Source: Burkholderiaceae bacterium (GTDB taxonomy: Bacteria > Pseudomonadota > Gammaproteobacteria > Burkholderiales > Burkholderiaceae_B). From it: DNA of 64,000 bases. Position 1 is the stretch's first letter, and every line of letters starts with the position of its first letter. A program made the translations under genes and the position numbers. Below the pieces are notes generated by a model that did not search any database, was not told where the DNA came from, and was given only the letters and a program-made list of their open reading frames with translations. Location of the stretch: NCBI GenBank assembly GCA_023653055.1, contig JAMNXR010000004.1, positions 62,001 to 126,000 on the forward strand. Direction: 5' to 3'. Of the stretch, positions 1 to 64,000 are shown piece after piece.

Positions 1-308
1 CCCTGCGCAATGGTCGTTGCACCAAAGGTATTGGTCTCGACCACATCGGCACCCGCCTCGAAGTACTGCTCGTGGATCGCCTGAATAATGTCGGGACGTA
101 CGAGTGACAACAACTCGTTATTGCCTTTGACGTCTTTGCCATGGTCTGCAAAACGACTACCGCGAAAATCTGCCTCGGACAATTTATACGTCTGAATCAT
201 CGTACCCATCGCGCCATCGAGAATCATGATGCGCTCAGCCAATAAACGGGCAAATGCCGCGCCTCTGGTGTAGCGATCGATGGGATAGGGCAATGTTGGG
301 TAGGTCAT
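1..308 (-). CDS. metH: Methionine synthase MetH, N-terminal part (cut by window edge)
   Basis: The first 102 codons of a leftward gene are visible. The translation carries the start of the homocysteine-binding domain of cobalamin-dependent methionine synthase: [11 protein letters not shown] near residues 28-38 and [12 protein letters not shown] near residues 87-98. The enzyme methylates homocysteine from methyl-tetrahydrofolate through bound methylcobalamin in the cytoplasm. ATG at 306-308 is used; its ribosome-binding site is weak. It is divergent from a riboswitch-controlled B12 uptake gene, so B12 user and B12 importer share one intergenic region. The cobalamin and SAM-reactivation domains lie outside the window. 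Confidence 0.93.
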
Positions 309-499
309 GATGAGTCAAAAAAAACGTGAAGTCCGGAGCATAAGACTCGGTTGCTAAAAGAATTGAGCCGGTAAGCAAAACTCTTCACACAATGCGCAGC
401 AAAATAGCTGTTCAGTTTAACAAAAGAGGGGCCGTGATACAGTAATACCAGAATTGGTGCTTTCGATGCAAAACCGGTGTTGCCATAAGCAAAATCGTG
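309..499. other. Intergenic region between metH and the riboswitch; no gene seen
   Basis: About 190 bp that should hold the metH promoter (leftward) and the btuB leader promoter (rightward). Open frames on the minus strand here run through the riboswitch and match no family I know. I looked for an S-adenosylhomocysteine or SAM riboswitch ahead of metH and did not find a convincing one. No clear -35/-10 pair could be fixed. Confidence 0.5.
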
Positions 500-628
500 C
501 ATTGGTAAAGTTAAACGGGAAACAGGGAGATCGATCCATACGGATCCTCGTGCCTGTGCTGCCCCCGCAACGGTCAACGTCCGGTCCTTCAACAGTGAAG
601 CCCGCCTGACGCCAGCCCGATACCGGCC
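500..628 (+). ncRNA. Cobalamin (B12) riboswitch
   Basis: The leader of btuB has the conserved parts of the AdoCbl riboswitch in the right order. A GGTAAAGTTAAACGGGAAAC block lies at about 504-523, the near-invariant CTGCCCCCGCAAC at 559-571, and AGCCCGATACCGGCC at 614-628. Outer stem limits are approximate. Between aptamer and start codon is a small perfect hairpin (GTGCG/CGCAC, 680-693) that could belong to the expression platform. High B12 is expected to shut down expression of the downstream receptor; this follows from the family, not from the sequence alone. Confidence 0.9.
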
Positions 629-711
629 AGTTTGTGTGGGATGGGTGCGTTAAAACCCGTCCTTTTGAACGTTCAGGATGTGCGGGGACGCACGTCACTA
701 CGAGGTTTCTC

Positions 712-2715
712 ATGAATCACTCTCTTGCCCGGCTCAAATCCGGTGGCATTTCTATTACTTTAGTCATTTCCGGCGCTTTTGTTTCCGGACTCGGCCTCAA
801 CCTCATTACTCCAACACGCGCGCTGGCTCAGCCCACGCCCGTCACAACTCCCCCTGCAATCGCTGCTGCTCCAGCCGCCAATCCCGTGCCACAACTCGCC
901 ACGATCGTTGTGACGCCGGCTCGCACGCCAGAGCCGCTGTCGCAAACCCTGGGTGACAACAGTGTGATCACGCGGGAAACGCTTGATACGCTCCCCAACG
1001 GAACATTGTCAGATGCACTGATCCGCGAGCACAGCATTGAGGGCGTAAACCTCGGCGGCCCACAAACCGTCAGCACCATCAATATTCGCGGTACTAACAG
1101 TAATCAGTCTCTCGTATTGATCGATGGTATGCGGGTCAATAACGCCACCAATGGTCTGCCGCCGCTCAATGCCATTCCGCTCAATAGCATTGAACGGATT
1201 GAGATTGTTCGCGGCACGAGTAGCAGTCTTTACGGGGCCGATGCGATTGGTGGCGTGGTCAACATTATCACGCGCAGCGACACGGAAAGACCCTTCTCCG
1301 CGTATGCGAATGCAGGCGTTGGCACCTATGCGTCCACCCAATACGATGCGGGTTTTTCGGGGGCCAAAGACGGCTGGAGCTACAGCTTGTTTGGCGGCTA
1401 CGGTCAAAGCGCTGGCTTTAACGCCACGAAACGCTCCAATTACTACCAAAACCCGGACAAGGACTCGTACTACCGCAGCAATATCGGTGGCGCACTCGGC
1501 TATACCTGGAAACCTGGCCAAACACTGACCTTGCAAACCTACCAGTCACAAGTCAACGGCAGCTACGATGCCGGCGCGCCTTATTTTGGAGATCGTGGGA
1601 TTCAAACCCTCAGCAACAACATCCTGACGAGTCGAAATGTGATTTCCTCGTTTTGGACCAGCACGCTGCGGGCAGGCTTTTCAACAGACCTCTACAAAAC
1701 GATCAACGTGGATGCCAGTCAAAATTTCTATAACACGCCAGATGGCAAGCAGCATTTCAAAACCAATCAGAGTCAGTATGTTTGGCAAAATGATCTGACT
1801 TTTTCACCGACTCAGATTGTGAGCCTTGCCTACGAGAGGCTTGAGCAAAGTGTTGATGGCGCCTTGGTGAATAACATTTCCCCAGGCGTGGTGAACTACC
1901 AGCAAACCGCACGCTTTACCAATTCATTATTGGCGATTTATCGTGGCACCTGGGGTCCGCAATCCGTGCAAGCAAGCGTACGTAATGACAACAACTCTCA
2001 GTTTGGCAATGTCACGACGGGCAGCCTGTCCTACGGCCTCGAGCTCACTCCGCGCTGGAAAGCCAGCATCGGGGCGAACACGGGCTTTAGAGCGCCTAAT
2101 TTCAATGAACTCTACTGGCCGGTGACGCCCTTCTTTGTGGGTAATCCGCTGCTGCAACCCGAGCGTTCGCAAAACCTTGAAGCGGGCCTCAAGTACACGA
2201 CGGACAACACGCAACTCGGTCTCACGCTCTATCGCAACAACATCAATAATCTGATTTTGAACGAACCCTCTATTCCCAGTGATGTCTATTCGCCCTACAC
2301 ACCAAGAAACATTGATCGCGCACTGATCACAGGCGTTACGCTCACGGGCTCACAGAGAATCGGGCGCAACACGTTGGTCAGAGGAAGCGTTGACTGGTCT
2401 AATCCGCGCAATGCCAATACGGGTGAACTTTTGCCGCAACGGGCGCAACGCGTGTTCAAAATGGCGGTCGACCAAAACCTCGGCCGCGCAAAGCTGAGTG
2501 GAGAGTTTTTCGTCACAAGCCAACGCCGGGATGCACTCACGAGTGATACGCTTGGCGGCTTCGGGCTGATGAACCTAGTGGGCAGCTATCCCCTCACCGA
2601 CAATACCGATATACAGGTTCGCTGGAACAACGTTTTTGCAAAACAATACACGCTCGTGCAGGGCTACGCCACGCCAGGATCGAACGTCTTTGTCAATCTC
2701 GCAATGAAAATGTAG
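712..2715 (+). CDS. btuB: TonB-dependent vitamin B12 receptor BtuB
   Basis: A 667-residue outer-membrane receptor that takes up cobalamin using TonB/ExbBD energy. A signal peptide ends at about residue 39 (TRALA-Q) and a TonB box ATIVVTP lies at about residues 63-69. A plug domain follows (NIRGTNSNQSLVLIDGMRVN, then RIEIVRGTSSSLYGADAIGG), then a long beta-barrel region. The ATG at 712 is chosen because GAGG sits about 7 bases upstream and it opens directly into the signal peptide; a longer frame from 634 would run back into the leader. The last residue is Met, whereas many barrel proteins end in Phe or Trp. The upstream riboswitch supports the B12 assignment. Confidence 0.92.
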   Translation: MNHSLARLKSGGISITLVISGAFVSGLGLNLITPTRALAQPTPVTTPPAIAAAPAANPVPQLATIVVTPARTPEPLSQTLGDNSVITRETLDTLPNGTLSDALIREHSIEGVNLGGPQTVSTINIRGTNSNQSLVLIDGMRVNNATNGLPPLNAIPLNSIERIEIVRGTSSSLYGADAIGGVVNIITRSDTERPFSAYANAGVGTYASTQYDAGFSGAKDGWSYSLFGGYGQSAGFNATKRSNYYQNPDKDSYYRSNIGGALGYTWKPGQTLTLQTYQSQVNGSYDAGAPYFGDRGIQTLSNNILTSRNVISSFWTSTLRAGFSTDLYKTINVDASQNFYNTPDGKQHFKTNQSQYVWQNDLTFSPTQIVSLAYERLEQSVDGALVNNISPGVVNYQQTARFTNSLLAIYRGTWGPQSVQASVRNDNNSQFGNVTTGSLSYGLELTPRWKASIGANTGFRAPNFNELYWPVTPFFVGNPLLQPERSQNLEAGLKYTTDNTQLGLTLYRNNINNLILNEPSIPSDVYSPYTPRNIDRALITGVTLTGSQRIGRNTLVRGSVDWSNPRNANTGELLPQRAQRVFKMAVDQNLGRAKLSGEFFVTSQRRDALTSDTLGGFGLMNLVGSYPLTDNTDIQVRWNNVFAKQYTLVQGYATPGSNVFVNLAMKM

Positions 2716-2740
2716 TGCCATATATTTAGGGTAAATATTT

Positions 2741-3625
2741 GTGTTGAAAAAGTGGGTCGTGACGTGTGTAAGCGTGTTGGCATCGCTGGCTTGGATGCCC
2801 CACGCCCACGCGCAAATACGCGTCACCGATGATCGCGGCGCACACATTCAACTTGCAGCACCTGCTCGTCGCGTCATCACACTCACCCCCCACGCAACAG
2901 AGTTGGTCTTTGCAGCGGGCGGCGGCGCTCATATTGTTGCAACCGTCAATGCCAGCGATTTTCCATTCGCCGCTCGCGCACTCCCCCGAGTAGGCGAAGG
3001 CCTCCAGCCAGAACCCGAGATCGTGTTGCGCCTCATGCCAGACTTGTTGATTGGATGGCAAGCTTCACAACTTTCCTCACTCAATGCCCTGCGCATTCCC
3101 TCTTTTTTAAGCGCCCCCAAGACACTCAGCGATATTCCGGACACCATTGAAAAATTTGGTGCACTGCTTGATACGCAGGACATCGCGCAATCTCGCGCCT
3201 CCGCGCTCAGGGCACAGATTGATCAACTCAATCAAACGTCCTTTTCCGGCCCGCCTGTCCGTGTCTTTTTACAAGTCGGTGAGCCCCCCGATTACTCTCT
3301 CAATCGATCGCACCTACTCTCTCAAATCGTCGAGGCCTGTGGCGGCGTCAATGTTTTTGAAGCTTCCGCTGCAATCGCGCCTAAAATAAGCGATGAAAGT
3401 GTGTTGGCACGACGTCCGGCGCTTGTCTTGCTCGGCAGAGTCGGGGGCCCCGCAACACCCACCGCAGACGCCGCCACACAACAGTACTGGTCACGCCTGA
3501 ATTTACCGGCCGCACGGGCAGGACGCGTCTATGTGATGGATTCGGATGTACTCTATCGACCCGGCCCAAGACTGATTGAGGCCGCAAAAGCGATTTGCAG
3601 CATCATTGAACAAGCCCGAAAATAG
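2741..3625 (+). CDS. btuF: Cobalamin ABC transporter substrate-binding protein, BtuF-like
   Basis: A 294-residue periplasmic protein of the helical-backbone metal/cobalamin receptor family. It starts with GTG, has a signal peptide ending HAHA-Q at residue 24, and shows family features such as [40 protein letters not shown] (split over residues 85-110) and a C-terminal [11 protein letters not shown]. It lies 25 bp after btuB and is probably in the same B12-controlled transcript, catching cobalamin delivered by the receptor. The permease and ATPase genes (btuC, btuD) are not beside it. A role with another inner-membrane B12 carrier, or iron-siderophore binding, cannot be excluded, but the riboswitch context favours B12. 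Confidence 0.85.
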
Positions 3626-3654
3626 CGAGTGACGCAATACAACCGAGAATGCTT

Positions 3655-4464
3655 ATGAAGAACGCCCCTACAGATCCGCTGATGATTGCTGGCAAAGCCT
3701 ATCAATCTCGACTCCTGGTCGGCACGGGTAAATACAAAGACTTCGAACAGACACGTCAAGCGATCGACGCGAGCGGGGCGGAGATCATCACCGTCGCCAT
3801 TCGACGCACAAACATTGGACAAAAAGCACAAGAGCCGAGTCTGCTTGAGTATTTGCCTCCCAACCAATTCACCTTGCTACCCAACACAGCCGGCTGCTAC
3901 AGCGCAGAAGACGCTGTGCGGACATTGCGTCTAGCCCGTGAGTTGCTCGACGGACACCGCCTGGTCAAGCTCGAAGTGCTCGGCGATCCGCACACGCTTT
4001 TCCCGAACATGCCCGAAACCCTTTCTGCCGCGAAAACGCTTGTGGCAGACGGCTTTGACGTCATGGTCTATTGCACGGATGACCCTGTTCAGTGCCGCAT
4101 GCTTGAGGATATTGGCTGCGTTGCCGTCATGCCTTTAGCTTCGCTCATTGGCTCTGGCATGGGCATCCTCAATCCCTGGAACCTGCGCTTGATTATTGAT
4201 CAGGCGCGTGTGCCCGTTCTGGTCGATGCCGGCGTTGGCACAGCGTCAGATGCAACGATTGCCATGGAGCTTGGCTGCGACGGCGTCCTCATGAACACGG
4301 CCATTGCAGGGGCCCAACAACCTGTTTTGATGGCCAGTGCCATGAAAAAAGGCGTTGAAGCTGGCCGGGAGGCCTTTCTCGCCGGGCGTGTTCCCCGTAA
4401 AACCTATCAGGCCGCGCCAAGCTCACCCACGACAGGCTTGATCACGCCTAAGAGCGCCTCATGA
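3655..4464 (+). CDS. thiG: Thiazole synthase ThiG
   Basis: A 269-residue TIM-barrel enzyme that builds the thiazole phosphate of thiamine from deoxyxylulose 5-phosphate, dehydroglycine and ThiS thiocarboxylate. The Schiff-base lysine is in VKLEVLGDP (about Lys105), and the phosphate-binding end has [14 protein letters not shown] and [10 protein letters not shown]. Of two in-frame ATGs (3649 and 3655) the second has CCGAG at a normal distance. It overlaps thiD by 4 bp (ATGA), so the two are translationally coupled. The sulfur carrier thiS and thiO, often adjacent, are not in this window. Confidence 0.93.
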
Positions 4465-5312
4465 GTCAAGCTGAGGCACCGCGCCCCATTCCCAACACAC
4501 TGACGATCGCCGGCATGGATCCCTCGGGGGGCGCGGGCATTCTTGCCGACGTCAAAGCAATGAGTGCCTTGGGTGCCTATGCCTGTGCAGTCGTTGCAGC
4601 ACTCACGGCTCAAAACACACAAGCCGTTACTGATATTTCGCCGGTTAATCCACAGTTTGTCCGCGCACAGATTGATACGTTGTTTGCGGATGTCACCATT
4701 CATGCCACCAAAATCGGCATGCTGGGCCAGACAGGCGTCATCGAAGTCGTGGCAGATCGTTTGGGGCATTTCAAACCCGAACATATCGTCCTAGATCCCG
4801 TGATGGTGGCAAAAAGTGGGGATCTGCTGCTCGAACAAAAAGCCGTCGGTGCCCTGAGAGAGCAACTCCTTCCGCTGGCCACGATCATCACGCCCAACCT
4901 CCCAGAGGCAGGCGTCTTGCTTGAAATGCGGAGTGTTGAGACCGTTCGCGAAATGCGCCGCGTTGCCGAGCGTTTGCGCAACCTGATGACCCATGGTGGT
5001 CACCGTTGGGTACTCGTCAAAGGGGGACATTTACCCGGCAATGACACCATCGACATCCTGCACGATGGCGACCAGATGATTGAGTTGCCCGGACATCGCA
5101 TTCCGACGCGCAACACACATGGGACGGGCTGCACCTTGTCGTCCGCCCTGACAGCCCTCCTGCCTCAGACAGAAAGCGTACCCATCGCCACAAAAATGGC
5201 AAAAGATTACTTAATCCAAGCGATTTTGCACGCCGATTCTCTTCAAGTCGGTCAGGGTCATGGTCCTGTCCATCACTTTCACAAATTATGGGCAGGAAAA
5301 CCCTTACAATAA
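4461..5312 (+). CDS. thiD: Hydroxymethylpyrimidine/phosphomethylpyrimidine kinase ThiD
   Basis: A 283-residue ribokinase-fold enzyme that phosphorylates HMP and then HMP-P to give the pyrimidine half of thiamine. Diagnostic stretches are [17 protein letters not shown] near the N terminus, [26 protein letters not shown] and the anion-hole and catalytic motif [12 protein letters not shown]. It is coupled to thiG by a 4-bp overlap, pairing the two branches of thiamine synthesis. No ThiE domain is fused. The stop codon is inside a perfect hairpin (5297-5319) that probably ends the transcript. Confidence 0.94.
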
Positions 5313-5319
5313 GGGTTTT
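5297..5319. terminator. Perfect hairpin overlapping the thiD stop codon
   Basis: AAAACCCTTA, loop CAA, TAAGGGTTTT: a 10-bp perfect inverted repeat ending in four T residues on the plus strand (and, by symmetry, on the minus strand). The TAA stop of thiD (5310-5312) is the first part of the right arm. The stem is A/T-rich, so termination strength is uncertain. Confidence 0.55.
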
Positions 5320-5367
5320 CCGCAATGTGCCATTGTTGAGCGACCGACTTGTCGCCCCGTTGATCTT

Positions 5368-6048
5368 ATGAAAGCCAATACTTTGCCTGATATCGAACGC
5401 GCGCGTTACAACATGATCGAACAACAGATTCGTCCTTGGGACGTCTCTGACAGCACGGTGCTCGAGGCGCTCTTTAGCGTCAGACGCGAACTCTTTGTTC
5501 CTTCGGCTTATCGGTCACATTCCTTTTCGGATCTTGACATCCCACTGACAATTTCAGCGGGTGAGACGCATCAAACAATGCTCGCACCCAAGCTCGAAGC
5601 CAAATTCACACAGTTGCTCCAATTAAAAGAAGACGACTGCGTCTTAGAGGTTGGCACAGGCTCTGGCTACCAAGCCGCACTGCTTGCTTATCTTGCGCGT
5701 GGCGTCACCTCGATTGAAATCGACCCACGTCTAACCGCCTTTGCTCAACTCAACCTCCAACAAGCGGGCATCAGTAATGTCACAGTTGAGACTGGGGACG
5801 GCAGTAACGGTTGGGGTACGACTGAATATGACGCCATCTTGGTCACAGGCGCACTGCCTGCCATACCAGATGCGCTCAAGTATCAGCTCTGCGAAGGTGG
5901 ACGTATGGTGGTCGTCGTGGGTCAAGCCCCTGCAATGACCGCTTATCGCATCACGCGCACCACGGCGGCGAGCTTTGAAACCACGCCCTTATTTGAAACC
6001 GTGATCAAACCTCTCAGCGGGCATTGTCCGTCTAAGTTCAAATTTTGA
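5368..6048 (+). CDS. pcm: Protein-L-isoaspartate O-methyltransferase family protein
   Basis: A 226-residue SAM-dependent methyltransferase of the PCMT family, which methylates isoaspartyl residues in damaged proteins for repair. Visible features are MIEQQIRPWDV and ELFVP near the N terminus, TISAGETHQTML, and SAM motif I EVGTGSG at residues 94-100, followed by SIEIDP. ATG 5368 fits the family; an open frame continues upstream to 5260 but overlaps thiD and the hairpin. The usual PCMT substrate-binding ISQP motif reads TISAGE, so the protein belongs to the divergent PCMT-like group common beside other genes in betaproteobacteria. Its substrate is therefore less sure than its fold. Confidence 0.8.
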   Translation: MKANTLPDIERARYNMIEQQIRPWDVSDSTVLEALFSVRRELFVPSAYRSHSFSDLDIPLTISAGETHQTMLAPKLEAKFTQLLQLKEDDCVLEVGTGSGYQAALLAYLARGVTSIEIDPRLTAFAQLNLQQAGISNVTVETGDGSNGWGTTEYDAILVTGALPAIPDALKYQLCEGGRMVVVVGQAPAMTAYRITRTTAASFETTPLFETVIKPLSGHCPSKFKF

Positions 6049-6055
6049 TTCCGCG

Positions 6056-6541
6056 CTAGGTCTGGCGGATTTTAGTGACGAGTGCGGTGGTTGACCGCGC
6101 AAATTCAAACGGTATCGCGATGGCTTTACCGCCCCAGGACTCCACCAACGCGGTCTCTGGTAATACCTGCATATCGTAATCTCCCCCTTTGACAATGATG
6201 TCAGGCCTGAGCAAGCCGATCAATGCAACGGGGGTATCTTCGTCAAAAAAAGTTACTGCTGATACACAGGCAAGCGATGCGAGTAATGCGGCGCGATCTT
6301 GCGCAGTGTTGAGAGGACGATCTGGCCCCTTGCCTAATCTACGCGCAGAAGCATCGGTATTGATCGCCACCACTAACGTCCCACCCAGCTGTGCAGCCTG
6401 ATCCAGATAGGTCACATGACCACGGTGCAAGATATCGAAGACGCCGTTGGTAAACACCACGGGACCCGACCAGTCACCTGAGGAAATGCGTTGTGCACAT
6501 ACCTCAGGCGAAAGGATCTTGTCTTCGAAACGGGCACGCAT
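6056..6541 (-). CDS. rfaE2: D-glycero-beta-D-manno-heptose 1-phosphate adenylyltransferase (HldE C-terminal type)
   Basis: A 161-residue nucleotidyltransferase that makes ADP-heptose for the LPS inner core. It has TNGVFDILHRGHV with the HxGH nucleotide-binding motif, VAINTDASARRLGKG, and VKGGDY. It matches only the cytidylyltransferase half of E. coli HldE, so the kinase (rfaE1) must be separate, as is common in Burkholderiales. ATG 6541 follows GAGAG at a normal spacing; an upstream ATG would run into the preceding gene. It lies 16 bp after the diiron protein gene on the same strand. Confidence 0.9.
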   Translation of the reverse strand: MRARFEDKILSPEVCAQRISSGDWSGPVVFTNGVFDILHRGHVTYLDQAAQLGGTLVVAINTDASARRLGKGPDRPLNTAQDRAALLASLACVSAVTFFDEDTPVALIGLLRPDIIVKGGDYDMQVLPETALVESWGGKAIAIPFEFARSTTALVTKIRQT

Positions 6542-6557
6542 CAATCGCTCTCGCGCA

Positions 6558-7439
6558 TTAAGCCGCGGCGGGCGCATCGCCTGGCGCAATCATGGGGGCG
6601 GCACGCAGCAGCTCTTTGCGATACCGATTCAGATCCTGAACCGTTTTAAATGAGTTATCCATCAGCAAGGACATATTGTGCAAAATGCGCGTACTGACCT
6701 TGCCTTCCCAATCTTTATCAAAATGAATTTGCGTATCAAGCCAACGCTCAAGCCAACCTGGCTCTGGCAACTTGGACTGCACGGTGTCGTCAGGGAACAT
6801 GTCTTTGTTGACATGAAGATTGGTCGGATGCAATGCCTGAGGGGTACGATGCGCCGAGGCCATCAACACACCGATTTTTGTAAAGGCAATACGCGCCTGC
6901 GAAGCAATCTCGCCCCCACGTTGCGTCAACGCTCGCTTCATATAACGCAGATACGCGCCCGCGTGCCGTGCTTCGTCTTGGGCAATCACGTTATAAATCG
7001 CCTTAATAACAGGCTCTGTATGCCAGTCTGCCGCACGTCGATACCAATGATTGAGACGCACCTCGCCGCAAAAGTGCAACATCAGCGTTTCAAGTGGGGG
7101 GGCAGGATCAAACTCAAAACGGACACGATGCAACTCCTCTTCGGTTGGCACCAGATCCGGCGCAAAGCGACGCAAATACTCGATCAGCACGAGAGAATGC
7201 TTTTGTTCTTCGAAAAACCAAACCGACATAAAGGCAGAAAAGTCACTGTCATCGCGATTGTCCCGCAAAAACATTTCTGTTGCGGGCAGAGCCGCCCACT
7301 CAGTGATGGCGTTCATTTTGATCGTTTGCGCCTGCTCATCGGTGAGCTTGCTGCGATCGAAATCGTGCCAAGGAATATCGGTAGCCATATTCCAGCGCAC
7401 GGACTCCATGGACTTAAAAAGCTCTGTGTAAAGCATCAT
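6558..7439 (-). CDS. Ferritin-like diiron protein, possible acyl-ACP-desaturase-like oxidase
   Basis: A 293-residue protein with two ExxH pairs in the pattern of diiron carboxylate enzymes: EEQKH (Glu78, His81) and DEARH (Glu156, His159). Further acidic ligand candidates lie at Glu47 or Glu55 and at Glu126. This four-helix arrangement is seen in type-2 acyl-ACP desaturases and related oxygenases. I do not know its substrate. Neighbours are rfaE2 downstream and ubiB/ubiJ/ubiE upstream. Start ATG 7439 is preceded by AAGG; a second ATG follows at once. A long open frame on the opposite strand across this gene is not coding. Confidence 0.78.
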   Translation of the reverse strand: MMLYTELFKSMESVRWNMATDIPWHDFDRSKLTDEQAQTIKMNAITEWAALPATEMFLRDNRDDSDFSAFMSVWFFEEQKHSLVLIEYLRRFAPDLVPTEEELHRVRFEFDPAPPLETLMLHFCGEVRLNHWYRRAADWHTEPVIKAIYNVIAQDEARHAGAYLRYMKRALTQRGGEIASQARIAFTKIGVLMASAHRTPQALHPTNLHVNKDMFPDDTVQSKLPEPGWLERWLDTQIHFDKDWEGKVSTRILHNMSLLMDNSFKTVQDLNRYRKELLRAAPMIAPGDAPAAA

Positions 7440-7516
7440 TTACTGCCTTAAAGATTCAGCGCAGACCGTTCATGCACAATGAGAGTGATCGATCGCCAAA
7501 GGTTTAACTAACAAAC

Positions 7517-9070
7517 TCATCGAATGAGCGCCCAAAGCGCTACACCCAATGCCAAGGCGGCTACGCCCGTTAATGCAACCAACAACCTGTTACTTTGCTC
7601 TCGCGCTTTGCGAGAACGCTGTAACTCAGAGAGCACCTCAGACGACACATCGGGTCGGGAGAGTTGCGCATACAACAAACGTGGAAACTCAGGCAACCAC
7701 TGCGACCACTGTGAAGCTTCCTTGAGGACCTTCTTTTTAATACCCGTCAACCCAACACGCTCATGCATCCAGCGCTCTAAATATGGCTTGGCCGTTTTCC
7801 ATAAGTCTAACTGCGGATCCAACTGCCGACCAAGTCCTTCTACGTTTAAAAGGGTTTTTTGCAAAAGAACCAACTGAGGTTGGATTTCAACATTAAACCG
7901 CCGTGATGTCTGGAATAGTCGCAATAACACCTGACCCAGGGAAATTTCAGCCAATGGCCGGTCAAAATAGGGCTCGCAGACGGCTCTCACCGCACCTTCG
8001 AGCTCCTCTTCACGCGTGGTCGGTGGCACCCAGCCTGATTCAATGTGCAGCCGCGCGACCCGTCGGTAATCGCGTTGAAAAAAAGCAAGGAAGTTTTGAG
8101 CCAAGTAGTTTTTATCAAACTCAGACAAGGATCCCACAATGCCAAAATCAAGCGCGATATAACGACCAAGCGTTTCTGGCCGATCCGAAACATAAATGTT
8201 GCCGGGGTGCATATCCGCATGAAAAAAACCGTCATCAAACACTTGAGTAAAAAAGATTTCAACGCCAGTCTGTGCCAGTTTTGGAATATCTACCCCAAGC
8301 GCGCGCAGCCGCTCAATCTGACTCACCGGCACGCCATACATGCGTTCCATCGTAAAAACATTGGTCGCGCAATAGTCCCACATCACTTCGGGCACCCACA
8401 AGAGATTGGGGCGCGGACCTTCGCTAGAGAAATTTCTCCGCAACTGGCTACAGTTTGAAGCCTCTCTGAGCAAATCCAGCTCGTCGTGCAAATGCTTGTC
8501 AAACTCTCCGACAACTTCCCGCGGTTTGAGACGACGTCCATCGGGTGCAAGCCGCTCAATCAGACCGGCCAGTACACGCATCAATGAGAGGTCTTTATCA
8601 ATCACCTCGAGCATCCCTGGCCTGAGCACTTTGACCGCCACATGTCGTCCGTCATGCAAGACTGCAAAGTGCACCTGGGCGATTGAGGCGGAGGCGACAG
8701 GGTCTTTATCAAACTGGGCAAAAAGCGTGGAGGTCGGTGCGCCAAGCGCCGCCTCGATCATGGCCGCAGCTTGGTCAGAGGGAAAGGGTGCGACGCGGTC
8801 CTGCAAAAGCGTGAGTTCATCCGCAATATCGGGCGGTATTAAGTCCCGCCGGGTAGAGAGGACTTGGCCAAACTTCACGAAAATCGGACCAAGGGACTCC
8901 AGCGCAAGCCTTAGCCTCAACCCTCTTGGCATTGTTGGACGAGAACCCAGTCTCACCAGCCACAACAGACGCGCAGCAAACGGATGACTAATACCGGACA
9001 ACACCAACTCATCCAGCCGATAGCGAAAAGAAATCGCGATGATCCGTATTAAACGCGGTACGGACATCAT
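7517..9070 (-). CDS. ubiB: Ubiquinone biosynthesis regulatory kinase-like protein UbiB
   Basis: A 517-residue atypical kinase/ATPase required for ubiquinone synthesis. It carries the family signature FVKFGQ (KxGQ, residues 64-69), [17 protein letters not shown], a catalytic-like HADMHPGN and the metal-binding DFG in ALDFGIVG. The C terminus is a hydrophobic membrane anchor ([20 protein letters not shown]). Its start overlaps the ubiJ stop by 4 bp, so ubiJ and ubiB are coupled. The protein is thought to help extract or organise lipid intermediates for the Ubi complex at the inner membrane. Confidence 0.95.
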
Positions 9071-9729
9071 TTGGATGCACCCCTGGAGCGTTCAAGCTTT
9101 TGAATACGCAGTTGAAGTCTCGTTTGCATGTGCTCGAGGCTTTCCAGTTTGCTTAACAATTGAGACTGGGTGCCATTCTGGGATGTCATCGCAGGGCGCC
9201 CCACAAGTGCATCCGTTTCCTCAGATAAGTATTCAGCTAAGTTCTGCGTCAAATTTTTACCTAGCGTTTGCGCAGCAACGAACGCTTGCTGCGCACCACG
9301 TACGATGCGTCGAGCGGGCACATCACCCAGCCATTGCGACAACGCATCCTCAGGATCGGGTCGTAAATCGCGTGCGAGCTCAGACACCACTTGCGCCAAA
9401 GCCGCTTGACCAGACACATGCACATACTCGGCGATGTCTGGACGACTATGGGCATTGATCCAAGCCAGAGGCTGCAATTTTTCGAGTTGAACCTCGAGTG
9501 TCACATCGGGTGCCGCATGTTCTGAAGCGTGTACCAACTGACCGTCTGACCCAATGCTCCAGTCAAGCTGAAAGCCCCCGACGCAAATTCGGACAGTTTT
9601 CCCCGCATGCTGCGCCAAACGTTGCGCAGCCCAAACCTGCTGTCGAGTCAGGGTGTTGAGCGCCACAGCCATTGCTTGGACTGGGTGGATTGGAGAAAAA
9701 CCAAAAAGCGTGGCGGAAATACGGTTCAC
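9067..9729 (-). CDS. ubiJ: Ubiquinone biosynthesis accessory factor UbiJ (SCP2 domain)
   Basis: A 220-residue protein with an SCP2-type sterol/lipid-carrier domain in the first half ([21 protein letters not shown], split over residues 48-68) and a helical tail rich in Leu, Gln and Arg that may be coiled-coil. UbiJ helps gather the ubiquinone-modifying enzymes. The assignment rests mainly on the coupled position directly before ubiB, with ubiE nearby, because SCP2 proteins diverge quickly. Unlike the E. coli ubiE-ubiJ-ubiB order, here a Tim44-like gene separates ubiE from ubiJ. Confidence 0.85.
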
Positions 9730-9782
9730 CTTGTTCAGACTAAATTCGATCTACTATTTTAACGGCTCTCGCACCACATCCC

Positions 9783-9816
9783 AAGCAAAACGCCCGCGTT
9801 TGCGGGCGTTTTGCTT
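9783..9816 (-). terminator. Strong intrinsic terminator after the Tim44-like gene
   Basis: A perfect 15-bp inverted repeat: left arm 9783-9797, loop 9798-9801, right arm 9802-9816. The GC-rich core is CGCCCGC/GCGGGCG flanked by A4/T4. Read on the minus strand it sits 25 bp after the stop of the Tim44-like gene and ends in TTTTGCTT, so it should insulate ubiJ-ubiB from the upstream gene. Confidence 0.85.
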
Positions 9817-9840
9817 GATTCACCTCAATAAACTAAGCGA

Positions 9841-10839
9841 TCAGCTCGCTTGAGTCACTGGTACTTGCTGGATACCGGCTAGCAACCAACCACCTTGCTC
9901 TGGCTTAAACAGATTCCAGACTTCCTCAAAACGGAAGGCTTCGGCACCCGCCTGCTCTCTCAACATACCTGAAAAGCGCACACTTGCCAGATGACCGTCG
10001 CTGACTTTTTCAATACCAAGCAATTCGGCGTTGAGCAGCACAACCTCTGTGTGATTTTCTTCGATGCGATCAGACAGTTGCGCCTGCAACTCTTTCATCA
10101 GATCGTCTGTCAGGAAAGTACGCATTTCAGCGATATTGCCGCTATCCCATACTTTTTGAATCGAAATAAACTGTTTTTTGGCTTCGGACAGGAAACGCTG
10201 CGTATCGAAGTCCACTGGAATAAACCAGTTTTGATCGGGGGCCGGAGCATCTGAGCCAAAACCGGCTGCGGACATGGAGCCCGTTGCCGAGGCGGGCAAT
10301 GTCACGGGTGCCTGTGCGGCCGGTTCGATGCTTTCACGCATCATGCCGTTTGAAGGGTTGGACGTGTTGCCACCGAATGGCGCACCGTTTGAGGCATTCC
10401 CTGCGCCCGCAGCTTGAGTAGCGGGCTGAGGACCACGCATTCTGCGCAAAATGAACATCACGCCAAAGATCACCACACCGGCGATCAGCGCCATGACCAA
10501 CATGTCGCCGAAGGCTCCAGCCAAACCAAAATGCGACAACAACGCTGCAATGCCTAGGCCGGCGGCGATGCCCGCCAAGGGGCCTAGCCATTTTGACGCG
10601 CCAGAAGCCGCACCTGCAGTAGCGCCTGCGGCGGCGGGTGCCGCAGCAGTTTTCTGCGTAGCACTAGAAGCTGCGGCAGGTTGGGCAGCCTTTTGGCTAG
10701 TGACGTTGCTAGACTGACGGCCTGAGTTGCTGCCTTTACCCACGCGAGCCGCTTCGGCATCGAAGGTCACCGCGGTGAGGGCAAATCCACTCAATGCCAC
10801 TAATGCAGCAGCAAAAAAACGAATCATGGGACGGGACAT
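9841..10839 (-). CDS. Tim44-like domain membrane protein
   Basis: A 332-residue protein with a signal or anchor segment at residues 1-30, an Ala/Ser/Gln-rich linker, two hydrophobic segments (about 83-105 and 113-134) and a C-terminal Tim44-like domain (about 195-328, with IQKVWDSGNIAEMRTFLTDD and FRFEEVWNLFKP). In mitochondria this domain tethers a chaperone to the import channel. In bacteria related proteins are little understood and are found at the inner membrane. It has its own terminator (9783-9816). Position between ubiE and ubiJ is suggestive only. Confidence 0.8.
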   Translation of the reverse strand: MSRPMIRFFAAALVALSGFALTAVTFDAEAARVGKGSNSGRQSSNVTSQKAAQPAAASSATQKTAAAPAAAGATAGAASGASKWLGPLAGIAAGLGIAALLSHFGLAGAFGDMLVMALIAGVVIFGVMFILRRMRGPQPATQAAGAGNASNGAPFGGNTSNPSNGMMRESIEPAAQAPVTLPASATGSMSAAGFGSDAPAPDQNWFIPVDFDTQRFLSEAKKQFISIQKVWDSGNIAEMRTFLTDDLMKELQAQLSDRIEENHTEVVLLNAELLGIEKVSDGHLASVRFSGMLREQAGAEAFRFEEVWNLFKPEQGGWLLAGIQQVPVTQAS

Positions 10840-10949
10840 TATGTGCTCCTAGGCGATGGACGCCTGAAAGTAAAAAACAAAAGTTCAATACAAACTGAAT
10901 TTTAACTGAATCTGACTAAAAGCTGAACAAATTTTAACGATGGGGGCAT

Positions 10950-11690
10950 TCACCCCATCTTGATGCCCTCATGCAAAGCAGTCAATCCCGCCGACAAATT
11001 AAAATATTGCACACGGGACAAGCCCGCCTGCTCCAACATGCCCTTAAGCGTTTCTTGATCCGGATGCATGCGGATCGACTCCGCCAGGTAGCGGTAGCTT
11101 TCAGCATCCCCTGCCACTTTGCTGCCCAACCAGGGCAGCACGTTAAACGAGTACCAGTCATACGCGGGGGCGAGAGGCTTGGAGATGCGAGAAAACTCAA
11201 GGACCAACAATTTTCCGCCTGGGCGCAGTACGCGAGTCATTTCTGACAAAGCGCGATCCTTATGCGTCATATTCCGCAAGCCAAACGCCACGGTCACCCG
11301 GTCAAAATAATTGTCTGGAAAGGGCAAGTGCTCCGCATCGCATACCGCACACGGCAGCACCACCCCATCGTCGAGCAAACGATCACGCCCGACGCGTAAC
11401 ATTGAATCATTGATATCTGTGAGCCATACCTCGCCTTGCGGGCCCGCCTTCTGGGCAAAAGCGCGTGCAAGATCCCCGGTACCTCCGGCAATATCGAGCA
11501 CTTTCATGCCCGGCCTGACAGCTGCACGACCAATGGTAAATGACTTCCAAACCCGATGCAGTCCTGCCGACATCAAATCATTCATGACATCATATCGGGA
11601 CGCAACAGAATGAAAAACCTGGGCAACCTTGCCAGCTTTTTCGGACTCTTCAACTGTTTGAAAACCAAAGTGCGTCTTTTCTTGGGACAT
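10950..11690 (-). CDS. ubiE: Demethylmenaquinone/2-polyprenyl-6-methoxybenzoquinol C-methyltransferase UbiE
   Basis: A 246-residue class I SAM methyltransferase that C-methylates the benzoquinol ring in ubiquinone synthesis (and demethylmenaquinol where present). Family motifs are [23 protein letters not shown] motif [19 protein letters not shown] and [12 protein letters not shown] 11690 is preferred: GAGCG lies about 9 bases upstream and the sequence [10 protein letters not shown] is typical. An in-frame ATG six bases earlier is too close to that site. It is divergent from pxpB across 125 bp. Confidence 0.95.
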
Positions 11691-11815
11691 CGTCATTCGC
11701 TCAAAATCATGCAAATGACAGTTTAATCTGTCAATCGCCTCTGCAGCGATAAAAGGCATAAACTGCTTACACTTTGCCAAGAGGCGTCACACCGCAACCG
11801 CACACAACGAACCGC

Positions 11816-12535
11816 ATGTCCCCTAACATTTTCACACTGCGCCCCCAAGGCGATCGCTGCCTCAGTATCGACTTTGGTCACTCCATCCGCTTAGAGACCG
11901 GTCAACTCTGCTTATCTGCAGCCGCCACGCTCGCGCGCGCACAGCTTCAAGGGGTGACGGATATTGTGCCCTCTTACACCGCCGTCGCGCTTTACTACAC
12001 GCCTGGCGTAGAGATTGGCGGCACCGACTTTGGCACGCTTTGCGCGCAAGTGCGCGAAACGCTCAATACAGAACTCATTCAAGCCACAACTTCTGCTCGC
12101 CAGGTCGATATCCCCGTATGCTACGGTGGCAAACACGGCCCTGATCTCGCTGAGGTCGCAAAAAAAATCGGCATCTCCGAGCAAGAAGTGATTCAGATAC
12201 ACACTCGGCCTGGCAGCATGGTGTTTGGCCTGGGCTTTTCGCCTGGGCACCCCTATATTGGCGTGCACGATGCCTTGTTCGCGCTGCCGCGACGCGATGT
12301 GCCACGCACTGCGGTGCCGGCGGGCTCCGTTGCGATTGCCAACTGCCAATCCACAATCTATCCCACACTCTTGCCCGGAGGCTGGCACATACTTGGCGCC
12401 ACACCCCTCAAACTTTTTGATCTCAACCGTGCGCAACCCTCTTTGTTATTACCTGGCGATCACGTCCGCTTTATCGCTGTTTCAGAGCAAGAGTATGACC
12501 ACCTTGCTGCTCAACTTGCGCAGGTGACAGCATGA
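11816..12535 (+). CDS. pxpB: 5-oxoprolinase subunit PxpB
   Basis: A 239-residue KipI/allophanate-hydrolase-subunit-1 family protein and the first gene of a pxpBCA set. The complex opens 5-oxoproline (pyroglutamate) to glutamate using ATP, disposing of a spontaneous glutamine breakdown product. Seen here: FTLRPQGDRCLSIDFG, the HTRPGSMVFGLGFSPGHPYIG region (split across residues 130-155) and LPGGWHILG. ATG 11816 gives the usual length; a TTG at 11774 is in frame but less likely. It overlaps pxpC by 4 bp. Confidence 0.93.
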   Translation: MSPNIFTLRPQGDRCLSIDFGHSIRLETGQLCLSAAATLARAQLQGVTDIVPSYTAVALYYTPGVEIGGTDFGTLCAQVRETLNTELIQATTSARQVDIPVCYGGKHGPDLAEVAKKIGISEQEVIQIHTRPGSMVFGLGFSPGHPYIGVHDALFALPRRDVPRTAVPAGSVAIANCQSTIYPTLLPGGWHILGATPLKLFDLNRAQPSLLLPGDHVRFIAVSEQEYDHLAAQLAQVTA

Positions 12536-13539
12536 CGATGCGCATCCTCAAGCCAGGCATGCTTTCGAGCTTTCAGGACCAAGGACGAACGGGGCACCAA
12601 CCACTCGGGGTGTCGGTTGTCGGCGCAATGGATCAGCGTGCACATCGACTGGCCAACATACTGGTCGGTAACGAAACTGACTGCGCGAGCCTGGAAATCA
12701 CCATCACGGGGCCCACACTACAATTTACCCAAGCCTGTTGTCTCGCCCTATGCGGCGCGGATCTGAGCCCAACCTTAAACGGCAAACCTGTGGCGATGAA
12801 TCGCCCCCTGATCATCCGTGCGCAAGACGAACTTCAGTTTGGCGCAAAAAAAAATGGTACACGTACCTATTTGGCCGTGCATGGTGGCTTTGCCATTCCT
12901 GACGTGCTGGGCAGCCAAAGTACCTATCTGCGCAGCCACTTTGGAGGCTGGTACGGGCGTGCGCTCAAACGTGGCGATGAAATTCCATTACAACACCCAC
13001 TCAAAGAATTTGGTAGCAATGGCGAAGGACTGGAGGCACTTGCACAAGCTCTCTGGTCGATCAAACTCTATTTGCCGGGAACGATCGCAGGCTCGTCGCG
13101 GGCGCAAATACGCTTGATTAAAAGTCAGCAATGGGAGGAGTTCACACCCGCCAGTCACGAGGCACTCCTCAGCCAGCCCTATCGGATTAGCCCAGACTCA
13201 GAACGCATGGGCTATCGCTTACAAGGCCCAGACATTCTAATGACCACGCCACGGCAAATGATTTCTGAGGCAACGACGTTTGGCACAATACAAGTCCCTG
13301 CAGGGGGCCAGCCAATTGTGCTGATGGCCGATCGGCAAACCACAGGGGGTTATCCAAAAATCGCCTATGTTGCGACCGTCGATCTCCCGCTGCTTGCGCA
13401 AATGGGGCCTGGCGATATCATGCAGTTTGAACTCGTTTCACTCGAAGCGGCGCAAGCGCTTGACGCGGCTCGGGCACGTGCATTCATCGACCTTGCGCGA
13501 GCACTCGCGCCCGTGCGAACATTACTGCTTAATCACTAA
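12532..13539 (+). CDS. pxpC: 5-oxoprolinase subunit PxpC
   Basis: A 335-residue KipA/allophanate-hydrolase-subunit-2 family protein. Characteristic parts are ILKPGMLSSFQDQGRTG near the start, TYLAVHGGF, YRISPDSERMGYRLQG, and IQVPAGGQPIVLMADRQTTGG (split over residues 255-275). It pairs with PxpB to supply the ATP-dependent step of 5-oxoproline cleavage. It is coupled to pxpB by ATGA and followed 11 bp later by pxpA, so all three subunits come from one transcript. Confidence 0.93.
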   Translation: MTMRILKPGMLSSFQDQGRTGHQPLGVSVVGAMDQRAHRLANILVGNETDCASLEITITGPTLQFTQACCLALCGADLSPTLNGKPVAMNRPLIIRAQDELQFGAKKNGTRTYLAVHGGFAIPDVLGSQSTYLRSHFGGWYGRALKRGDEIPLQHPLKEFGSNGEGLEALAQALWSIKLYLPGTIAGSSRAQIRLIKSQQWEEFTPASHEALLSQPYRISPDSERMGYRLQGPDILMTTPRQMISEATTFGTIQVPAGGQPIVLMADRQTTGGYPKIAYVATVDLPLLAQMGPGDIMQFELVSLEAAQALDAARARAFIDLARALAPVRTLLLNH

Positions 13540-13550
13540 GGACCTCAATC

Positions 13551-14306
13551 ATGGCACTACGTATTGATTTGAATTGCGATATGGGCGAAAGTTTTGGCGC
13601 CTGGAAAATGGGTAACGACGAAGAAATCCTCCCCTTTGTTTCTTCGGCAAACATCGCCTGTGGTTTTCACGGCGGAGATCCTGCCACCATGCGCAAAACT
13701 GTCGCCGCTGCGATCAAGCACGGCGTGGCCATCGGTGCACACCCTGGTCTACCCGACTTACAAGGCTTTGGCCGACGCAATATGGCGATCACGGATCAAG
13801 AAGCCTACGACATGATGGTGGTTCAGATCGGTGCGCTCGCCGGCGTAGCCGCCTCACAAGGCGGGCGCCTGCGCCACGTCAAAGCACACGGTCAGCTCTA
13901 CAACATGGCGGTTAAAAACGAAGGTCTCACACGCGCACTGGCTCAAGCCACCTACGATGTCGATAAAGAGCTCGTCTTTTTTGCGCTGGCTGGCAGTCAG
14001 ATGATTCCTATTGCCGAGTCAATTGGCCTGCGCGTGGCGAGCGAAGTGTTTGGTGACCGTAACTATGCGCCCGACGGCACCCTGAGCCCTCGCAACCAAC
14101 CCAACGCCATGATCACGGACGTCCAGCAGTCCATCAAGCAAGTGCTGCAAATGGTCGAGACTAGCACCTTAACCGCGAACAACGGCACCATCGTCAACGT
14201 GCGTGCGGATACGCTTTGTATTCATGGCGATCAGCCTGGTGCAGTCACTTTTGCCAAAGCCATCCGCGAAGCCTTACGTGCCAAAGGTATTGAAGTCGGC
14301 GTGTAA
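13551..14306 (+). CDS. pxpA: 5-oxoprolinase subunit PxpA (LamB/YcsF family)
   Basis: A 251-residue LamB/YcsF-family protein, the third subunit of 5-oxoprolinase. Diagnostic motifs are DLNCDMGESFGAWKMG at residues 6-21, ANIACGFHGGDP, GAHPGLPDLQGFGRR, VKAHGQLYN, EVFGDRNYAPDG and CIHGDQPGA. Its length equals the usual 245-255. An AGGACC motif precedes ATG 13551. The gene is last in the set and is closed by a strong terminator at 14324-14353. Confidence 0.95.
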   Translation: MALRIDLNCDMGESFGAWKMGNDEEILPFVSSANIACGFHGGDPATMRKTVAAAIKHGVAIGAHPGLPDLQGFGRRNMAITDQEAYDMMVVQIGALAGVAASQGGRLRHVKAHGQLYNMAVKNEGLTRALAQATYDVDKELVFFALAGSQMIPIAESIGLRVASEVFGDRNYAPDGTLSPRNQPNAMITDVQQSIKQVLQMVETSTLTANNGTIVNVRADTLCIHGDQPGAVTFAKAIREALRAKGIEVGV

Positions 14307-14323
14307 ATAAAATCTGCCCATGA

Positions 14324-14353
14324 AAAAGAGGTCGTCCAAAGACGACCTCTTTT
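14324..14353. terminator. Bidirectional intrinsic terminator between pxpA and the FAD/Fe-S dehydrogenase gene
   Basis: AAAAGAGGTCGTC (14324-14336), loop CAAA, GACGACCTCTTTT (14341-14353): a perfect 13-bp inverted repeat with A- and T-tracts on both sides. It serves pxpA on the plus strand and the convergent gene ending at 14392 on the minus strand. Confidence 0.88.
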
Positions 14354-14391
14354 CGACACACGGCTCAGGACCTCTCCTTGCGCAGCCTCAA

Positions 14392-17300
14392 TTAAACAAG
14401 GACGCGCTCGATGCCACCATCATTGGCTTTCTTGACGTAATCTTCAAGCCAGTTTTCACCCAAAATGTGCTTGGCCATTTCCACGACGATGTAGTCGGCC
14501 TTAGCACCGCTATCCGCTTCAAAGCGCGACAATCCCTGCAGGCACGAAGGGCACGAGGTCAAGACCTTGATCTCCCCATCGAAACCATCTTGGCGCAAGG
14601 TCGCATCGTTCTTGACCAGCTCTTCTTCTTTGCGGAAACGGATTTGCGTCGAGATGTCCGGGCGTGTCACAGCTAACGTGCCTGATTCACCACAACAACG
14701 ATCTGTCTTGATCGCTGTATCACCCACCAAGGAGCGCACGGTCTTCATCGGATCCTGCAGCTTCATTGGTGTGTGACAAGGGTCGTGATACATGTAACGC
14801 GTGCCTTGAACGCCATCGAGCTTGATGTCTTTTTCGAGCAGATATTCGTGAATATCAATCAAACGACAGCCGGGGAAAATCTTTTCAAACTCGTAACCTG
14901 CCAACTGGTCGTAACACGTTCCGCAACTCACCACCACGGTTTTAATATCAAGATAGTTCAACGTGTTCGCGACGCGGTGAAAGAGCACGCGATTGTCCGT
15001 GATGATCTGTTCGGCCTTGTCATCCATGCCGTTGGCACGTTGCGGGTAACCACAACACAAATAGCCTGGGGGCAAGACTGTTTGCACACCGGCATGCCAC
15101 AACATCGCCTGGGTCGCCAAACCCACTTGAGAGAACAAACGCTCAGAGCCGCAGCCTGGAAAATAGAACACGGCCTCAGTATCGGCAGGCGCTTGAGGCG
15201 GGCGAATGATCGGCACGTAGTCTGCATCCTCGATGTCCAGCAGCTTGCGCGCGGCCTGTTTGGGTAGACCGCCCGGCATTTTCTTGTTGATAAAGTGCAC
15301 CACTTGCTCACGCAAGGGTGCCTTACCTACTGTTGCAGGCGGCTTAGCCGTTTGCTTGCGGGCGAACCTGGACAACAAGTCGCTCGCCATACGCTGAATC
15401 TTGTATCCCACACCCACTAGCGCGACGCGGGTCGCATTAATCGTTGCGGGATCCTTGGCGTTCAAAAAGAACATCGCAGTCGAAGTACCCGCATTGAAAG
15501 ACTTGCGTCCCATGCTGCGCAACAGCCCGCGCATGTTCATGGAAACGTCACCGAAATCAATATCGACAGGACACGGGTTGTAACACTTGTGACAGACCGT
15601 ACAGTGGTCGGCCACATCTTCAAACTCTTCCCAGTGCTTTAAGCTAATGCCACGTCGCGTTTGCTCTTCGTATAAAAACGCCTCAATCAATAACGATGTC
15701 GCAAGAATCTTATTACGCGGCGAATACAAAAGATTTGCACGCGGCACGTGCGTCGCGCACACTGGCTTGCATTTACCACAACGCAAACAGTCCTTGATTG
15801 AATTGCTGATTGCACCGATCTCACTGCGCTGCATAATCAGAGACTCGTGTCCCATCAAGCCGAAGCTTGGCGTCCAAGCATTACGCAGGTCTGCACCAGG
15901 CATCAATTTGCCAGCATTAAAGTGATCGTGTGGATCCACGCGTCGCTTGTAATCCTGAAACGGCAACAACTCGGCTTCAGTCAGGAACTCGTGTTTGGTC
16001 AAACCAATCCCATGCTCACCAGAAATCACGCCATTTAAGTCGCGGGCGATTTGCATGATGCGTACGACCGCTGCATTGGCCTCACGCAACATTTCATAAT
16101 CATCGGAGTTCACGGGGATATTGGTGTGCACGTTGCCATCACCGGCATGCATATGCAAAGCAACGAACACACGACTTTTCAACACGCGATCATGAATGGC
16201 CTGCATTTCAGTCATGACAGGCGCAAAATCCGTGCCGCCAAACAAACCGGCCAGATCGTTGCGCACTTCGTCTTTCCAAGATATGCGCAGCGTACGATCC
16301 TGCACCACATCGAACAGGCGTGCGTCAGGTTGTAATGCTAAGCGCGCCTTCAGCGCGGGCTCCAGTACAGTCAGTCCATGTGCAGACAAGCCCGTCAAGG
16401 CCTCGCTGAGAGGCATATCGAGATGTTCGAGCACCCACACCCAGCGCGAACGCACCAGCATTAAGTTTTCGACGGCTCTGCGACGACGCTCATCAAGAGA
16501 CTCCTCGAGTAGCGCACCTTCTTCGCTACCACGATCAAGCTTTGCGATCGGCAATTCGCCTGCGAGCGCGGACTGCAAAGCGTCTAATAACTTAAGCTTA
16601 TTGTGTGTCGATAATTCGATATTGATGCGTTCGATGTGATCGGTGTACTCACCCATGCGTTCAAGCGGGATCACCACATCTTCATTAATCTTAAAGGCGT
16701 TTGTATGACGAGCGATCGCAGCGGTGCGCGCACGGTCCAACCAGAATTTTTTACGTGCATCCGCACTCACCGCAATAAAGCCCTCGCCATGGCGCGTATT
16801 TGCCAGGCGCACCACTTCGCTCGTGGCGTGCGCGACAGCAGCCTCGTCATCGCCCACAATGTCGCCGATCAGTACCATTTTTGGCAGCACACCACGTTTA
16901 CTCTTTGTGGCGTAACCCACTGCACGCAAATAGCGTTCATCCAAGTGCTCCAACCCCGCAAGCAATGCGCCCCGCGCACGGCCTTGAATATCCAGATAGC
17001 TCTTGATTTCGACGATTGAAGGAATGGCATCGCGGGCTTGTCCAAAAAACTCCAGACAAACCGTACGCGTGTGCGTCGGCATACGATGCAGCACCCAACG
17101 CGCCGCAGTGATCAAGCCATCGCAGCCTTCTTTTTGCACGCCAGGCAAACCAGAGAGGAACTTGTCTGTCACGTCTTTGCCCAGACCCACTTTACGGAAA
17201 CGGGCACCCTCAACTTCAAGGATTTCGGTCCGCAACACCCGCTCTCCTGCTGGCGCGCTTCCGTCCGACCACGTTAATTCAAAGCGGACCTGACCGGCCT

Positions 17301-18330
17301 CATGAATTTTCCCAAGGTTGTGGTCGAGACGCGTCACGTCTAACCAGTTGCCTTCGGGGTCGACCATTCTCCACCACGCCAGATTGTCGAGCGCCGTACC
17401 CCACAACACCGCTTTTTTTCCGCCAGCGTTCATCGCAACGTTGCCGCCGACACAGGAAGCATCCGCAGACGTTGGATCGACGGCAAATACAAAGCCCGCA
17501 GCCTCAGCGGCTTCGGAGACGCGCTTCGTCACAACGCCCGCACCCGAGCGAACCGTCGCGACCTGCGTATCTACGCCAGGCAAGGTGCTCATTTCCACGC
17601 GACCAAGCGTATCGAGTTTTTCCGTATTGATGACTGCAGAACGCCACGTGAGTGGAATCGCGCCACCGGTATAACCCGTGCCACCGCCTCGCGGCACAAT
17701 GGTCAGTCCCAGCTCGATACAGCCGCGTACTAACGCGGCAATCTCATGCTCGTCATCGGGGGTCAGTACGACAAAAGGATACTCAACGCGCCAGTCGGTC
17801 GCATCAGTCACATGTGAGACGCGCGATAAACCATCAAATTTGATGTTGTCCTTGGCGGTGATCTTGCCCAGCACTTTTTGTACTTGGCGACGCAAACGCG
17901 CAGTGCGTTCAAACTCTTCCTCAAACGCACGCACCGCCGAGCGCGCGCCCTCCAGCAAACTCGCCACTTTTTCATCGCGGTCTGCATCATCAGCCATGCG
18001 GCGATGGTCAATCTCATTTAATCGGTGCTCGAGTGCCTCGATCAGCAGCTTGCGCCGCTTGGGGTTGTCCAGCAAATCATCCTGCAAATAGGGGTTGCGC
18101 CGTACCACCCAAATATCGCCCAGCACCTCGTACAGCATGCGGGCGGAACGTCCTGTCTTGCGCTCGCCGCGCAAATCTGACAACAAAGTCCACGCGTCAT
18201 CACCCAACAGACGGCACACCACTTCTCGATCAGAAAAGGAAGTGTAGTTGTAGGGAATTTCGCGCAAGCGCGCCTGCGCGTCCTGTGCCGGCTCTGCGTG
18301 TAAAAGATGACTTGGAAACGGGGCGTTCAT
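14392..18330 (-). CDS. Large FAD-linked oxidase with two 4Fe-4S sites and CCG domains (DUF3683; D-2-hydroxyacid dehydrogenase type)
   Basis: A 1312-residue fused dehydrogenase. In order: an N-terminal DUF3683 region (about 1-115); an FAD-binding type-4 domain (about 175-390, with [15 protein letters not shown]); an FAD-linked oxidase C-terminal domain including [10 protein letters not shown] and [10 protein letters not shown]; two ferredoxin-like motifs [11 protein letters not shown] (about 846-856) and [11 protein letters not shown] (about 908-918); and two CCG domains with LCCGYP (about 1089) and RCCGESG (about 1210). The CCG parts resemble the GlpC/GlcF partner that hands electrons to quinone. 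By architecture it resembles YdiJ-type D-2-hydroxyglutarate/lactate dehydrogenases; the actual substrate cannot be read from sequence. It stands alone between two terminators or gaps. Confidence 0.85.
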
Positions 18331-18397
18331 AGGCTCATACTCGTTTAGTTGCCCTTAAAGCGTTATTTTAAGTCATCACAGCAGGGCAAACCCAATA

Positions 18398-18415
18398 ACC
18401 CTTTAGGCAAAGGGT
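18398..18415 (-). terminator. Weak hairpin after the YqaA-type gene
   Basis: ACCCTTT, loop AGGC, AAAGGGT form a perfect 7-bp stem 12 bp after the stop codon on the minus strand. No U-tract follows directly, so this may only slow polymerase or protect the 3' end. Confidence 0.35.
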
Positions 18416-18426
18416 CCTGCGCGCGG

Positions 18427-18930
18427 TTAAACGGGAGCAAGCGCCCAATTAAACGCCCACGCCAGCACCAAATAGCGGCCAAATTTACCGATTGCCATGT
18501 AAAAGATGCTCTGCCAGAGGGGCAGGCGTAACCAGCCAGCCACCGCACATAACGGGTCACCGATCACCGGCAACCACGCCAACAGCAAGACGGGCGCGCC
18601 AAACCGCTGGATCCATAGTTCAGCCCTGGCGCGCGCAGGCGTGAGCGTTGAGGCGCTCCCCAGCCTAAATTCGTCCTCATTTGCCGATTTTGGCCCACGA
18701 TTGCGTTGCCGCTGCCGCCAGCGTCCAAACAAGCCCTGGGCGCCCGCCCCCATCGCGTAGCTGACCATGCCACCGAGTGTGTTCCCAAAAGTGGCCAGCC
18801 CGATTGCCGCCCAAAACATTTCGGGCGCCACCGACAAATAGCCTAGCAATACTGGCTCGGAGCCAAGGGGCAGAATGGTCGCCGCCAGCAGGCTCACGAC
18901 AAAGAGCGCCGGCAAGCCGATGCCTGGCAA
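18427..18930 (-). CDS. yqaA: YqaA-type (DedA-related) inner-membrane protein
   Basis: At least 167 residues of a SNARE-associated/DedA-related small membrane protein. Hydrophobic segments include LPALFVVSLLAATILPLG, MFWAAIGLATFGNTLGGMVS and VLLLAWLPVIGDPLCAVAGW, with a charged, Arg-rich insert in the middle (about residues 70-100). The TTG at 18930 lacks a ribosome-binding site. The frame stays open upstream and keeps family-like sequence (GPIQDFLAWLALPGIG). A strong AAGGAG lies 6 bases before an in-frame CTG at 18969, so the true protein may start there with 13 more residues. Function of the family is thought to be lipid or envelope homeostasis. Confidence 0.8.
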   Translation of the reverse strand: MPGIGLPALFVVSLLAATILPLGSEPVLLGYLSVAPEMFWAAIGLATFGNTLGGMVSYAMGAGAQGLFGRWRQRQRNRGPKSANEDEFRLGSASTLTPARARAELWIQRFGAPVLLLAWLPVIGDPLCAVAGWLRLPLWQSIFYMAIGKFGRYLVLAWAFNWALAPV

Positions 18931-19040
18931 CGCCAGCCAGGCAAGAAAGTCTTGAATGGGACCGTCCAGAACACACTCCTTTGTTTAAAAGCCCGCGTGG
19001 GATAATGGCGTATCAGTACGCATGTCAGATCAGGAACCCT

Positions 19041-20549
19041 ATGACCACGGATTATCTCAGACGCATTCTTACTTCCAAAGTGTATGACGTTGCCGTCGAA
19101 ACACCATTGGAATATGCCCCACAGCTCTCCCTACGCATTGGCAACACCGTTTTGCTCAAACGCGAGGACACACAATCCGTCTTTAGCTTCAAGCTCCGTG
19201 GCGCCTACAACAAGATGGCCCACTTACCAAAGGCGGCTCTCGCCCGAGGTGTCATCGCGGCCTCAGCGGGCAACCATGCGCAAGGCGTTGCCCTGTCTGC
19301 CAAGCGACTGGGCTGCAAGGCCGTGATTGTCATGCCCACCACCACTCCAGGCGTCAAAATCGACGCTGTTCGCGCGCTCGGTGCCGAAGTAGTTCTGTAC
19401 GGCGACAGCTTTACCGACGCGTATGGTCACGCGCTGACGTTAGAAAAAAAACAGCACCTTACCTTTGTTCACCCTTTTGACGACCCAGATGTCATCGCGG
19501 GCCAAGGCACCATCGGCATGGAAATTTTGCGTCAACATGCCGAGCCCATCGAGGCAATTTTTGTGGCGATTGGTGGTGGCGGCCTCATCAGTGGCATCGC
19601 CGCCTACGTCAAACAAATCCGCCCTGAAATCAAAATCATTGGTGTACAAACAGTCGACTCAGATGCCATGGTGCGAAGCGTCAAAGCGGGTCGCCGCATC
19701 ACCTTGACGGATGTGGGCCTCTTTTCTGATGGCACCGCTGTCAAACAAGTGGGTGTTGAAACCTTTCGTCTGACACGTGCGCTCGTGGACGACTATGTAC
19801 TGGTGGACACAGACGCCATCTGTGCTGCCATCAAAGATGTATTTCAAGACACACGCAGCGTGCTCGAGCCAGCTGGCGCATTAGCATTGGCTGGCGCCAA
19901 ACAATACGCTAGCGAGCACAAGCTCAAAGGCAAAACGCTGGTCGCGATTGCCTGCGGCGCCAACATGAACTTCGACCGACTGCGCTTTGTCGCGGAACGG
20001 GCCGAAGTCGGTGAGTCACGCGAAGCTATTTTTGCGGTCACCCTGCCCGAGCAAAGAGGCAGTTTCAGAACGTTTTGTGCACTCGTAGGCAACCGTAATG
20101 TCACTGAATTCAACTATCGAATCTCTGACGCAACCTCTGCGTATGTATTCGTCGGCATTCAAGTATCCAGTTTGTCCGAGCCCAACAAAATCGCGAACAA
20201 TTTTCGCAAGCATGGCTTTGACACGCTCGATCTGACGCACGACGAGATGGCAAAAACCCATTTGCGACATATGGTCGGTGGGCGCTCCAACCTCGCAGGC
20301 AATGAGTTGCTCTACCGCTTTGAGTTTCCCGAACGCCCGGGTGCGTTGATGCGATTTCTAAACTCGATGAAACCCGAATGGAACATTAGCCTATTCCACT
20401 ATCGAAATCAGGGCGCGGATTACGGCCAGATTTTGATTGGTATTCAGGTTCCTGCTGGGAGCAAAAAGGCCTTTAAAGCTTTTCTTGAAGAGGTTGGATA
20501 CCCACACTGGAACGAGTCAGAAAACCCAGCCTATAAATTATTTTTATAA
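19041..20549 (+). CDS. ilvA: Threonine deaminase IlvA (biosynthetic)
   Basis: A 502-residue PLP enzyme that converts threonine to 2-oxobutanoate, the first step to isoleucine. The PLP lysine is in SVFSFKLRGAYNKM, the phosphate loop is GGGGLISG, and AASAGNHAQGVA is the substrate loop. The C-terminal third (about 325-502) has two ACT-like regulatory repeats (AIFAVTLPEQRGSFRTFCAL and LLYRFEFPERPGALMRFL), so isoleucine feedback is expected. ATG 19041 follows AGGA and opens into the normal N terminus; an 88-codon upstream extension lacks family similarity. Confidence 0.95.
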   Translation: MTTDYLRRILTSKVYDVAVETPLEYAPQLSLRIGNTVLLKREDTQSVFSFKLRGAYNKMAHLPKAALARGVIAASAGNHAQGVALSAKRLGCKAVIVMPTTTPGVKIDAVRALGAEVVLYGDSFTDAYGHALTLEKKQHLTFVHPFDDPDVIAGQGTIGMEILRQHAEPIEAIFVAIGGGGLISGIAAYVKQIRPEIKIIGVQTVDSDAMVRSVKAGRRITLTDVGLFSDGTAVKQVGVETFRLTRALVDDYVLVDTDAICAAIKDVFQDTRSVLEPAGALALAGAKQYASEHKLKGKTLVAIACGANMNFDRLRFVAERAEVGESREAIFAVTLPEQRGSFRTFCALVGNRNVTEFNYRISDATSAYVFVGIQVSSLSEPNKIANNFRKHGFDTLDLTHDEMAKTHLRHMVGGRSNLAGNELLYRFEFPERPGALMRFLNSMKPEWNISLFHYRNQGADYGQILIGIQVPAGSKKAFKAFLEEVGYPHWNESENPAYKLFL

Positions 20550-20585
20550 AACCGCTGCGCTTGGTCACCAACACGCCGTCGTCAA

Positions 20586-21152
20586 TTAGTCGCCGCCAAA
20601 TCGACACACGCTAAAAAACGGTGTGTCAGTGGCGGCGATTTTTGCGGACCCGCCAAGATCTGGCAGATCAATAATGGCGGCGGCCTCGACCACATTACCG
20701 CCCAGCAATTGCAGCAGTTTGATGGCGGCCAGCATCGTGCCACCCGTCGCGACCAAATCATCGACCAGCAGCACACGCTGACCGGGCTTGACCGCATCCT
20801 GATGCACCTCTACGGTGGCATCGCCATACTCGAGGCTGTAGGCTTGCGCCACGGTTTTGTGTGGCAACTTACCCTCTTTGCGAACCGGCACAAAACCAAC
20901 CCCCAACGCATACGCCAGCGCACTGCCAAAAATGAATCCCCGGGCATCAATCCCGACCACCAAGTCAATGCGCTGGCGCATGTGACGATAAACAAAAATA
21001 TCGATCAGCGCCCGAAATGCTCTGGGGTCTTGTAACAACGGCGTAATGTCGCGAAACATCACACCTGGCTTGGGCCAATCTGGAATTGTCCTGATCAGCC
21101 CTCGCACGACTTCCATCGAATCCTGATAGGGGGGAATGATGGGCATAATCAT
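20586..21152 (-). CDS. apt: Adenine phosphoribosyltransferase Apt
   Basis: A 188-residue type I phosphoribosyltransferase that salvages adenine to AMP with PRPP. It shows [47 protein letters not shown] and the PRPP loop [14 protein letters not shown]. The start among two nearby ATGs (21152, 21146) is uncertain; GGAG lies about 10 bases before the first. It is convergent with ilvA over 36 bp with no clear terminator, and it precedes nothing but shares strand with purT 46 bp upstream, giving a small purine pair. Confidence 0.94.
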
Positions 21153-21198
21153 TGGGTGTCGCTCCGCATGGGGTGATCCGTTTACAAGAATGAATAGT

Positions 21199-22455
21199 TT
21201 AAGCGGCTTTCACCCGAACGGCCCCAGAAACGCGCAGTGCTTTTGCTCGGGCTGCGCTCACTGACACATCCGTCGCCAAGCCCACCCCCATCCGACGCTT
21301 GACAAAGGACTCGGGCTTGCCGAACAAACGCAAATCCGTCCCGGGCTCCCTTAACGCCTCTGCAATGCCTTCGTATCGGACTGCTTTTGCCTCAATCCCT
21401 CCGTAAATCACACTGCTTGCTGCTGGCGCACGCAATGAGGTGTCCACAGGTAAACCGAGCAAGGCCCGCGCATGCAACTCAAATTCACTTTGCACCTGGG
21501 ATACCAAGGTGACTAAGCCTGTGTCGTGCGGACGTGGGCTGACCTCCGAAAACCAGACCTGATCGCCCGAGACAAATAACTCCACTCCAAACAATCCTTG
21601 TCCACCGAGGTTGTCGGTGACGGCGCGGGCGATTTGTTGCGCACGTGCAAGTGCCTGCGCCGACATGGGCTGTGGCTGCCAGCTTTCGACATAATCACCC
21701 CCGACCTGCAAGTGCCCGATCGGTTCGCAAAAATGGGTCGCCACCATGCCGTCTGCCCCCCGCGCGCGCACCGTCAACAAGGTAATTTCGTATTCAAAAT
21801 CAATAAAACCTTCGACAATAATCCGGCTGCCTTCGACGCGCGCGCCTGCTTTGGCAATATTCCAGGCAGTTTCAATATCCTCGGGACCTTTTAATACCGA
21901 CTGTCCTTTTCCGGACGAAGACATGACGGGCTTGACCAGGCAGGGAAAGCCTACAACGGTAGTCGCCTCAGCCAAAGCAGTCAGGGAGTCCGCAAACTGG
22001 TAGGGCGAGGTGGGCAGACCCAGCGTCTCAGCGGCGAGACGACGAATGCCTTCTCGATTCATAGTGAGCTGCGCCGCACGCGCAGTCGGGGTGACACGCA
22101 CCGTGCCTGCCGCCTCCAATTCCACCAACAAGTCCGTCGCAATCGCCTCGATTTCTGGCACGATCAGATGAGGTTGTTCCTTTTCAATCACAGCACGCAA
22201 GGCTGCCTTGTCCGTCATCGCCACCACATGCGCCCTGTGCGCCACCTGTTGCCCAGGCGCATCGGCATACCGATCTACCGCGATAACCTCAACCCCTAAG
22301 CGCTGGAGCGACAGGATGACCTCTTTGCCCAACTCACCGGCACCCAGCAGCATTACCCTGAGTGCGGCACCCGACAAAGGGGTGGCAAAAACAGCGGCAT
22401 ACGGCGCGAGCGCTGCGGCAGGGGATGTCGAAGAGACATTCATAGGCGTTGTCAT
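21199..22455 (-). CDS. purT: Formate-dependent phosphoribosylglycinamide formyltransferase PurT
   Basis: A 418-residue ATP-grasp enzyme that formylates GAR in purine synthesis using formate and ATP in place of formyl-THF. It has [13 protein letters not shown] at the N terminus, SSGKGQSV (ATP-grasp), [21 protein letters not shown], and the Mg site region [17 protein letters not shown] 22455 with GGA upstream gives the family length. The frame stays open a further 624 bases upstream across kdsD, but that part is not homologous. It is divergent from kdsD over 114 bp. Confidence 0.94.
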
Positions 22456-22569
22456 GGAGAATCCAAAGCAAGGGACACATAAAAGAGACATCAATGTGCC
22501 ACAGCGCGCAACCCGACGCAACCGCAGCGAAAAGCCGCATAGCGCTGCCGAAACGATTAAACTTAGAAG

Positions 22570-23616
22570 ATGTCCTCTACGCCTCCTTTGAAAACCCAGA
22601 CCTCCCCAGCGCCCAGCGCGCGTTGCGTCGGGTCCGACTCCGCCCTGACCGGCGAAGCCGCGCTTGCCTCCGCTCAGCGCACGCTTGCACTCGAAGCGCA
22701 GGCGATTCTTGAGCTTCGAAACCGCTTGGACGACCAATTTACACAGGCCGTCAATCTGATTCTGGCTTGCCCTGGCAGAGTTGTGGTTTGCGGACTTGGC
22801 AAAACTGGACATATCGCCCGCAAAATTGCAGCCACGTTTGCCTCGACCGGGACCCCCTCGTTTTTTCTGCATGCGGCCGAAGCCATTCATGGCGATATTG
22901 GCATGCTCGGCGGTCAAGACGTGCTTATCGCACTTTCTTACTCGGGGGCGGGTCAGGAAATGCTGACCATCTTGCCTGCGGCGCACCGACTCGGCGTAAA
23001 GGTGATCGCCCTGACAGGAAATGATCAATCCGAGCTCGCCAGACTGGCCGAGATCCATCTCAACATCGGCGTTGCTCAAGAAGCGTGCCCTTTAAATCTT
23101 GCACCGACCTCCAGCACGACGACCGCGCTGGCACTTGGTGATGCGCTAGCCGTTGCCTGTCTCGAAGCGCGCGGCTTTGGTCATGAAGACTTCGCCCGCT
23201 CGCACCCCGGCGGTGCTTTAGGCAGACGCTTGCTCATGCGCGTCTCAGATGTTATGCGCAGCGGCGCCGCCGTGCCAACCGTTGTAGCGGAGGCCACTGT
23301 ATTTCAGGCTTTAGAGGAAATTTCGCGCAAAGGCATGGGCATGACAGCCGTACTCGACGTCTATGGATCTGCTATCGGAATATTTACCGATGGTGATTTG
23401 CGCCGACTCATTGAACGCAAAGGTGACGTTCGAAGCCTAAATGTCACCGAGGGCATGAGTCGCAATCCTCGACACATCTCCGCCGAAGCCTTAGCCGTCG
23501 ACGCGGCGGCGCTGATGGATCAATACCGACTCAACCAGATGTTAGTGGCGGACGCGAGTGGCAAGCTACTCGGCGCCTTGCATATGCATGACCTGATGGC
23601 CGCCAAAGTTGTCTGA
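22570..23616 (+). CDS. kdsD: D-arabinose 5-phosphate isomerase KdsD
   Basis: A 348-residue isomerase that makes arabinose 5-phosphate from ribulose 5-phosphate, the first step to Kdo of LPS. A SIS domain covers about residues 60-190 ([49 protein letters not shown]). Two CBS repeats follow from about 225 to the end. [18 protein letters not shown] is typical of the family. It heads the run kdsD-kdsC-lptC-lptA-lptB, which couples Kdo synthesis with LPS export. The N-terminal 30 residues are longer than in E. coli. Confidence 0.95.
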
Positions 23617-23625
23617 GACCCTTCG

Positions 23626-24225
23626 ATGAATCGACCCAACCTGATCCCCCATCCTGCCGAATCACTGGTACTTGCCCGAACCCCTGCCGCACTGCGTGAG
23701 CGTCTTGCGCGGCTCAAGTTGATGATCTTCGATGTGGACGGTGTGTTGACAGATGGCAGCCTTTGGTACGGTGAACATGGCGAAATGCTTAAACGCTTTA
23801 ACGCGCTAGACGGGCACGGGTTAAAAATGCTTGCGACCAGTGGTATCAAAGTCGCGCTCGTGACCGGTCGTGAAGGCCCAATCGTAGATCGTCGTGCTGC
23901 CGAACTCGGCTTAGGTGATGTGATTCAAAATGTGCGCGACAAAGGTGCAGTCCTGACAGAATTAGTGGCCCGTTATCATCTGACCCTAGAGGAGTCAGGC
24001 TTTATGGGCGACGATCTGATTGACTTGCCGGCCATGCAGCGCGCTGGATTTGCAGCAAGTGTGCCGGATGCACCTGCCTATATGACGCAAGCTGCACACT
24101 GGGTCGCCACAAAATCAGGCGGCAAAGGTGCTGTGCGGGAGTGCTGCGACTTGATTCTGGCCTCTCAAGGTAAGTTAGGTCATTTTTTCCAGCCTGGCCG
24201 TCTCGGTCCAGGCGTCATCCAATAA
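23626..24225 (+). CDS. kdsC: 3-deoxy-D-manno-octulosonate 8-phosphate phosphatase KdsC
   Basis: A 199-residue HAD phosphatase without cap domain that removes phosphate from Kdo-8-P. The nucleophile motif is FDVDGVLTDG (about residues 35-44). VTGREG provides motif II, KGAVL carries the motif III lysine, and GDDLIDLP is motif IV. The gene starts 9 bp after kdsD and ends 10 bp before lptC. It probably acts as a homotetramer, as family members do. Confidence 0.95.
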   Translation: MNRPNLIPHPAESLVLARTPAALRERLARLKLMIFDVDGVLTDGSLWYGEHGEMLKRFNALDGHGLKMLATSGIKVALVTGREGPIVDRRAAELGLGDVIQNVRDKGAVLTELVARYHLTLEESGFMGDDLIDLPAMQRAGFAASVPDAPAYMTQAAHWVATKSGGKGAVRECCDLILASQGKLGHFFQPGRLGPGVIQ

Positions 24226-24235
24226 ATCGAGCTCC

Positions 24236-24853
24236 ATGAAAGAACGCGCGTCCATTGTTGTCTCGATTTTCATCCTCACACTTTTAGTGATGGGGACATG
24301 GTGGGCAGCTGAGTATTCGCAGCGCGCCGTCCAGATTGATCCTCCTAGCCGCCTGACCCATGAGCGCGACACGTGGGCAAAAAAAATAGTGCTGGTGCGC
24401 ACCGACCCACAAGGGATCGTGATCCACCGCCTCGAAGGTGACCTCATGGAGCACTTTCCCGATGACAAATCCTACGAACTTCACGCGCCAAGGGCCTATA
24501 CCCTCAGAGAAGAAAACCCACTGACCGTTGCCACCTCAAAAGTCGCCTTCATTTATGATGAAGGCGACAAAATCGTAATGCGTGGCGATGCGGTGTTAGT
24601 GAGACTGGGCGACGCTGAACGACAGCCACTCAACTTTCAAAGCGATGAAATCACGATACTGGTGGACCAAGACGTGGCTTTCACAGATCTCCCCGCGGTG
24701 GCGACCAGTGGTCGCTCAAGGATGAATGGCGTGGGCATGCGTTTTAACAATGCCACGCAGCAACTGGACGTGTTCAAATCAACCGATGTCGACATTGCCC
24801 CTAAAGACCAGCAAGAGGGTACGGAACCTCCCGCACAACGAGCCAACCCATGA
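24236..24853 (+). CDS. lptC: LPS export protein LptC
   Basis: A 205-residue bitopic inner-membrane protein that receives LPS from LptB2FG and passes it to LptA. An N-terminal membrane segment (about residues 7-25, VVSIFILTLLVMGTWWAAEY) is followed by a beta-jellyroll periplasmic domain with GIVIHRLEGDLMEHFPDD and VLVRLGDAER. It overlaps lptA by 4 bp. Identity rests on architecture and order as much as on sequence, because LptC is poorly conserved. Confidence 0.92.
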   Translation: MKERASIVVSIFILTLLVMGTWWAAEYSQRAVQIDPPSRLTHERDTWAKKIVLVRTDPQGIVIHRLEGDLMEHFPDDKSYELHAPRAYTLREENPLTVATSKVAFIYDEGDKIVMRGDAVLVRLGDAERQPLNFQSDEITILVDQDVAFTDLPAVATSGRSRMNGVGMRFNNATQQLDVFKSTDVDIAPKDQQEGTEPPAQRANP

Positions 24854-25512
24854 TTTTTAATAGTCATTCCTTCTCTTTTCGCAGCCTCATCGCCTTGAGC
24901 CTGCTCGGTCTTAGCTGGTGTACGCACGCACAAACGCCGACGGCCAAGCCTGTTACTCCTGTCGAAGAGCCCAGTACGACCATTCTCTCCGATACGCTGC
25001 GCTACGACGATACCAAGCGTGAAAGCACCTTTACGGGCAAAGTAGTCATGACACGCGGTTTGTTGACGCTAAGTTCAGACACGCTCTCCATGCGAGAAGA
25101 TAGTGAGGGCCACCAGTATGGCGTTGCCACTGCCGACGCAGGCAAGCGCGTGTTTATTCGTCAAGTTCGTCCCGAAAATTTTGAAGTCCTCGAAGGCGTT
25201 GGACTCAAAGCAAACTATGACGGTAAAAATGAGACTTTTGATTTAATAGGTCAAGCTGTTGTCACCCGCTACATTTGCGGCAAGCATTTCGATACGGTGA
25301 GTGGCCAGCAAGTGCGCTACAACCAAAAAACTGACGTGTACCAGGCCTTTTCTGGCCCAGACTCATTCAATCCAGATGGTCGTGTCCGCTCCGTTGCGCA
25401 ACCGAAGGCGCGAACCGATGCTGCCATCGCAGCCTGTCAAGCGGCTCAGGCCACAAATCCAGCGCCCAGCTTGACGCCCGCGATACCTCCTGTTGTTTCC
25501 CCTCGCCGTTAA
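24850..25512 (+). CDS. lptA: Periplasmic LPS transport protein LptA
   Basis: A 220-residue periplasmic protein forming the LPS bridge between inner and outer membrane. A signal peptide ends near residue 28 (CTHA-Q). The OstA-like jellyroll follows (ILSDTLRYDDTKRESTFTGK, VMTRGLLTLSSDTLSM, IGQAVVTRYICG). The C-terminal 35 residues are Ala/Pro-rich and low in complexity. It is coupled to lptC by ATGA, and lptB starts 10 bp after the stop. Confidence 0.93.
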   Translation: MIFNSHSFSFRSLIALSLLGLSWCTHAQTPTAKPVTPVEEPSTTILSDTLRYDDTKRESTFTGKVVMTRGLLTLSSDTLSMREDSEGHQYGVATADAGKRVFIRQVRPENFEVLEGVGLKANYDGKNETFDLIGQAVVTRYICGKHFDTVSGQQVRYNQKTDVYQAFSGPDSFNPDGRVRSVAQPKARTDAAIAACQAAQATNPAPSLTPAIPPVVSPRR

Positions 25513-25522
25513 AAGTTACCTT

Positions 25523-26314
25523 ATGCAAACATCGCACGCCTCGTCCAGCCCTGACTCGCACATGCTCGCTACACCCGGGCAACTGACTGCGACAGGCCTG
25601 CGCAAGTCCTACGGTGGCCGCATGGTGGTGCAAGACGTCTCGATTTCCGTCAAAAGTGGCGAAGTGGTCGGTCTACTTGGTCCGAACGGCGCAGGTAAAA
25701 CTACGAGCTTTTACATGATTGTGGGGCTCGTCGCAGCCGATGCGGGCCGAATCGAAATTGACGATACCGTCATCAGCAGTATGCCGATTCACAAACGCGC
25801 ACGGCTAGGACTGTCCTATCTACCTCAAGATGCCTCCGTGTTTCGTCGTCTCACTGTCGAAGAAAACATTCGTGCCGTGCTTGAGCTGCAAATTGATCAT
25901 GACGGCAAAAAATTCTCAACACAGAAAATTGAAGAGCAACTCAATGCCTTGCTCGAAGAACTACAAATTACACATATTCGTCGCAACAGTGCCCTGTCTC
26001 TGTCAGGCGGAGAAAGGCGGCGCGTTGAGATCTCGCGCGCGCTGGCGACCCGCCCGCGCTTCATCCTGCTGGACGAACCCTTTGCTGGCGTCGACCCGAT
26101 TGCCGTGATTGAAATTCAGCGTATTGTGCGTTTTCTCAAAAGCCGCGGAATTGGCGTTCTCATCACAGACCATAACGTCCGTGAAACGCTAGGTATCTGC
26201 GACCGCGCATACATCATCAGTGAAGGTAAAGTCCTGACAACAGGGCAACCGAATGACATTATTAATGACGCCTCCGTTCGTCGTGTGTATTTGGGTGAAC
26301 ATTTCAAGATGTAG
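25523..26314 (+). CDS. lptB: LPS export ABC ATPase LptB
   Basis: A 263-residue ATPase that powers LPS extraction from the inner membrane. Walker A is GPNGAGKTT, the signature is LSGGERRRVEI, Walker B is FILLDEPFAGVDP, and the switch histidine is in ITDHNVRETL. ATG 25523 is used; it gives about 20 extra N-terminal residues compared with E. coli. In most Proteobacteria rpoN follows at once; here the next gene is hpf after 212 bp. Confidence 0.95.
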   Translation: MQTSHASSSPDSHMLATPGQLTATGLRKSYGGRMVVQDVSISVKSGEVVGLLGPNGAGKTTSFYMIVGLVAADAGRIEIDDTVISSMPIHKRARLGLSYLPQDASVFRRLTVEENIRAVLELQIDHDGKKFSTQKIEEQLNALLEELQITHIRRNSALSLSGGERRRVEISRALATRPRFILLDEPFAGVDPIAVIEIQRIVRFLKSRGIGVLITDHNVRETLGICDRAYIISEGKVLTTGQPNDIINDASVRRVYLGEHFKM

Positions 26315-26526
26315 GTCAATTAGAAAATGACTTCACCTTGTTCAGCCATTCCTGCTGCACCGCAGCGTTGAAATGATGGGCTCAACCCCTTAAATAGGGA
26401 TTTATCCCCTTGATTTCTATCCCTAAGTCACTAAACTGAAACTATTGAAACTACACAAGGAGTTGCCGACGATAGAACTGTTGTATGTCTATGCACATAG
26501 CTAGATCCCTTTATGGAGAGTACGCA
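26315..26526. other. Gap at the usual site of rpoN; no gene seen
   Basis: The 212 bp between lptB and hpf hold no frame with RpoN similarity and no visible remnant of its RpoN-box. A short palindrome CTATGCACATAG lies near 26492-26503, and GGAG of the hpf ribosome-binding site closes the gap. A weak promoter-like pair (TTGATT then TAAACT, 16-bp spacer, about 26411-26438) may serve hpf. Confidence 0.5.
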
Positions 26527-26853
26527 ATGAACCTAAATATTACTGGTCACCATCTTGACGTCACCCCAGCTATCCGGGAATACATCCAAACAAAGATGAC
26601 GCGCGTTCTGCGGCACTTTGATCACGTGATCGACACACAGGTCATCCTGTCGCTCGAGCCACTCAAGCACCGAGCGGAACTTACGCTCCACATTCCTGGC
26701 AAAGACATCCATTGCGAAGCGTCTGAAAACAACCTCTACGCCGCAATCGACCTCCTCATTGACAAGGTGGATCGCAAGGTCCTTCAGCACAAAAATCGCA
26801 CGCAAAATCACCATCATCTCGCAGCAAAGCGACAGGTGTTTGAAACAGCATAA
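26527..26853 (+). CDS. hpf: Ribosome hibernation promoting factor, short form
   Basis: A 108-residue protein of the HPF/YfiA family that binds the small ribosomal subunit and promotes inactive 100S dimers in stationary phase. It starts MNLNITGHHLDVTPAIREYI and carries LTLHIPGKDIHCEA and DLLIDKVDRKVLQHKN. There is no long-form C-terminal dimerisation domain. ATG 26527 has GGAG 8 to 9 bases upstream. A terminator follows directly. Confidence 0.95.
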   Translation: MNLNITGHHLDVTPAIREYIQTKMTRVLRHFDHVIDTQVILSLEPLKHRAELTLHIPGKDIHCEASENNLYAAIDLLIDKVDRKVLQHKNRTQNHHHLAAKRQVFETA

Positions 26854-26880
26854 ATCTTAGGTGTGACACACCCTAAGTCT

Positions 26881-26922
26881 CAGTCAAATGCCTGCCCATG
26901 CGGTGGGCATTTTTGTGACTGG
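26881..26922 (+). terminator. Intrinsic terminator after hpf
   Basis: AAATGCC (26886-26892) pairs with GGCATTTT (26907-26914), and the outer CAGTCA/TGACTG (26881-26886, 26917-26922) can extend the stem. The T-run is TTTTT at 26910-26914. It sits 28 bp after the hpf stop and suggests that ptsN needs its own promoter or read-through. Confidence 0.7.
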
Positions 26923-26976
26923 ACACCCCAAAAAAGCACGCCTCTTTAGACCGCACCGCAGCATATAATTGTCCGC

Positions 26977-27432
26977 ATGAAACTTTTGTCACGCATTTTG
27001 CCTATACGCAATATCGTGCTGGATCTCGTGGTCACCAGCAAAAAGCGCGCCTTCGAGCAGGCGAGCCTGTTATTTGAAAATAACAACGGGATCGAACGGG
27101 CGGCTGTCTTTGAGAGCCTGTTCAACCGCGAACGTCTAGGCTCGACAGGATTGGGAGGCGGCATCGCTGTCCCACATGGCCGCGTCAAAGGGATCAAGCA
27201 CTCCGCTGCGGCTTTTTTTAGGCTCGCGCAACCAATTGCCTTCGATGCGCCTGATCGTCAACCTGTCAGCCAATTACTTTTTCTCGTGACGCCCGAAGCT
27301 GAAACGCAACAACATCTCGATATACTGGCAGAAGTTGCCCAGCGCCTTTCCGAACCATCCCTGCGAGAACACCTGCTAACAGAACTCGATCCAAGCGTTG
27401 TGCAACAGCTTTTGACAACGGGCCAAGTCTGA
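26977..27432 (+). CDS. ptsN: Nitrogen-related PTS protein EIIA(Ntr), PtsN
   Basis: A 151-residue PTS EIIA type-2 domain protein. The phosphorylated histidine is His67 in GGIAVPHGRV. In betaproteobacteria the PTS is mostly regulatory, relaying PEP/glutamine and potassium signals rather than moving sugar. It lies before hprK, which phosphorylates the HPr partner. A TATAAT hexamer is at 26964-26969, only 7 bp before the ATG; if used it would give a nearly leaderless message, but no good -35 is present. Confidence 0.94.
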   Translation: MKLLSRILPIRNIVLDLVVTSKKRAFEQASLLFENNNGIERAAVFESLFNRERLGSTGLGGGIAVPHGRVKGIKHSAAAFFRLAQPIAFDAPDRQPVSQLLFLVTPEAETQQHLDILAEVAQRLSEPSLREHLLTELDPSVVQQLLTTGQV

Positions 27433-27474
27433 TCGACCCTCTGGTCCGCCTCTTCCTACCACTTTGGAGTCGCT

Positions 27475-28401
27475 ATGCTGACGGTGCAGGACCTCGTAAA
27501 TGACAACGTCGATGACATTTGTTTCAAATGGGTCGCTGGACAGTCCGCCGCAGATCGCCTGATCCCTGACAACGGCATGGCGGCGGCGGACCTGATCGGT
27601 CACCTCAACCTGATTCACCCTTCTCGCATCCAGGTATTTGGCCGCGAAGAAATGGACTACTACACCCGCTTTGATAGCCGCCGACGGGTGCACCATCTCG
27701 AAGAACTACTTGCGGGCGGCGTGCCCGCGATCCTGTTGGCCGACAATCTTCCCGCCACAGAAGACCTCATTCAAAACTGCGAAAACAGTCACGTCCCCCT
27801 TTTATCCACGTCAGTTCACGCCGCCGCACTGATTGACCTGCTGCGGATTTATCTCAGCCGACGACTTGCACCCACCACGACCGTACACGGTGTCTTTATG
27901 GACGTGCTGGGGCTCGGCGTACTCATTACGGGGGAGTCGGGCTTAGGCAAAAGCGAACTCGCGCTAGAGTTGATCTCGCGTGGCCATGGTTTGGTCGCGG
28001 ATGATGCCGTCGAGTTATCACGCACCGCACCCCACGCGATTGATGGGCACTGTCCAGAACTCTTGCGCAACATGCTCGAGGTGCGCGGCTTGGGGCTACT
28101 GAATATCCGGACAATTTTTGGTGAAACCTCTGTGCGGCGCAAGATGAAACTCAAGCTCATCGTGCATCTCGTACGCGCCACAGCACAAGACAAATTTGAA
28201 CGTCTGCCGCTACAAGACATGACCCAAGACATGTTGGGCTGTCCGATTCGCAAGGTGATGCTTCAGGTTGCAGCAGGCCGCAACTTGGCCGTGCTCGTCG
28301 AAGCTGCCGTCCGCAATACAATTCTTAAGCTGCGTGGCATCGATACGCTCGCCGAATTTATGGAGCGCCAATCCGCTGCGATCGCCCAAGGTCAGAATTG
28401 A
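27475..28401 (+). CDS. hprK: HPr kinase/phosphorylase HprK
   Basis: A 308-residue bifunctional enzyme that phosphorylates HPr on serine with ATP or pyrophosphate and reverses it with phosphate. The P-loop is GESGLGKS at residues 153-160, followed by the catalytic region [17 protein letters not shown] and the HprK signature [20 protein letters not shown] 27475 is used. It lies between ptsN and rapZ, separated from rapZ by one base. In these bacteria the target HPr gene is expected elsewhere with ptsI. Confidence 0.95.
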
Positions 28402-28402
28402 A

Positions 28403-29278
28403 ATGCCACAACTCAAAGTCGTTTTACTGACGGGAATCTCTGGCTCAGGCAAATCGGTTGCGCTGCGTATGCTTGAAGACGCTGGCTATGTGTGTATCGA
28501 CAATTTGCCGCTCAAGTTTCTCCAAGAATTCATCACTTCGATGCGTGATGATGCGGCAAAGCATATCGCTGTCGCAATCGATATCCGGTCTCCAGGAGAA
28601 TTGGCAGAAATGCCAGCAGTGATTAATACATTAAAAATGGCGAACACCGAGTTTCGTTTGATATTTTTGGACGCCGATAACGAAACACTGGTGCATCGCT
28701 ACTCTGAGTCGCGCAGACGTCATCCATTGTCAGAGCGACTCACGCAAAAAGGCTTGAGTGCCTCCCTCGAGGAATGCATCCAACTGGAACGGGATCAGCT
28801 CAGTGATTTGCGTGATTTAGGTCACGTCATTGATACCTCCGGCCTCATGCCCGGGCAGCTGCGCGTCTGGATCCGAGATCTCATTCGCGCCGACCGCACT
28901 CCGCTCCTGCTGACGTTTGAGTCCTTTGCTTTCAAGGAAGGTGTGCCGCGTGATGCAGACTTAATGTTTGATGTGCGATGTCTGCCCAACCCGCACTACG
29001 ATCCCGCCTTACGACCCTTGACCGGTAAAGATCAGCCTGTCGCAAACTGGCTTAACAGTTTTGCGGAGGTCGAGAATATGATTGAGGACATCGAGGGCTT
29101 TATCCGCAAATGGCTCCCTCGTTACACTGAGGATACGCGCAGCTATCTCACGGTAGCGATCGGCTGTACGGGCGGCAAACACCGCTCGGTCTATATCGTC
29201 GAATCGCTCGCCAAACGCTTTGCGTCTCAGCAACACCTGCTCGTTCGTCACCGCCATCAACCCGAGATTTCTGGATGA
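28403..29278 (+). CDS. rapZ: RNase adapter protein RapZ
   Basis: A 291-residue P-loop protein; Walker A is GISGSGKS at residues 11-18, GYVCIDNLPLKFL is the following conserved stretch, and GCTGGKHRSVYIVE marks the C-terminal RNA/metabolite domain. In E. coli RapZ guides RNase E to GlmZ sRNA and so controls glucosamine-6-phosphate supply; in betaproteobacteria its RNA target is not settled. The ATG 28403 is one base after the hprK stop. It overlaps rlpA by 4 bp. Confidence 0.94.
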   Translation: MPQLKVVLLTGISGSGKSVALRMLEDAGYVCIDNLPLKFLQEFITSMRDDAAKHIAVAIDIRSPGELAEMPAVINTLKMANTEFRLIFLDADNETLVHRYSESRRRHPLSERLTQKGLSASLEECIQLERDQLSDLRDLGHVIDTSGLMPGQLRVWIRDLIRADRTPLLLTFESFAFKEGVPRDADLMFDVRCLPNPHYDPALRPLTGKDQPVANWLNSFAEVENMIEDIEGFIRKWLPRYTEDTRSYLTVAIGCTGGKHRSVYIVESLAKRFASQQHLLVRHRHQPEISG

Positions 29279-30240
29279 CAACAGGCACGTCCCACTTCTT
29301 GCGTGTGCTGAGCATTTGTTTGCTTTGCGGACTGATCGCAGCGTGTGGCGCACGTAAGGGAGGGGGGTACTATAAAGATGATGGGCCGGGCGACAATCCG
29401 CCAGCGAATCTTGATCGTGTCCCGGATGCTGTGCCAAAAATTGAACCCCTGGCACGTGGTCCCAACCGTCCCTACACAGCACTAGGTCAAAGTTTCACCC
29501 CTGACATCAGCGGTCGCCCCTATCGCGTGCAGGGCCGTGCCTCTTGGTATGGTCGCAAATTTCATGGCAAACCGACCTCCAATGGCGAACGCTACGACAT
29601 GTACGGCATGACAGCGGCACATCCGACATTACCGATCCCAAGCTACGTTCGCGTCACCCGCGTTTCCACGGGCAAAACCGTTGTGTTGCGCGTCAATGAT
29701 CGTGGTCCTTTTATCGCCAGTAGAGTGATTGATCTATCCTACGTTGCAGCTTACAAGCTCGGCGTGTTGGCACCCGGCAGTGCAGAAGTGATTGTCGAAC
29801 GCATCATGCCGGAGGAAATTCGTGGTTGGCGCGCTCAGGCACCCACAGCGGCACCACCGCCCGCCATTGCATCCGCACCGATGGCCACACCCCAGACACA
29901 AACGACGGCGCCTGCATCGCCCCCGCCCGCTCCGGTCCCTGTACGCCCTCAAGCTGCTGTGGCAATGGCCGCCTCAACCGCAGAGGTCGGCACCGCCAGC
30001 TCCGGAGGATTTTATTTACAAGCTGGCGCCTTCAGCGATCCTGCGCGCGCACAATCCATGGCTGCGGATCTCACTGGAAAAGTCCCGTCGGATCTCGGCG
30101 CTACGATCAAGATCGAACAAAGCTCTGGCAGCTTGTACCGCGTTCGCATTGGTCCATTTACGAGCAGAGATGCTGCAACTCAAGCGAGCGACCGCCTGAG
30201 AGACGGCGCAGGATTACCGACAACACTTTCTGCACCATAA
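29275..30240 (+). CDS. rlpA: Septal ring lytic transglycosylase lipoprotein RlpA
   Basis: A 321-residue outer-membrane lipoprotein acting on denuded septal peptidoglycan. The lipobox is LIAAC with lipidated Cys24. A double-psi beta-barrel domain spans about residues 88-185 (GRASWYGRKFHGKPTSNGER, VLRVNDRGPF with the catalytic-type Asp, VIDLSYVAA). An Ala/Pro-rich linker and a C-terminal SPOR domain (about 243-318, FYLQAGAFSDPARA) follow. The SPOR domain targets the division site. It is coupled to rapZ by ATGA, an unusual partner. Confidence 0.93.
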   Translation: MTTGTSHFLRVLSICLLCGLIAACGARKGGGYYKDDGPGDNPPANLDRVPDAVPKIEPLARGPNRPYTALGQSFTPDISGRPYRVQGRASWYGRKFHGKPTSNGERYDMYGMTAAHPTLPIPSYVRVTRVSTGKTVVLRVNDRGPFIASRVIDLSYVAAYKLGVLAPGSAEVIVERIMPEEIRGWRAQAPTAAPPPAIASAPMATPQTQTTAPASPPPAPVPVRPQAAVAMAASTAEVGTASSGGFYLQAGAFSDPARAQSMAADLTGKVPSDLGATIKIEQSSGSLYRVRIGPFTSRDAATQASDRLRDGAGLPTTLSAP

Positions 30241-30248
30241 GCTGAGTG

Positions 30249-31217
30249 TTACTCGCGCTGAGCTTTGCGCGCCAAGGCGCGCGCATACAACGCATCGCGT
30301 GGCTGTCCCGTTGCTTTCGCGGCAACGCGCGCCACATCCCGTACCGACATCGTTTCCAGCAGCGCATCTAGCCAGGCGTCCACCGATGCGCTCTCCTCTA
30401 CGTCGAGCGCTTCGGTCTGTATCACCGCCTGAGGATGAATAATCACCACATACTCGCCTTGTTCTCTGTGCGGGTCTGCCACCAGCCACGTTCCGGCTTC
30501 TGCAAGCGGCATCGTGGCAAGCTCTTCAAAGCGCTTGGTCAACTCACGCGCAAACGTCACGAGGCGCGTCGGACCCACGACCGCCAGCACATCGCTTGTA
30601 CTAGCAACAATGCGATGGGGCGCCTCATAAAAAACGGTTGCAGCGGGCAATTGCGTCCATTGCCGGAACCAACGCTGCCTGGCTGAGGATTTCGTCGGCG
30701 CAAAGCCCGCAAAAACAAAGCCGGGCGAGGCATCCGTCGTCACGCCTGTCGCCATCAGCGCCGTCACCAATGCGCTTGCGCCAGGTAAAGGAATGACGCG
30801 CAGTCCCGCATTGCGAACGGCTTGCACCACTAGACCGCCTGGGTCACTCACCGCAGGTGAGCCAGCGTCTGACACGAGGGCGACGCGCTGCCCAGCCTGA
30901 ATACGACTGACAATGTCTGAGGCCGCACTCATTTCATTATGGCGATGCGCCGCCATCAGCGGTGTCCCAATGCCCCAGGCTTCTAGCAAGTTTCTGCTCG
31001 CGCGCGTGTCCTCTGCGGCAATGACGTCTGCCCTGCTGAGGGCATGCCAGGCGCGTAAGCTCAGGTCACCCAAATTGCCGATGGGTGTTGCCACGACGTA
31101 AAGCGTATGGGTGGGCCATTGCTGACCTTCCATGCGCTCGCTCACGCGACCCCATGCATCGGGAGACGCATCAGGGAGGTTTTTTTCGGACATTCCGGAT
31201 TGGCTGACATCATTCAT
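30249..31217 (-). CDS. rsmI: 16S rRNA (cytidine-1402-2'-O)-methyltransferase RsmI
   Basis: A 322-residue SAM-dependent tetrapyrrole-methylase-fold enzyme that 2'-O-methylates C1402 in the decoding centre. Motifs are LYVVATPIGNLGDLS, AEDTRASRNLL, LVSDAGSPAVSDPG, LPGASALVTAL and FYEAPHRI. The start is uncertain: ATG 31217 is chosen, GTG 31253 and ATG 31193 are also in frame. It is divergent from yraN, as in the enteric rsmI/yraN region. Confidence 0.93.
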   Translation of the reverse strand: MNDVSQSGMSEKNLPDASPDAWGRVSERMEGQQWPTHTLYVVATPIGNLGDLSLRAWHALSRADVIAAEDTRASRNLLEAWGIGTPLMAAHRHNEMSAASDIVSRIQAGQRVALVSDAGSPAVSDPGGLVVQAVRNAGLRVIPLPGASALVTALMATGVTTDASPGFVFAGFAPTKSSARQRWFRQWTQLPAATVFYEAPHRIVASTSDVLAVVGPTRLVTFARELTKRFEELATMPLAEAGTWLVADPHREQGEYVVIIHPQAVIQTEALDVEESASVDAWLDALLETMSVRDVARVAAKATGQPRDALYARALARKAQRE

Positions 31218-31268
31218 TGTGTCAGTGTAGACCGCTAACTTACCCTCCGTCACGCTTCAGATCGCCTC

Positions 31269-31793
31269 ATGACCCATCCCTGCCTCACTGACCAGACTCC
31301 CTTTGTGCTTGCACAAGCAGCCCAAAAGCGCGCAATCCGTGCCAGACACCGCAAACAACGGCGCATTGCCCTTGACCGCCCCAAGAACGACCTCGTCTCT
31401 TTCACCCCTCCACCCGAACGCAGCCCGAGTCAACAAATCGGGGACCGCTATGAGGCCCTTGCTTGGGAAGCGCTCAGCCAGGCGGGGTGCAGCCTGCTTG
31501 GCAAACAGCTCCGCTGCCCAGTGGGAGAGCTCGATCTCGTCGTGCGTGACGGGCAGACACTCGTATTTGTCGAGGTACGCTATCGTGCCAGCCAGCGCTT
31601 TGGCGGAGCTGCCGCGAGCATTACACGTGCCAAGCAGAAGCGTCTCATGAAAGCGATTGACTGGTGGCTGCCCAAGATGGTCAAAGCAGCCTTTGCGGGC
31701 AAAATGCCACTTTGCCGTATTGACCTCGCCACTTTCGAGCAGGACACCCTGACATGGCACCGAGACGCCGTGCGCCTGAGCCAAGATAAGTGA
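31269..31793 (+). CDS. yraN: UPF0102 protein YraN
   Basis: A 174-residue member of UPF0102, with the endonuclease-like core GDRYEALAWEALSQAG, GELDLVVRDGQTLVFVEVRY (Glu, Asp and Glu-x-Arg positions) and KQKRLMKAIDWWL. The first 50 residues are a basic extension not found in short family members (which are about 120 residues). Cellular function is not established. It begins the run yraN-diaA-dolP-thioredoxin. Confidence 0.88.
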   Translation: MTHPCLTDQTPFVLAQAAQKRAIRARHRKQRRIALDRPKNDLVSFTPPPERSPSQQIGDRYEALAWEALSQAGCSLLGKQLRCPVGELDLVVRDGQTLVFVEVRYRASQRFGGAAASITRAKQKRLMKAIDWWLPKMVKAAFAGKMPLCRIDLATFEQDTLTWHRDAVRLSQDK

Positions 31794-31825
31794 GATAATA
31801 ATGAATCTTAACCTTGTTGATCACC

Positions 31826-32419
31826 ATGGATCTTGCCAACAAACTTGTAGCCCATTTTGAAGACAACATTGCCGCGACGCGTCGCAGTATGGAAACACTC
31901 GCTGAGCCGATCTCGCGTGCTGTCGACGTCTGTTTTGGCTGTGTCACCAACAATGCAAAAATCTTAGCGTGTGGCAATGGCGGCTCTGCCGCAGATGCTC
32001 AGCACTTTATCGCTGAGCTTGTAGGCCGTTTTGAGCGCGATCGCTTACCCCTGGCGGGCGTCGCACTCAACACCGACACTTCCATCATGACGGCTGTCGG
32101 AAACGACTACGGTTTTGATCAGATTTTTGCGCGCCAGGTCAGCGGGCTAGGACAACCCGGCGATGTGCTGGTTGCGATCTCCACCAGCGGAAACTCAGCC
32201 AACGTTCAACTCGCAATTCAAGCTGCACACGAACGTGAAATGCGCGTCATTGCCTTGACAGGCAAAGGCGGTGGTCAGATCAAAGAACTATTGCTCGACA
32301 ACGACATTCACCTGTGTGTTCCGCATGACCGCACGATGCGCATACAAGAAGTTCATATCTTGGTGTTACACATTTTATGTGACGGTATCGACACCCTATT
32401 ACTCGGAGACCCCGCATGA
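31826..32419 (+). CDS. diaA: SIS-domain protein DiaA/GmhA (replication initiator-associating or phosphoheptose isomerase)
   Basis: A 197-residue SIS-domain protein with CGNGGSAADAQHFIAELVGR, NTDTSIMTAVGNDYGFDQIF and STSGNSANV. DiaA, which assembles DnaA at oriC, and GmhA, which makes heptose 7-phosphate, are close homologues and share these stretches. The order yraN-diaA-dolP favours DiaA; some genomes annotate the same gene as gmhA. ATG 31826 is used. It overlaps dolP by 4 bp. Confidence 0.85.
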   Translation: MDLANKLVAHFEDNIAATRRSMETLAEPISRAVDVCFGCVTNNAKILACGNGGSAADAQHFIAELVGRFERDRLPLAGVALNTDTSIMTAVGNDYGFDQIFARQVSGLGQPGDVLVAISTSGNSANVQLAIQAAHEREMRVIALTGKGGGQIKELLLDNDIHLCVPHDRTMRIQEVHILVLHILCDGIDTLLLGDPA

Positions 32420-33168
32420 GTCTAACTCGACAATTCTTCCGTCCTTTGATGGTATGCGCAGCACTCCTTGGCGCAGGCTCCACACTGACGGCTTGCATCC
32501 CGCTGATCATCGGCGGCGCCGCGGCGACTACGGGTATGGCTGTAGTGGACCGTCGCACCGTAGGCGAACAGGTCGAAGACAAGTCTATCGAGCTCAAGAT
32601 CGGCAGCCAATTTCGTACAAACTTTGGTGATGCCGTCCGTTACACGGTCACCGCGTACGATGGTGTGGTTCTCCTGACCGGAGACACGATCAGCAACGAA
32701 TTTAAAACAAAAGCGGGTGAGATTGCGCGTAAAGTCGAACACGTCAAGTCGGTCTCCAATCAAATCGCCGTTGTGAAAGAGCTGGCCCCCTTTAGCGTCG
32801 TCAGCAACGACATCTGGATCACTTCCAAAGTCATGACGATCTTGGCCACCACCAAAGACATTCCTTCACGCACGATTGTTGTCACAACAGATCGTAGTGT
32901 GGTCTATCTCATGGGGCTTGTGACACAGAACGAAGGCGACTTAGCGGCCAAAGCAGCCTCGCAAGTAAGCGGCGTCAAACGTGTTGAAAAACTATTCCAA
33001 ATCATTACCCCCGCCGATGCAAAACGACTAGACGATGCGGCGCGCATTGGCAGCAGCACTAGCACCGAGCCCACAACACCCTTGGGTGAAAATACATCAA
33101 ACACTGCGGGTGGGATGAGTGGGGACACCCCTCCTGCTGGTGGTGTACAGGTCATGCCTATCCAATGA
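32416..33168 (+). CDS. dolP: Outer-membrane lipoprotein with two BON domains, DolP (YraP)
   Basis: A 250-residue lipoprotein; the lipobox is LTAC with Cys27. Two BON domains follow: about 50-125 (IELKIGSQFRTNFGDAVRYT, VVLLTGDTISN) and about 130-205 (DIWITSKVMTIL, VYLMGLVTQNEGDLA). DolP binds anionic phospholipid at division sites and supports outer-membrane integrity and BAM function in enterics. The C-terminal 45 residues are Ser/Thr/Gly/Pro-rich and low in complexity, longer than in E. coli. Both flanking genes overlap it by 4 bp. Confidence 0.92.
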   Translation: MSLTRQFFRPLMVCAALLGAGSTLTACIPLIIGGAAATTGMAVVDRRTVGEQVEDKSIELKIGSQFRTNFGDAVRYTVTAYDGVVLLTGDTISNEFKTKAGEIARKVEHVKSVSNQIAVVKELAPFSVVSNDIWITSKVMTILATTKDIPSRTIVVTTDRSVVYLMGLVTQNEGDLAAKAASQVSGVKRVEKLFQIITPADAKRLDDAARIGSSTSTEPTTPLGENTSNTAGGMSGDTPPAGGVQVMPIQ

Positions 33169-33656
33169 AAAAGCTAGTCGCTCTGGTTTTATTGGTGGCC
33201 GTCGGAGGGCTGACAGGATGGTTTGTCAGCACCCGCTCGACGCCTGCGCCCGAGGTCACTTTTGCTACGCTTTCGGGTCAACCAATCGTGCTCTCAGAAC
33301 TGCGCGGCAAGGTGGTGTTGGTTAAATTCTGGGCAACGAGCTGTGTCAGCTGCGTCGCCCAGATGCCCGACAACATCGCCAACTACAATGACTACCACGA
33401 CAAGGGATTCGACATCATTGCGGTGGCCATGCAATACGACCCCGCCAATTACGTCATCAACTTTGTTGAAACACGCAAACTCCCGTTCACTGTTGCGCTG
33501 GATACACAGGGCAAGGCCGCAAAAGCCTTCGGCGACGTCAAACTTACCCCGATGGCATTCCTAATTGATAAAAATGGCAATATCATCAAGCGCTATTTGG
33601 GTGTCTATGACAAAAATGAATTGCGTCAGTCGATTGAAAAAGCGCTAGCGGGTTAA
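33165..33656 (+). CDS. TlpA-like thiol-disulfide oxidoreductase
   Basis: A 163-residue membrane-anchored or exported thioredoxin-fold protein. An N-terminal hydrophobic segment (residues 4-21) is followed by a redHRP/AhpC-TSA-type domain with [14 protein letters not shown], whose active site is Cys60-Val-Ser-Cys63, and [12 protein letters not shown] with the cis-proline. It probably reduces periplasmic disulfides, for example in cytochrome c maturation. It is coupled to dolP by ATGA, closing the yraN-diaA-dolP set. Confidence 0.87.
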
Positions 33657-33721
33657 TTTTCCTTTTTGAACAATATAAATACCTTCCTCTTTCAACGTCC
33701 ACTTACTATTGCCTCAGCCAA

Positions 33722-34621
33722 ATGACTAGTCAGCCCCCTCCTGCCTCCTTGCCTCCAGAAATCGTTGCACAAGTTCTCTCTGAGAGCCTTCCGTATATCA
33801 AACACTTTCATGGCAAAACCATTGTCATCAAATACGGTGGCAACGCGATGACCGAAGAAGTCCTTCAACGCAGCTTTGCGCATGACGTTGTTCTGCTCAA
33901 ACTGATCGGACTCAATCCGATCGTCGTACACGGTGGCGGCCCGCAGATTGACGAAGCACTCCGACGCATCGGCAAAAAAGGCACCTTCATCCAAGGCATG
34001 CGTGTCACAGATGCAGAGACCATGGAGGTTGTGGAGTGGGTGCTTGGCGGACAAGTTCAACAAGACATCGTTTTAATGATCAATGAGGCAGGCGGCAAAG
34101 CAGTCGGACTGACCGGCAAAGATGGTTGCCTCATTCAGGCACATAAAAAAATGATGCCAAACAAAGATGATCCCGCCAGTCCGTTGGATATCGGCTATGT
34201 CGGCGATATTGCGCACGTTGAGCCTGCTGTGGTGAAAGCCCTGCAGGACGACCAGTTTATTCCTGTGATCTCCCCAATCGGCTATGGTGAGGACGGTTTA
34301 GCCTACAACATCAATGCCGATGTTGTCGCCGGAAAAATGGCAGAAGTGTTGGGCGCTGAAAAACTGCTCATGATGACGAACACCCCTGGTGTACTCAACA
34401 AAGATGGTCAACTGATGCGCAGTCTGTCCGCTAAAACCATCGATGCGTTGTTTGCCGACGGCACAATCTCAGGTGGCATGCTGCCAAAAATTTCCTCTGC
34501 GCTGGATGCAGCACGTAATGGCGTGAAATCTGTTCACGTCGTGGATGGTCGTGTGCCACATTGCTTGCTGCTCGAGATTCTCACGGATCGCGGTGTCGGC
34601 ACAATGATCACTTCAGAGTGA
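33722..34621 (+). CDS. argB: Acetylglutamate kinase ArgB
   Basis: A 299-residue amino-acid kinase that phosphorylates N-acetylglutamate in arginine synthesis. It shows [56 protein letters not shown] and [13 protein letters not shown]. The N-terminal helical extension (about 25 residues) is typical of the hexameric, arginine-inhibited form. It is overlapped by the next gene at its stop codon. Confidence 0.95.
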
Positions 34622-35388
34622 TTCACAAACGCTTTACGCCCCATGCCCCTGTTCGCACGCGGCGCGCACGCATACACACGCCTGCGCGCTCCGCACGCAT
34701 CACTCAGGCCAAGGAGCGCGTCTGGCTCTTTGATCTGGACAACACACTTCACGACACGTCACACAAGATTTTTCGTGAGATCAATCTAGGGATGACGGCT
34801 GCTGTCATGGAAAGCCTTGCAGTCGATGAGGCAACCGCCAGTCAACTCCGCACAACCTACTGGAAGCGTTACGGCGCCACCCTGATCGGCCTTGTTCGCC
34901 ATCACGGTGTCGACCCACATCAGTTTCTCCATCGCAGCCACGACTTTGATGTCGCACCTTTAGTCAAAGCTGAGCGCGGCTTAGCGCAGAAACTTCGCCG
35001 TCTGCCTGGACGCAAAATCCTCGTCACCAATGCGCCGATGCAATACGCGCGGGCGGTGATGAAACATTTAAAAATTTTGCGCTGCTTTGACGGTTTTTGG
35101 GGCATCGAGCACATGCAACTCCATGGACACTTTCGCCCCAAACCGTCTGTCGCGCTGATGCGTCATATATTGGCGCACGAGGGTATTCACCCAAGACGCG
35201 CAGTCTTGGTCGAAGACACCAAGGCTAATTTGCGCGGCGCCAGACATGCGGGATTACGGACCGTCCATGTTTTTCACCCCGGCACACCTTTTGCAAAAGG
35301 CAAGCGAGGACGTCCCAACTACGTAGACTTGCGGGTAAACTGCGTGAGTGACTTGCTGCTTCAAAAGCGCACACTACAAGGCGTGTGA
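34618..35388 (+). CDS. HAD-family pyrimidine 5'-nucleotidase-like phosphatase
   Basis: A 256-residue HAD hydrolase of the SDT1/pyrimidine 5'-nucleotidase type. The nucleophile motif is [18 protein letters not shown] is motif II, FRPKPS the motif III lysine, and [13 protein letters not shown] motif IV. The start is inferred as GTG 34618, which overlaps the argB stop as GTGA; the first 35 residues are very basic (many Arg). It may clear noncanonical pyrimidine nucleotides. The stop codon lies inside a palindrome (35384-35402) that precedes slmA. Confidence 0.82.
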
Positions 35389-35402
35389 CACTTCGTGTCA
35401 CA
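35384..35402. promoter_or_regulatory. Palindrome upstream of slmA, possible operator or terminator
   Basis: TGTGACAC, spacer TTC, GTGTCACA: an 8-bp perfect inverted repeat 42 bp before the slmA start codon and over the stop codon of the HAD gene. Its GTGA...TCAC ends resemble those of the SlmA site known from E. coli (GTGAGTACTCAC), but the spacing is longer. A TetR-type autoregulatory operator or a weak terminator are both possible; no U-run follows. Confidence 0.4.
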
Positions 35403-35443
35403 TTCGTCACCTCAATCTTAACGCTCCTTCTGGACAAACGTGT

Positions 35444-36028
35444 ATGTCGGTTAAAACGGGCGAACGCAAACACCAGATTCTGCAAACACTCGCAGAGATG
35501 CTTGAGCAGCCTCGAGCTGCACGCATCACGACTGCTGCACTTGCTGCGAAAATGCAGCTCTCCGAGGCCGCGCTCTACAGACACTTTGCCAGCAAGGCTC
35601 AGATGTTTGAAGGCTTGTTCGAGTTCATCGAAACAACCATCTTTACCCTCGTCAACCAGATCATTGCCAGCGAGCCCAATGGGGTCGAACAGGCACGCAA
35701 AATTACCATCATGCTGTTGACCTTTGCTGAGCGTAACAAGGGGATGACGCGCGTATTATCGGGAGATGCCTTGGTCACCGAAGACGAAAGACTCCAAGGT
35801 CGCATCACGCAAATCACTGACCGTATCGAGGCTGTCTTTAAACAATCGCTTCGACAGGCCGTCACCTCAGGCGCCCTCATTCCTTCCGTAGAAATCACGC
35901 CACTTGCTGCGGCATTAACGCATATTGTGTTGGGAAGCTGGTTACGGTTTGCACAAAGCGGCTGGCAAGCAACACCCTCGACACATATGCATGCGCAGCT
36001 CAGACTCCTGCTCGATCCACGTGCTTAA
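35444..36028 (+). CDS. slmA: Nucleoid occlusion factor SlmA (TetR family)
   Basis: A 194-residue TetR-family DNA-binding protein. The N-terminal helix-turn-helix reads ITTAALAAKMQLSEAALYRH, followed by FASKAQMFEGLFEFIE. The C-terminal all-alpha domain has MTRVLSGDALVTEDERL, typical of SlmA. It blocks FtsZ ring assembly over the chromosome when bound to its sites. ATG 35444 begins MSVKTGERKHQILQTLAEML; an upstream open frame overlaps the preceding gene. Its end overlaps the convergent moeB by 4 bp. Confidence 0.92.
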   Translation: MSVKTGERKHQILQTLAEMLEQPRAARITTAALAAKMQLSEAALYRHFASKAQMFEGLFEFIETTIFTLVNQIIASEPNGVEQARKITIMLLTFAERNKGMTRVLSGDALVTEDERLQGRITQITDRIEAVFKQSLRQAVTSGALIPSVEITPLAAALTHIVLGSWLRFAQSGWQATPSTHMHAQLRLLLDPRA

Positions 36029-36777
36029 GTTCGGCTGGCACACACCAGGCAGGCAGGATCACGTTTGACGCGCACGCTATGCCATTGCATATCAAATGCA
36101 TCTAGCATCAACAAGCGTCCCTTGAGTGTTTTCCCGACATCCGCGATCACCTTGATGGCCTCTGCCGCCTGCATGCTGCCAATGATGCCGACAAGAGGCG
36201 CAAACACCCCTGTTGTTGCACAGTTCAAGGCCTCAACATCCTCTGCTTCTGGAAACAAGCAGTGGTAGCAAGGCGCCTCTGGGTCTCGCGGATCAAAGAC
36301 GCTGATTTGCCCGTCAAAACGAATGGCGGCCCCCGAAACAAGCGGTTTGCGATGTTCAACGCAGGCTTTGTTGACCGCGTGCCGCGTAGCAAAATTGTCC
36401 GTACAGTCCAGCACAACATCAACGGTTGCAATCTCAGACCTTAAATCTTCGGCTTCCATCCTGGTGGTACGCACCTCGACCACGATATCCGGATTGAGTG
36501 CGAGCATTGTTTGACGCCCAGACTCGGCTTTGAGTAGACCGATCCGGGCATCTGTATGGAGGATTTGACGCTGCAGGTTGCTCAACTCGACGGTGTCATG
36601 GTCTGCCAAGATAATGTGCCCAACACCTGCCGAAGCAAGGTACAAGGCGGCAGGAGAGCCAAGACCTCCTACCCCAATCACTAACACCCGCGCAGCCAGC
36701 AGTTTTTCCTGGCTCTCTATCCCAAACTCATCTAACAGAATATGCCTGGCATACCTTAGCAATTGGTTGTCGTTCAT
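36025..36777 (-). CDS. moeB: Molybdopterin-synthase adenylyltransferase MoeB / ThiF family
   Basis: A 250-residue E1-like enzyme that adenylates the C terminus of a ubiquitin-like sulfur carrier (MoaD or ThiS). It has the nucleotide loop GVGGLGSPAALYLASAGVG, LSNLQRQILH, DCTDNFATR and two zinc CxxC pairs (CYHC and CLVC). No rhodanese domain is fused. MoeB and ThiF cannot be split by these motifs; thiG lies 30 kb away. It overlaps the end of ctpA by 4 bp and is the last gene of gpmA-envC-ctpA-moeB. Confidence 0.88.
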   Translation of the reverse strand: MNDNQLLRYARHILLDEFGIESQEKLLAARVLVIGVGGLGSPAALYLASAGVGHIILADHDTVELSNLQRQILHTDARIGLLKAESGRQTMLALNPDIVVEVRTTRMEAEDLRSEIATVDVVLDCTDNFATRHAVNKACVEHRKPLVSGAAIRFDGQISVFDPRDPEAPCYHCLFPEAEDVEALNCATTGVFAPLVGIIGSMQAAEAIKVIADVGKTLKGRLLMLDAFDMQWHSVRVKRDPACLVCASRT

Positions 36778-38186
36778 TTGCCTTTTACAGCACCCCCAGC
36801 AGGCTCAGCGCTCACGGTCTTTGGCCGTGGCACAGCCTTTTGAATGGGCTTGCCCTCTAAGAAGTTCAAGGCTTGATTCAGTTGAAAATCTTCTGGTGTA
36901 CCAAACTGGAAAGTCTTATCGGTATCGGCCAGAGGCGGCTCCTCTTCTTTTGCCTTTGAATCGGCGCCAGGCTGACCACTACGGTTATTGCTGAGGTGAC
37001 GCTTAAGATCCGCCTCTCGCGACATGCGGAACAAGTCGCCTTCCGCCGTATCGGCCACCACCACGTCAGGCATGATGCCTGTCGCCTGAATCGAGCGACC
37101 CTTCGGGGTGTAATAGCGCGAGGTGGTCAGCTTGATGGCTGTGGTGTCAGAAATGGGCAAAATCACTTGTACGGAGCCTTTTCCGAACGTGCGGTTGCCC
37201 ATAATCGTGGCGCGCTTATGGTCTTGTAGAGCACCTGCGACAATTTCCGATGCGGAAGCCGAGCCAACGTTCACTAAGACGACCATGGGGACTGTTTTTA
37301 CCCATGCCGGTAAACCAGCCAAATAATCATTTTCGCCGCGCGCATAGTCTGCGGGGTTGGACAAATATTTTTGCTTCGAATCAGGTGCACGTCCGTCCGT
37401 CGACACGACAAGCGTATCGGGCTTAAGGAATGCGGCAGATACGCCAATCGCACTGGTCAGCAAGCCACCTGGATCATTACGCAAATCTAAAATCAAGCCA
37501 CGCGGCGCACCTTTTTCACCTAGCTCTTTCAAGTGACGTACCAAGTCGACACCCGTTTTTTCCTGAAACTGGGCAATTCGGATGTAGCCGATATTTTCCT
37601 GCAACATCTTGCTACGTACACTGCGCACACGAATCGTGTCACGGATGATTTTGATGACGATGGGCTGCGCCTGACCCTGACGCGCAATCGTCAGCGTAAT
37701 AGGCGTCTTGACTGGACCACGCATCATCTTGACGGCGTCATTCAGCGACAGACCTTTTGTAGAGGTATCGTTAATTTTGGTGATGACGTCTCCCGCACGA
37801 ATGCCAGCACGCGCAGCAGGTGTGTCCTCGATCGGGGAGATGACTTTGACCATACCATCTTCGGTGCCCACTTCAATCCCTAACCCACCAAACTCGCCTT
37901 GGGTGGCACTCTGCATTTCTTTGAAGGCATCGGCATCCAGGTACGCAGAGTGGGGGTCCAAATCAGACAACATGCCTGAGATCGCTCCGCTGATCAGCTT
38001 TTTGTCGGGCACAGCTTCGACGTAGTTGTTTTTAATCGCAGAAAAAACGCTAGAAAACTGTCTGAGCTCGTCAAGCGGTAAGGGCGAGCCGCGTTGTGCC
38101 ACGGCGCTGATTCCAACGCTCAATAGCACGCCTGCGATGACGCCAACGGACACCAGACCTAAACTACGAATTTTGCGAGTGCTCAT
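36774..38186 (-). CDS. ctpA: C-terminal processing serine protease, S41 family (CtpA)
   Basis: A 470-residue periplasmic protease. After a signal or anchor (GLVSVGVIAGVLLSVGISAV) come the S41 N-terminal helices, a PDZ domain (about 95-180, FGGLGIEVGTEDGMVKVISP) and the tail-specific protease core. The catalytic Ser is in NVGSASASEIVAGAL and the Lys in FGKGSVQ. It trims protein C termini, often peptidoglycan hydrolases or their adaptors. It sits directly after envC, so a role in controlling septal murein splitting is likely. ATG 38186 has GGGA at proper spacing. Confidence 0.92.
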   Translation of the reverse strand: MSTRKIRSLGLVSVGVIAGVLLSVGISAVAQRGSPLPLDELRQFSSVFSAIKNNYVEAVPDKKLISGAISGMLSDLDPHSAYLDADAFKEMQSATQGEFGGLGIEVGTEDGMVKVISPIEDTPAARAGIRAGDVITKINDTSTKGLSLNDAVKMMRGPVKTPITLTIARQGQAQPIVIKIIRDTIRVRSVRSKMLQENIGYIRIAQFQEKTGVDLVRHLKELGEKGAPRGLILDLRNDPGGLLTSAIGVSAAFLKPDTLVVSTDGRAPDSKQKYLSNPADYARGENDYLAGLPAWVKTVPMVVLVNVGSASASEIVAGALQDHKRATIMGNRTFGKGSVQVILPISDTTAIKLTTSRYYTPKGRSIQATGIMPDVVVADTAEGDLFRMSREADLKRHLSNNRSGQPGADSKAKEEEPPLADTDKTFQFGTPEDFQLNQALNFLEGKPIQKAVPRPKTVSAEPAGGAVKGK

Positions 38187-38235
38187 GCACATTCCCGAGT
38201 TGAATGTCGATCAAACTAAAACAAAACTACAGAAA

Positions 38236-38276
38236 GCGTAATGGTCTGCGCAGGGAATAGCAATCCCCCGTTACGC
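38236..38276. repeat. Inverted repeat between envC and ctpA
   Basis: GCGTAA (38236-38241) and TTACGC (38271-38276) frame a 41-base region; with GU pairing the outer stem reaches 9 pairs, and an inner GGGA/TCCC adds a second stem. It lies in the 96-bp gap between envC and ctpA on the minus strand. It could attenuate read-through or shape the ctpA leader. Confidence 0.35.
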
Positions 38277-38282
38277 AAATCA

Positions 38283-39674
38283 TCAGCGAGACAAAAACAT
38301 CAAGGGATCGATGGCTGCGCCACGATGCCTGATTTCGAAGTATAGGGCCGAATCCACCTGGCCACCCGTACTCCCAGCAAGTGCAATAGTATCTCCTGGA
38401 CGCACCGCATCACCGACCTGTTTGAGCAAGCTCTGGTTGTAGGCATAAACGCTCAAATATTGCTCGCCATGGTCCACAATGAGCAGATTACCAAAACCTC
38501 GGAGCCAATTGGCATAAACCACGGATCCGCCCCCCACTGCCTGAACCGTTGCGCCTTCATTCGCCTTGATGAGGATGCCACGCCAAATCCCACCTTCGGG
38601 ACGATCCGTCCCGAATCTCGCCATCACACTCCCCCTTAATGGCCAGCGCAACCCTTTTTTAAGTCCCTCTCCATACTGCGGTGTCGAAATGGCTTCTGAT
38701 GAACGTGCCATCTGCGAGCGCTCCCGCTCTTGTGCCGCGCGACGGGCACGCTCAATCTGCTGCTCTTCTTGGGCAGCGAGCGCTTGGGCGCTACGCTGTT
38801 GCTCAGCGGCTCGGCGGGCCTCCTCAGCACGTTTGGCCTGCTCTGCCACTCTCGCTTGTTCGGCGCGTTTGGCGTCCTCAACACGCTTGGCCTCAAGCGC
38901 ACGGCGGGCCTCTTCAGCCTTTTGAGCGGCCTGAATCTGAGCACCCAGACCATCGATTAAACCCGCCAATCGTTGATCATCCTGGCCGAGACGGACCGCC
39001 TCGGAACGCTGCGCCTGAATTTGCCCTTCGATGCGTGCGAGCACCGTCGCACGTTCCTTTTTTTGACCTTCTAGCAGGTTGCGTTGCTCCGTCGTTTCCT
39101 CAACAAGCTGCGCGACCTCTTTTTGACGCGCATCCAAACGCGCTTCAAGTTGCGCTAAGCGCTCGATTTCGACGTTCAGTGCGGCCACAGCCTTGGCGCG
39201 CGCCTGCGACACATAGTCGAGATAGGCCAAATTTCGGCTGAGCTCCTGAGGATCATCCCCAGACAGCAAGGCCGTCCAAGGAGATAAGCCGCTCGCGTAT
39301 TGCCTGCGTAACTGATCGGACAGCTCATCGCGTCGCTGCACGAGGGTAGCCTGCTGTCGCGCAATCTGCTTTTTTAAACTTTCAAGCTCGGTGCGCGCCT
39401 GTTTAAGCTGAGTCGCAAGCTCATTTAATCGTCGTGTAGTCTGAGAAATCGCCACTTCGGAGGCTTTAAGCGCATCTGAAGCCTCTTTTCTCACAATCTC
39501 ACGTGCATCCAGTTCCTTTTGTAGCGTCTGAATCCGCGTGCGCAAGTCAGCCCGCTGTTGCTCCGCAGCGCTGCGTTGGTCCGCCAAGTCGGCGGCACCG
39601 GGTGCAGCCAAGAGTGCGCCCGACCCCGTCAACCAGACCAGCGATGCGCACCACACACGGACCCACAGACGCAT
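38283..39674 (-). CDS. envC: Murein hydrolase activator EnvC
   Basis: A 463-residue periplasmic protein. A signal peptide ends near LLAAPGA. A long coiled-coil of two stretches runs from about 28 to 330, including an Ala/Arg/Glu-rich segment with the repeating pattern AEEARRA. The C-terminal LytM domain (about 350-463) is degenerate: the usual HxG reads WRG, GxD reads GILI, YxH reads YAY, and LHFE reads LYFE. It is therefore not a peptidase but an activator of amidases AmiA/B-type at the septum, as in E. coli. ATG 39674 starts 5 bp after gpmA. Confidence 0.93.
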   Translation of the reverse strand: MRLWVRVWCASLVWLTGSGALLAAPGAADLADQRSAAEQQRADLRTRIQTLQKELDAREIVRKEASDALKASEVAISQTTRRLNELATQLKQARTELESLKKQIARQQATLVQRRDELSDQLRRQYASGLSPWTALLSGDDPQELSRNLAYLDYVSQARAKAVAALNVEIERLAQLEARLDARQKEVAQLVEETTEQRNLLEGQKKERATVLARIEGQIQAQRSEAVRLGQDDQRLAGLIDGLGAQIQAAQKAEEARRALEAKRVEDAKRAEQARVAEQAKRAEEARRAAEQQRSAQALAAQEEQQIERARRAAQERERSQMARSSEAISTPQYGEGLKKGLRWPLRGSVMARFGTDRPEGGIWRGILIKANEGATVQAVGGGSVVYANWLRGFGNLLIVDHGEQYLSVYAYNQSLLKQVGDAVRPGDTIALAGSTGGQVDSALYFEIRHRGAAIDPLMFLSR

Positions 39675-39678
39675 GCGG

Positions 39679-40431
39679 CTAGTCCTTTTTGGCCTTGCCC
39701 TGCGCCGCAACAGCAGCCATAGCGGCCTCAATCTCAGCGGGATCGCCCAAATAATAGTGCCGAATTGGACGCAAATCCTTGTCAAGTTCGTAGACCAAAG
39801 GCTGCCCAGTCGGGATATTTAGATGAACGATGTCCTCTTCGGAGACGTTATCAAGGTGCTTAATCAATGCACGCAAACTGTTGCCGTGCGCAGAAACCAG
39901 CACCCGTCGTCCGGCCCGGATTGAGGGAGCGATGGTCTCTTCCCAAAAAGGCAACACACGAACAACCGTGTCTTGCAGGCATTCTGTTGCAGGCAACTGC
40001 TCCGCAGTCAAACGGGCATAGCGCGGGTCAAACTTTGGATGCCGAAGATCATCCAAGCCAAGGGGATTGGGGGCGATCGCATAGGCGCGGCGCCAGATCA
40101 ATACCTGTTCATCGCCGTATTGTGCGGCCGTTTCTGCCTTGTTCAGCCCCTGCAGCGCCCCATAATGGCGCTCATTAAGTCGCCAGTTGTTGTGGATAGG
40201 CAAATACATCGCATCCATGGCGTCCAAGGCAATCCAAAGCGTGCGGATGGCGCGCTTGAGCACAGAGGTAAAGGCAATGTCAAATTCGTAGCCTTGTTCC
40301 TTGAGCAATTGACCGGCTTTACGCGCCTGATCCCGACCGAGATCGGTCAGATCAACGTCAGTCCAGCCCGTAAATCGGTTTTCAAGGTTCCATTGGCTTT
40401 CGCCGTGACGCATCAATACAATTTTATACAT
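39679..40431 (-). CDS. gpmA: 2,3-bisphosphoglycerate-dependent phosphoglycerate mutase GpmA
   Basis: A 250-residue histidine phosphatase-superfamily enzyme that interconverts 3- and 2-phosphoglycerate. The phosphohistidine motif is [32 protein letters not shown] and [17 protein letters not shown] supply the other catalytic residues. ATG 40431 gives the usual length; GTG 40440 is also in frame. A TATAAA on the minus strand (40467-40472) with TTATGA 17 bp upstream could be its promoter. It leads the gpmA-envC-ctpA-moeB run. Confidence 0.95.
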
Positions 40432-40497
40432 GGCAGACACAGGTTAAAGTGTGGATAAAGCATCATTTTATAATTGTCTGAGTCATATCTCATAACC

Positions 40498-40515
40498 CAC
40501 CCCAATTTAGGGGTG
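40498..40515. repeat. Short palindrome in the gpmA/rhodanese divergent region
   Basis: CACCCC, spacer AATTTA, GGGGTG: a perfect 6-bp inverted repeat 22 bp before the rhodanese start codon. It could be an operator or a leader hairpin; nothing further supports either. Confidence 0.3.
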
Positions 40516-40537
40516 TAATTGCCTTTCTGGATACACC

Positions 40538-40948
40538 GTGGATTTCTTTCTTAGTCAAAATAACCTGTTGTTAATTGGCGTGGCGCTCGTCTCTGGTCTC
40601 GCCCTTGCGTGGCCCATGATTCAAAGCAAACGCGCGGGCGCGAGCATTACCTGCACCCAAGCGGTCCAAATGCTCAATCATCAACACGCAATCACCATCG
40701 ACATTCGTCCGACTGAGGCCTTTGGTTCTGGCCATATCCTGCACGCTCGGAGCATTCCTGCCGCAGACATCGAGAAAAAAGCGGCCAACCTACCCAAAAA
40801 CAAACCCTTAATTGTGGTGTGTGATTTCGGCCGGACGTCTGGCGCCGCAGCGGTTCGCCTACGCGCGCTCGGTTTTACCGATGTAAGTGTGCTGGGTGGC
40901 GGCATGCGCGCTTGGTCAACCGCCGGCTTGCCGCTCACCACTAAATAA
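40538..40948 (+). CDS. Membrane-anchored rhodanese-like protein
   Basis: A 136-residue protein with one N-terminal membrane helix (NNLLLIGVALVSGLALAW) and a rhodanese domain. The active-site loop is VVCDFGRTSGAAA with Cys at about residue 89. The start is GTG. It lies 20 bp before grxC and near secB, an arrangement also known from E. coli (yibN-grxC-secB-gpsA). The conserved order supports a YibN-type role, still not defined, in envelope or sulfur metabolism. Confidence 0.88.
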   Translation: MDFFLSQNNLLLIGVALVSGLALAWPMIQSKRAGASITCTQAVQMLNHQHAITIDIRPTEAFGSGHILHARSIPAADIEKKAANLPKNKPLIVVCDFGRTSGAAAVRLRALGFTDVSVLGGGMRAWSTAGLPLTTK

Positions 40949-40968
40949 TTTCTCCCGGAGTCCTGCAC

Positions 40969-41226
40969 ATGAATAAAGTCGTGATGTACACCACAGGCTA
41001 TTGCCCTTTTTGTTCCCGCGCTGAAATGTTGCTCACGCAACGTGGCGTCACTGAAATTGAAAAGATTCGCATTGACGAAGACACCGCGCAACGCGCGCTC
41101 ATGATGGAGCGAACCGGACGGCGCACCGTCCCTCAGATTTATATTGGTGAAACGCACGTCGGCGGTTTTGACGATTTATCCGCGTTGGATAAAGAAGGCA
41201 AACTACTCCCCCTGCTCAACGGCTAA
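40969..41226 (+). CDS. grxC: Glutaredoxin 3 GrxC
   Basis: An 85-residue dithiol glutaredoxin; the active site is CPFC in [16 protein letters not shown], the glutathione-binding part is [21 protein letters not shown]. It reduces disulfides with glutathione in the cytoplasm. GGAG precedes the ATG. Second gene of the conserved yibN-grxC-secB-gpsA order. Confidence 0.95.
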
Positions 41227-41306
41227 GCGCACGCACTTTTGCGCTTTCTGGCGACCTTTTCGCATTACACCCTCATCGCTTTTTCAAGCCTCTACTGGAA
41301 AATTTC

Positions 41307-41816
41307 ATGGCCGAACAAAATTCTCAAGCTGACAACGCCCCTTCATTCAATATGCAGCGCGTCTATCTCAAGGACCTTTCACTTGAGATGCCAAACGCTC
41401 CTGCCATCTTCCTCGAACAAGAAGCCCCCGAAGTCGAGGTTTCAATCAACATTGGCGGCCAGGCTTTGGCTGAGACCGTGTTTGAATCGACTGTGACCGT
41501 CACCGTGACGACCCGCATCAAGGACAAAGTGCTATATCTGGTCGAAGCCACGCAGGCCGCGATTTTCGAAATGGTCAATATTCCTGCTGAACAAATCGAC
41601 CCGTTGATGGGCATCGTATGTCCCACGATGCTTTACCCTTACCTGCGCTCCAACGTCGCGGATGCGATCACGCGTACATCGCTGCCACCTCTGCATTTAG
41701 CTGAAGTCAATTTTCAAGCGCTTTATGAGCAACGCGTGGCACAAGCGACCCAAGAAGCCGCTTCAGCTCCCGAAGACTCGGGTCTGATTCTGCCTCCCGG
41801 CGTGACCCGCCAATAA
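41307..41816 (+). CDS. secB: Protein-export chaperone SecB
   Basis: A 169-residue tetrameric chaperone that keeps preproteins unfolded and hands them to SecA. Typical stretches are [21 protein letters not shown]-free [20 protein letters not shown] and [19 protein letters not shown]. The C-terminal tail binds SecA. Upstream is grxC and downstream gpsA, as in enteric bacteria. Confidence 0.95.
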
Positions 41817-41857
41817 AGTGGCCCTCACACTTGGATCTCTGGCGGCTCGATTAAGCG

Positions 41858-42937
41858 ATGCCCACGCAAAAAACTGAACACCCACCGCGTCCTGTCGCGG
41901 TGCTGGGAGCAGGGGCCTGGGGAACTGCGCTTGCGTGCGCAGCGAGCCGTCATGGCTCTACCATGTTGTGGGCGCGCACCGCTTTACTCTCAGATCAGCT
42001 TCGTGCTGCAAGAGAAAATAGGCAATACCTACCTGGTATCGCATTGCCTGATGGTCTCTTGTTCACCGCCAGCTTAAATGAAGCACTCGCGCATGCGCAG
42101 TCAACAGGCGCTGGCGCACCCGGCTTATTAATCCTGGGTGTACCGCTCGCAGGTCTTCGTTCGCTATGCACTGCGCTCAGCGAAAAACTTTCTCAGCATC
42201 TACCCGCGCAACACGCTCCAACCACCCAAACACTTGCAGGCATTGTCTGGACTTGCAAAGGCCTGGAGGCTGAAAGTGGCAAGCTCCCGAGCGAAATAGC
42301 ACTCGAAGCCCTCCGCGACGTGCCGCACATCCCCACAGGTGTGCTTTCAGGACCCTCTTTTGCTCGCGAGGTTGCACAAGGACTACCCGTTGCGCTCACG
42401 ATCGCCAGTCAAGATGCAGCCTTGCGACGCGCAACGATCGCAGCACTGCACGGCGGCTCGATGCGCGTTTATGCCAGTCAAGACGTCCTCGGTGTTGAGG
42501 TAGGAGGCGCCCTAAAAAATATCATGGCCATCGCCTGTGGCATTGGTGAAGGCCTTGGGCTTGGGACGAATGCTCGCGCTGCGCTTATTACGCGCGGCTT
42601 AGCGGAGATGACTCGCTTTGGCGAGGCGCTCGGCGCGCAGAGTGCGACTTTTTCTGGTCTAACCGGTCTTGGCGATCTTGTCTTGACCGCGACGGGCGAC
42701 CTGTCGCGTAATCGTCAGGTGGGTATCGCAATCGGTCGTGGTCAATCCCTGAACGAAGTCTTGGCGACAGGCCTGACAGCGGAAGGTGCACGTTGCGCAC
42801 AGGCGGTGCTCAAACGGGCAACGCAACTTGGTGTCGAGCTTCCCATCACCCATGCCGTATGTGAAGTGCTGTTCGAGGGCGTTGCACCTTTCGACGCCGT
42901 CTCGCGTCTCCTTTCGCGTGTCGCCACGACAGAGTGA
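41858..42937 (+). CDS. gpsA: Glycerol-3-phosphate dehydrogenase [NAD(P)+] GpsA
   Basis: A 359-residue enzyme that reduces dihydroxyacetone phosphate to glycerol 3-phosphate for phospholipids. The Rossmann loop is [50 protein letters not shown] with the catalytic Lys, and [21 protein letters not shown] follow. It is slightly longer than E. coli GpsA because of an insertion near residues 85-130. The next gene begins inside or just after its stop codon. Confidence 0.95.
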
Positions 42938-43907
42938 CCGCTTGATCCTTCTACTCGCAATCCTGTCCATTTTGCTTACCGGTCCCGCTCTTGCGCAACC
43001 GAGCTGGCCGGCTGAGCGACCGATTCATTTAATCGTCCCTTTTCCTGCCGGCTCTTCACCGGATCTGCTGGCAAGGACGTTGGCGACGCCTCTTGCCAAC
43101 AAACTCGGCCAAAGCATCGTTGTAGAAAACAAACCGGGCGCAGGAGGCAACATCGGCACGCGTTTTGTGGCGCGCGCGCCCGCGGATGGCTACACGCTGC
43201 TCTACACCATCAATGGCCCACTTGTGACGGCACCAACGCTTTATAAAAAAACACTTGGCTATGACCCCGTCAAAGATTTAGCACCGATTACGTTGGTCGC
43301 AACCAGTCCAAATGTGTTGATCGTCCATGCGGGCTTTAAGGGCAATACTGTCGCAGATTTTGTTCAACAGGCTGGGCAGCAAGCAGGGCGCTGGAACTAT
43401 GGCTCAGTGGGGCCCGGTAGCGCGTCCCACTTGGCCATGGAGCTTTTTAAAAAACAAGCTGCACTTGATCTCACACATATCCCCTACAACGGCTTTCCGC
43501 AAGTGACGACGGCTGTACTTGCACAAGACATCCAAGCGGCGTTCATGGTGCCTGCCATCGCAATGGCGCAAGTCAAAAGCGGCAAGGTCAAAGCCCTAGG
43601 GATCACAAGTAAAAAACCAATCGATTCCTTGCCGGGCATTACCCCACTCTCAGACCAAGGTTTTGCTGAGTTTGAGGCGATTTCATGGAACGCCGTGCTC
43701 GCACCTGCTGGTACGCCTGCAGCAATCTTGGCGCGCCTCAATACCGAACTCGTTGCACTCTTAAACAGCCATGAAATCCGGGATAAGTTTGCACTTCAAT
43801 ATTTTTCTGTTGTCGGCTCGAGCCCAACTGCACTCAAACAATTGATTCAAGATGAGCAGCGCCGATGGGATGCTGTGATTGAGACGCTGAAACTTTCTCT
43901 TGATTAA
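42918..43907 (+). CDS. Tripartite tricarboxylate transporter substrate-binding protein (Bug family)
   Basis: A protein of about 329 residues, the periplasmic binding component of TTT systems that are expanded in Alcaligenaceae and Comamonadaceae. A signal peptide ends ALA-Q; the mature part starts with [20 protein letters not shown], then [15 protein letters not shown] and [10 protein letters not shown]-like residues ([18 protein letters not shown]). The start is uncertain: GTG 42918 gives a charged n-region but overlaps gpsA by 20 bp; TTG 42942 has GAGTGA upstream but no positive charge. No TctA/TctB permease genes are beside it, as is usual for Bug receptors. Ligand unknown. Confidence 0.88.
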
Positions 43908-43909
43908 AT

Positions 43910-43928
43910 ATGCGTGCGTGGCACGTAT
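43910..43928. terminator. Hairpin between convergent Bug receptor and trmL
   Basis: ATGCGTGC, loop GTG, GCACGTAT: an 8-bp stem with one G-U pair in the 27-bp gap between two convergent genes. T-runs are poor on both strands, so it is a weak candidate. Confidence 0.4.
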
Positions 43929-43934
43929 CACGTT

Positions 43935-44405
43935 TCAAACCGCGCCCAAATATCCCTGCTGACGCCACGCCTCAAAGACCACCACCGCGACCGCATTCGA
44001 CAAGTTGAGACTACGCTGCCCTCCCAACATAGGGAGTCGAACGCGCTGAGCGGGATCAAAGAGCGCCATCTGCTCTGCTGAAAGACCCGCCGTTTCGCGA
44101 CCGAACACAAAAACATCGCCCTCTTGCAAGCTGACCTCGCTCACAAGCTGTGTGGCTTTGGTAGTCATCGCGAAAACCCGATTTGCAGGCGCCCCCGTCG
44201 CCGCGATCGCAAGCGCAAGGGTATCGTGCACTTTGACCGGCTGCCATTCGTGATAATCGAGACCCGCACGTTTGAGGCGCGTGTCATCGATTTCAAAACC
44301 AAGTGGGCGCACAAGGTGAAGGCGTGCTCCCGTATTGGCGCACAAGCGGATCACATTGCCCGTGTTGGGCGGAATTTCGGGCTGAACGAGGATGACATCA
44401 AACAT
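43935..44405 (-). CDS. trmL: tRNA (cytidine/uridine(34)-2'-O)-methyltransferase TrmL
   Basis: A 156-residue SPOUT methyltransferase that 2'-O-methylates the wobble base of tRNA-Leu isoacceptors. It shows VQPEIPPNTGNVIRLCANTG, LVRPLGFEIDD, VFGRETAGL and RSLNLSNAVAVVVFEAWRQ, the knot motifs of the family. Length matches E. coli TrmL. It follows comF by 5 bp on the minus strand. Confidence 0.95.
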   Translation of the reverse strand: MFDVILVQPEIPPNTGNVIRLCANTGARLHLVRPLGFEIDDTRLKRAGLDYHEWQPVKVHDTLALAIAATGAPANRVFAMTTKATQLVSEVSLQEGDVFVFGRETAGLSAEQMALFDPAQRVRLPMLGGQRSLNLSNAVAVVVFEAWRQQGYLGAV

Positions 44406-44410
44406 GGACG

Positions 44411-45145
44411 CTATTTTGCCAGAGTCCGAGCTGCGACCAAAGCGATCACTCCTTGGGCACCGGCGCGCAACAGCGCTTCTGAAGCGTCCTCAAGCGTGCT
44501 GCCGGTTGTAAGTACGTCGTCGACTAAGCCCACCCAACCACACGCCTGAGGTACCTGCGCTGCATACAAACCGCGCACACTTTGCTGGCGGGTGCGCCAG
44601 TCTAATGTTTTCTGACTAGAAGTTTCACGCGTCCGTTCACACCACGCCCGCCGCAACGGCACACCACTTAAACACGCCAATTCGCGGGCAATCTCACCTG
44701 CCGGATTAAACCCGCGCTTCAAAATGGCGTCGCGGCTCGACGGAATGGGCACCAAGGCGTCGAGCTTAGGTAACGGTGGGGCCACTCGCTGCATATTGCG
44801 CCATAGCAGCCTGGCAAATAGCCCGGCTTCGGTGAGACGACCCTTGGCTTTAAAACCACGCATGAGCTGATCTCCCGGCGCAGCAAAGTAAATCCCCGCA
44901 ATCGCACGCGTGTAGGTTCTGGGGCGCAGCACACAGGTGGCGCAGAGTGACTGCGCCGTCAATATGGACCCACGTGCCATGTCCGAGTCCTGATACAAAC
45001 ACCTCGGGCAGTACCGTTGCGCCTCAACGTCGAACCTGACAGCATTTTCGCAGGCCTGACAAAGGTCTCCACCCCGCGCCCTCAAGCCGCATAAGGGACA
45101 CGGTGCGCAGAGTAATCGTCGAATTCTTTCTCGAATAGAGTACAT
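44411..45145 (-). CDS. comF: ComF family phosphoribosyltransferase-like protein
   Basis: A 244-residue protein with an N-terminal zinc ribbon (CPLC, CQAC, CPRC, CATC pairs) and a C-terminal type I phosphoribosyltransferase fold whose PRPP-like loop is VGLVDDVLTTGSTL. The family is linked to DNA uptake in competence (ComFC) although the chemistry is not known. ATG 45145 is preferred because GGAGG lies 7 bases upstream; ATG 45151 is too close to it. It is divergent from the methyltransferase at 45200. Confidence 0.9.
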   Translation of the reverse strand: MYSIRERIRRLLCAPCPLCGLRARGGDLCQACENAVRFDVEAQRYCPRCLYQDSDMARGSILTAQSLCATCVLRPRTYTRAIAGIYFAAPGDQLMRGFKAKGRLTEAGLFARLLWRNMQRVAPPLPKLDALVPIPSSRDAILKRGFNPAGEIARELACLSGVPLRRAWCERTRETSSQKTLDWRTRQQSVRGLYAAQVPQACGWVGLVDDVLTTGSTLEDASEALLRAGAQGVIALVAARTLAK

Positions 45146-45199
45146 TTTCATACCTCCAGCGCACATTCTCCCTTAGTCGCGCGTGCCTTTTTTATCACT

Positions 45200-46132
45200 A
45201 TGACAACAACAGCCACCCCCGATCGCCTGCCAATCCATTCAGACCATGTACTGCGCCAGTTCAATCGTCGGGGCGATCTCAACGATGCGCAGTTTTTGTA
45301 TGGAGAGGTCGCGCGCCGGATGGACGAACGTCTCAGACTCGTGCGCTTGGCACCTCAAAGCATGCTGGATGCAGGCTGTGGTGCGGGGGCACAAATACCG
45401 TTGCTTCACGCACGCTACCCCGACGCACATTTGATTGGTCAAGATCACAATGCAGGCTTAATCAAACGCGCTCAACAACGCGCGCGCACCATTTATCCAC
45501 ACGGGTTGCGCGCGTGGATCAGTCGCTTACGCGGCCGACCTGCACCGGTCTCTTGGCTCACCTCTGATTTGGCGCATACCAGTCTATTGCCCGAATCTCT
45601 TGACCTGGTGTGGTCCAATCTCGCCCTACATTGGCACCCTGCTCCACACGAGGTTTTACAAGAATGGGGACGCATTATCCGTCCAAATGGCTTAGTCTTT
45701 TTTTCTTGTTTTGGTCCCGGGACGATGCAGGAACTCCGTCAAGCCGTCGCTTCGGCAAATCTCGTCACGGCCACACCTGGTTTTGTCGATATGCACGACT
45801 TTGGTGACCTGCTGATTGAAAAGGGCTTTGCAGATCCCGTGATGGATCAAGAGGTGTTGACGCTCACGTACGCGACGCCAGAAAAACTTTTACATGATGT
45901 AAAAAGTCTTGGGGGCAACCCCAGCTTGGGAAGACGTGCGAGTCTGACCTCTCGGCACTGGCATCAGCGCTTGCTGCAGGCACTCGAGCAACAGCGCCAC
46001 CCTGATGGCCGGCTGCACTTAACGATCGAAGTTGCTTACGGTCATGCCTGGCGCAGCGCCACGCGACGCGGCCAGGCAGGAGAAACGCGCATCAGTGTGA
46101 GCGCGATTCAGAGAAAATCAGCCGAAAAATGA
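45200..46132 (+). CDS. BioC-like SAM-dependent methyltransferase
   Basis: A 310-residue class I methyltransferase. SAM motif I is MLDAGCGAGAQIPLL, followed by DLVWSNLALHWHPAPHEVLQEW and IIRPNGLVFFSCFGPGT, which resemble BioC (malonyl-ACP O-methyltransferase, first step of the pimeloyl chain of biotin). No other biotin gene is near, though comF sits beside biotin genes in several Proteobacteria. BioC is the best guess; a general methyltransferase is the alternative. Its end overlaps the convergent TSUP gene by 15 bp. Confidence 0.8.
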   Translation: MTTTATPDRLPIHSDHVLRQFNRRGDLNDAQFLYGEVARRMDERLRLVRLAPQSMLDAGCGAGAQIPLLHARYPDAHLIGQDHNAGLIKRAQQRARTIYPHGLRAWISRLRGRPAPVSWLTSDLAHTSLLPESLDLVWSNLALHWHPAPHEVLQEWGRIIRPNGLVFFSCFGPGTMQELRQAVASANLVTATPGFVDMHDFGDLLIEKGFADPVMDQEVLTLTYATPEKLLHDVKSLGGNPSLGRRASLTSRHWHQRLLQALEQQRHPDGRLHLTIEVAYGHAWRSATRRGQAGETRISVSAIQRKSAEK

Positions 46133-46936
46133 AACGTACGCTTTGTGCGCCATGTAAGCCGCCAAGCCAAACAACAAGTACGCAAAAATACGCTTGAGTG
46201 TTTTGACGGGCAAATTGTGTGCGGCACGCGCGCCAATCGGCGCCGTCAATACGCTTCCAATCGCCAACACGATCAACGCTGGCCAGTAAATGTAGCCCAC
46301 CATTTCAAAAGGGAGTCCTTCTTTGTGCCAGCCCGACCACACATAACCAATCGTATTGGCTAAGGCAATGGGAAATCCCAGGGCGGCAGAGGTACCAACG
46401 GCCTGGTGCAGGGGCACGTTACACCACACCATGAACGGCACTGAGATAAAGCCACCACCCGCCCCCACCAGGCCGGAGACAAAACCAATCGTGCCTCCCG
46501 CAGCAGCTGTACCGACCTTGCCGGGCATCTGGCGCGTCGCCTTTGGTTTTTTATCTAGCAACATCTGCAAGGCTGAATAACCGACAAATACAGCGAAAAA
46601 GAGCGCGAGCCAGCTCGTTTTGAGAAAAGAAAACAACGCGGCACTCGCGATCAATCCCCCAACCACAATACCAGGCGTCAATGTGGCGACCAAGTCCCAA
46701 CGGACAGCCCCCTTTTTATTGTGCGCACGCACGCTAGAGACAGAGGTGAACAAAATACAGGCCATCGACGTCGCAATGGCTGCATGTACGATCAAGTCGA
46801 GGGGCAAACCCTGCCATGTCAGTAGCAATGTTAAAAATGGGACAAGCAGCATACCGCCGCCAATTCCTAACAAACCGGCTGCAAAACCGGTGACGCAGCC
46901 TAAAATGGCAAGAGCTAGGATAAATAGTGGATCCAT
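46118..46936 (-). CDS. TSUP family permease (TauE/SafE, sulfite exporter-like)
   Basis: A 272-residue membrane protein with about eight hydrophobic segments and the two family repeats: GFAAGLLGIGGGMLLVPFL near the N terminus and GFVSGLVGAGGGFISVPFM in the second half. The family moves small sulfur anions or carboxylates across the inner membrane; the substrate is not readable from sequence. It lies between a methyltransferase and xdhC and has no obvious partner enzyme. Confidence 0.9.
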   Translation of the reverse strand: MDPLFILALAILGCVTGFAAGLLGIGGGMLLVPFLTLLLTWQGLPLDLIVHAAIATSMACILFTSVSSVRAHNKKGAVRWDLVATLTPGIVVGGLIASAALFSFLKTSWLALFFAVFVGYSALQMLLDKKPKATRQMPGKVGTAAAGGTIGFVSGLVGAGGGFISVPFMVWCNVPLHQAVGTSAALGFPIALANTIGYVWSGWHKEGLPFEMVGYIYWPALIVLAIGSVLTAPIGARAAHNLPVKTLKRIFAYLLFGLAAYMAHKAYVSFFG

Positions 46937-47033
46937 GAGGTGACACTCGATCTCGACGATGGGAAAGTCGATCAGTATACTAACTGGATCACCCCTGTGC
47001 CCGCTCCCACCAAATTTCTAAAAAGACTGCAGC

Positions 47034-48020
47034 ATGGACTCTCTTGATACCGAAGTGTTAAAAAAAGCCCGCGAGTGGGTATTGGCCGGCCATATTGTCC
47101 ATCTCGCCACCGTTGTAAAAACATGGGGCTCTGCGCCGCGTCAGGCGGGCTCAATGCTGGCCGTGCGTCAAGATGGTCGGGTGGTAGGCTCAGTCTCGGG
47201 CGGCTGCATTGAGGACGATTTGATTGCGCGCGCGCAAGAAGGCCGATTGCCGCTCCAGCCTGAATGGGCGCGTTATGGCGTATCTCAAGATGAGGCGGCC
47301 CGCTTTGGTCTGCCTTGCGGCGGCACTTTGCGCCTTGTGATCGAGCCCGTCACCCATTGCGACTGGCTTGAGCCCGTTGTGGTCGCGACTGAATCACAGC
47401 AATTGATTGGCCGCTGGTTAGATATGTCGTCAGGACAATCTACGCTCACCGATGCGCGGCCTGGTCAATTAACCGAGATCAAAGAAGACGGCTGCCACTT
47501 CGTCTATGGCCCACACTGGCGCCTACTCATTATTGGCGCGAACCAGACGGCGAAAGCACTGGCCCAAATCGCCACAATGCTGGAGTTTCAGGTCATTATT
47601 TGCGATCCGCGTGAAGAGTTCACCGCAGACTGGGATATGCCGGGTGTCACTCTGCAAGCCGGGATGCCTGACGACGCGGTACTTGAGATTCAAACAGACG
47701 CTCGCACCGCGATTGTCGCGATTACGCACGACCCAAAGCTCGACGATATGGCGTTACTCGAGGCATTGAAATCAACCGCTTTTTACGTTGGAGCGTTAGG
47801 CTCTGTTCGCAATCAGGCCAAGCGGCGTGAACGACTGCTGAGTTTTGATTTGTCGGCCCAAGAGGTCGATCGACTTCACGGCCCTGTGGGTTTACAAATC
47901 GGTAGCCGCACGCCCGCTGAAATCGCCGTCGCCGTCGGCGCTCAACTCGTACAAGTGAGGCGGACACTCGAAGACGAACGCATCGGTGGACTCAGCCAGC
48001 CGCCCACCTCCGCACGTTGA
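47034..48020 (+). CDS. XdhC/CoxI family molybdenum-enzyme maturation protein
   Basis: A 328-residue protein with an XdhC-CoxI N-terminal domain (VKTWGSAPRQAGSMLAVRQD, SVSGGCIEDDLI, LPCGGTLRLVIEP) and a C-terminal Rossmann domain (LLIIGANQTAKALAQIA, VAITHDPKLDDMALLEAL, YVGALGSVRNQAKRRERL). XdhC binds molybdopterin and helps insert sulfurated cofactor into xanthine dehydrogenase-type enzymes. No such enzyme is encoded nearby, so its client is elsewhere. Confidence 0.88.
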   Translation: MDSLDTEVLKKAREWVLAGHIVHLATVVKTWGSAPRQAGSMLAVRQDGRVVGSVSGGCIEDDLIARAQEGRLPLQPEWARYGVSQDEAARFGLPCGGTLRLVIEPVTHCDWLEPVVVATESQQLIGRWLDMSSGQSTLTDARPGQLTEIKEDGCHFVYGPHWRLLIIGANQTAKALAQIATMLEFQVIICDPREEFTADWDMPGVTLQAGMPDDAVLEIQTDARTAIVAITHDPKLDDMALLEALKSTAFYVGALGSVRNQAKRRERLLSFDLSAQEVDRLHGPVGLQIGSRTPAEIAVAVGAQLVQVRRTLEDERIGGLSQPPTSAR

Positions 48021-48045
48021 GTCCGCGGTCAGCAGGAACACTGAA

Positions 48046-48735
48046 TCAAATACTGCGCTTGCGAGACTCAATGCCTAACTGCTTGAGTTTGCGATAAAGG
48101 TGTGTGCGCTCAAGTCCGGTTTTCTCTGACACGCGCGTCATGCTGTTATTTTCGCGTGCTAGATGGTACTCAAAGTACACCCGCTCAAACGCATCACGCG
48201 CTTCGCGCAAAGGCTGATCCAGGGTGATATCCCCCAACAAACTTTGATCAACAGCCTCAGAAATGGCAACGGTCTCTGCGATGGGTGCCGCTTCCGCCAG
48301 CACAGGCGCTGCGTTGCTTGGCACCGCAACGGGCACAAACGTTCCATTCGCAGACTTGGCAACAGGCAATCGACCGCGCGCCAACCCTGCCGAAATCGTT
48401 TTTAACAAACGCTGCAAAGTGATGGGCTTTTCAAGAAAGTCGATGGCGCCGATCCGTGTCGCTTCGACTGCTGTGTCGATGGTGGCGTGACCACTCATCA
48501 TAATCACTGGCATATCCAATAAGCCCTGTGAGCCCCATTCTTTAAGAAGCGTCACCCCATCAGTATCAGGCATCCAGATATCGAGCAAAACGAGGTCGGG
48601 ACGTCCGCGCAAACGCGCAGCACGCGCTTGCGCTGCATTTTCTGCAAGCTCAATTGTGTGCCCCTCATCGTAGAGAATCTCGGAGAGTAACTCGCGAATG
48701 CCTACTTCATCGTCGACAACCAAAATCCTGGCCAT
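48046..48735 (-). CDS. NtrX-like response regulator without AAA+ domain
   Basis: A 229-residue regulator. The receiver domain covers residues 1-120: Asp8/Asp9, phosphoacceptor Asp52 in LLDIWMPDTDG, and Lys103 in FLEKP. An Ala/Val/Pro-rich linker (about 125-175) leads to a Fis-type helix-turn-helix (about 180-225, ending TGLERTHLYRKLKQLGI). Canonical NtrX has a sigma-54-interacting AAA+ ATPase between these two; here it is absent, with no GAFTGA motif. It should act as an ordinary DNA-binding regulator. The partner kinase gene lies 17 bp upstream. Confidence 0.9.
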   Translation of the reverse strand: MARILVVDDEVGIRELLSEILYDEGHTIELAENAAQARAARLRGRPDLVLLDIWMPDTDGVTLLKEWGSQGLLDMPVIMMSGHATIDTAVEATRIGAIDFLEKPITLQRLLKTISAGLARGRLPVAKSANGTFVPVAVPSNAAPVLAEAAPIAETVAISEAVDQSLLGDITLDQPLREARDAFERVYFEYHLARENNSMTRVSEKTGLERTHLYRKLKQLGIESRKRSI

Positions 48736-48752
48736 AAATCTTTCACCACCCC

Positions 48753-51065
48753 TTACGTCAGAACATTATCGTTGTCTTGAGGCAAACCGTCTAGCGGTTG
48801 CGCCAACTGTGTCAACAAAATCGAAACTTTTGCACCACCCTCACGGCGATTAGACAGGTCAATTCGACCCTGATGCTCGTCAATGATCTTACGAACAATC
48901 GCCAATCCGAGACCCGTCCCTTGCGCTTTAGTCGTCACATAGGGCTCGAAAGCACGCTGTAATACTTGCGACCCGAAACCTGGACCACTGTCCGACACCG
49001 TAAATCTCAATGCGGGCTTGTCCGGACTTTCCGTATTTTCCCGACTTCCAGCATGGATAAGCTGAGTCGTTACCTCAATGACGCCGCCATCTGATTGTTC
49101 AACCAACGCATCTCGCGCATTCGCCAAGAGATTATGAACAACTTGGCGCAACTGCGTGGGATCTCCCAACACGTGCGGCAAAGCAGGATCAAGAGAGACC
49201 TCGAGATGCCAAGCGTGACGCTCATCTCTCACCATACCATCTATTGGATCCCAACCATACAGACCAAGCACCTCGTCGACCAACGCATTGAAGTCAACCG
49301 GCACCATTAGCAGAGCAGGCTTACGCGCATATTCTTTAAAATCATCCACCATATGCTTGAGCGAACTGACTTGATTGACGATAGTATTGGTCGCTCTTTC
49401 GAGGAGCGCCGCGTCCAAGGGCTCAAGCTTGTGGGCGAGCTTCATCGCCAAACGCTCCGCGGACAACTGAATAGGGGTCAGTGGATTTTTGATTTCATGC
49501 GCCAGACGTCGCGCCACCTCACCCCAGGCCACGCTTCGATTGGCGGACATCACCTCGGTGATATCGTCAAACACCACCATATACCCGTTGTCTCGACCAT
49601 CAATCAACAATTGAGTCCCACGCGCCAGCAACGTTAAGGTATAGAACTTTTTGTCGTCACTCAAGTCTGGAAGCTTGAGTTCAAACTGCTCCTGCCAGTG
49701 GGTCCGCTCAGAGCCCACTGCGGCATGCTGCGAAAAAGCCTGACGGATCATTCCGGAAAAATCAATCATGCCTTCTATTGTTTCAAGGGGGCGCCCTGGA
49801 GCGGCTCGTAAATCAACGCTTAAGATCGCTTGAGCACCTTGATTAAAGGTCGTCAAGCGAAACTGCTGATCAAATACCAGTACACCAGCAGACAAGTTTG
49901 ACAGTACGCTTTCTAAGTAAACGTTGGAGCGCTCTAACTGAGCACGATTGGTCTCCACCATCCGTCGCGCCTCTTCGAGCTGACGTGTCATGTCGTTAAA
50001 CGAACGCGTGAGCTGACCCACCTCATCTTTTGTTGGAGGCTCAGGAAGTGCTCGAAAATCTCCGATGCTCACCGCTTGCGTCCCTGCCGCGAGAGTCAAT
50101 AAAGGTCGCACCAGTTTTTTAGAGAGATATAACGCTACTGCAATCGATGCGAACACGGCAAGTAACAATGCCAAGGTCAAGGTCACTGCGAACAAATTGC
50201 GCAAACTCTGACGCGAGAGTGCCAACTCTTGATAATCAAGATAGCCTTTCTGTACCTCACGGGCATTTTGAGCAATCTTGTCTGAGACCGGCTGCGTCAA
50301 TTGCAACCACCGCGACTCTGAAGTCACACCCAAGGTTGTTTCAGTGCGCTCAGGTGATCCGACGGGCACAATCACGCGCAACTGAAGTCCCGCATCGCCC
50401 AAATTAGCCGTTGGATCATCAGAGTCTGCCGCCGAATAACCTCGCGCCGTACGCAATTGATTTAACACCGGCGCCGGCGGTAAGGGGGGCAACAGCGTAC
50501 CGAGATTGTCGGTTGAAAAAGCAATCAGTCGGCCGCTTGTTGTAAAAACCATCGCATCCACTGCGCTATTTGTCTCCCGCAGACGCGTTAAAACGCCCGC
50601 AATCTCAGGATCAGGCGTGTTGCTGAGGTCGGGTGTCATCGAACGGGCGCGGGCATCGAGCTGCGCCAATTGCGCATCAAGTGCTGCGCGTCCGAGTGCC
50701 AAGCCTGACTCAAGCGCCGTATCAACCCTCACATTGAACCAAGACTCGATAGAGCGAGACATAAACTGAAGCGATACGGTGTAGATCAGCGCGCCAGGTA
50801 ACACGCCAATCAACGTAAATGCCAAGGCAAATCGGGCGGTCAAGCGCGAACCGAATTGCCTCACCGCAAACTGTCTTGCAAGGCGAAACGTCAACCACAC
50901 GACCCATACAAACAAGCTCAGTGCCAAACCGCCGTTGAGCCAAAGTAGCAAGGTCTGATACTGCGCCAAAAGGGATGCATTACCCGTCGACCACGCCAAC
51001 AGAATAAACAGCACCACTGCGCTGATAATGCCGATGCCAGAAATCAGTCGCAAGAGAGGATTCAT
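48753..51065 (-). CDS. NtrY-like membrane sensor histidine kinase
   Basis: A 770-residue kinase. Two N-terminal membrane helices (about 5-27, 38-64) and a third near 80-105 precede an extracytoplasmic region. A fourth helix (about 285-315) leads into HAMP (KKLVRPLLTLAAGTQAV), a PAS domain (about 380-500, VYLESVLSNLSAGVLVFD), a HisKA domain with the phosphorylated His in RLAHEIKNPLTPIQLSAERL, and HATPase (NLLANARDALVE, DSGPGFG, GTGLGLAIVRKI). This is the NtrY layout. The signal is unknown. It is coupled to the DUF4390 gene by 4 bp and lies before the regulator gene. Confidence 0.93.
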   Translation of the reverse strand: MNPLLRLISGIGIISAVVLFILLAWSTGNASLLAQYQTLLLWLNGGLALSLFVWVVWLTFRLARQFAVRQFGSRLTARFALAFTLIGVLPGALIYTVSLQFMSRSIESWFNVRVDTALESGLALGRAALDAQLAQLDARARSMTPDLSNTPDPEIAGVLTRLRETNSAVDAMVFTTSGRLIAFSTDNLGTLLPPLPPAPVLNQLRTARGYSAADSDDPTANLGDAGLQLRVIVPVGSPERTETTLGVTSESRWLQLTQPVSDKIAQNAREVQKGYLDYQELALSRQSLRNLFAVTLTLALLLAVFASIAVALYLSKKLVRPLLTLAAGTQAVSIGDFRALPEPPTKDEVGQLTRSFNDMTRQLEEARRMVETNRAQLERSNVYLESVLSNLSAGVLVFDQQFRLTTFNQGAQAILSVDLRAAPGRPLETIEGMIDFSGMIRQAFSQHAAVGSERTHWQEQFELKLPDLSDDKKFYTLTLLARGTQLLIDGRDNGYMVVFDDITEVMSANRSVAWGEVARRLAHEIKNPLTPIQLSAERLAMKLAHKLEPLDAALLERATNTIVNQVSSLKHMVDDFKEYARKPALLMVPVDFNALVDEVLGLYGWDPIDGMVRDERHAWHLEVSLDPALPHVLGDPTQLRQVVHNLLANARDALVEQSDGGVIEVTTQLIHAGSRENTESPDKPALRFTVSDSGPGFGSQVLQRAFEPYVTTKAQGTGLGLAIVRKIIDEHQGRIDLSNRREGGAKVSILLTQLAQPLDGLPQDNDNVLT

Positions 51066-51661
51066 TGCGTCGCCTCGCCCTTGCGAACAGAAAAGTCAAA
51101 TGGCGTCCAAGGGCTCGTTAACGACCAGGCCCCTCGATTGCGGGCATCAAGCTGCAACGGTCTCGCTAAATGAGAGGTATCCAGTCGTATGCGTACCGCG
51201 CCCTCATATTGGGTGTTGGGCTCAAAGCGATCTAGCGGCGCGACAGGCCAGCCTCTGACTTTTTCTAATACGGCCACCCCCTCTTGTAGAGAGCCCACGG
51301 GTAAAAACAAATCCCCCGTCGCGACCCGCCACTGTTGCGTCAGGGTGTTGTAGGACAGGCGGCGGGTCAGTAAAGTCTCGACAATCTGTCGATCCCACCA
51401 CCACCAGCGAGGTGCAGTAATTTTGACATCCAAGGTGAAATAAAGCGGCACACCGCGCTCAGCCGCATCAATCACGATTGGGCTGAGTTTCAGGTTGACA
51501 TCTAAATCCATGGTGAGGTGTCCCTCGCCAATGAGCGGTTCGATGCGCTTGATCTTCGCCTCTGCGGCTGAGGCCGCTTGGAAAATAAGGGTGCAACCCA
51601 TCAAGGCAAGCATCGCAAATGCCCACCTTAAAAAAGTTAAACCCCTCGTTTCAGCCGTCAT
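51062..51661 (-). CDS. DUF4390 protein, exported
   Basis: A 199-residue exported protein with a signal peptide (FAMLALMGCTLIFQAASA-A). The mature part is mostly beta, with YFTLDVKITAPRWWWWDRQI, a tetra-Trp run and LSYNTLTQQWRVATGDL. Proteins of this family occur between rsmB and ntrY in betaproteobacteria and have no known function. Being coupled with the kinase, it may take part in its periplasmic sensing; this is inference from position only. Confidence 0.85.
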   Translation of the reverse strand: MTAETRGLTFLRWAFAMLALMGCTLIFQAASAAEAKIKRIEPLIGEGHLTMDLDVNLKLSPIVIDAAERGVPLYFTLDVKITAPRWWWWDRQIVETLLTRRLSYNTLTQQWRVATGDLFLPVGSLQEGVAVLEKVRGWPVAPLDRFEPNTQYEGAVRIRLDTSHLARPLQLDARNRGAWSLTSPWTPFDFSVRKGEATQ

Positions 51662-51672
51662 CTGTTCAATGC

Positions 51673-53001
51673 CTACGCTTTTCGAGTAAACAACGCATAA
51701 AAGAAACCATCGTAGCCCGCAGGATGCTCCGCATCAGGTAAATGGGGCAAGAGCTGTCCCGGCGCACTCAGTCTCTCGGCTTGCGCGTGACGGGCCGCAA
51801 ACGCTTGCGCTTGCAGTTCACCTTCTTCAGGAAAAATCGAACACGTCACCATCAATAGTGTGCCACCCGGCGCGACCACACTCCAGAGCGAGTCCAAAAT
51901 TTCTCTGGCGAGCTTTGCGGTCTGTTGAACGTCCTGTGCGCGACGCAACCACCGAATATCAGGGTGCCGGCTCACAATGCCCGAAGCCGTGCAGGGTAAA
52001 TCCGCCAACACCGCGTCAAAAGGTTTGCCATCCCACCAAACGTGGGTTTTGATCGCACTCTCGGCGACCAAGCGAATGCCGCGCCGCATTAAGCCTAGGC
52101 GTTTGAGATTTTGATGGACACGCTCAAGACGCACCGCATCGACATCAAGCGCTGTTAAGTCAACTTTTGCCAACTCCAGCAAATGGGCGGTCTTGCCACC
52201 GGGCGCTGCACACGCATCTAGTACTTGCATGCCGTCTTTAACGTCCAGCATGGGGGCAGCCAGTTGAGCCCCCGCATCCTGAACAGACCACCAACCCTGC
52301 GCATAGCCAGGCAAGGACGTAATCGGTCGCGGCACCTGCAACACTAGCCCAGCTGCGCCAAAAGCCGTTGCCTCAATACCTTGTTCCGAAAAAGCTTGAA
52401 GAACAGCCTCGCGGGTTGTCGCACGCGTGTTAACACGCAAGGTCAGCGGCGGATGTGTATTGGCCGCCACTAAAAGGGCCTGCCAGTCCTGAGGATAGGT
52501 TTTCTGTGAGCTTTCTATCCACCACCGAGGGTGGTTCCACTTTGCTTCAAGATCGTTGGCAACTTTCGCCAAAATATCAACACGCTCGCGCTGAAATCGT
52601 CTCAATACTGCATTGACCAAGCCCTTAAACGAAGCGGTCGAGCGATGCCATTGCGTGGCCTGTACTGCCTGATCAACAAGCGTATGCGCACCGTATATCG
52701 GCGTGCCTTCGGCGGGCGACTCGTCCTGGGCACGCATGGAGGCATCCAACAGCAACAAGCTCAGACCAATCAGTGCATACATCGTGGCACTGGGCGGTTC
52801 ACGGTCAACCAGCGTGCGCCGTAACGCTTTGGCCAAGCCCCAGTGACGCATGGCATAAAAAGCGAGTGCTTGCGCGCCAGGTCGCAAATCTGGATGGACG
52901 TCGGCAAGCGCTTCGGTCAGGGACTGGCCGGACTCGACAGCAGCAACGGAACTGGCTGCAGCCAGCAAGGAGTGAGATAAAGCAGGTGTGACTGGATTCA
53001 T
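51673..53001 (-). CDS. rsmB: 16S rRNA (cytosine-967-C5)-methyltransferase RsmB
   Basis: A 442-residue enzyme. An N-terminal NusB-like RNA-binding domain (about 10-155) is followed by a SAM domain with DACAAPGGKTAHLLEL, ALDVDAVRLERV, and the catalytic Cys in VLADLPCTASGI plus LMVTCSIFPEEGE. It methylates C967 of 16S rRNA. It starts the rsmB-DUF4390-ntrY-ntrX run and is divergent from rimO. Confidence 0.95.
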   Translation of the reverse strand: MNPVTPALSHSLLAAASSVAAVESGQSLTEALADVHPDLRPGAQALAFYAMRHWGLAKALRRTLVDREPPSATMYALIGLSLLLLDASMRAQDESPAEGTPIYGAHTLVDQAVQATQWHRSTASFKGLVNAVLRRFQRERVDILAKVANDLEAKWNHPRWWIESSQKTYPQDWQALLVAANTHPPLTLRVNTRATTREAVLQAFSEQGIEATAFGAAGLVLQVPRPITSLPGYAQGWWSVQDAGAQLAAPMLDVKDGMQVLDACAAPGGKTAHLLELAKVDLTALDVDAVRLERVHQNLKRLGLMRRGIRLVAESAIKTHVWWDGKPFDAVLADLPCTASGIVSRHPDIRWLRRAQDVQQTAKLAREILDSLWSVVAPGGTLLMVTCSIFPEEGELQAQAFAARHAQAERLSAPGQLLPHLPDAEHPAGYDGFFYALFTRKA

Positions 53002-53023
53002 CCCCCAATTGTAGGGGCTTTGG

Positions 53024-53048
53024 AGGGTCTGTTTGGTGGTCAGACCCT
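53024..53048. repeat. Inverted repeat in the rsmB/rimO divergent region
   Basis: AGGGTCTG (53024-53031) and CAGACCCT (53041-53048) with a 9-base spacer, a perfect 8-bp repeat 23 bp upstream of the rsmB start. It could be an operator or a leader hairpin. Confidence 0.4.
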
Positions 53049-53108
53049 ATCCTCTGTCGCAAAGCCGGTTTTAGTCACCGTGCAAGGTAAAATAACGTCC
53101 TGTTTAAC

Positions 53109-53124
53109 GCGGGTCACGACCCGC
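53109..53124 (+). repeat. Hairpin just upstream of rimO
   Basis: GCGGGT, loop CACG, ACCCGC: a perfect 6-bp GC-rich stem 13 bp before the rimO ATG, close to the ribosome-binding region. It might tune initiation. Confidence 0.4.
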
Positions 53125-53137
53125 TAGGTCACTCCTT

Positions 53138-54460
53138 ATGTCTTCGCCCAAAGTCGGTTTTGTCAGTCTCGGTTGTCCCAAAGCACTTGTGGACTCAGAA
53201 CGCATCCTCACGCAGTTGCGTACAGAGGGCTATCAAATCGTGCCCGACTACAACAACGCCGATGTTGTGGTGGTCAATACCTGTGGCTTTATTGACAGCG
53301 CCAAAGCGGAGTCGCTCGATGCAATCGGTGAAGCCATTGCGGAAAATGGTCGCGTCATTGTGACGGGCTGCATGGGCGTCGAAGAATCTGTGATTCGAGC
53401 CGTCCACCCAAGTGTGCTGGCGGTGACAGGCCCTCAGCAATACGAGCAGGTCGTGCGCGCGGTCCATGAGGCCGCTCCACCCAACGCCTCGCATGATCCC
53501 TTTTTAGATCTGGTGCCCCCACAGGGCATCAAACTCACGCCTCGCCATTACGCGTACTTAAAAATTTCCGAAGGCTGCAACCACCGCTGTAGTTTCTGCA
53601 TCATTCCCTCCATGCGCGGTGACTTGGTCAGCCGACCGGTCGGTGACGTGTTGGACGAAGCGCAGCGCCTCGCCAAAGCCGGCGTCAAAGAGTTACTCGT
53701 GATCTCACAAGACACGAGTGCGTACGGTGTCGACGTCAAATATCGCAGCGGCTTCTGGAACGGACGTCCCGTCAAAACACGCATGACCGAGCTGTGTTCA
53801 GCCCTGTCTGAACTCGGTATCTGGGTACGTCTGCACTATGTCTATCCTTATCCGCATGTCGACGAGGTCATCCCCTTAATGGCCGAGGGCAAGATCCTGC
53901 CCTACCTGGACATTCCTTTCCAGCATGCCAGCCCACGCATTCTTAAAGCCATGAAACGTCCCGCCTTTGAGGATAAAACCATGGCGCGTATTCATCGCTG
54001 GCACGAACAGTGTCCAGACATCACCTTGCGCTCAACCTTTATTGTGGGCTTTCCCGGCGAAACTGAAAGCGACTTTCAGTACTTGCTGGACTGGATGTCT
54101 GAAGCACAACTCGATCGCGTCGGCTGTTTTCAATATTCACCCGTCCAGGGTGCTCCTGCCAATGCACTCGACGGCGCCGTGCCCGACGAAATCAAACAAG
54201 AGCGCTGGGAGCGCTTTATGGCGCACCAACAAGCCATCTCGACCGAACGTCTGGCCAAACGTGTAGGACGTGAAATCGATGTCCTGATTGACGAGGTCGA
54301 CGAAGACGGCGCTGTGGGACGCTCAAGCGCCGATGCCCCCGAAATTGATGGCAGCGTATTCGTCGAAAGCGACACTCCTCTCAAACCCGGCGATCTCATC
54401 CGCGCGCGCGTAACGGACTCAGACGAATACGATCTGTGGGCTGAAAAGATTGGGTCTTGA
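53138..54460 (+). CDS. rimO: Ribosomal protein uS12 methylthiotransferase RimO
   Basis: A 440-residue radical-SAM enzyme that adds a methylthio group to an Asp of S12. The N-terminal UPF0004 domain has cysteines in [20 protein letters not shown] and VTGCMG. The radical-SAM cluster motif is [17 protein letters not shown]-terminal TRAM domain follows. ATG 53138 begins [15 protein letters not shown]. It lies 4 bp before fmt. Confidence 0.95.
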
Positions 54461-54464
54461 TGTG

Positions 54465-55436
54465 ATGCGCGTCGGTTTTGCTGGAACACCTGAATTTTCA
54501 AAATTGGCCTTACATGCCATTTTGAACGCAGGGTTTGAAGTGTCACTCGTACTCACCCAACCAGACCGTCCCTCAGGACGCGGACTCAAACTGACCCCAA
54601 GCGCGGTCAAGCAACTCGCGCTCGAGCACAAGATCACTGTGATCCAGCCCCGCAGTCTGCGCCTTGACGGCAAATACCCCGAGGATGCGCAAGCGGCGCA
54701 ACGTGCACTGCAAGATGCGCAGCTTGATGTGCTGGTGGTCGCCGCTTACGGTCTCATCCTGCCGTCCTGGGTGTTGCAAGCGCCTCGCTACGGATGTCTG
54801 AACATCCATGCAAGTCTGTTGCCGCGCTGGCGTGGTGCGGCCCCGATTCAACGTTCGATTGAAGCCGGCGATCCGCAGACGGGCGTCACCATCATGCAAA
54901 TGGACGAGGGTCTCGACACTGGTGCGATGTTGCTAGTCGAGTCCTTGGGGATCGCGGCGCACGACAACGCGTCCAGCCTACACGACAAACTTGCCGTTCA
55001 AGGTGCACGTCTGATTGTGCAAGCGCTAAAAGACTTGCCCTCAGGCACACTCACCGCCACAGCGCAACCCGAGGACGGCGTAACGTATGCCTCCAAGCTC
55101 GATAAAGCCGAAGCTGCTTTGGATTTAGAGGCTCCCGCGGAACTGCTGGCGCGCCGCATCCGGGCGTTTAACCCCGTACCGGGCGCGACGGTCAAACTAC
55201 CTGGTATTACCGAGCCGGTTAAAGTCTGGGAGGCCATTGCATTACCCCACCACGGATCGACTACCCCGTTGGAAAAAGATGGTGTTGCGCACGTCTTACA
55301 CGTCGGTGCTGATGGCATCGATATCGCCACAGGACAGGGAATACTTCGCTTGTTAGCGTTACAGCGACCCGGTGGTAAACGTCAGCCCGTCTCGGTATTT
55401 ATTGCCGGGTGGTCGACGGCTTCTCGCTCAGTTTGA
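54465..55436 (+). CDS. fmt: Methionyl-tRNA formyltransferase Fmt
   Basis: A 323-residue enzyme that formylates initiator Met-tRNA. It shows [33 protein letters not shown], the catalytic block [20 protein letters not shown] and [16 protein letters not shown], with a C-terminal tRNA-binding domain. In most bacteria def is adjacent on the same strand; here fmt follows rimO while def is separate and convergent. Its 3' end overlaps the SemiSWEET gene by 38 bp. Confidence 0.95.
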
Positions 55437-55668
55437 TCACCAAAATCGTCGCAGACAGTGCAAAGGTAATGATGTTGGCAATGATCATCGGCATCGATTC
55501 GATCAAAAATGCGTATCCTAACCACAAAGCAATGCCCGTCGTAAACATGACGTACATCGCTAAAGAAATCGATGCGGTATCGCGTGACTTAATTGTTTTA
55601 ATCGTTTGTGGAAAAAAGGCTGCCGTTGTCAGAAATGCGGCGATGTAGCCAAGGGTTTCAGTATGCAT
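55399..55668 (-). CDS. SemiSWEET-type small transporter (PQ-loop)
   Basis: An 89-residue protein with three predicted helices and the PQ-loop signature [18 protein letters not shown]. Bacterial SemiSWEETs form dimers that let sugars pass down their gradient; the ligand cannot be read here. It is placed 7 bp downstream of def on the minus strand and overlaps the fmt 3' end from the other strand by 38 bp. That position suggests late insertion or rearrangement in an older def-fmt pair. Confidence 0.9.
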
Positions 55669-55675
55669 TTGGGGG

Positions 55676-56188
55676 TTATACCCGCTCCAGTTCGCGCTGC
55701 TCTTTACGCAGCTTGGCTTTAAGGCGTGTCTGCTTCAAGAGAGACAGGTGCTGCACAAAGACCTTGCCATTCAAGTGATCTAACTCATGCTGAACGCATA
55801 CAGCTAACAACCCGTCGGCATCGAATTCGTATGTTTCACCTTGCAGGTTGAGGGCGCGCACACGGATTTTCGCCGGACGATCCACCTCATCATAGACACC
55901 AGGCACCGACAAACAGCCCTCTTCGTAGCTCTTTTTTTCGTCGCTAAAACTCAAGATCTCTGGATTAATCAACACGCGCAAATCACTTTTATCTTCGCTG
56001 ACATCAATGACCACCACGCGTTCGTGCACATCGACTTGGGTCGCAGCCAAACCCACACCAGGTGCTTCGTACATCGTTTCAGTCATATCAACGACGAGTT
56101 TGCGAATACGCTCGTCCACCACGCGTACAGGTTTAGCAACCGTATGCAAGCGCTTGTCGGGATAGTTCAGAATGTTAAGCAGAGCCAT
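55676..56188 (-). CDS. def: Peptide deformylase Def
   Basis: A 170-residue metalloenzyme that removes formyl groups from new proteins. The three motifs are present: [17 protein letters not shown] (metal Cys) and QHELDHLNG (HExxH). A basic C-terminal tail ([20 protein letters not shown]) follows. It is divergent from dprA with 162 bp between. Confidence 0.95.
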
Positions 56189-56258
56189 AGCGAATAACCA
56201 TGTATTTACACAACTTATTATTATTTTAAATTAATAACGCCAAAAATTCGATGTAACC

Positions 56259-56286
56259 CGCATGATCACGCATGATTCCGCATGAT
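56259..56286. repeat. Three 10-bp-phased direct repeats CGCATGAT
   Basis: CGCATGAT occurs at 56259-56266, 56269-56276 and 56279-56286, each exactly 10 bp after the last, in the def/dprA divergent gap and 65 bp before the dprA start. A spacing of one helical turn would put three copies on one DNA face. An A/T-rich tract lies just upstream. This looks like a protein-binding array; I do not know the protein. Confidence 0.6.
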
Positions 56287-56350
56287 TTAAGTGGGATTTC
56301 TGGGACACTTTTATCCTTCTGATGGTCTCGGTCTGTGTCAGACTCGGCAC

Positions 56351-57517
56351 ATGCCTCACACACTATCGACCGAAATGCTCACAGCGTGGTTACGCCTGAG
56401 TATGACCCCTGGACTGGGGCCTATTTCAGCGCAACGTCTACTTAGTCACTTTTCTTGTCCACTCGCAGTCGAACAATGTTCGCCTCAACAACTCGCAGCC
56501 CGCATACCAAAAGCGATTTATGACGGCTTGCTGGTGGCCAGAGGCGAGGCGGTCACGCTTCACATTCACCAAGCACTCAAGTGGGCGCTCGAACCGGACC
56601 AATTCATTCTGACGCCTGATCAGAGCGCTTATCCCGCACAACTGCAGCACACCGCAGATGCACCCATCGTGCTGTATGCAAAAGGCGACCTCGCCCGCTT
56701 AAAGCAGCCCGCACTCGCCATCGTCGGTGCACGCAATGCCACCGCAGACGGGCTTGAGCATGCGCACGACTTTGCCTGCACGCTTGCGCACCACGGGTGG
56801 TGCATCGTCAGCGGCTTGGCGCAAGGAATAGATGCCGCCGCGCACCGAGGGGCGCTCCACGCGGGTCTGACGGTTGGTGGCACGATCGCAGTGCTCGGCA
56901 CCGGCGCAGATGTTGTCTATCCGCGCCAGCACGCCGAACTCACACGTAGGATTCTCAATACACGCGGTCTGCTGCTCACGGAATTTCCTCTCGGCACGCC
57001 AGCGCGGCCACATCACTTTCCGCGCCGCAATCGGATTGTGGCGGGACTTTCGCACGGTGTACTGGTGGTCGAAGCAGCACTGAAAAGTGGCTCCCTCCTG
57101 ACAGCCAAGCTGGCGGTAGAAATGAACCGAGAAGTGTTTGCGATTCCAGGGTCGATTGTCTCGCCCCTTTCGCGTGGACCGCACGCCCTCATTCAGGAAG
57201 GCGCCAAACTCGTCGAGCGCGCCGAGGACATTCTGGAGGAGCTCAGCACGTTCAGTCCGCCAGCATTTACCTTCGCGAAGCGTTCCGCACCCCAAACGCT
57301 CACAACGGCATTCACAGCAGATGCTGCATCCAAAGCCGAGCCGCGCTCACCTGTCTGGGACGCAATCGGCTACGATCCTGTTACAGAGGACACAATCCAA
57401 CAGCGGACAAATATGTTGCCTGCACTTTTGCAATGCGAGCTGCTCTCTCTTGAGTTAAATGGTGATATTGCGCGTCAACCCAATGGTCGGATTGTTCGAA
57501 CGCGCCGACGGTCCTAA
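56351..57517 (+). CDS. dprA: DNA-processing protein DprA
   Basis: A 388-residue protein that loads RecA onto incoming single-stranded DNA during transformation. An N-terminal helical part with TPGLGPISAQRLL, a Rossmann-like core (about 95-290) with VGARNATADGLEHA, SGLAQGIDAAAHRGAL, LGTGADVVYPRQH and PRRNRIVAGLS, and a C-terminal winged-helix domain (about 320-385). ATG 56351 is used. A second competence-linked gene, comF, is in the window. Confidence 0.93.
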   Translation: MPHTLSTEMLTAWLRLSMTPGLGPISAQRLLSHFSCPLAVEQCSPQQLAARIPKAIYDGLLVARGEAVTLHIHQALKWALEPDQFILTPDQSAYPAQLQHTADAPIVLYAKGDLARLKQPALAIVGARNATADGLEHAHDFACTLAHHGWCIVSGLAQGIDAAAHRGALHAGLTVGGTIAVLGTGADVVYPRQHAELTRRILNTRGLLLTEFPLGTPARPHHFPRRNRIVAGLSHGVLVVEAALKSGSLLTAKLAVEMNREVFAIPGSIVSPLSRGPHALIQEGAKLVERAEDILEELSTFSPPAFTFAKRSAPQTLTTAFTADAASKAEPRSPVWDAIGYDPVTEDTIQQRTNMLPALLQCELLSLELNGDIARQPNGRIVRTRRRS

Positions 57518-57533
57518 ACAAGTGATTCAACCT

Positions 57534-58007
57534 ATGCCTATTCTTTTTTTCAAGTCGAAAATATGGCGAGGCGGTTTAGCCGCTCTCATCCTTTTTCTCG
57601 CGGGTGGCCTAGCCGCTGCGCAAAACTGCGCGACTACGATTGAAAGCGACGATGCGCTACGTTTTAAGCCAGAAAAAATCGAAATTCCTCTTGCGTGTAA
57701 AACATTTACGGTAACGCTTAAACATACCGGCCGACTCCCCAAATTGGCCATGGGGCACAACTGGGTGCTCGCAAAGCTCAGTGACCTCGACGGCGTCTCA
57801 CGAACGGGCATGCTCGCAGGAGCCGAGCACAATTATGTCGATCCAAAAGATGCGCGCGTTCTCGCGCACACGAGTGTGGTGGGTGGCGCAGAGTCAGCAT
57901 CTGTCATGTTTGACGTGGCAAAACTGGTACCGGGCGAGCGTTACGGATTTGTCTGCACGTTCGCCGGCCATTCTCCGGTGATGCGAGGCGTGATTGTTCT
58001 TAAGTAA
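57534..58007 (+). CDS. azu: Azurin (blue copper protein)
   Basis: A 157-residue periplasmic electron carrier. A signal peptide ends GGLAAA-Q. The mature protein has the disulfide cysteines (QNCATTIE and LACKTF) and the type-1 copper ligands in the azurin pattern: His in AMGHNWVL, then Cys, His and Met in FVCTFAGHSPVMRG. It shuttles electrons between c-type cytochromes and terminal reductases or oxidases. ATG 57534 starts 16 bp after dprA. Its partner enzyme is not nearby. Confidence 0.94.
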   Translation: MPILFFKSKIWRGGLAALILFLAGGLAAAQNCATTIESDDALRFKPEKIEIPLACKTFTVTLKHTGRLPKLAMGHNWVLAKLSDLDGVSRTGMLAGAEHNYVDPKDARVLAHTSVVGGAESASVMFDVAKLVPGERYGFVCTFAGHSPVMRGVIVLK

Positions 58008-58032
58008 AGCGTGCGCGCCGAGGCCTGCGGAG

Positions 58033-58779
58033 TTAGGCCGGGTAATCTCTTGCGCCAAAAATCGCTGAGCCCACACGGATTTCTGTTGAGCCTTCTTCGA
58101 TCGCAAGCTCAAAATCTCCGCTCATGCCCATCGACAAACGATCTAGTTCGATACCTGCAATACCCTCTTGCCGAGCCTGGTCACGTAACGCACGCAATTG
58201 TGCAAAACAACGGCGCACAGCACTTTGATCTTCGGACAAAATCGCCATCGTCATGAGCCCACGCACACGCAGTGTTTGATAGCCACTGAGTTGTCGCAAA
58301 AATGGAATGAGCTCAACGGGGTCGAGTCCAGCTTTCGTCTCCTCTGGCGAGGTTTTCACTTGAACCAAGACGTCAATTGCACGTCCTTCAAGTTGAAGTC
58401 GACGGTCTAGCGCCTCAGCCAGCTCCATTCGATCCAAAGACTGTAGTTCATGAGCGAGACGTGCGACTTCTTTTGCCTTGTTGGTTTGAAGCTGACCGAT
58501 GACCACCCACTGGACATCGCAATCTGCCAAGAGCGGTGCTTTCTGTCCGATCTCTTGTGTACGATTTTCTCCAAAACGTTTGTATCCAAGGCTGACTGCA
58601 CGCCGAATCGCCTGATCGTCAAAGGTCTTACTGACGGGGAGCAGTGTGACTTCTTCTGGCGAGCGACCGACGCGCGCACACGCTTGGGCCATACGTTGCT
58701 TGATGTGTCCGATCCGCTCTGACATCGCGGTGGTGGCTGCGTCGTTCACGCCTTTAGGCTGGGAGTGGTCTGTGTGCAT
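58033..58779 (-). CDS. yggS: PLP homeostasis protein YggS
   Basis: A 248-residue alanine-racemase-N-fold protein that binds PLP and buffers B6 and amino-acid pools. It has VTLLPVSKTFDDQAIRRAVS with the PLP Lys, FGENRTQE, VQWVVIGQLQTNKAKEVA, VRGLMTMAIL and LSMGMSGDFELAIEEGSTEIRVG (split over residues 210-235). The start is uncertain (ATG 58779 or 58725). It is convergent with azurin over 25 bp and divergent from the urt operon. Confidence 0.93.
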   Translation of the reverse strand: MHTDHSQPKGVNDAATTAMSERIGHIKQRMAQACARVGRSPEEVTLLPVSKTFDDQAIRRAVSLGYKRFGENRTQEIGQKAPLLADCDVQWVVIGQLQTNKAKEVARLAHELQSLDRMELAEALDRRLQLEGRAIDVLVQVKTSPEETKAGLDPVELIPFLRQLSGYQTLRVRGLMTMAILSEDQSAVRRCFAQLRALRDQARQEGIAGIELDRLSMGMSGDFELAIEEGSTEIRVGSAIFGARDYPA

Positions 58780-58944
58780 GCTGCGTGGCTTTCTATTAAG
58801 TGGATCTTGGTGTGCTTATGTTACGCCATTGAATACCGTGCACGGTTTTATTGCCAATGCGCCAAATAAGGGCATTGATGCTTCATTGGCTTGCATTATT
58901 GCCTCCGGTTGGTTCGATTGTGGTGGCGATGACGGTGGAAGAGC
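58780..58944. other. yggS upstream region; small palindromes only
   Basis: First part of a 508-bp gap. It holds a perfect 12-bp palindrome ACCGTGCACGGT (58835-58846) and an inverted repeat CAATGC/GCATTG (58855-58860, 58872-58877). No convincing gene. The yggS promoter must lie here. Confidence 0.45.
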
Positions 58945-58958
58945 GCTTCGGGGGGAGG

Positions 58959-58973
58959 GCACTGGGTAAGCGC
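58959..58973. promoter_or_regulatory. Imperfect NtrC-type box (outer left)
   Basis: GCAC-TGGGTAA-GCGC: one mismatch to GCAC-N7-GTGC. It sits at the inner edge of the left 26-bp arm. Weak alone; supported by three similar boxes downstream. Confidence 0.45.
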
Positions 58974-59009
58974 TTCGGACGGGTGGGCGTTGCCCACTAC
59001 CCTCACAAA

Positions 59010-59024
59010 GCACCGCTCGCGTGC
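59010..59024. promoter_or_regulatory. NtrC-type box 1
   Basis: GCAC-CGCTCGC-GTGC matches the NtrC dyad GCAC-N7-GTGC exactly. Its centre is about 66 bp from box 2 and about 190 bp upstream of the predicted transcription start, a normal place for an enhancer site. Confidence 0.72.
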
Positions 59025-59075
59025 ATCGTCTCCGAACTCGACCCTAAAGGGTCTCAGACAGACGGAGCCGATTTT

Positions 59076-59090
59076 GCACGTGAGCGGTGC
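59076..59090. promoter_or_regulatory. NtrC-type box 2
   Basis: GCAC-GTGAGCG-GTGC matches GCAC-N7-GTGC exactly. Its centre is about 120 bp upstream of the predicted start, similar to the distance of the NtrC sites at enteric glnA. Confidence 0.75.
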
Positions 59091-59110
59091 TTTGCTCGGC
59101 TCGTCCTGAT

Positions 59111-59125
59111 GCACTTACCCAGTAC
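59111..59125. promoter_or_regulatory. Imperfect NtrC-type box (outer right)
   Basis: GCAC-TTACCCA-GTAC: one mismatch to GCAC-N7-GTGC, at the inner edge of the right 26-bp arm and mirrored by the box at 58959. Confidence 0.45.
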
Positions 59126-59161
59126 CCTCCCCCCGAAGCAATCCTGAACAAACGCTCAAAC

Positions 59162-59177
59162 GCTAGGCAATCCTAGC
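59162..59177. repeat. Palindrome abutting the sigma-54 promoter
   Basis: GCTAGG, spacer CAAT, CCTAGC: a perfect 6-bp inverted repeat ending one base before the -24 element. It might bind a bending protein or a repressor; unknown. Confidence 0.45.
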
Positions 59178-59193
59178 TGGCACGACTCTTGCT
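59178..59193 (+). promoter_or_regulatory. Sigma-54 (-24/-12) promoter of the urt operon
   Basis: TGGCAC-GACTC-TTGCT. GG (59179-59180) and GC (59191-59192) are separated by exactly 10 bases and both flanking consensus parts are complete, so this is a near-perfect RpoN promoter. Transcription is predicted to start near 59204, leaving a leader of about 84 bases before the CAGGAG ribosome-binding site (59275-59280). Sigma-54 control with NtrC is well known for urea and other nitrogen-source uptake genes. Confidence 0.85.
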
Positions 59194-59287
59194 TTGATTG
59201 CTTATGCATAGTTGCCCGCCTTTGGACGTTATGCAGCTCTCCCTAATCGCCGGCCATCCCGGCACGAACAGAACCAGGAGTTTAAAG

Positions 59288-60538
59288 ATGCAACGCAGAA
59301 TCGCACTCAAGCAACTTACCGCCGTCAGCCTTTTAGCCATGTCAGGCTGGATGCCTGCCGCTTTTGCGCAAGACACGATCAAGGTCGGGATTTTGCATTC
59401 GTTGTCGGGAACCATGGCGATTTCAGAAACATCGCTTAAAGATGTGGCGCTGATGACGATCGAGGAGATCAACGCAAAAGGCGGTGTGATGGGCAAGAAG
59501 CTCGAGCCCGTGATTGTGGATCCCGCTTCAAACTGGCCACTTTTTGCTGAAAAAGCACGAGAGCTCATCGCTCAAAATAAAGTATCCGTTGTGTTCGGCT
59601 GCTGGACTTCCGTGTCACGCAAGTCGGTACTGCCCGTGTTTAAAGAGCTCAATAGCCTCTTGTTCTACCCAGTTCAGTATGAGGGTGAGGAGCTTGAGAA
59701 AAATGTGTTTTACACCGGTGCAGCCCCAAATCAGCAGGCGATCCCGGCTGTTGAGTATTTGATGAGCGAGGACGGCGGTGGTGCCAAGCGCTTTGTTCTG
59801 CTCGGCACGGACTATGTCTATCCACGTACAACGAATAAGATTTTACGTGCCTTCCTGAAGTCCAAAGGTGTCAAAGACAGCGACATCGAGGAAATCTACA
59901 CACCGTTCGGTCACTCCGACTATCAAACAATCGTTGCCAATATCAAGAAATTTTCAGCAGGCGGTAAAACAGCCGTTATCTCCACGATCAACGGTGACTC
60001 AAACGTACCGTTCTATAAAGAACTTGGCAATGCGGGCTTGAAAGCGACCGATGTACCCGTTGTGGCCTTCTCGGTCGGTGAAGAAGAGCTTCGGGGCGTC
60101 GACACGAAGCCGCTTGTGGGTCACCTTGCCGCATGGAACTATTTTGAGTCCCTCAAAAATCCAGTGAATGCAGATTTTGTCGCAAAATGGAAAGCCTATG
60201 CGAAAGCAAAGAACCTGCCTAATAACGCTACGGCAGTAACGAACGACCCAATGGAAGCCACTTACATCGGCATTCACATGTGGAAGCAAGCCGTCGAACA
60301 AGCAAAGTCCCTCGACACAGACAAGGTGATCGCGGCAATGGCGGGCCAGAAGTTTGCTGCGCCAGACGGCTACACGATTGAAATGGACAAGTCCAATCAT
60401 CACCTGCACAAGCCCGTCTATATCGGCGAAATTCAGGCGAATGGACAGTTCAGTGTGGTCTGGAAAAGCAAGGGGCCTATTCGCGCGCAACCTTGGAGCC
60501 CATACATTGCAGGCAATGAAGGCAAACAAGGGCTTTAA
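59288..60538 (+). CDS. urtA: Urea ABC transporter substrate-binding protein UrtA
   Basis: A 416-residue periplasmic protein of the amide/urea binding group. The signal peptide has a twin-arginine-like start (MQRRIALKQL) and ends AFA-Q. The mature part begins DTIKVGILHSLSGTMAISE and has VVFGCWTSVSRKSVLPVF and LFYPVQYEGEE, characteristic of UrtA rather than of amino-acid binders, followed by VLLGTDYVYPRTTN (residues LLGTDYVYPRTTN). ATG 59288 has CAGGAG 7 bases upstream. It is the first gene of urtABCD and lies behind a sigma-54 promoter, so nitrogen limitation should induce it. Confidence 0.95.
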   Translation: MQRRIALKQLTAVSLLAMSGWMPAAFAQDTIKVGILHSLSGTMAISETSLKDVALMTIEEINAKGGVMGKKLEPVIVDPASNWPLFAEKARELIAQNKVSVVFGCWTSVSRKSVLPVFKELNSLLFYPVQYEGEELEKNVFYTGAAPNQQAIPAVEYLMSEDGGGAKRFVLLGTDYVYPRTTNKILRAFLKSKGVKDSDIEEIYTPFGHSDYQTIVANIKKFSAGGKTAVISTINGDSNVPFYKELGNAGLKATDVPVVAFSVGEEELRGVDTKPLVGHLAAWNYFESLKNPVNADFVAKWKAYAKAKNLPNNATAVTNDPMEATYIGIHMWKQAVEQAKSLDTDKVIAAMAGQKFAAPDGYTIEMDKSNHHLHKPVYIGEIQANGQFSVVWKSKGPIRAQPWSPYIAGNEGKQGL

Positions 60539-60563
60539 TTTAACAATATGAGAATGTCCCACT

Positions 60564-62189
60564 ATGGCTTTGAATTATCCTTCTTGGAAAAGATGGTTGC
60601 TGACTGTTTTGCTCGCGTTACCGCTGCAGTTGAGCTTTGCCGCAGACTTAATCGATCGGCAAGTGCTCAGCGGCTTAGCGAGCGACAGCAACGAAGATCG
60701 GTCCAAAGCCATTACTGCACTGGGGCTTCTATCGACTCCTGGCGCAGCCGAAGTGTTGGCTGCTCTGGGGGACGGCAGCGTTCTGATTACCTCTGACGGA
60801 ACAGTATTGCTTGCTCGCAATCGCGAGCAAGCGCTGAACCCCGTCACTGGCGTCCTCGTCCCACCACCCAGCGATGCACAGTCTCTAACGCTCAACAATC
60901 GTTTAAGACGCGCCTTGCAATCTGCGCTTGCCAGTTCGGAATTATTTTCCCCACAACCCAATGTGCGACTCGTGGCTGCACAAAGGCTTCAAAAAGAGTC
61001 AGATCCTTCTCGTGCCGCTGTGATTGAGCGTGCGCTCACTCTAGAAAAAGACCCAGGGATTAGGCGTGCGCTTGAAGTCGCGTTAGCCAGCGCCGCTTTA
61101 AAAAGTCCCGAGCCTTCCATTCGCCTTAGCGCCGTCAGTGCGCTAGGAAACAGTAAAAATGCCGCATTTAAACCTGCGTTACTTGGGCTCCTCACACCCG
61201 ACAGTACTGGCCAATTTAATGAGCCTGAGGAATCTGTCCGAGCCGCTGCTAAAAAAGCGCTTTCTCAAATTGAGCAACACCAAACACTCGTCAGTTGGGT
61301 AGGAAACATTTTTTTTGGCGTGAGCCTAGGTAGCGTTTTGTTGTTGGCTGCACTGGGTCTAGCAATCACGTTCGGTTTAATGGGTGTGATCAATATGGCG
61401 CATGGCGAGCTGCTAATGATTGGCGCATATGCGACATATATCGTACAAAGTTTGTTCAAACAGTGGCTGCCCAACTGGATCGACTGGTATGTGTTGACCG
61501 CATTACCCGTTGCATTTTTTATCACAGCTCTCGTAGGGATGGCGCTTGAGCGCACCGTCATTCGATGGCTCTACGGTCGCCCTCTTGAGACCTTACTCGC
61601 GACCTGGGGCATCAGCTTAATGTTGATGCAAGCGGTCAGGAGTATTTTCGGTGCGCAAAACGTCGAAGTCGCCAATCCTAGCTGGATGAGTGGCGGCATC
61701 ACGGTCTTGGGAAACCTGACGCTCAGCTACAACCGTCTCGTCATTATCGGCTTTGCCTTCTGTGTTGTGATTGCCGTTTGGTTGGTTTTGAATTTCACAC
61801 GTCTCGGTTTATTTGTACGTGCCATCACACAAAACAGGCGCATGGCTGATTGTGTCGGCGTACCAACGGGTCGCATCGATATGCTGGCCTTCGGCCTAGG
61901 TTCCGGCATTGCGGGGTTAGCGGGGGTTGCACTGTCACAACTAAGTAATGTCGGCCCCGATCTTGGGCGAGGCTACATCGTCGACTCCTTTATGGTGGTG
62001 GTCTTAGGTGGCGTGGGGCAGCTCGCCGGAACAGTCGTAGCGGCACTTGGTTTGGGTGTGCTCAATAAAATAATCGAACCCTTCTGGGGCGCAGTGATCG
62101 CCAAAATCGCAATTCTGCTTTTTATCGTTCTGTTCGTGCAAAAGCGCCCTCAAGGACTCTTTGCTCCAAAAGGTAGGAGCGCAGAATGA
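60564..62189 (+). CDS. urtB: Urea ABC transporter permease UrtB
   Basis: A 541-residue permease. A signal-like N terminus and an extracytoplasmic region of about 210 residues with HEAT-like helical repeats (ALASAALKSPEPSIRLSAVS) precede a LivH-type membrane domain (about 245-535; GLAITFGLMGVINMAHGELL, EAA-like GLGSGIAGLAGVAL, VVVLGGVGQLAGTV). The long N-terminal part is typical of UrtB and absent from LivH. It overlaps urtC by 4 bp. Confidence 0.94.
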   Translation: MALNYPSWKRWLLTVLLALPLQLSFAADLIDRQVLSGLASDSNEDRSKAITALGLLSTPGAAEVLAALGDGSVLITSDGTVLLARNREQALNPVTGVLVPPPSDAQSLTLNNRLRRALQSALASSELFSPQPNVRLVAAQRLQKESDPSRAAVIERALTLEKDPGIRRALEVALASAALKSPEPSIRLSAVSALGNSKNAAFKPALLGLLTPDSTGQFNEPEESVRAAAKKALSQIEQHQTLVSWVGNIFFGVSLGSVLLLAALGLAITFGLMGVINMAHGELLMIGAYATYIVQSLFKQWLPNWIDWYVLTALPVAFFITALVGMALERTVIRWLYGRPLETLLATWGISLMLMQAVRSIFGAQNVEVANPSWMSGGITVLGNLTLSYNRLVIIGFAFCVVIAVWLVLNFTRLGLFVRAITQNRRMADCVGVPTGRIDMLAFGLGSGIAGLAGVALSQLSNVGPDLGRGYIVDSFMVVVLGGVGQLAGTVVAALGLGVLNKIIEPFWGAVIAKIAILLFIVLFVQKRPQGLFAPKGRSAE

Positions 62190-63301
62190 ATACTGTGAAC
62201 ACGCACCCAACAATCCCTCAATCTGTCGGCTTGTATTCTCGAAATGCCTGGCTAGGTATTGCCATCGTTGTCATTGTATTGGCCAGCCTACCGGCTTTAA
62301 ATTTGATATTTCCTGCAGGACATGCCTTACATATTTCGTCCTTTGCCATTGCGTTGATTGGCAAGTTCTTATGCTACGCACTTGCCGCACTCGCGCTTGA
62401 TCTCGTATGGGGCTATACCGGCATTTTGTCACTAGGCCATGGTTTGTTTTTCGCGCTTGGTGGCTATGCCCATGGCATGTACCTCATGCGTGCGGCAAAA
62501 TCTTCTCCAGAGATGTTGCCTGACTTTATGGGCTTTCTTAGCTGGAAAACATTTCCTTGGTTCTGGTCGTTTACCGAGCACTTTTGGTATGCCATGCTGT
62601 TAGTTGTGCTTGTCCCTGGTTTACTTGCCTTTCTGTTTGGTTACTTTGCGTTTCGCTCACGCATCAAAGGTGTTTATTTTTCAATCATCACTCAAGCCTT
62701 AACTTTTGCTGCCATGCTGCTGTTCTTTCGAAATGAAACCGGTTTTGGCGGAAATAACGGCTTTACCGATTTCAAAAAAATTCTTGGCTTCGACATTACC
62801 GCGGCGGACACGCGTGCAGTTTTGTATTGGGTCAGCTTGGCGGTGCTGCTTGCCTCACTCATCGTTGCGCGTGCCATTACGCAATCAAAGCTAGGGCGCG
62901 TCCTCACAGCCATCCGCGACTCGGAAAATCGATTGCGATTTTTAGGGTATGAACCTCTCGGTTTTAAACTGTTCATCTGGACGGTCTCGGCCATTCTCTG
63001 CGCCATCGCAGGTGCCTTGTATGTCCCGCAAGTCGGCATCATCAACCCCAGCGAAATGTCGACGGAAAACTCTATCGAAATGGTGATCTGGGTCGCGACT
63101 GGCGGCAGAGGCACCTTAATTGGCCCGATCATCGGAGCGGGCACAATCAATGGCCTGAAAACCTGGTTTACCAGTGTATTTCCTGAGTTTTGGCTTTATG
63201 CCCTAGGTCTTATTTTTGTTTTGGTGACGTTGTTCTTGCCACAAGGCATTGTTGGTCTGGCACGGCAAATAGGACAGCGAATCAAAGGATTGAAAGCATG
63301 A
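62186..63301 (+). CDS. urtC: Urea ABC transporter permease UrtC
   Basis: A 371-residue LivM-type permease. It has ALALDLVWGYTGILSLGHGL, a loop with the UrtC-like SWKTFPWFWSFTEHFWYAM, RSRIKGVYFSIITQALTFA, NNGFTDFKKILGFD and AIRDSENRLRFLGYEPL. About nine hydrophobic segments are visible. It is coupled to urtB and urtD by 4-bp ATGA overlaps at both ends. Confidence 0.94.
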   Translation: MNTVNTHPTIPQSVGLYSRNAWLGIAIVVIVLASLPALNLIFPAGHALHISSFAIALIGKFLCYALAALALDLVWGYTGILSLGHGLFFALGGYAHGMYLMRAAKSSPEMLPDFMGFLSWKTFPWFWSFTEHFWYAMLLVVLVPGLLAFLFGYFAFRSRIKGVYFSIITQALTFAAMLLFFRNETGFGGNNGFTDFKKILGFDITAADTRAVLYWVSLAVLLASLIVARAITQSKLGRVLTAIRDSENRLRFLGYEPLGFKLFIWTVSAILCAIAGALYVPQVGIINPSEMSTENSIEMVIWVATGGRGTLIGPIIGAGTINGLKTWFTSVFPEFWLYALGLIFVLVTLFLPQGIVGLARQIGQRIKGLKA

Positions 63302-64000
63302 CTATTCAGACAGCTGCCATAACCGAAGAGCAAGCACTGCAACAAGGGAGCGCGGGCGGTAATGTTTCTTATGGTCGCCTCAAGAATAGCGGCGTTGATA
63401 CGACACATGGCGCCATTCTTTATTTAGACGCCATTAGCGTTGTCTTTGATGGTTTCAGAGCACTTAATAATTTGTCACTCGATATTGGTGTAGGCGAACT
63501 GCGTTGCATTATTGGACCAAACGGTGCGGGTAAAACTACCATGATGGATGTCATTACCGGCAAAACACGCGCGACCTCTGGCTCCGCCTTTTTTGGACAA
63601 AACTACGACCTTGCCACGCTCAGCGAATCACAAATCGCCGATATCGGGATTGGTAGGAAATTTCAACGTCCAACCGTTTTTGAGCATCACTCTGTATTCG
63701 AGAATCTAGAGCTCGCGATGAAAGCTAACAAGGGTGTCAAATCAACCCTCTTCGCACGACTCAACAGTACAGAGCGCGACAAAATTGCCACAACTCTTGA
63801 AATGCTCCGCCTCACATCCGAGCAGAATCGATCAGCTGGACTTCTGTCGCATGGGCAAAAACAGTGGCTCGAAATCGGTATGCTCCTCATGCAAGAGCCT
63901 TTACTGCTTTTACTTGACGAGCCAGTCGCTGGCATGACGGATGCGGAAACAGAAAGGACAGGAGAGCTTTTAAACGAGTTGCGCGGCAAACATTCACTGG
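63298..64000 (+). CDS. urtD: Urea ABC transporter ATPase UrtD, N-terminal part (cut by window edge)
   Basis: The first 234 codons of a LivG-type ATPase. Walker A is GPNGAGKTT, the Q-loop region reads GIGRKFQRPTVFEHHSVFEN as in UrtD, the signature is LSHGQKQWLEIGM and Walker B LLLLLDEPVAGMT. There is an N-terminal extension of about 38 residues before the ABC domain. It overlaps urtC by 4 bp. The end of the gene and urtE lie beyond the window. Confidence 0.94.
   Translation, partial: MTIQTAAITEEQALQQGSAGGNVSYGRLKNSGVDTTHGAILYLDAISVVFDGFRALNNLSLDIGVGELRCIIGPNGAGKTTMMDVITGKTRATSGSAFFGQNYDLATLSESQIADIGIGRKFQRPTVFEHHSVFENLELAMKANKGVKSTLFARLNSTERDKIATTLEMLRLTSEQNRSAGLLSHGQKQWLEIGMLLMQEPLLLLLDEPVAGMTDAETERTGELLNELRGKHSL

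What the first reader, a model, noticed from the sequence alone, without database searches (positions are those of the whole stretch)
58945..59193. Four NtrC-type boxes and a near-perfect sigma-54 promoter control urtABCD
Seen: TGGCAC-N5-TTGCT at 59178-59193 with GG-N10-GC. Upstream are two exact GCAC-N7-GTGC dyads (59010, 59076) and two with one mismatch (58959, 59111), spaced 51, 66 and 35 bp centre to centre. Known: this is the site pattern of NtrC enhancers acting on RpoN promoters. Inferred: urea uptake is switched on by nitrogen limitation through a four-site enhancer, richer than the usual two.
Basis: partly seen in the sequence, partly recalled or inferred. Interest (0 to 1): 0.72.

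Follow-up and report, generated by a model that had tools for sequence, protein, structure and literature searches.

The report
Nitrogen-control enhancer inside a palindromic repeat
The urea-uptake genes of this bacterium have a real, conserved nitrogen-controlled promoter, but the "four regulator boxes" seen upstream are two mirror-image pairs on the arms of one copy of a widespread palindromic DNA repeat that I could not find described, and only the inner pair looks like a real regulator site.

Summary
Observation confirmed letter by letter; interpretation partly supported. The -24/-12 promoter (59178-59193) is real: a match lies 105-116 bp before urtA in 23 of 23 urtA-bearing genomes of the genus. 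RpoN is present, and NtrC is the only strong sigma-54 activator found. The four dyads are not four independent boxes: they are mirrored pairs on the arms of a 195-bp imperfect palindrome, 58945-59139. It is one copy of a structured repeat family: three close copies at this urt operon, matches in 20 of 143 genomes sampled across the class, no Rfam match. The inner dyads (59010, 59076) score 14.9 and 13.3 bits, like true NtrC sites; the eight sigma-54-like sites without a good dyad in this genome give at most 4.1. The outer two score as background. 18 of 18 urtA genomes without the element there have strong dyads; the four others that carry it do not. Best reading: the element occupies the enhancer region, and here its inner stem has become a two-site NtrC enhancer. 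New part: the repeat family, with fast-changing but self-complementary arms.

The parts
59178..59193 (+). sigma-54 (-24/-12) promoter of urtABCDE, TGGCACGACTCTTGCT
   Evidence: only perfect match in the window; 14 in genome vs 2 for the reversed pattern; same place in 23 of 23 urtA genomes of the genus, 0-2 mismatches
58945..59139 (+). element E1: 195-bp imperfect palindrome, one copy of a structured repeat family
   Evidence: model R2 hit 58977-59110, 93.4 bits, the only one in the window at E up to 1
58981..58998 (+). 5' hairpin GGGTGGGC-N3-GCCCACT shared by genus elements
   Evidence: found in 24 genus elements by pattern; invariant in the 22 aligned, but these were picked by this hairpin; two blastn-found copies, G015 and G022b, lack it
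59006..59025 (+). left inner arm of E1, carrying probable NtrC dyad 59010-59024 (GCACCGCTCGCGTGC, 14.9 bits)
59035..59060 (+). central hairpin AACTCGRCCC-N-GGGYCTCARACA, the family signature
59075..59094 (+). right inner arm of E1, carrying probable NtrC dyad 59076-59090 (GCACGTGAGCGGTGC, 13.3 bits), mirror of the left one
59288..60538 (+). urtA, first gene of urtABCDE (urtB 60564-62189, urtC 62186-63301, urtD from 63298; urtE beyond the window)
   Evidence: NCBIfam TIGR03407, 03409, 03408, 03411, 03410, each over its cut-off
58033..58779 (-). yggS (PLP-dependent family), divergent neighbour
   Evidence: NCBIfam TIGR00044

Best explanation
urtABCDE is transcribed by RNA polymerase with RpoN from the -24/-12 promoter at 59178-59193 and is switched on under nitrogen limitation by phosphorylated NtrC. 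In 18 of 23 urtA genomes of the genus, NtrC-type dyads lie about 45-240 bp upstream of the -24 element. In this genome that stretch is occupied by E1, a 195-bp palindromic repeat, and the two inner-arm dyads of E1 (102 and 168 bp upstream of the -24 element) have become the NtrC enhancer. Because the two arms mirror each other, one site gives two. The outer-arm dyads are not NtrC sites. E1 is one copy of a chromosomal repeat family whose palindromic form is conserved while its arm sequence changes quickly, most simply by hairpin-templated copying of one arm onto the other. Shown: promoter conservation, the palindrome, the family, paired change, site scores. Inferred: NtrC binding and co-option of the arms. 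Inferred and least certain: how the arms are rewritten.
For: Promoter at the same place in 23 of 23 genomes. NtrC the only strong activator found. Of 14 consensus sigma-54 sites in this genome, 6 have a dyad of at least 12 bits within 350 bp (among them glnA 19.9, a PII-type gene 18.9 and urtA 14.9/13.3) and the other 8 reach at most 4.1. 18 of 18 urtA genomes without the element within 450 bp have a dyad of at least 14.1 bits, many in pairs 49-50 bp apart. Of 125 family elements examined, only this one carries an exact GCAC-N7-GTGC, and it sits at a sigma-54 promoter. Palindrome and family.
Against: The four relatives with the element at urtA lack good dyads (best 6.7-10.5 bits), so either NtrC control was weakened there, or NtrC works from poorer sites and the arm dyads here may be accidental. 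The weight matrix was trained on 25 dyads that I chose from 17 of the 18 genomes it is then said to find, weaker dyads left out; independent checks are only G013 (19.0, 17.6) and the other promoters of this genome. Exact dyads are barely above background genome-wide (59 vs 50). Nothing was tested by experiment.
Confidence: 0.6

Rival explanations
1. All dyads are accidents of a palindromic repeat that came to lie upstream of urtA and displaced the ancestral enhancer; NtrC now acts from weaker sites upstream of E1 (for instance 58840, 448 bp before the ATG) or from solution.
For: Four element-bearing relatives lack good dyads. A dyad-like site just upstream of E1 scores 9.2 here (shuffle limit 9.3) and its counterpart 10.5 in G029 (limit 8.5), but only 5.0 in G022. 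Exact dyads are near background genome-wide.
Against: Only this element of 125 has exact dyads, and its scores fall with the likely true sites of this genome, far from the others.
Confidence: 0.3
2. One reading: four independent NtrC boxes forming an unusually rich enhancer.
For: The four dyads exist at the stated places.
Against: They are two mirrored pairs on complementary arms; the outer pair scores 6.6 and 4.2, under the shuffle limit of 9.3; the set is not conserved in relatives.
Confidence: 0.05
3. E1 acts as RNA (a cis-regulatory or small RNA, from either strand).
For: Strong paired change (24 of 39 pairs with double changes; 139 cells vs 38.8 in shuffles) and constant hairpins. In the outer arms A.C mismatches exceed G.T on the motif strand (59 vs 32), which would be G.U on the opposite strand, so an RNA from that strand is not excluded.
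Against: On the motif strand G.T is not in excess of A.C (inner 50 vs 44, outer 32 vs 59); no Rfam match at gathering score or E 0.1; E1 lies upstream of the urtA promoter.
Confidence: 0.12
4. The elements are REP/REPIN-type repeats moved by a RAYT tyrosine transposase.
For: Frequent inverted twin arrangement and intergenic placement like REP doublets (PMC2817692 and PMC3733652, passages seen). One carrier, G016, does have a Y1_Tnp gene.
Against: Units of 194-198 bp with variable arms instead of short constant palindromes; Y1_Tnp not found in this genome nor in nine other genus genomes that carry close copies (G002, G011, G012, G015, G020, G021, G022, G029, G031).
Confidence: 0.1

Closest known systems
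NtrC-RpoN controlled urea transport (urt) operons of Burkholderiales, e.g. Burkholderia cenocepacia H111 (PMC5491218, passages seen)
   Same: urt genes dependent on NtrC there, by RNA-seq of an ntrC mutant; here the same gene set behind a -24/-12 promoter with NtrC-type dyads
   Different: here the dyads lie on the arms of a palindromic repeat; NtrC dependence not tested
REP / BIME / REPIN repeats (PMC2817692 and PMC3733652, passages seen; PMC3116915, search listing only)
   Same: chromosomal, intergenic, palindromic, often in inverted twins, changes in stems that keep pairing
   Different: several times longer, with two fast-changing self-complementary arm pairs around constant hairpins; five copies in this genome; no RAYT found in it
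integron attC sites (recalled, not tested)
   Same: structure conserved while arm sequence varies
   Different: neither attC core sites nor an integrase were looked for

Membership tests
sigma-54 promoter | TGGCAC-N5-TTGCW with the GG and GC present | tested here: met
sigma-54 promoter | RpoN encoded in the genome | tested here: met
   PF04552, 200.9 bits
sigma-54 promoter | transcription starts about 12 bases after the GC | not testable with these tools
   no RNA data
NtrC enhancer | dyad of the GCACC-N5-GGTGC type upstream of the promoter, in the range seen in relatives | tested here: met
   inner pair 14.9 and 13.3 bits; outer pair fails
NtrC enhancer | site conserved in close relatives with the same upstream element | tested here: not met
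   other four genomes with the element 6.7-10.5 bits
NtrC enhancer | NtrC binds and activates | not testable with these tools
   needs footprint or mutant
REP/REPIN | short constant palindrome (20-40 bp) in many copies | tested here: not met
   194-198 bp units with variable arms, 5 copies in this genome
REP/REPIN | RAYT (Y1 transposase) in the genome | tested here: not met
   0 matches in G000; one carrier of the element, G016, has one
REP/REPIN | GTAG or CGTC tag at one end of the palindrome | not tested
   the tags were read about but not looked for in the elements
Rfam RNA family | match at gathering score | tested here: not met
   7 loci, none; 6 loci at E 0.1, none; E1 region at E 5: two plant miRNA families far below their cut-offs (35.3 of 196 and 27 of 137 bits)
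integron attC | attC core sites and an integrase | not tested
   comparison recalled only

The most novel reading that the evidence does not exclude
A broadly distributed, undescribed class of chromosomal DNA elements, often twin convergent palindromes, whose arms are continually rewritten in step so that form outlives sequence. One copy has captured an enhancer position, so that a two-site NtrC enhancer is duplicated and kept alike by hairpin-templated copying, and may switch between duplex and cruciform states that change NtrC access.
Probability: 0.25. Interest if true: 0.75.

Novelty: new variant of a known kind. Interest (0 to 1): 0.5.

Why it matters
It corrects a promoter reading that looked textbook, and shows how mirrored repeats can mimic multi-site enhancers in sequence scans. 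It also points to a repeat family, found in 20 of 143 genomes sampled across the class and matched by its signature in records labelled as other phyla, with strong paired change and no Rfam match, whose origin, mobility and effect on neighbouring genes are open and testable.

Tried and rejected
Rejected: the four-box enhancer (outer boxes score as background). RAYT mobilisation as the general explanation (none in this genome and nine other carriers, but G016, also a carrier, has one, and so do G010, G013-type weak carriers' neighbours G019, G026 and G030, which have only weaker model matches, except that G013 itself has none). A phage or plasmid home for the family (signature pattern: 0 in viral contigs; blastn of an Azonexus twin: none in phages, one plasmid record with a 42-base match; the E1 region: no match in plasmids). 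An RNA role judged from G.T against A.C mismatches: only 93 inner and 46 outer arm pairs of 129 elements passed my score limits, and the outer arms show A.C above G.T (59 vs 32), which I cannot explain and which would allow an RNA from the opposite strand. Element-to-element deletion as the reason why G031 lacks urt: G031 keeps one element between yggS and tcuA, but E1 and E3 are in inverted orientation here, so deletion between them is not expected; left open. Terminator role: of 95 element clusters, 70 had a called gene on both sides, 47 between co-directional, 16 between convergent and 7 between divergent genes (crude ORF calls); not decisive. Genes between widely spaced + and - copies: an enoyl-CoA hydratase and a DUF4062 protein, a CDF-like transporter by eye, a 261-aa protein without a Pfam match and one unscanned protein; none looked like a transposase, but not all were scanned.

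Literature: letter searches for the central hairpin (37 papers, 30 listed) and for repeat ends seen in L268 plus one recalled peptide (3 papers) listed nothing that, by title and abstract start, concerned bacterial repeats. Descriptive searches listed REP/RAYT papers and a few other bacterial repeat papers that I did not open; none was recognisable from its listing as this family. Only open-licence papers are held. I recall, from no call, that repeats with similar ends are common in Xanthomonas and Pseudomonas genomes, so somebody may have described the family under another name.

Full report
What was claimed and what is there. The downstream genes are urtA, B, C and D, with urtE just outside the window; the divergent neighbour is yggS.

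The promoter. It is the only perfect TGGCACN5TTGCW in the window. In the whole genome there are 14, against 2 for the reversed pattern. Of 32 genus genomes searched, 23 have urtA, and a site with 0-2 mismatches lies 105-116 bp before the urtA start codon in 23 of 23. RpoN is present. One protein passes the NtrC cut-off of TIGR01818 and is the only strong PF00158 activator (234.8 bits); four others pass Pfam's low cut-off with 20.9-28.2 bits, a level also reached in archaeal control genomes. So if the promoter works, NtrC is the likely activator, although the genome is only 95% complete. This fits the published NtrC dependence of urt genes in Burkholderia cenocepacia (PMC5491218, passages).

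The boxes. The region 58945-59139 is a long imperfect palindrome (arms of 32 nt at 91% and 20 nt at 95%; DNA folding z -12.0; RNA z -13.9). Boxes 59010 and 59076 lie on its inner arms, 58959 and 59111 on its outer arms, so each pair is essentially one sequence read twice. A weight matrix was made from 25 dyads that I chose upstream of urtA in 17 genomes without the element there. It scores the inner dyads at 14.9 and 13.3 bits and the outer ones at 6.6 and 4.2; the 95% point of the maximum in 200 base-composition shuffles is 9.3. Of the 14 sigma-54 sites in this genome, 6 have a dyad of at least 12 bits within 350 bp: before a 282-aa protein (16.9), urtA (14.9, 13.3), a 475-aa ORF (12.2), glnA (19.9), a 460-aa ORF (15.1, 13.4) and a PII-type gene (18.9, 12.7). 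The other 8 reach at most 4.1 (glnA and PII named by eye from the protein starts). The inner dyads therefore group with the likely true sites.

Relatives. 18 of 18 urtA genomes without the element within 450 bp have a dyad of at least 14.1 bits, many in pairs 49-50 bp apart. Seventeen of these gave the training sites; G013 did not and scores 19.0 and 17.6. The five genomes with the element there are this one (14.9, 13.3) and G022, G029, G021 and G012, whose best dyads score 8.3, 10.5, 9.0 and 6.7. So the element occupies the enhancer region, and only this genome shows strong dyads in it. Of 125 family elements examined, only this one has an exact dyad, and it has two. Co-option of the inner arms is favoured; accidental dyads remain possible, since exact dyads are near background in the genome (59 vs 50) and the site was picked because of them.

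The element family. Two close copies lie just past urtE, before tcuA, in convergent orientation; model R2 finds five copies in the genome. Blastn finds relatives in 12 of 61 genomes searched: 11 of the genus, this one included, and one weak 27-base match outside it. Model R1 finds matches in 19 of 32 genus genomes, some of them weak or of a sister type. Close copies sit at fixed places: yggS-[E1]-urtABCDE-[E2][E3]-tcuAB here and in G021; G029 has the same urt-tcu order (yggS is not on its contig), G022 the same with only part of E2 detected, and Zwartia vadi (G012) one copy on each side of urt (G012 is matched to Zwartia vadi by its 193,792-bp contig; lineage of Zwartia). G031 lacks urt and has one element between yggS and tcuA. 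The aligned copies share two hairpins, GGGTGGGC-N3-GCCCACT (by which they were picked; G015 and G022b lack it) and AACTCGRCCC-N-GGGYCTCARACA, while two arm pairs differ between copies yet stay complementary within most of them. On 22 genus elements, 39 pairs are 96.3% standard, 24 pairs have double changes (17.2 in shuffles), and 139 cells do (38.8 in shuffles; 16-26 when slid); cells count sequences, not events. In 92 of those 115 loci model R1 finds 142 elements. Of 52 neighbouring pairs within a locus, 48 are convergent, 44 of these 38-287 bp apart; about half of the 95 clusters are such twins (46 by my count of the rows), the rest single or cut. Model R2 finds the family in 20 of 143 genomes spread over the class, this one included, with up to 23 copies. 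Rfam has no match (in one search only plant miRNA families far below their cut-offs).

How the arms change. In the elements before urtA of five genomes, left and right outer arms agree at 25-26 of 28-30 aligned bases within a copy. Between species left arms agree at 16-26 of 27-30 and right arms at 20-28 of 30-32; for the closest pairs (this genome and G022, G021 and G012) the between-species figures approach the within-copy ones, so the contrast rests on the more distant pairs. Between G021 and Zwartia vadi the flanks keep their direction but the core is inverted (alignment score 207 inverted, 30 direct; flanks 200 and 183 direct, 33 and 54 inverted). G.T mismatches are not commoner than A.C on the motif strand (50 vs 44 inner; 32 vs 59 outer). 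Together this suggests maintenance at the DNA level, for instance by template switching inside the hairpin; this is inferred, not shown, and the outer-arm excess of A.C leaves an RNA from the other strand possible.

Verdict. The finding is a correct sighting of a conserved, ordinary NtrC/RpoN urea promoter with an over-read enhancer: two plausible sites, not four. The unexpected part is that these sites sit on the arms of a palindromic repeat of a family that I could not find described (searches).

Noticed in passing
L238:2871-4169 and L239:2560-3822; G000:C22:101912-102049: A sister type (AACTCGCCCC-N-GGGGCTCAGACA) flanks a single enoyl-CoA hydratase gene in + ... - orientation in G021 and G022; only one of the two was found in the window's own genome.
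   Followed up: partly
L049:9283-9583 and L054:1-171 (G016): The copy after urtE in G016 has poorly matching outer arms, and by eye its right arm looks complementary to the left arm of the copy before tcuA on another contig: inversion between the copies or an assembly artefact.
   Followed up: no
L043:5870-6066 (Zwartia vadi): The core of the element before urtA is inverted relative to G021 between similar outer arms.
   Followed up: partly
L125:6101-7590, L110:1135-2831, L265:810-2033, L266:937-3233: Widely spaced + and - elements have genes between them (DUF4062 protein, CDF-like transporter by eye, others), as if cargo sat inside the twin.
   Followed up: partly
L268:650-1080: A tight twin in G172 is bounded by inverted AAAAAGTAACCAAAA / TTTTGGTTACTTTTC ends, reminiscent (from memory) of common repeats in Xanthomonas and Pseudomonas.
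   Followed up: no
G000:C18:122614-122697: A glnA-like gene has a textbook NtrC dyad (GCACCGTTATGGTGC) 68 bp upstream of a sigma-54 promoter, a useful control in this genome.
   Followed up: yes
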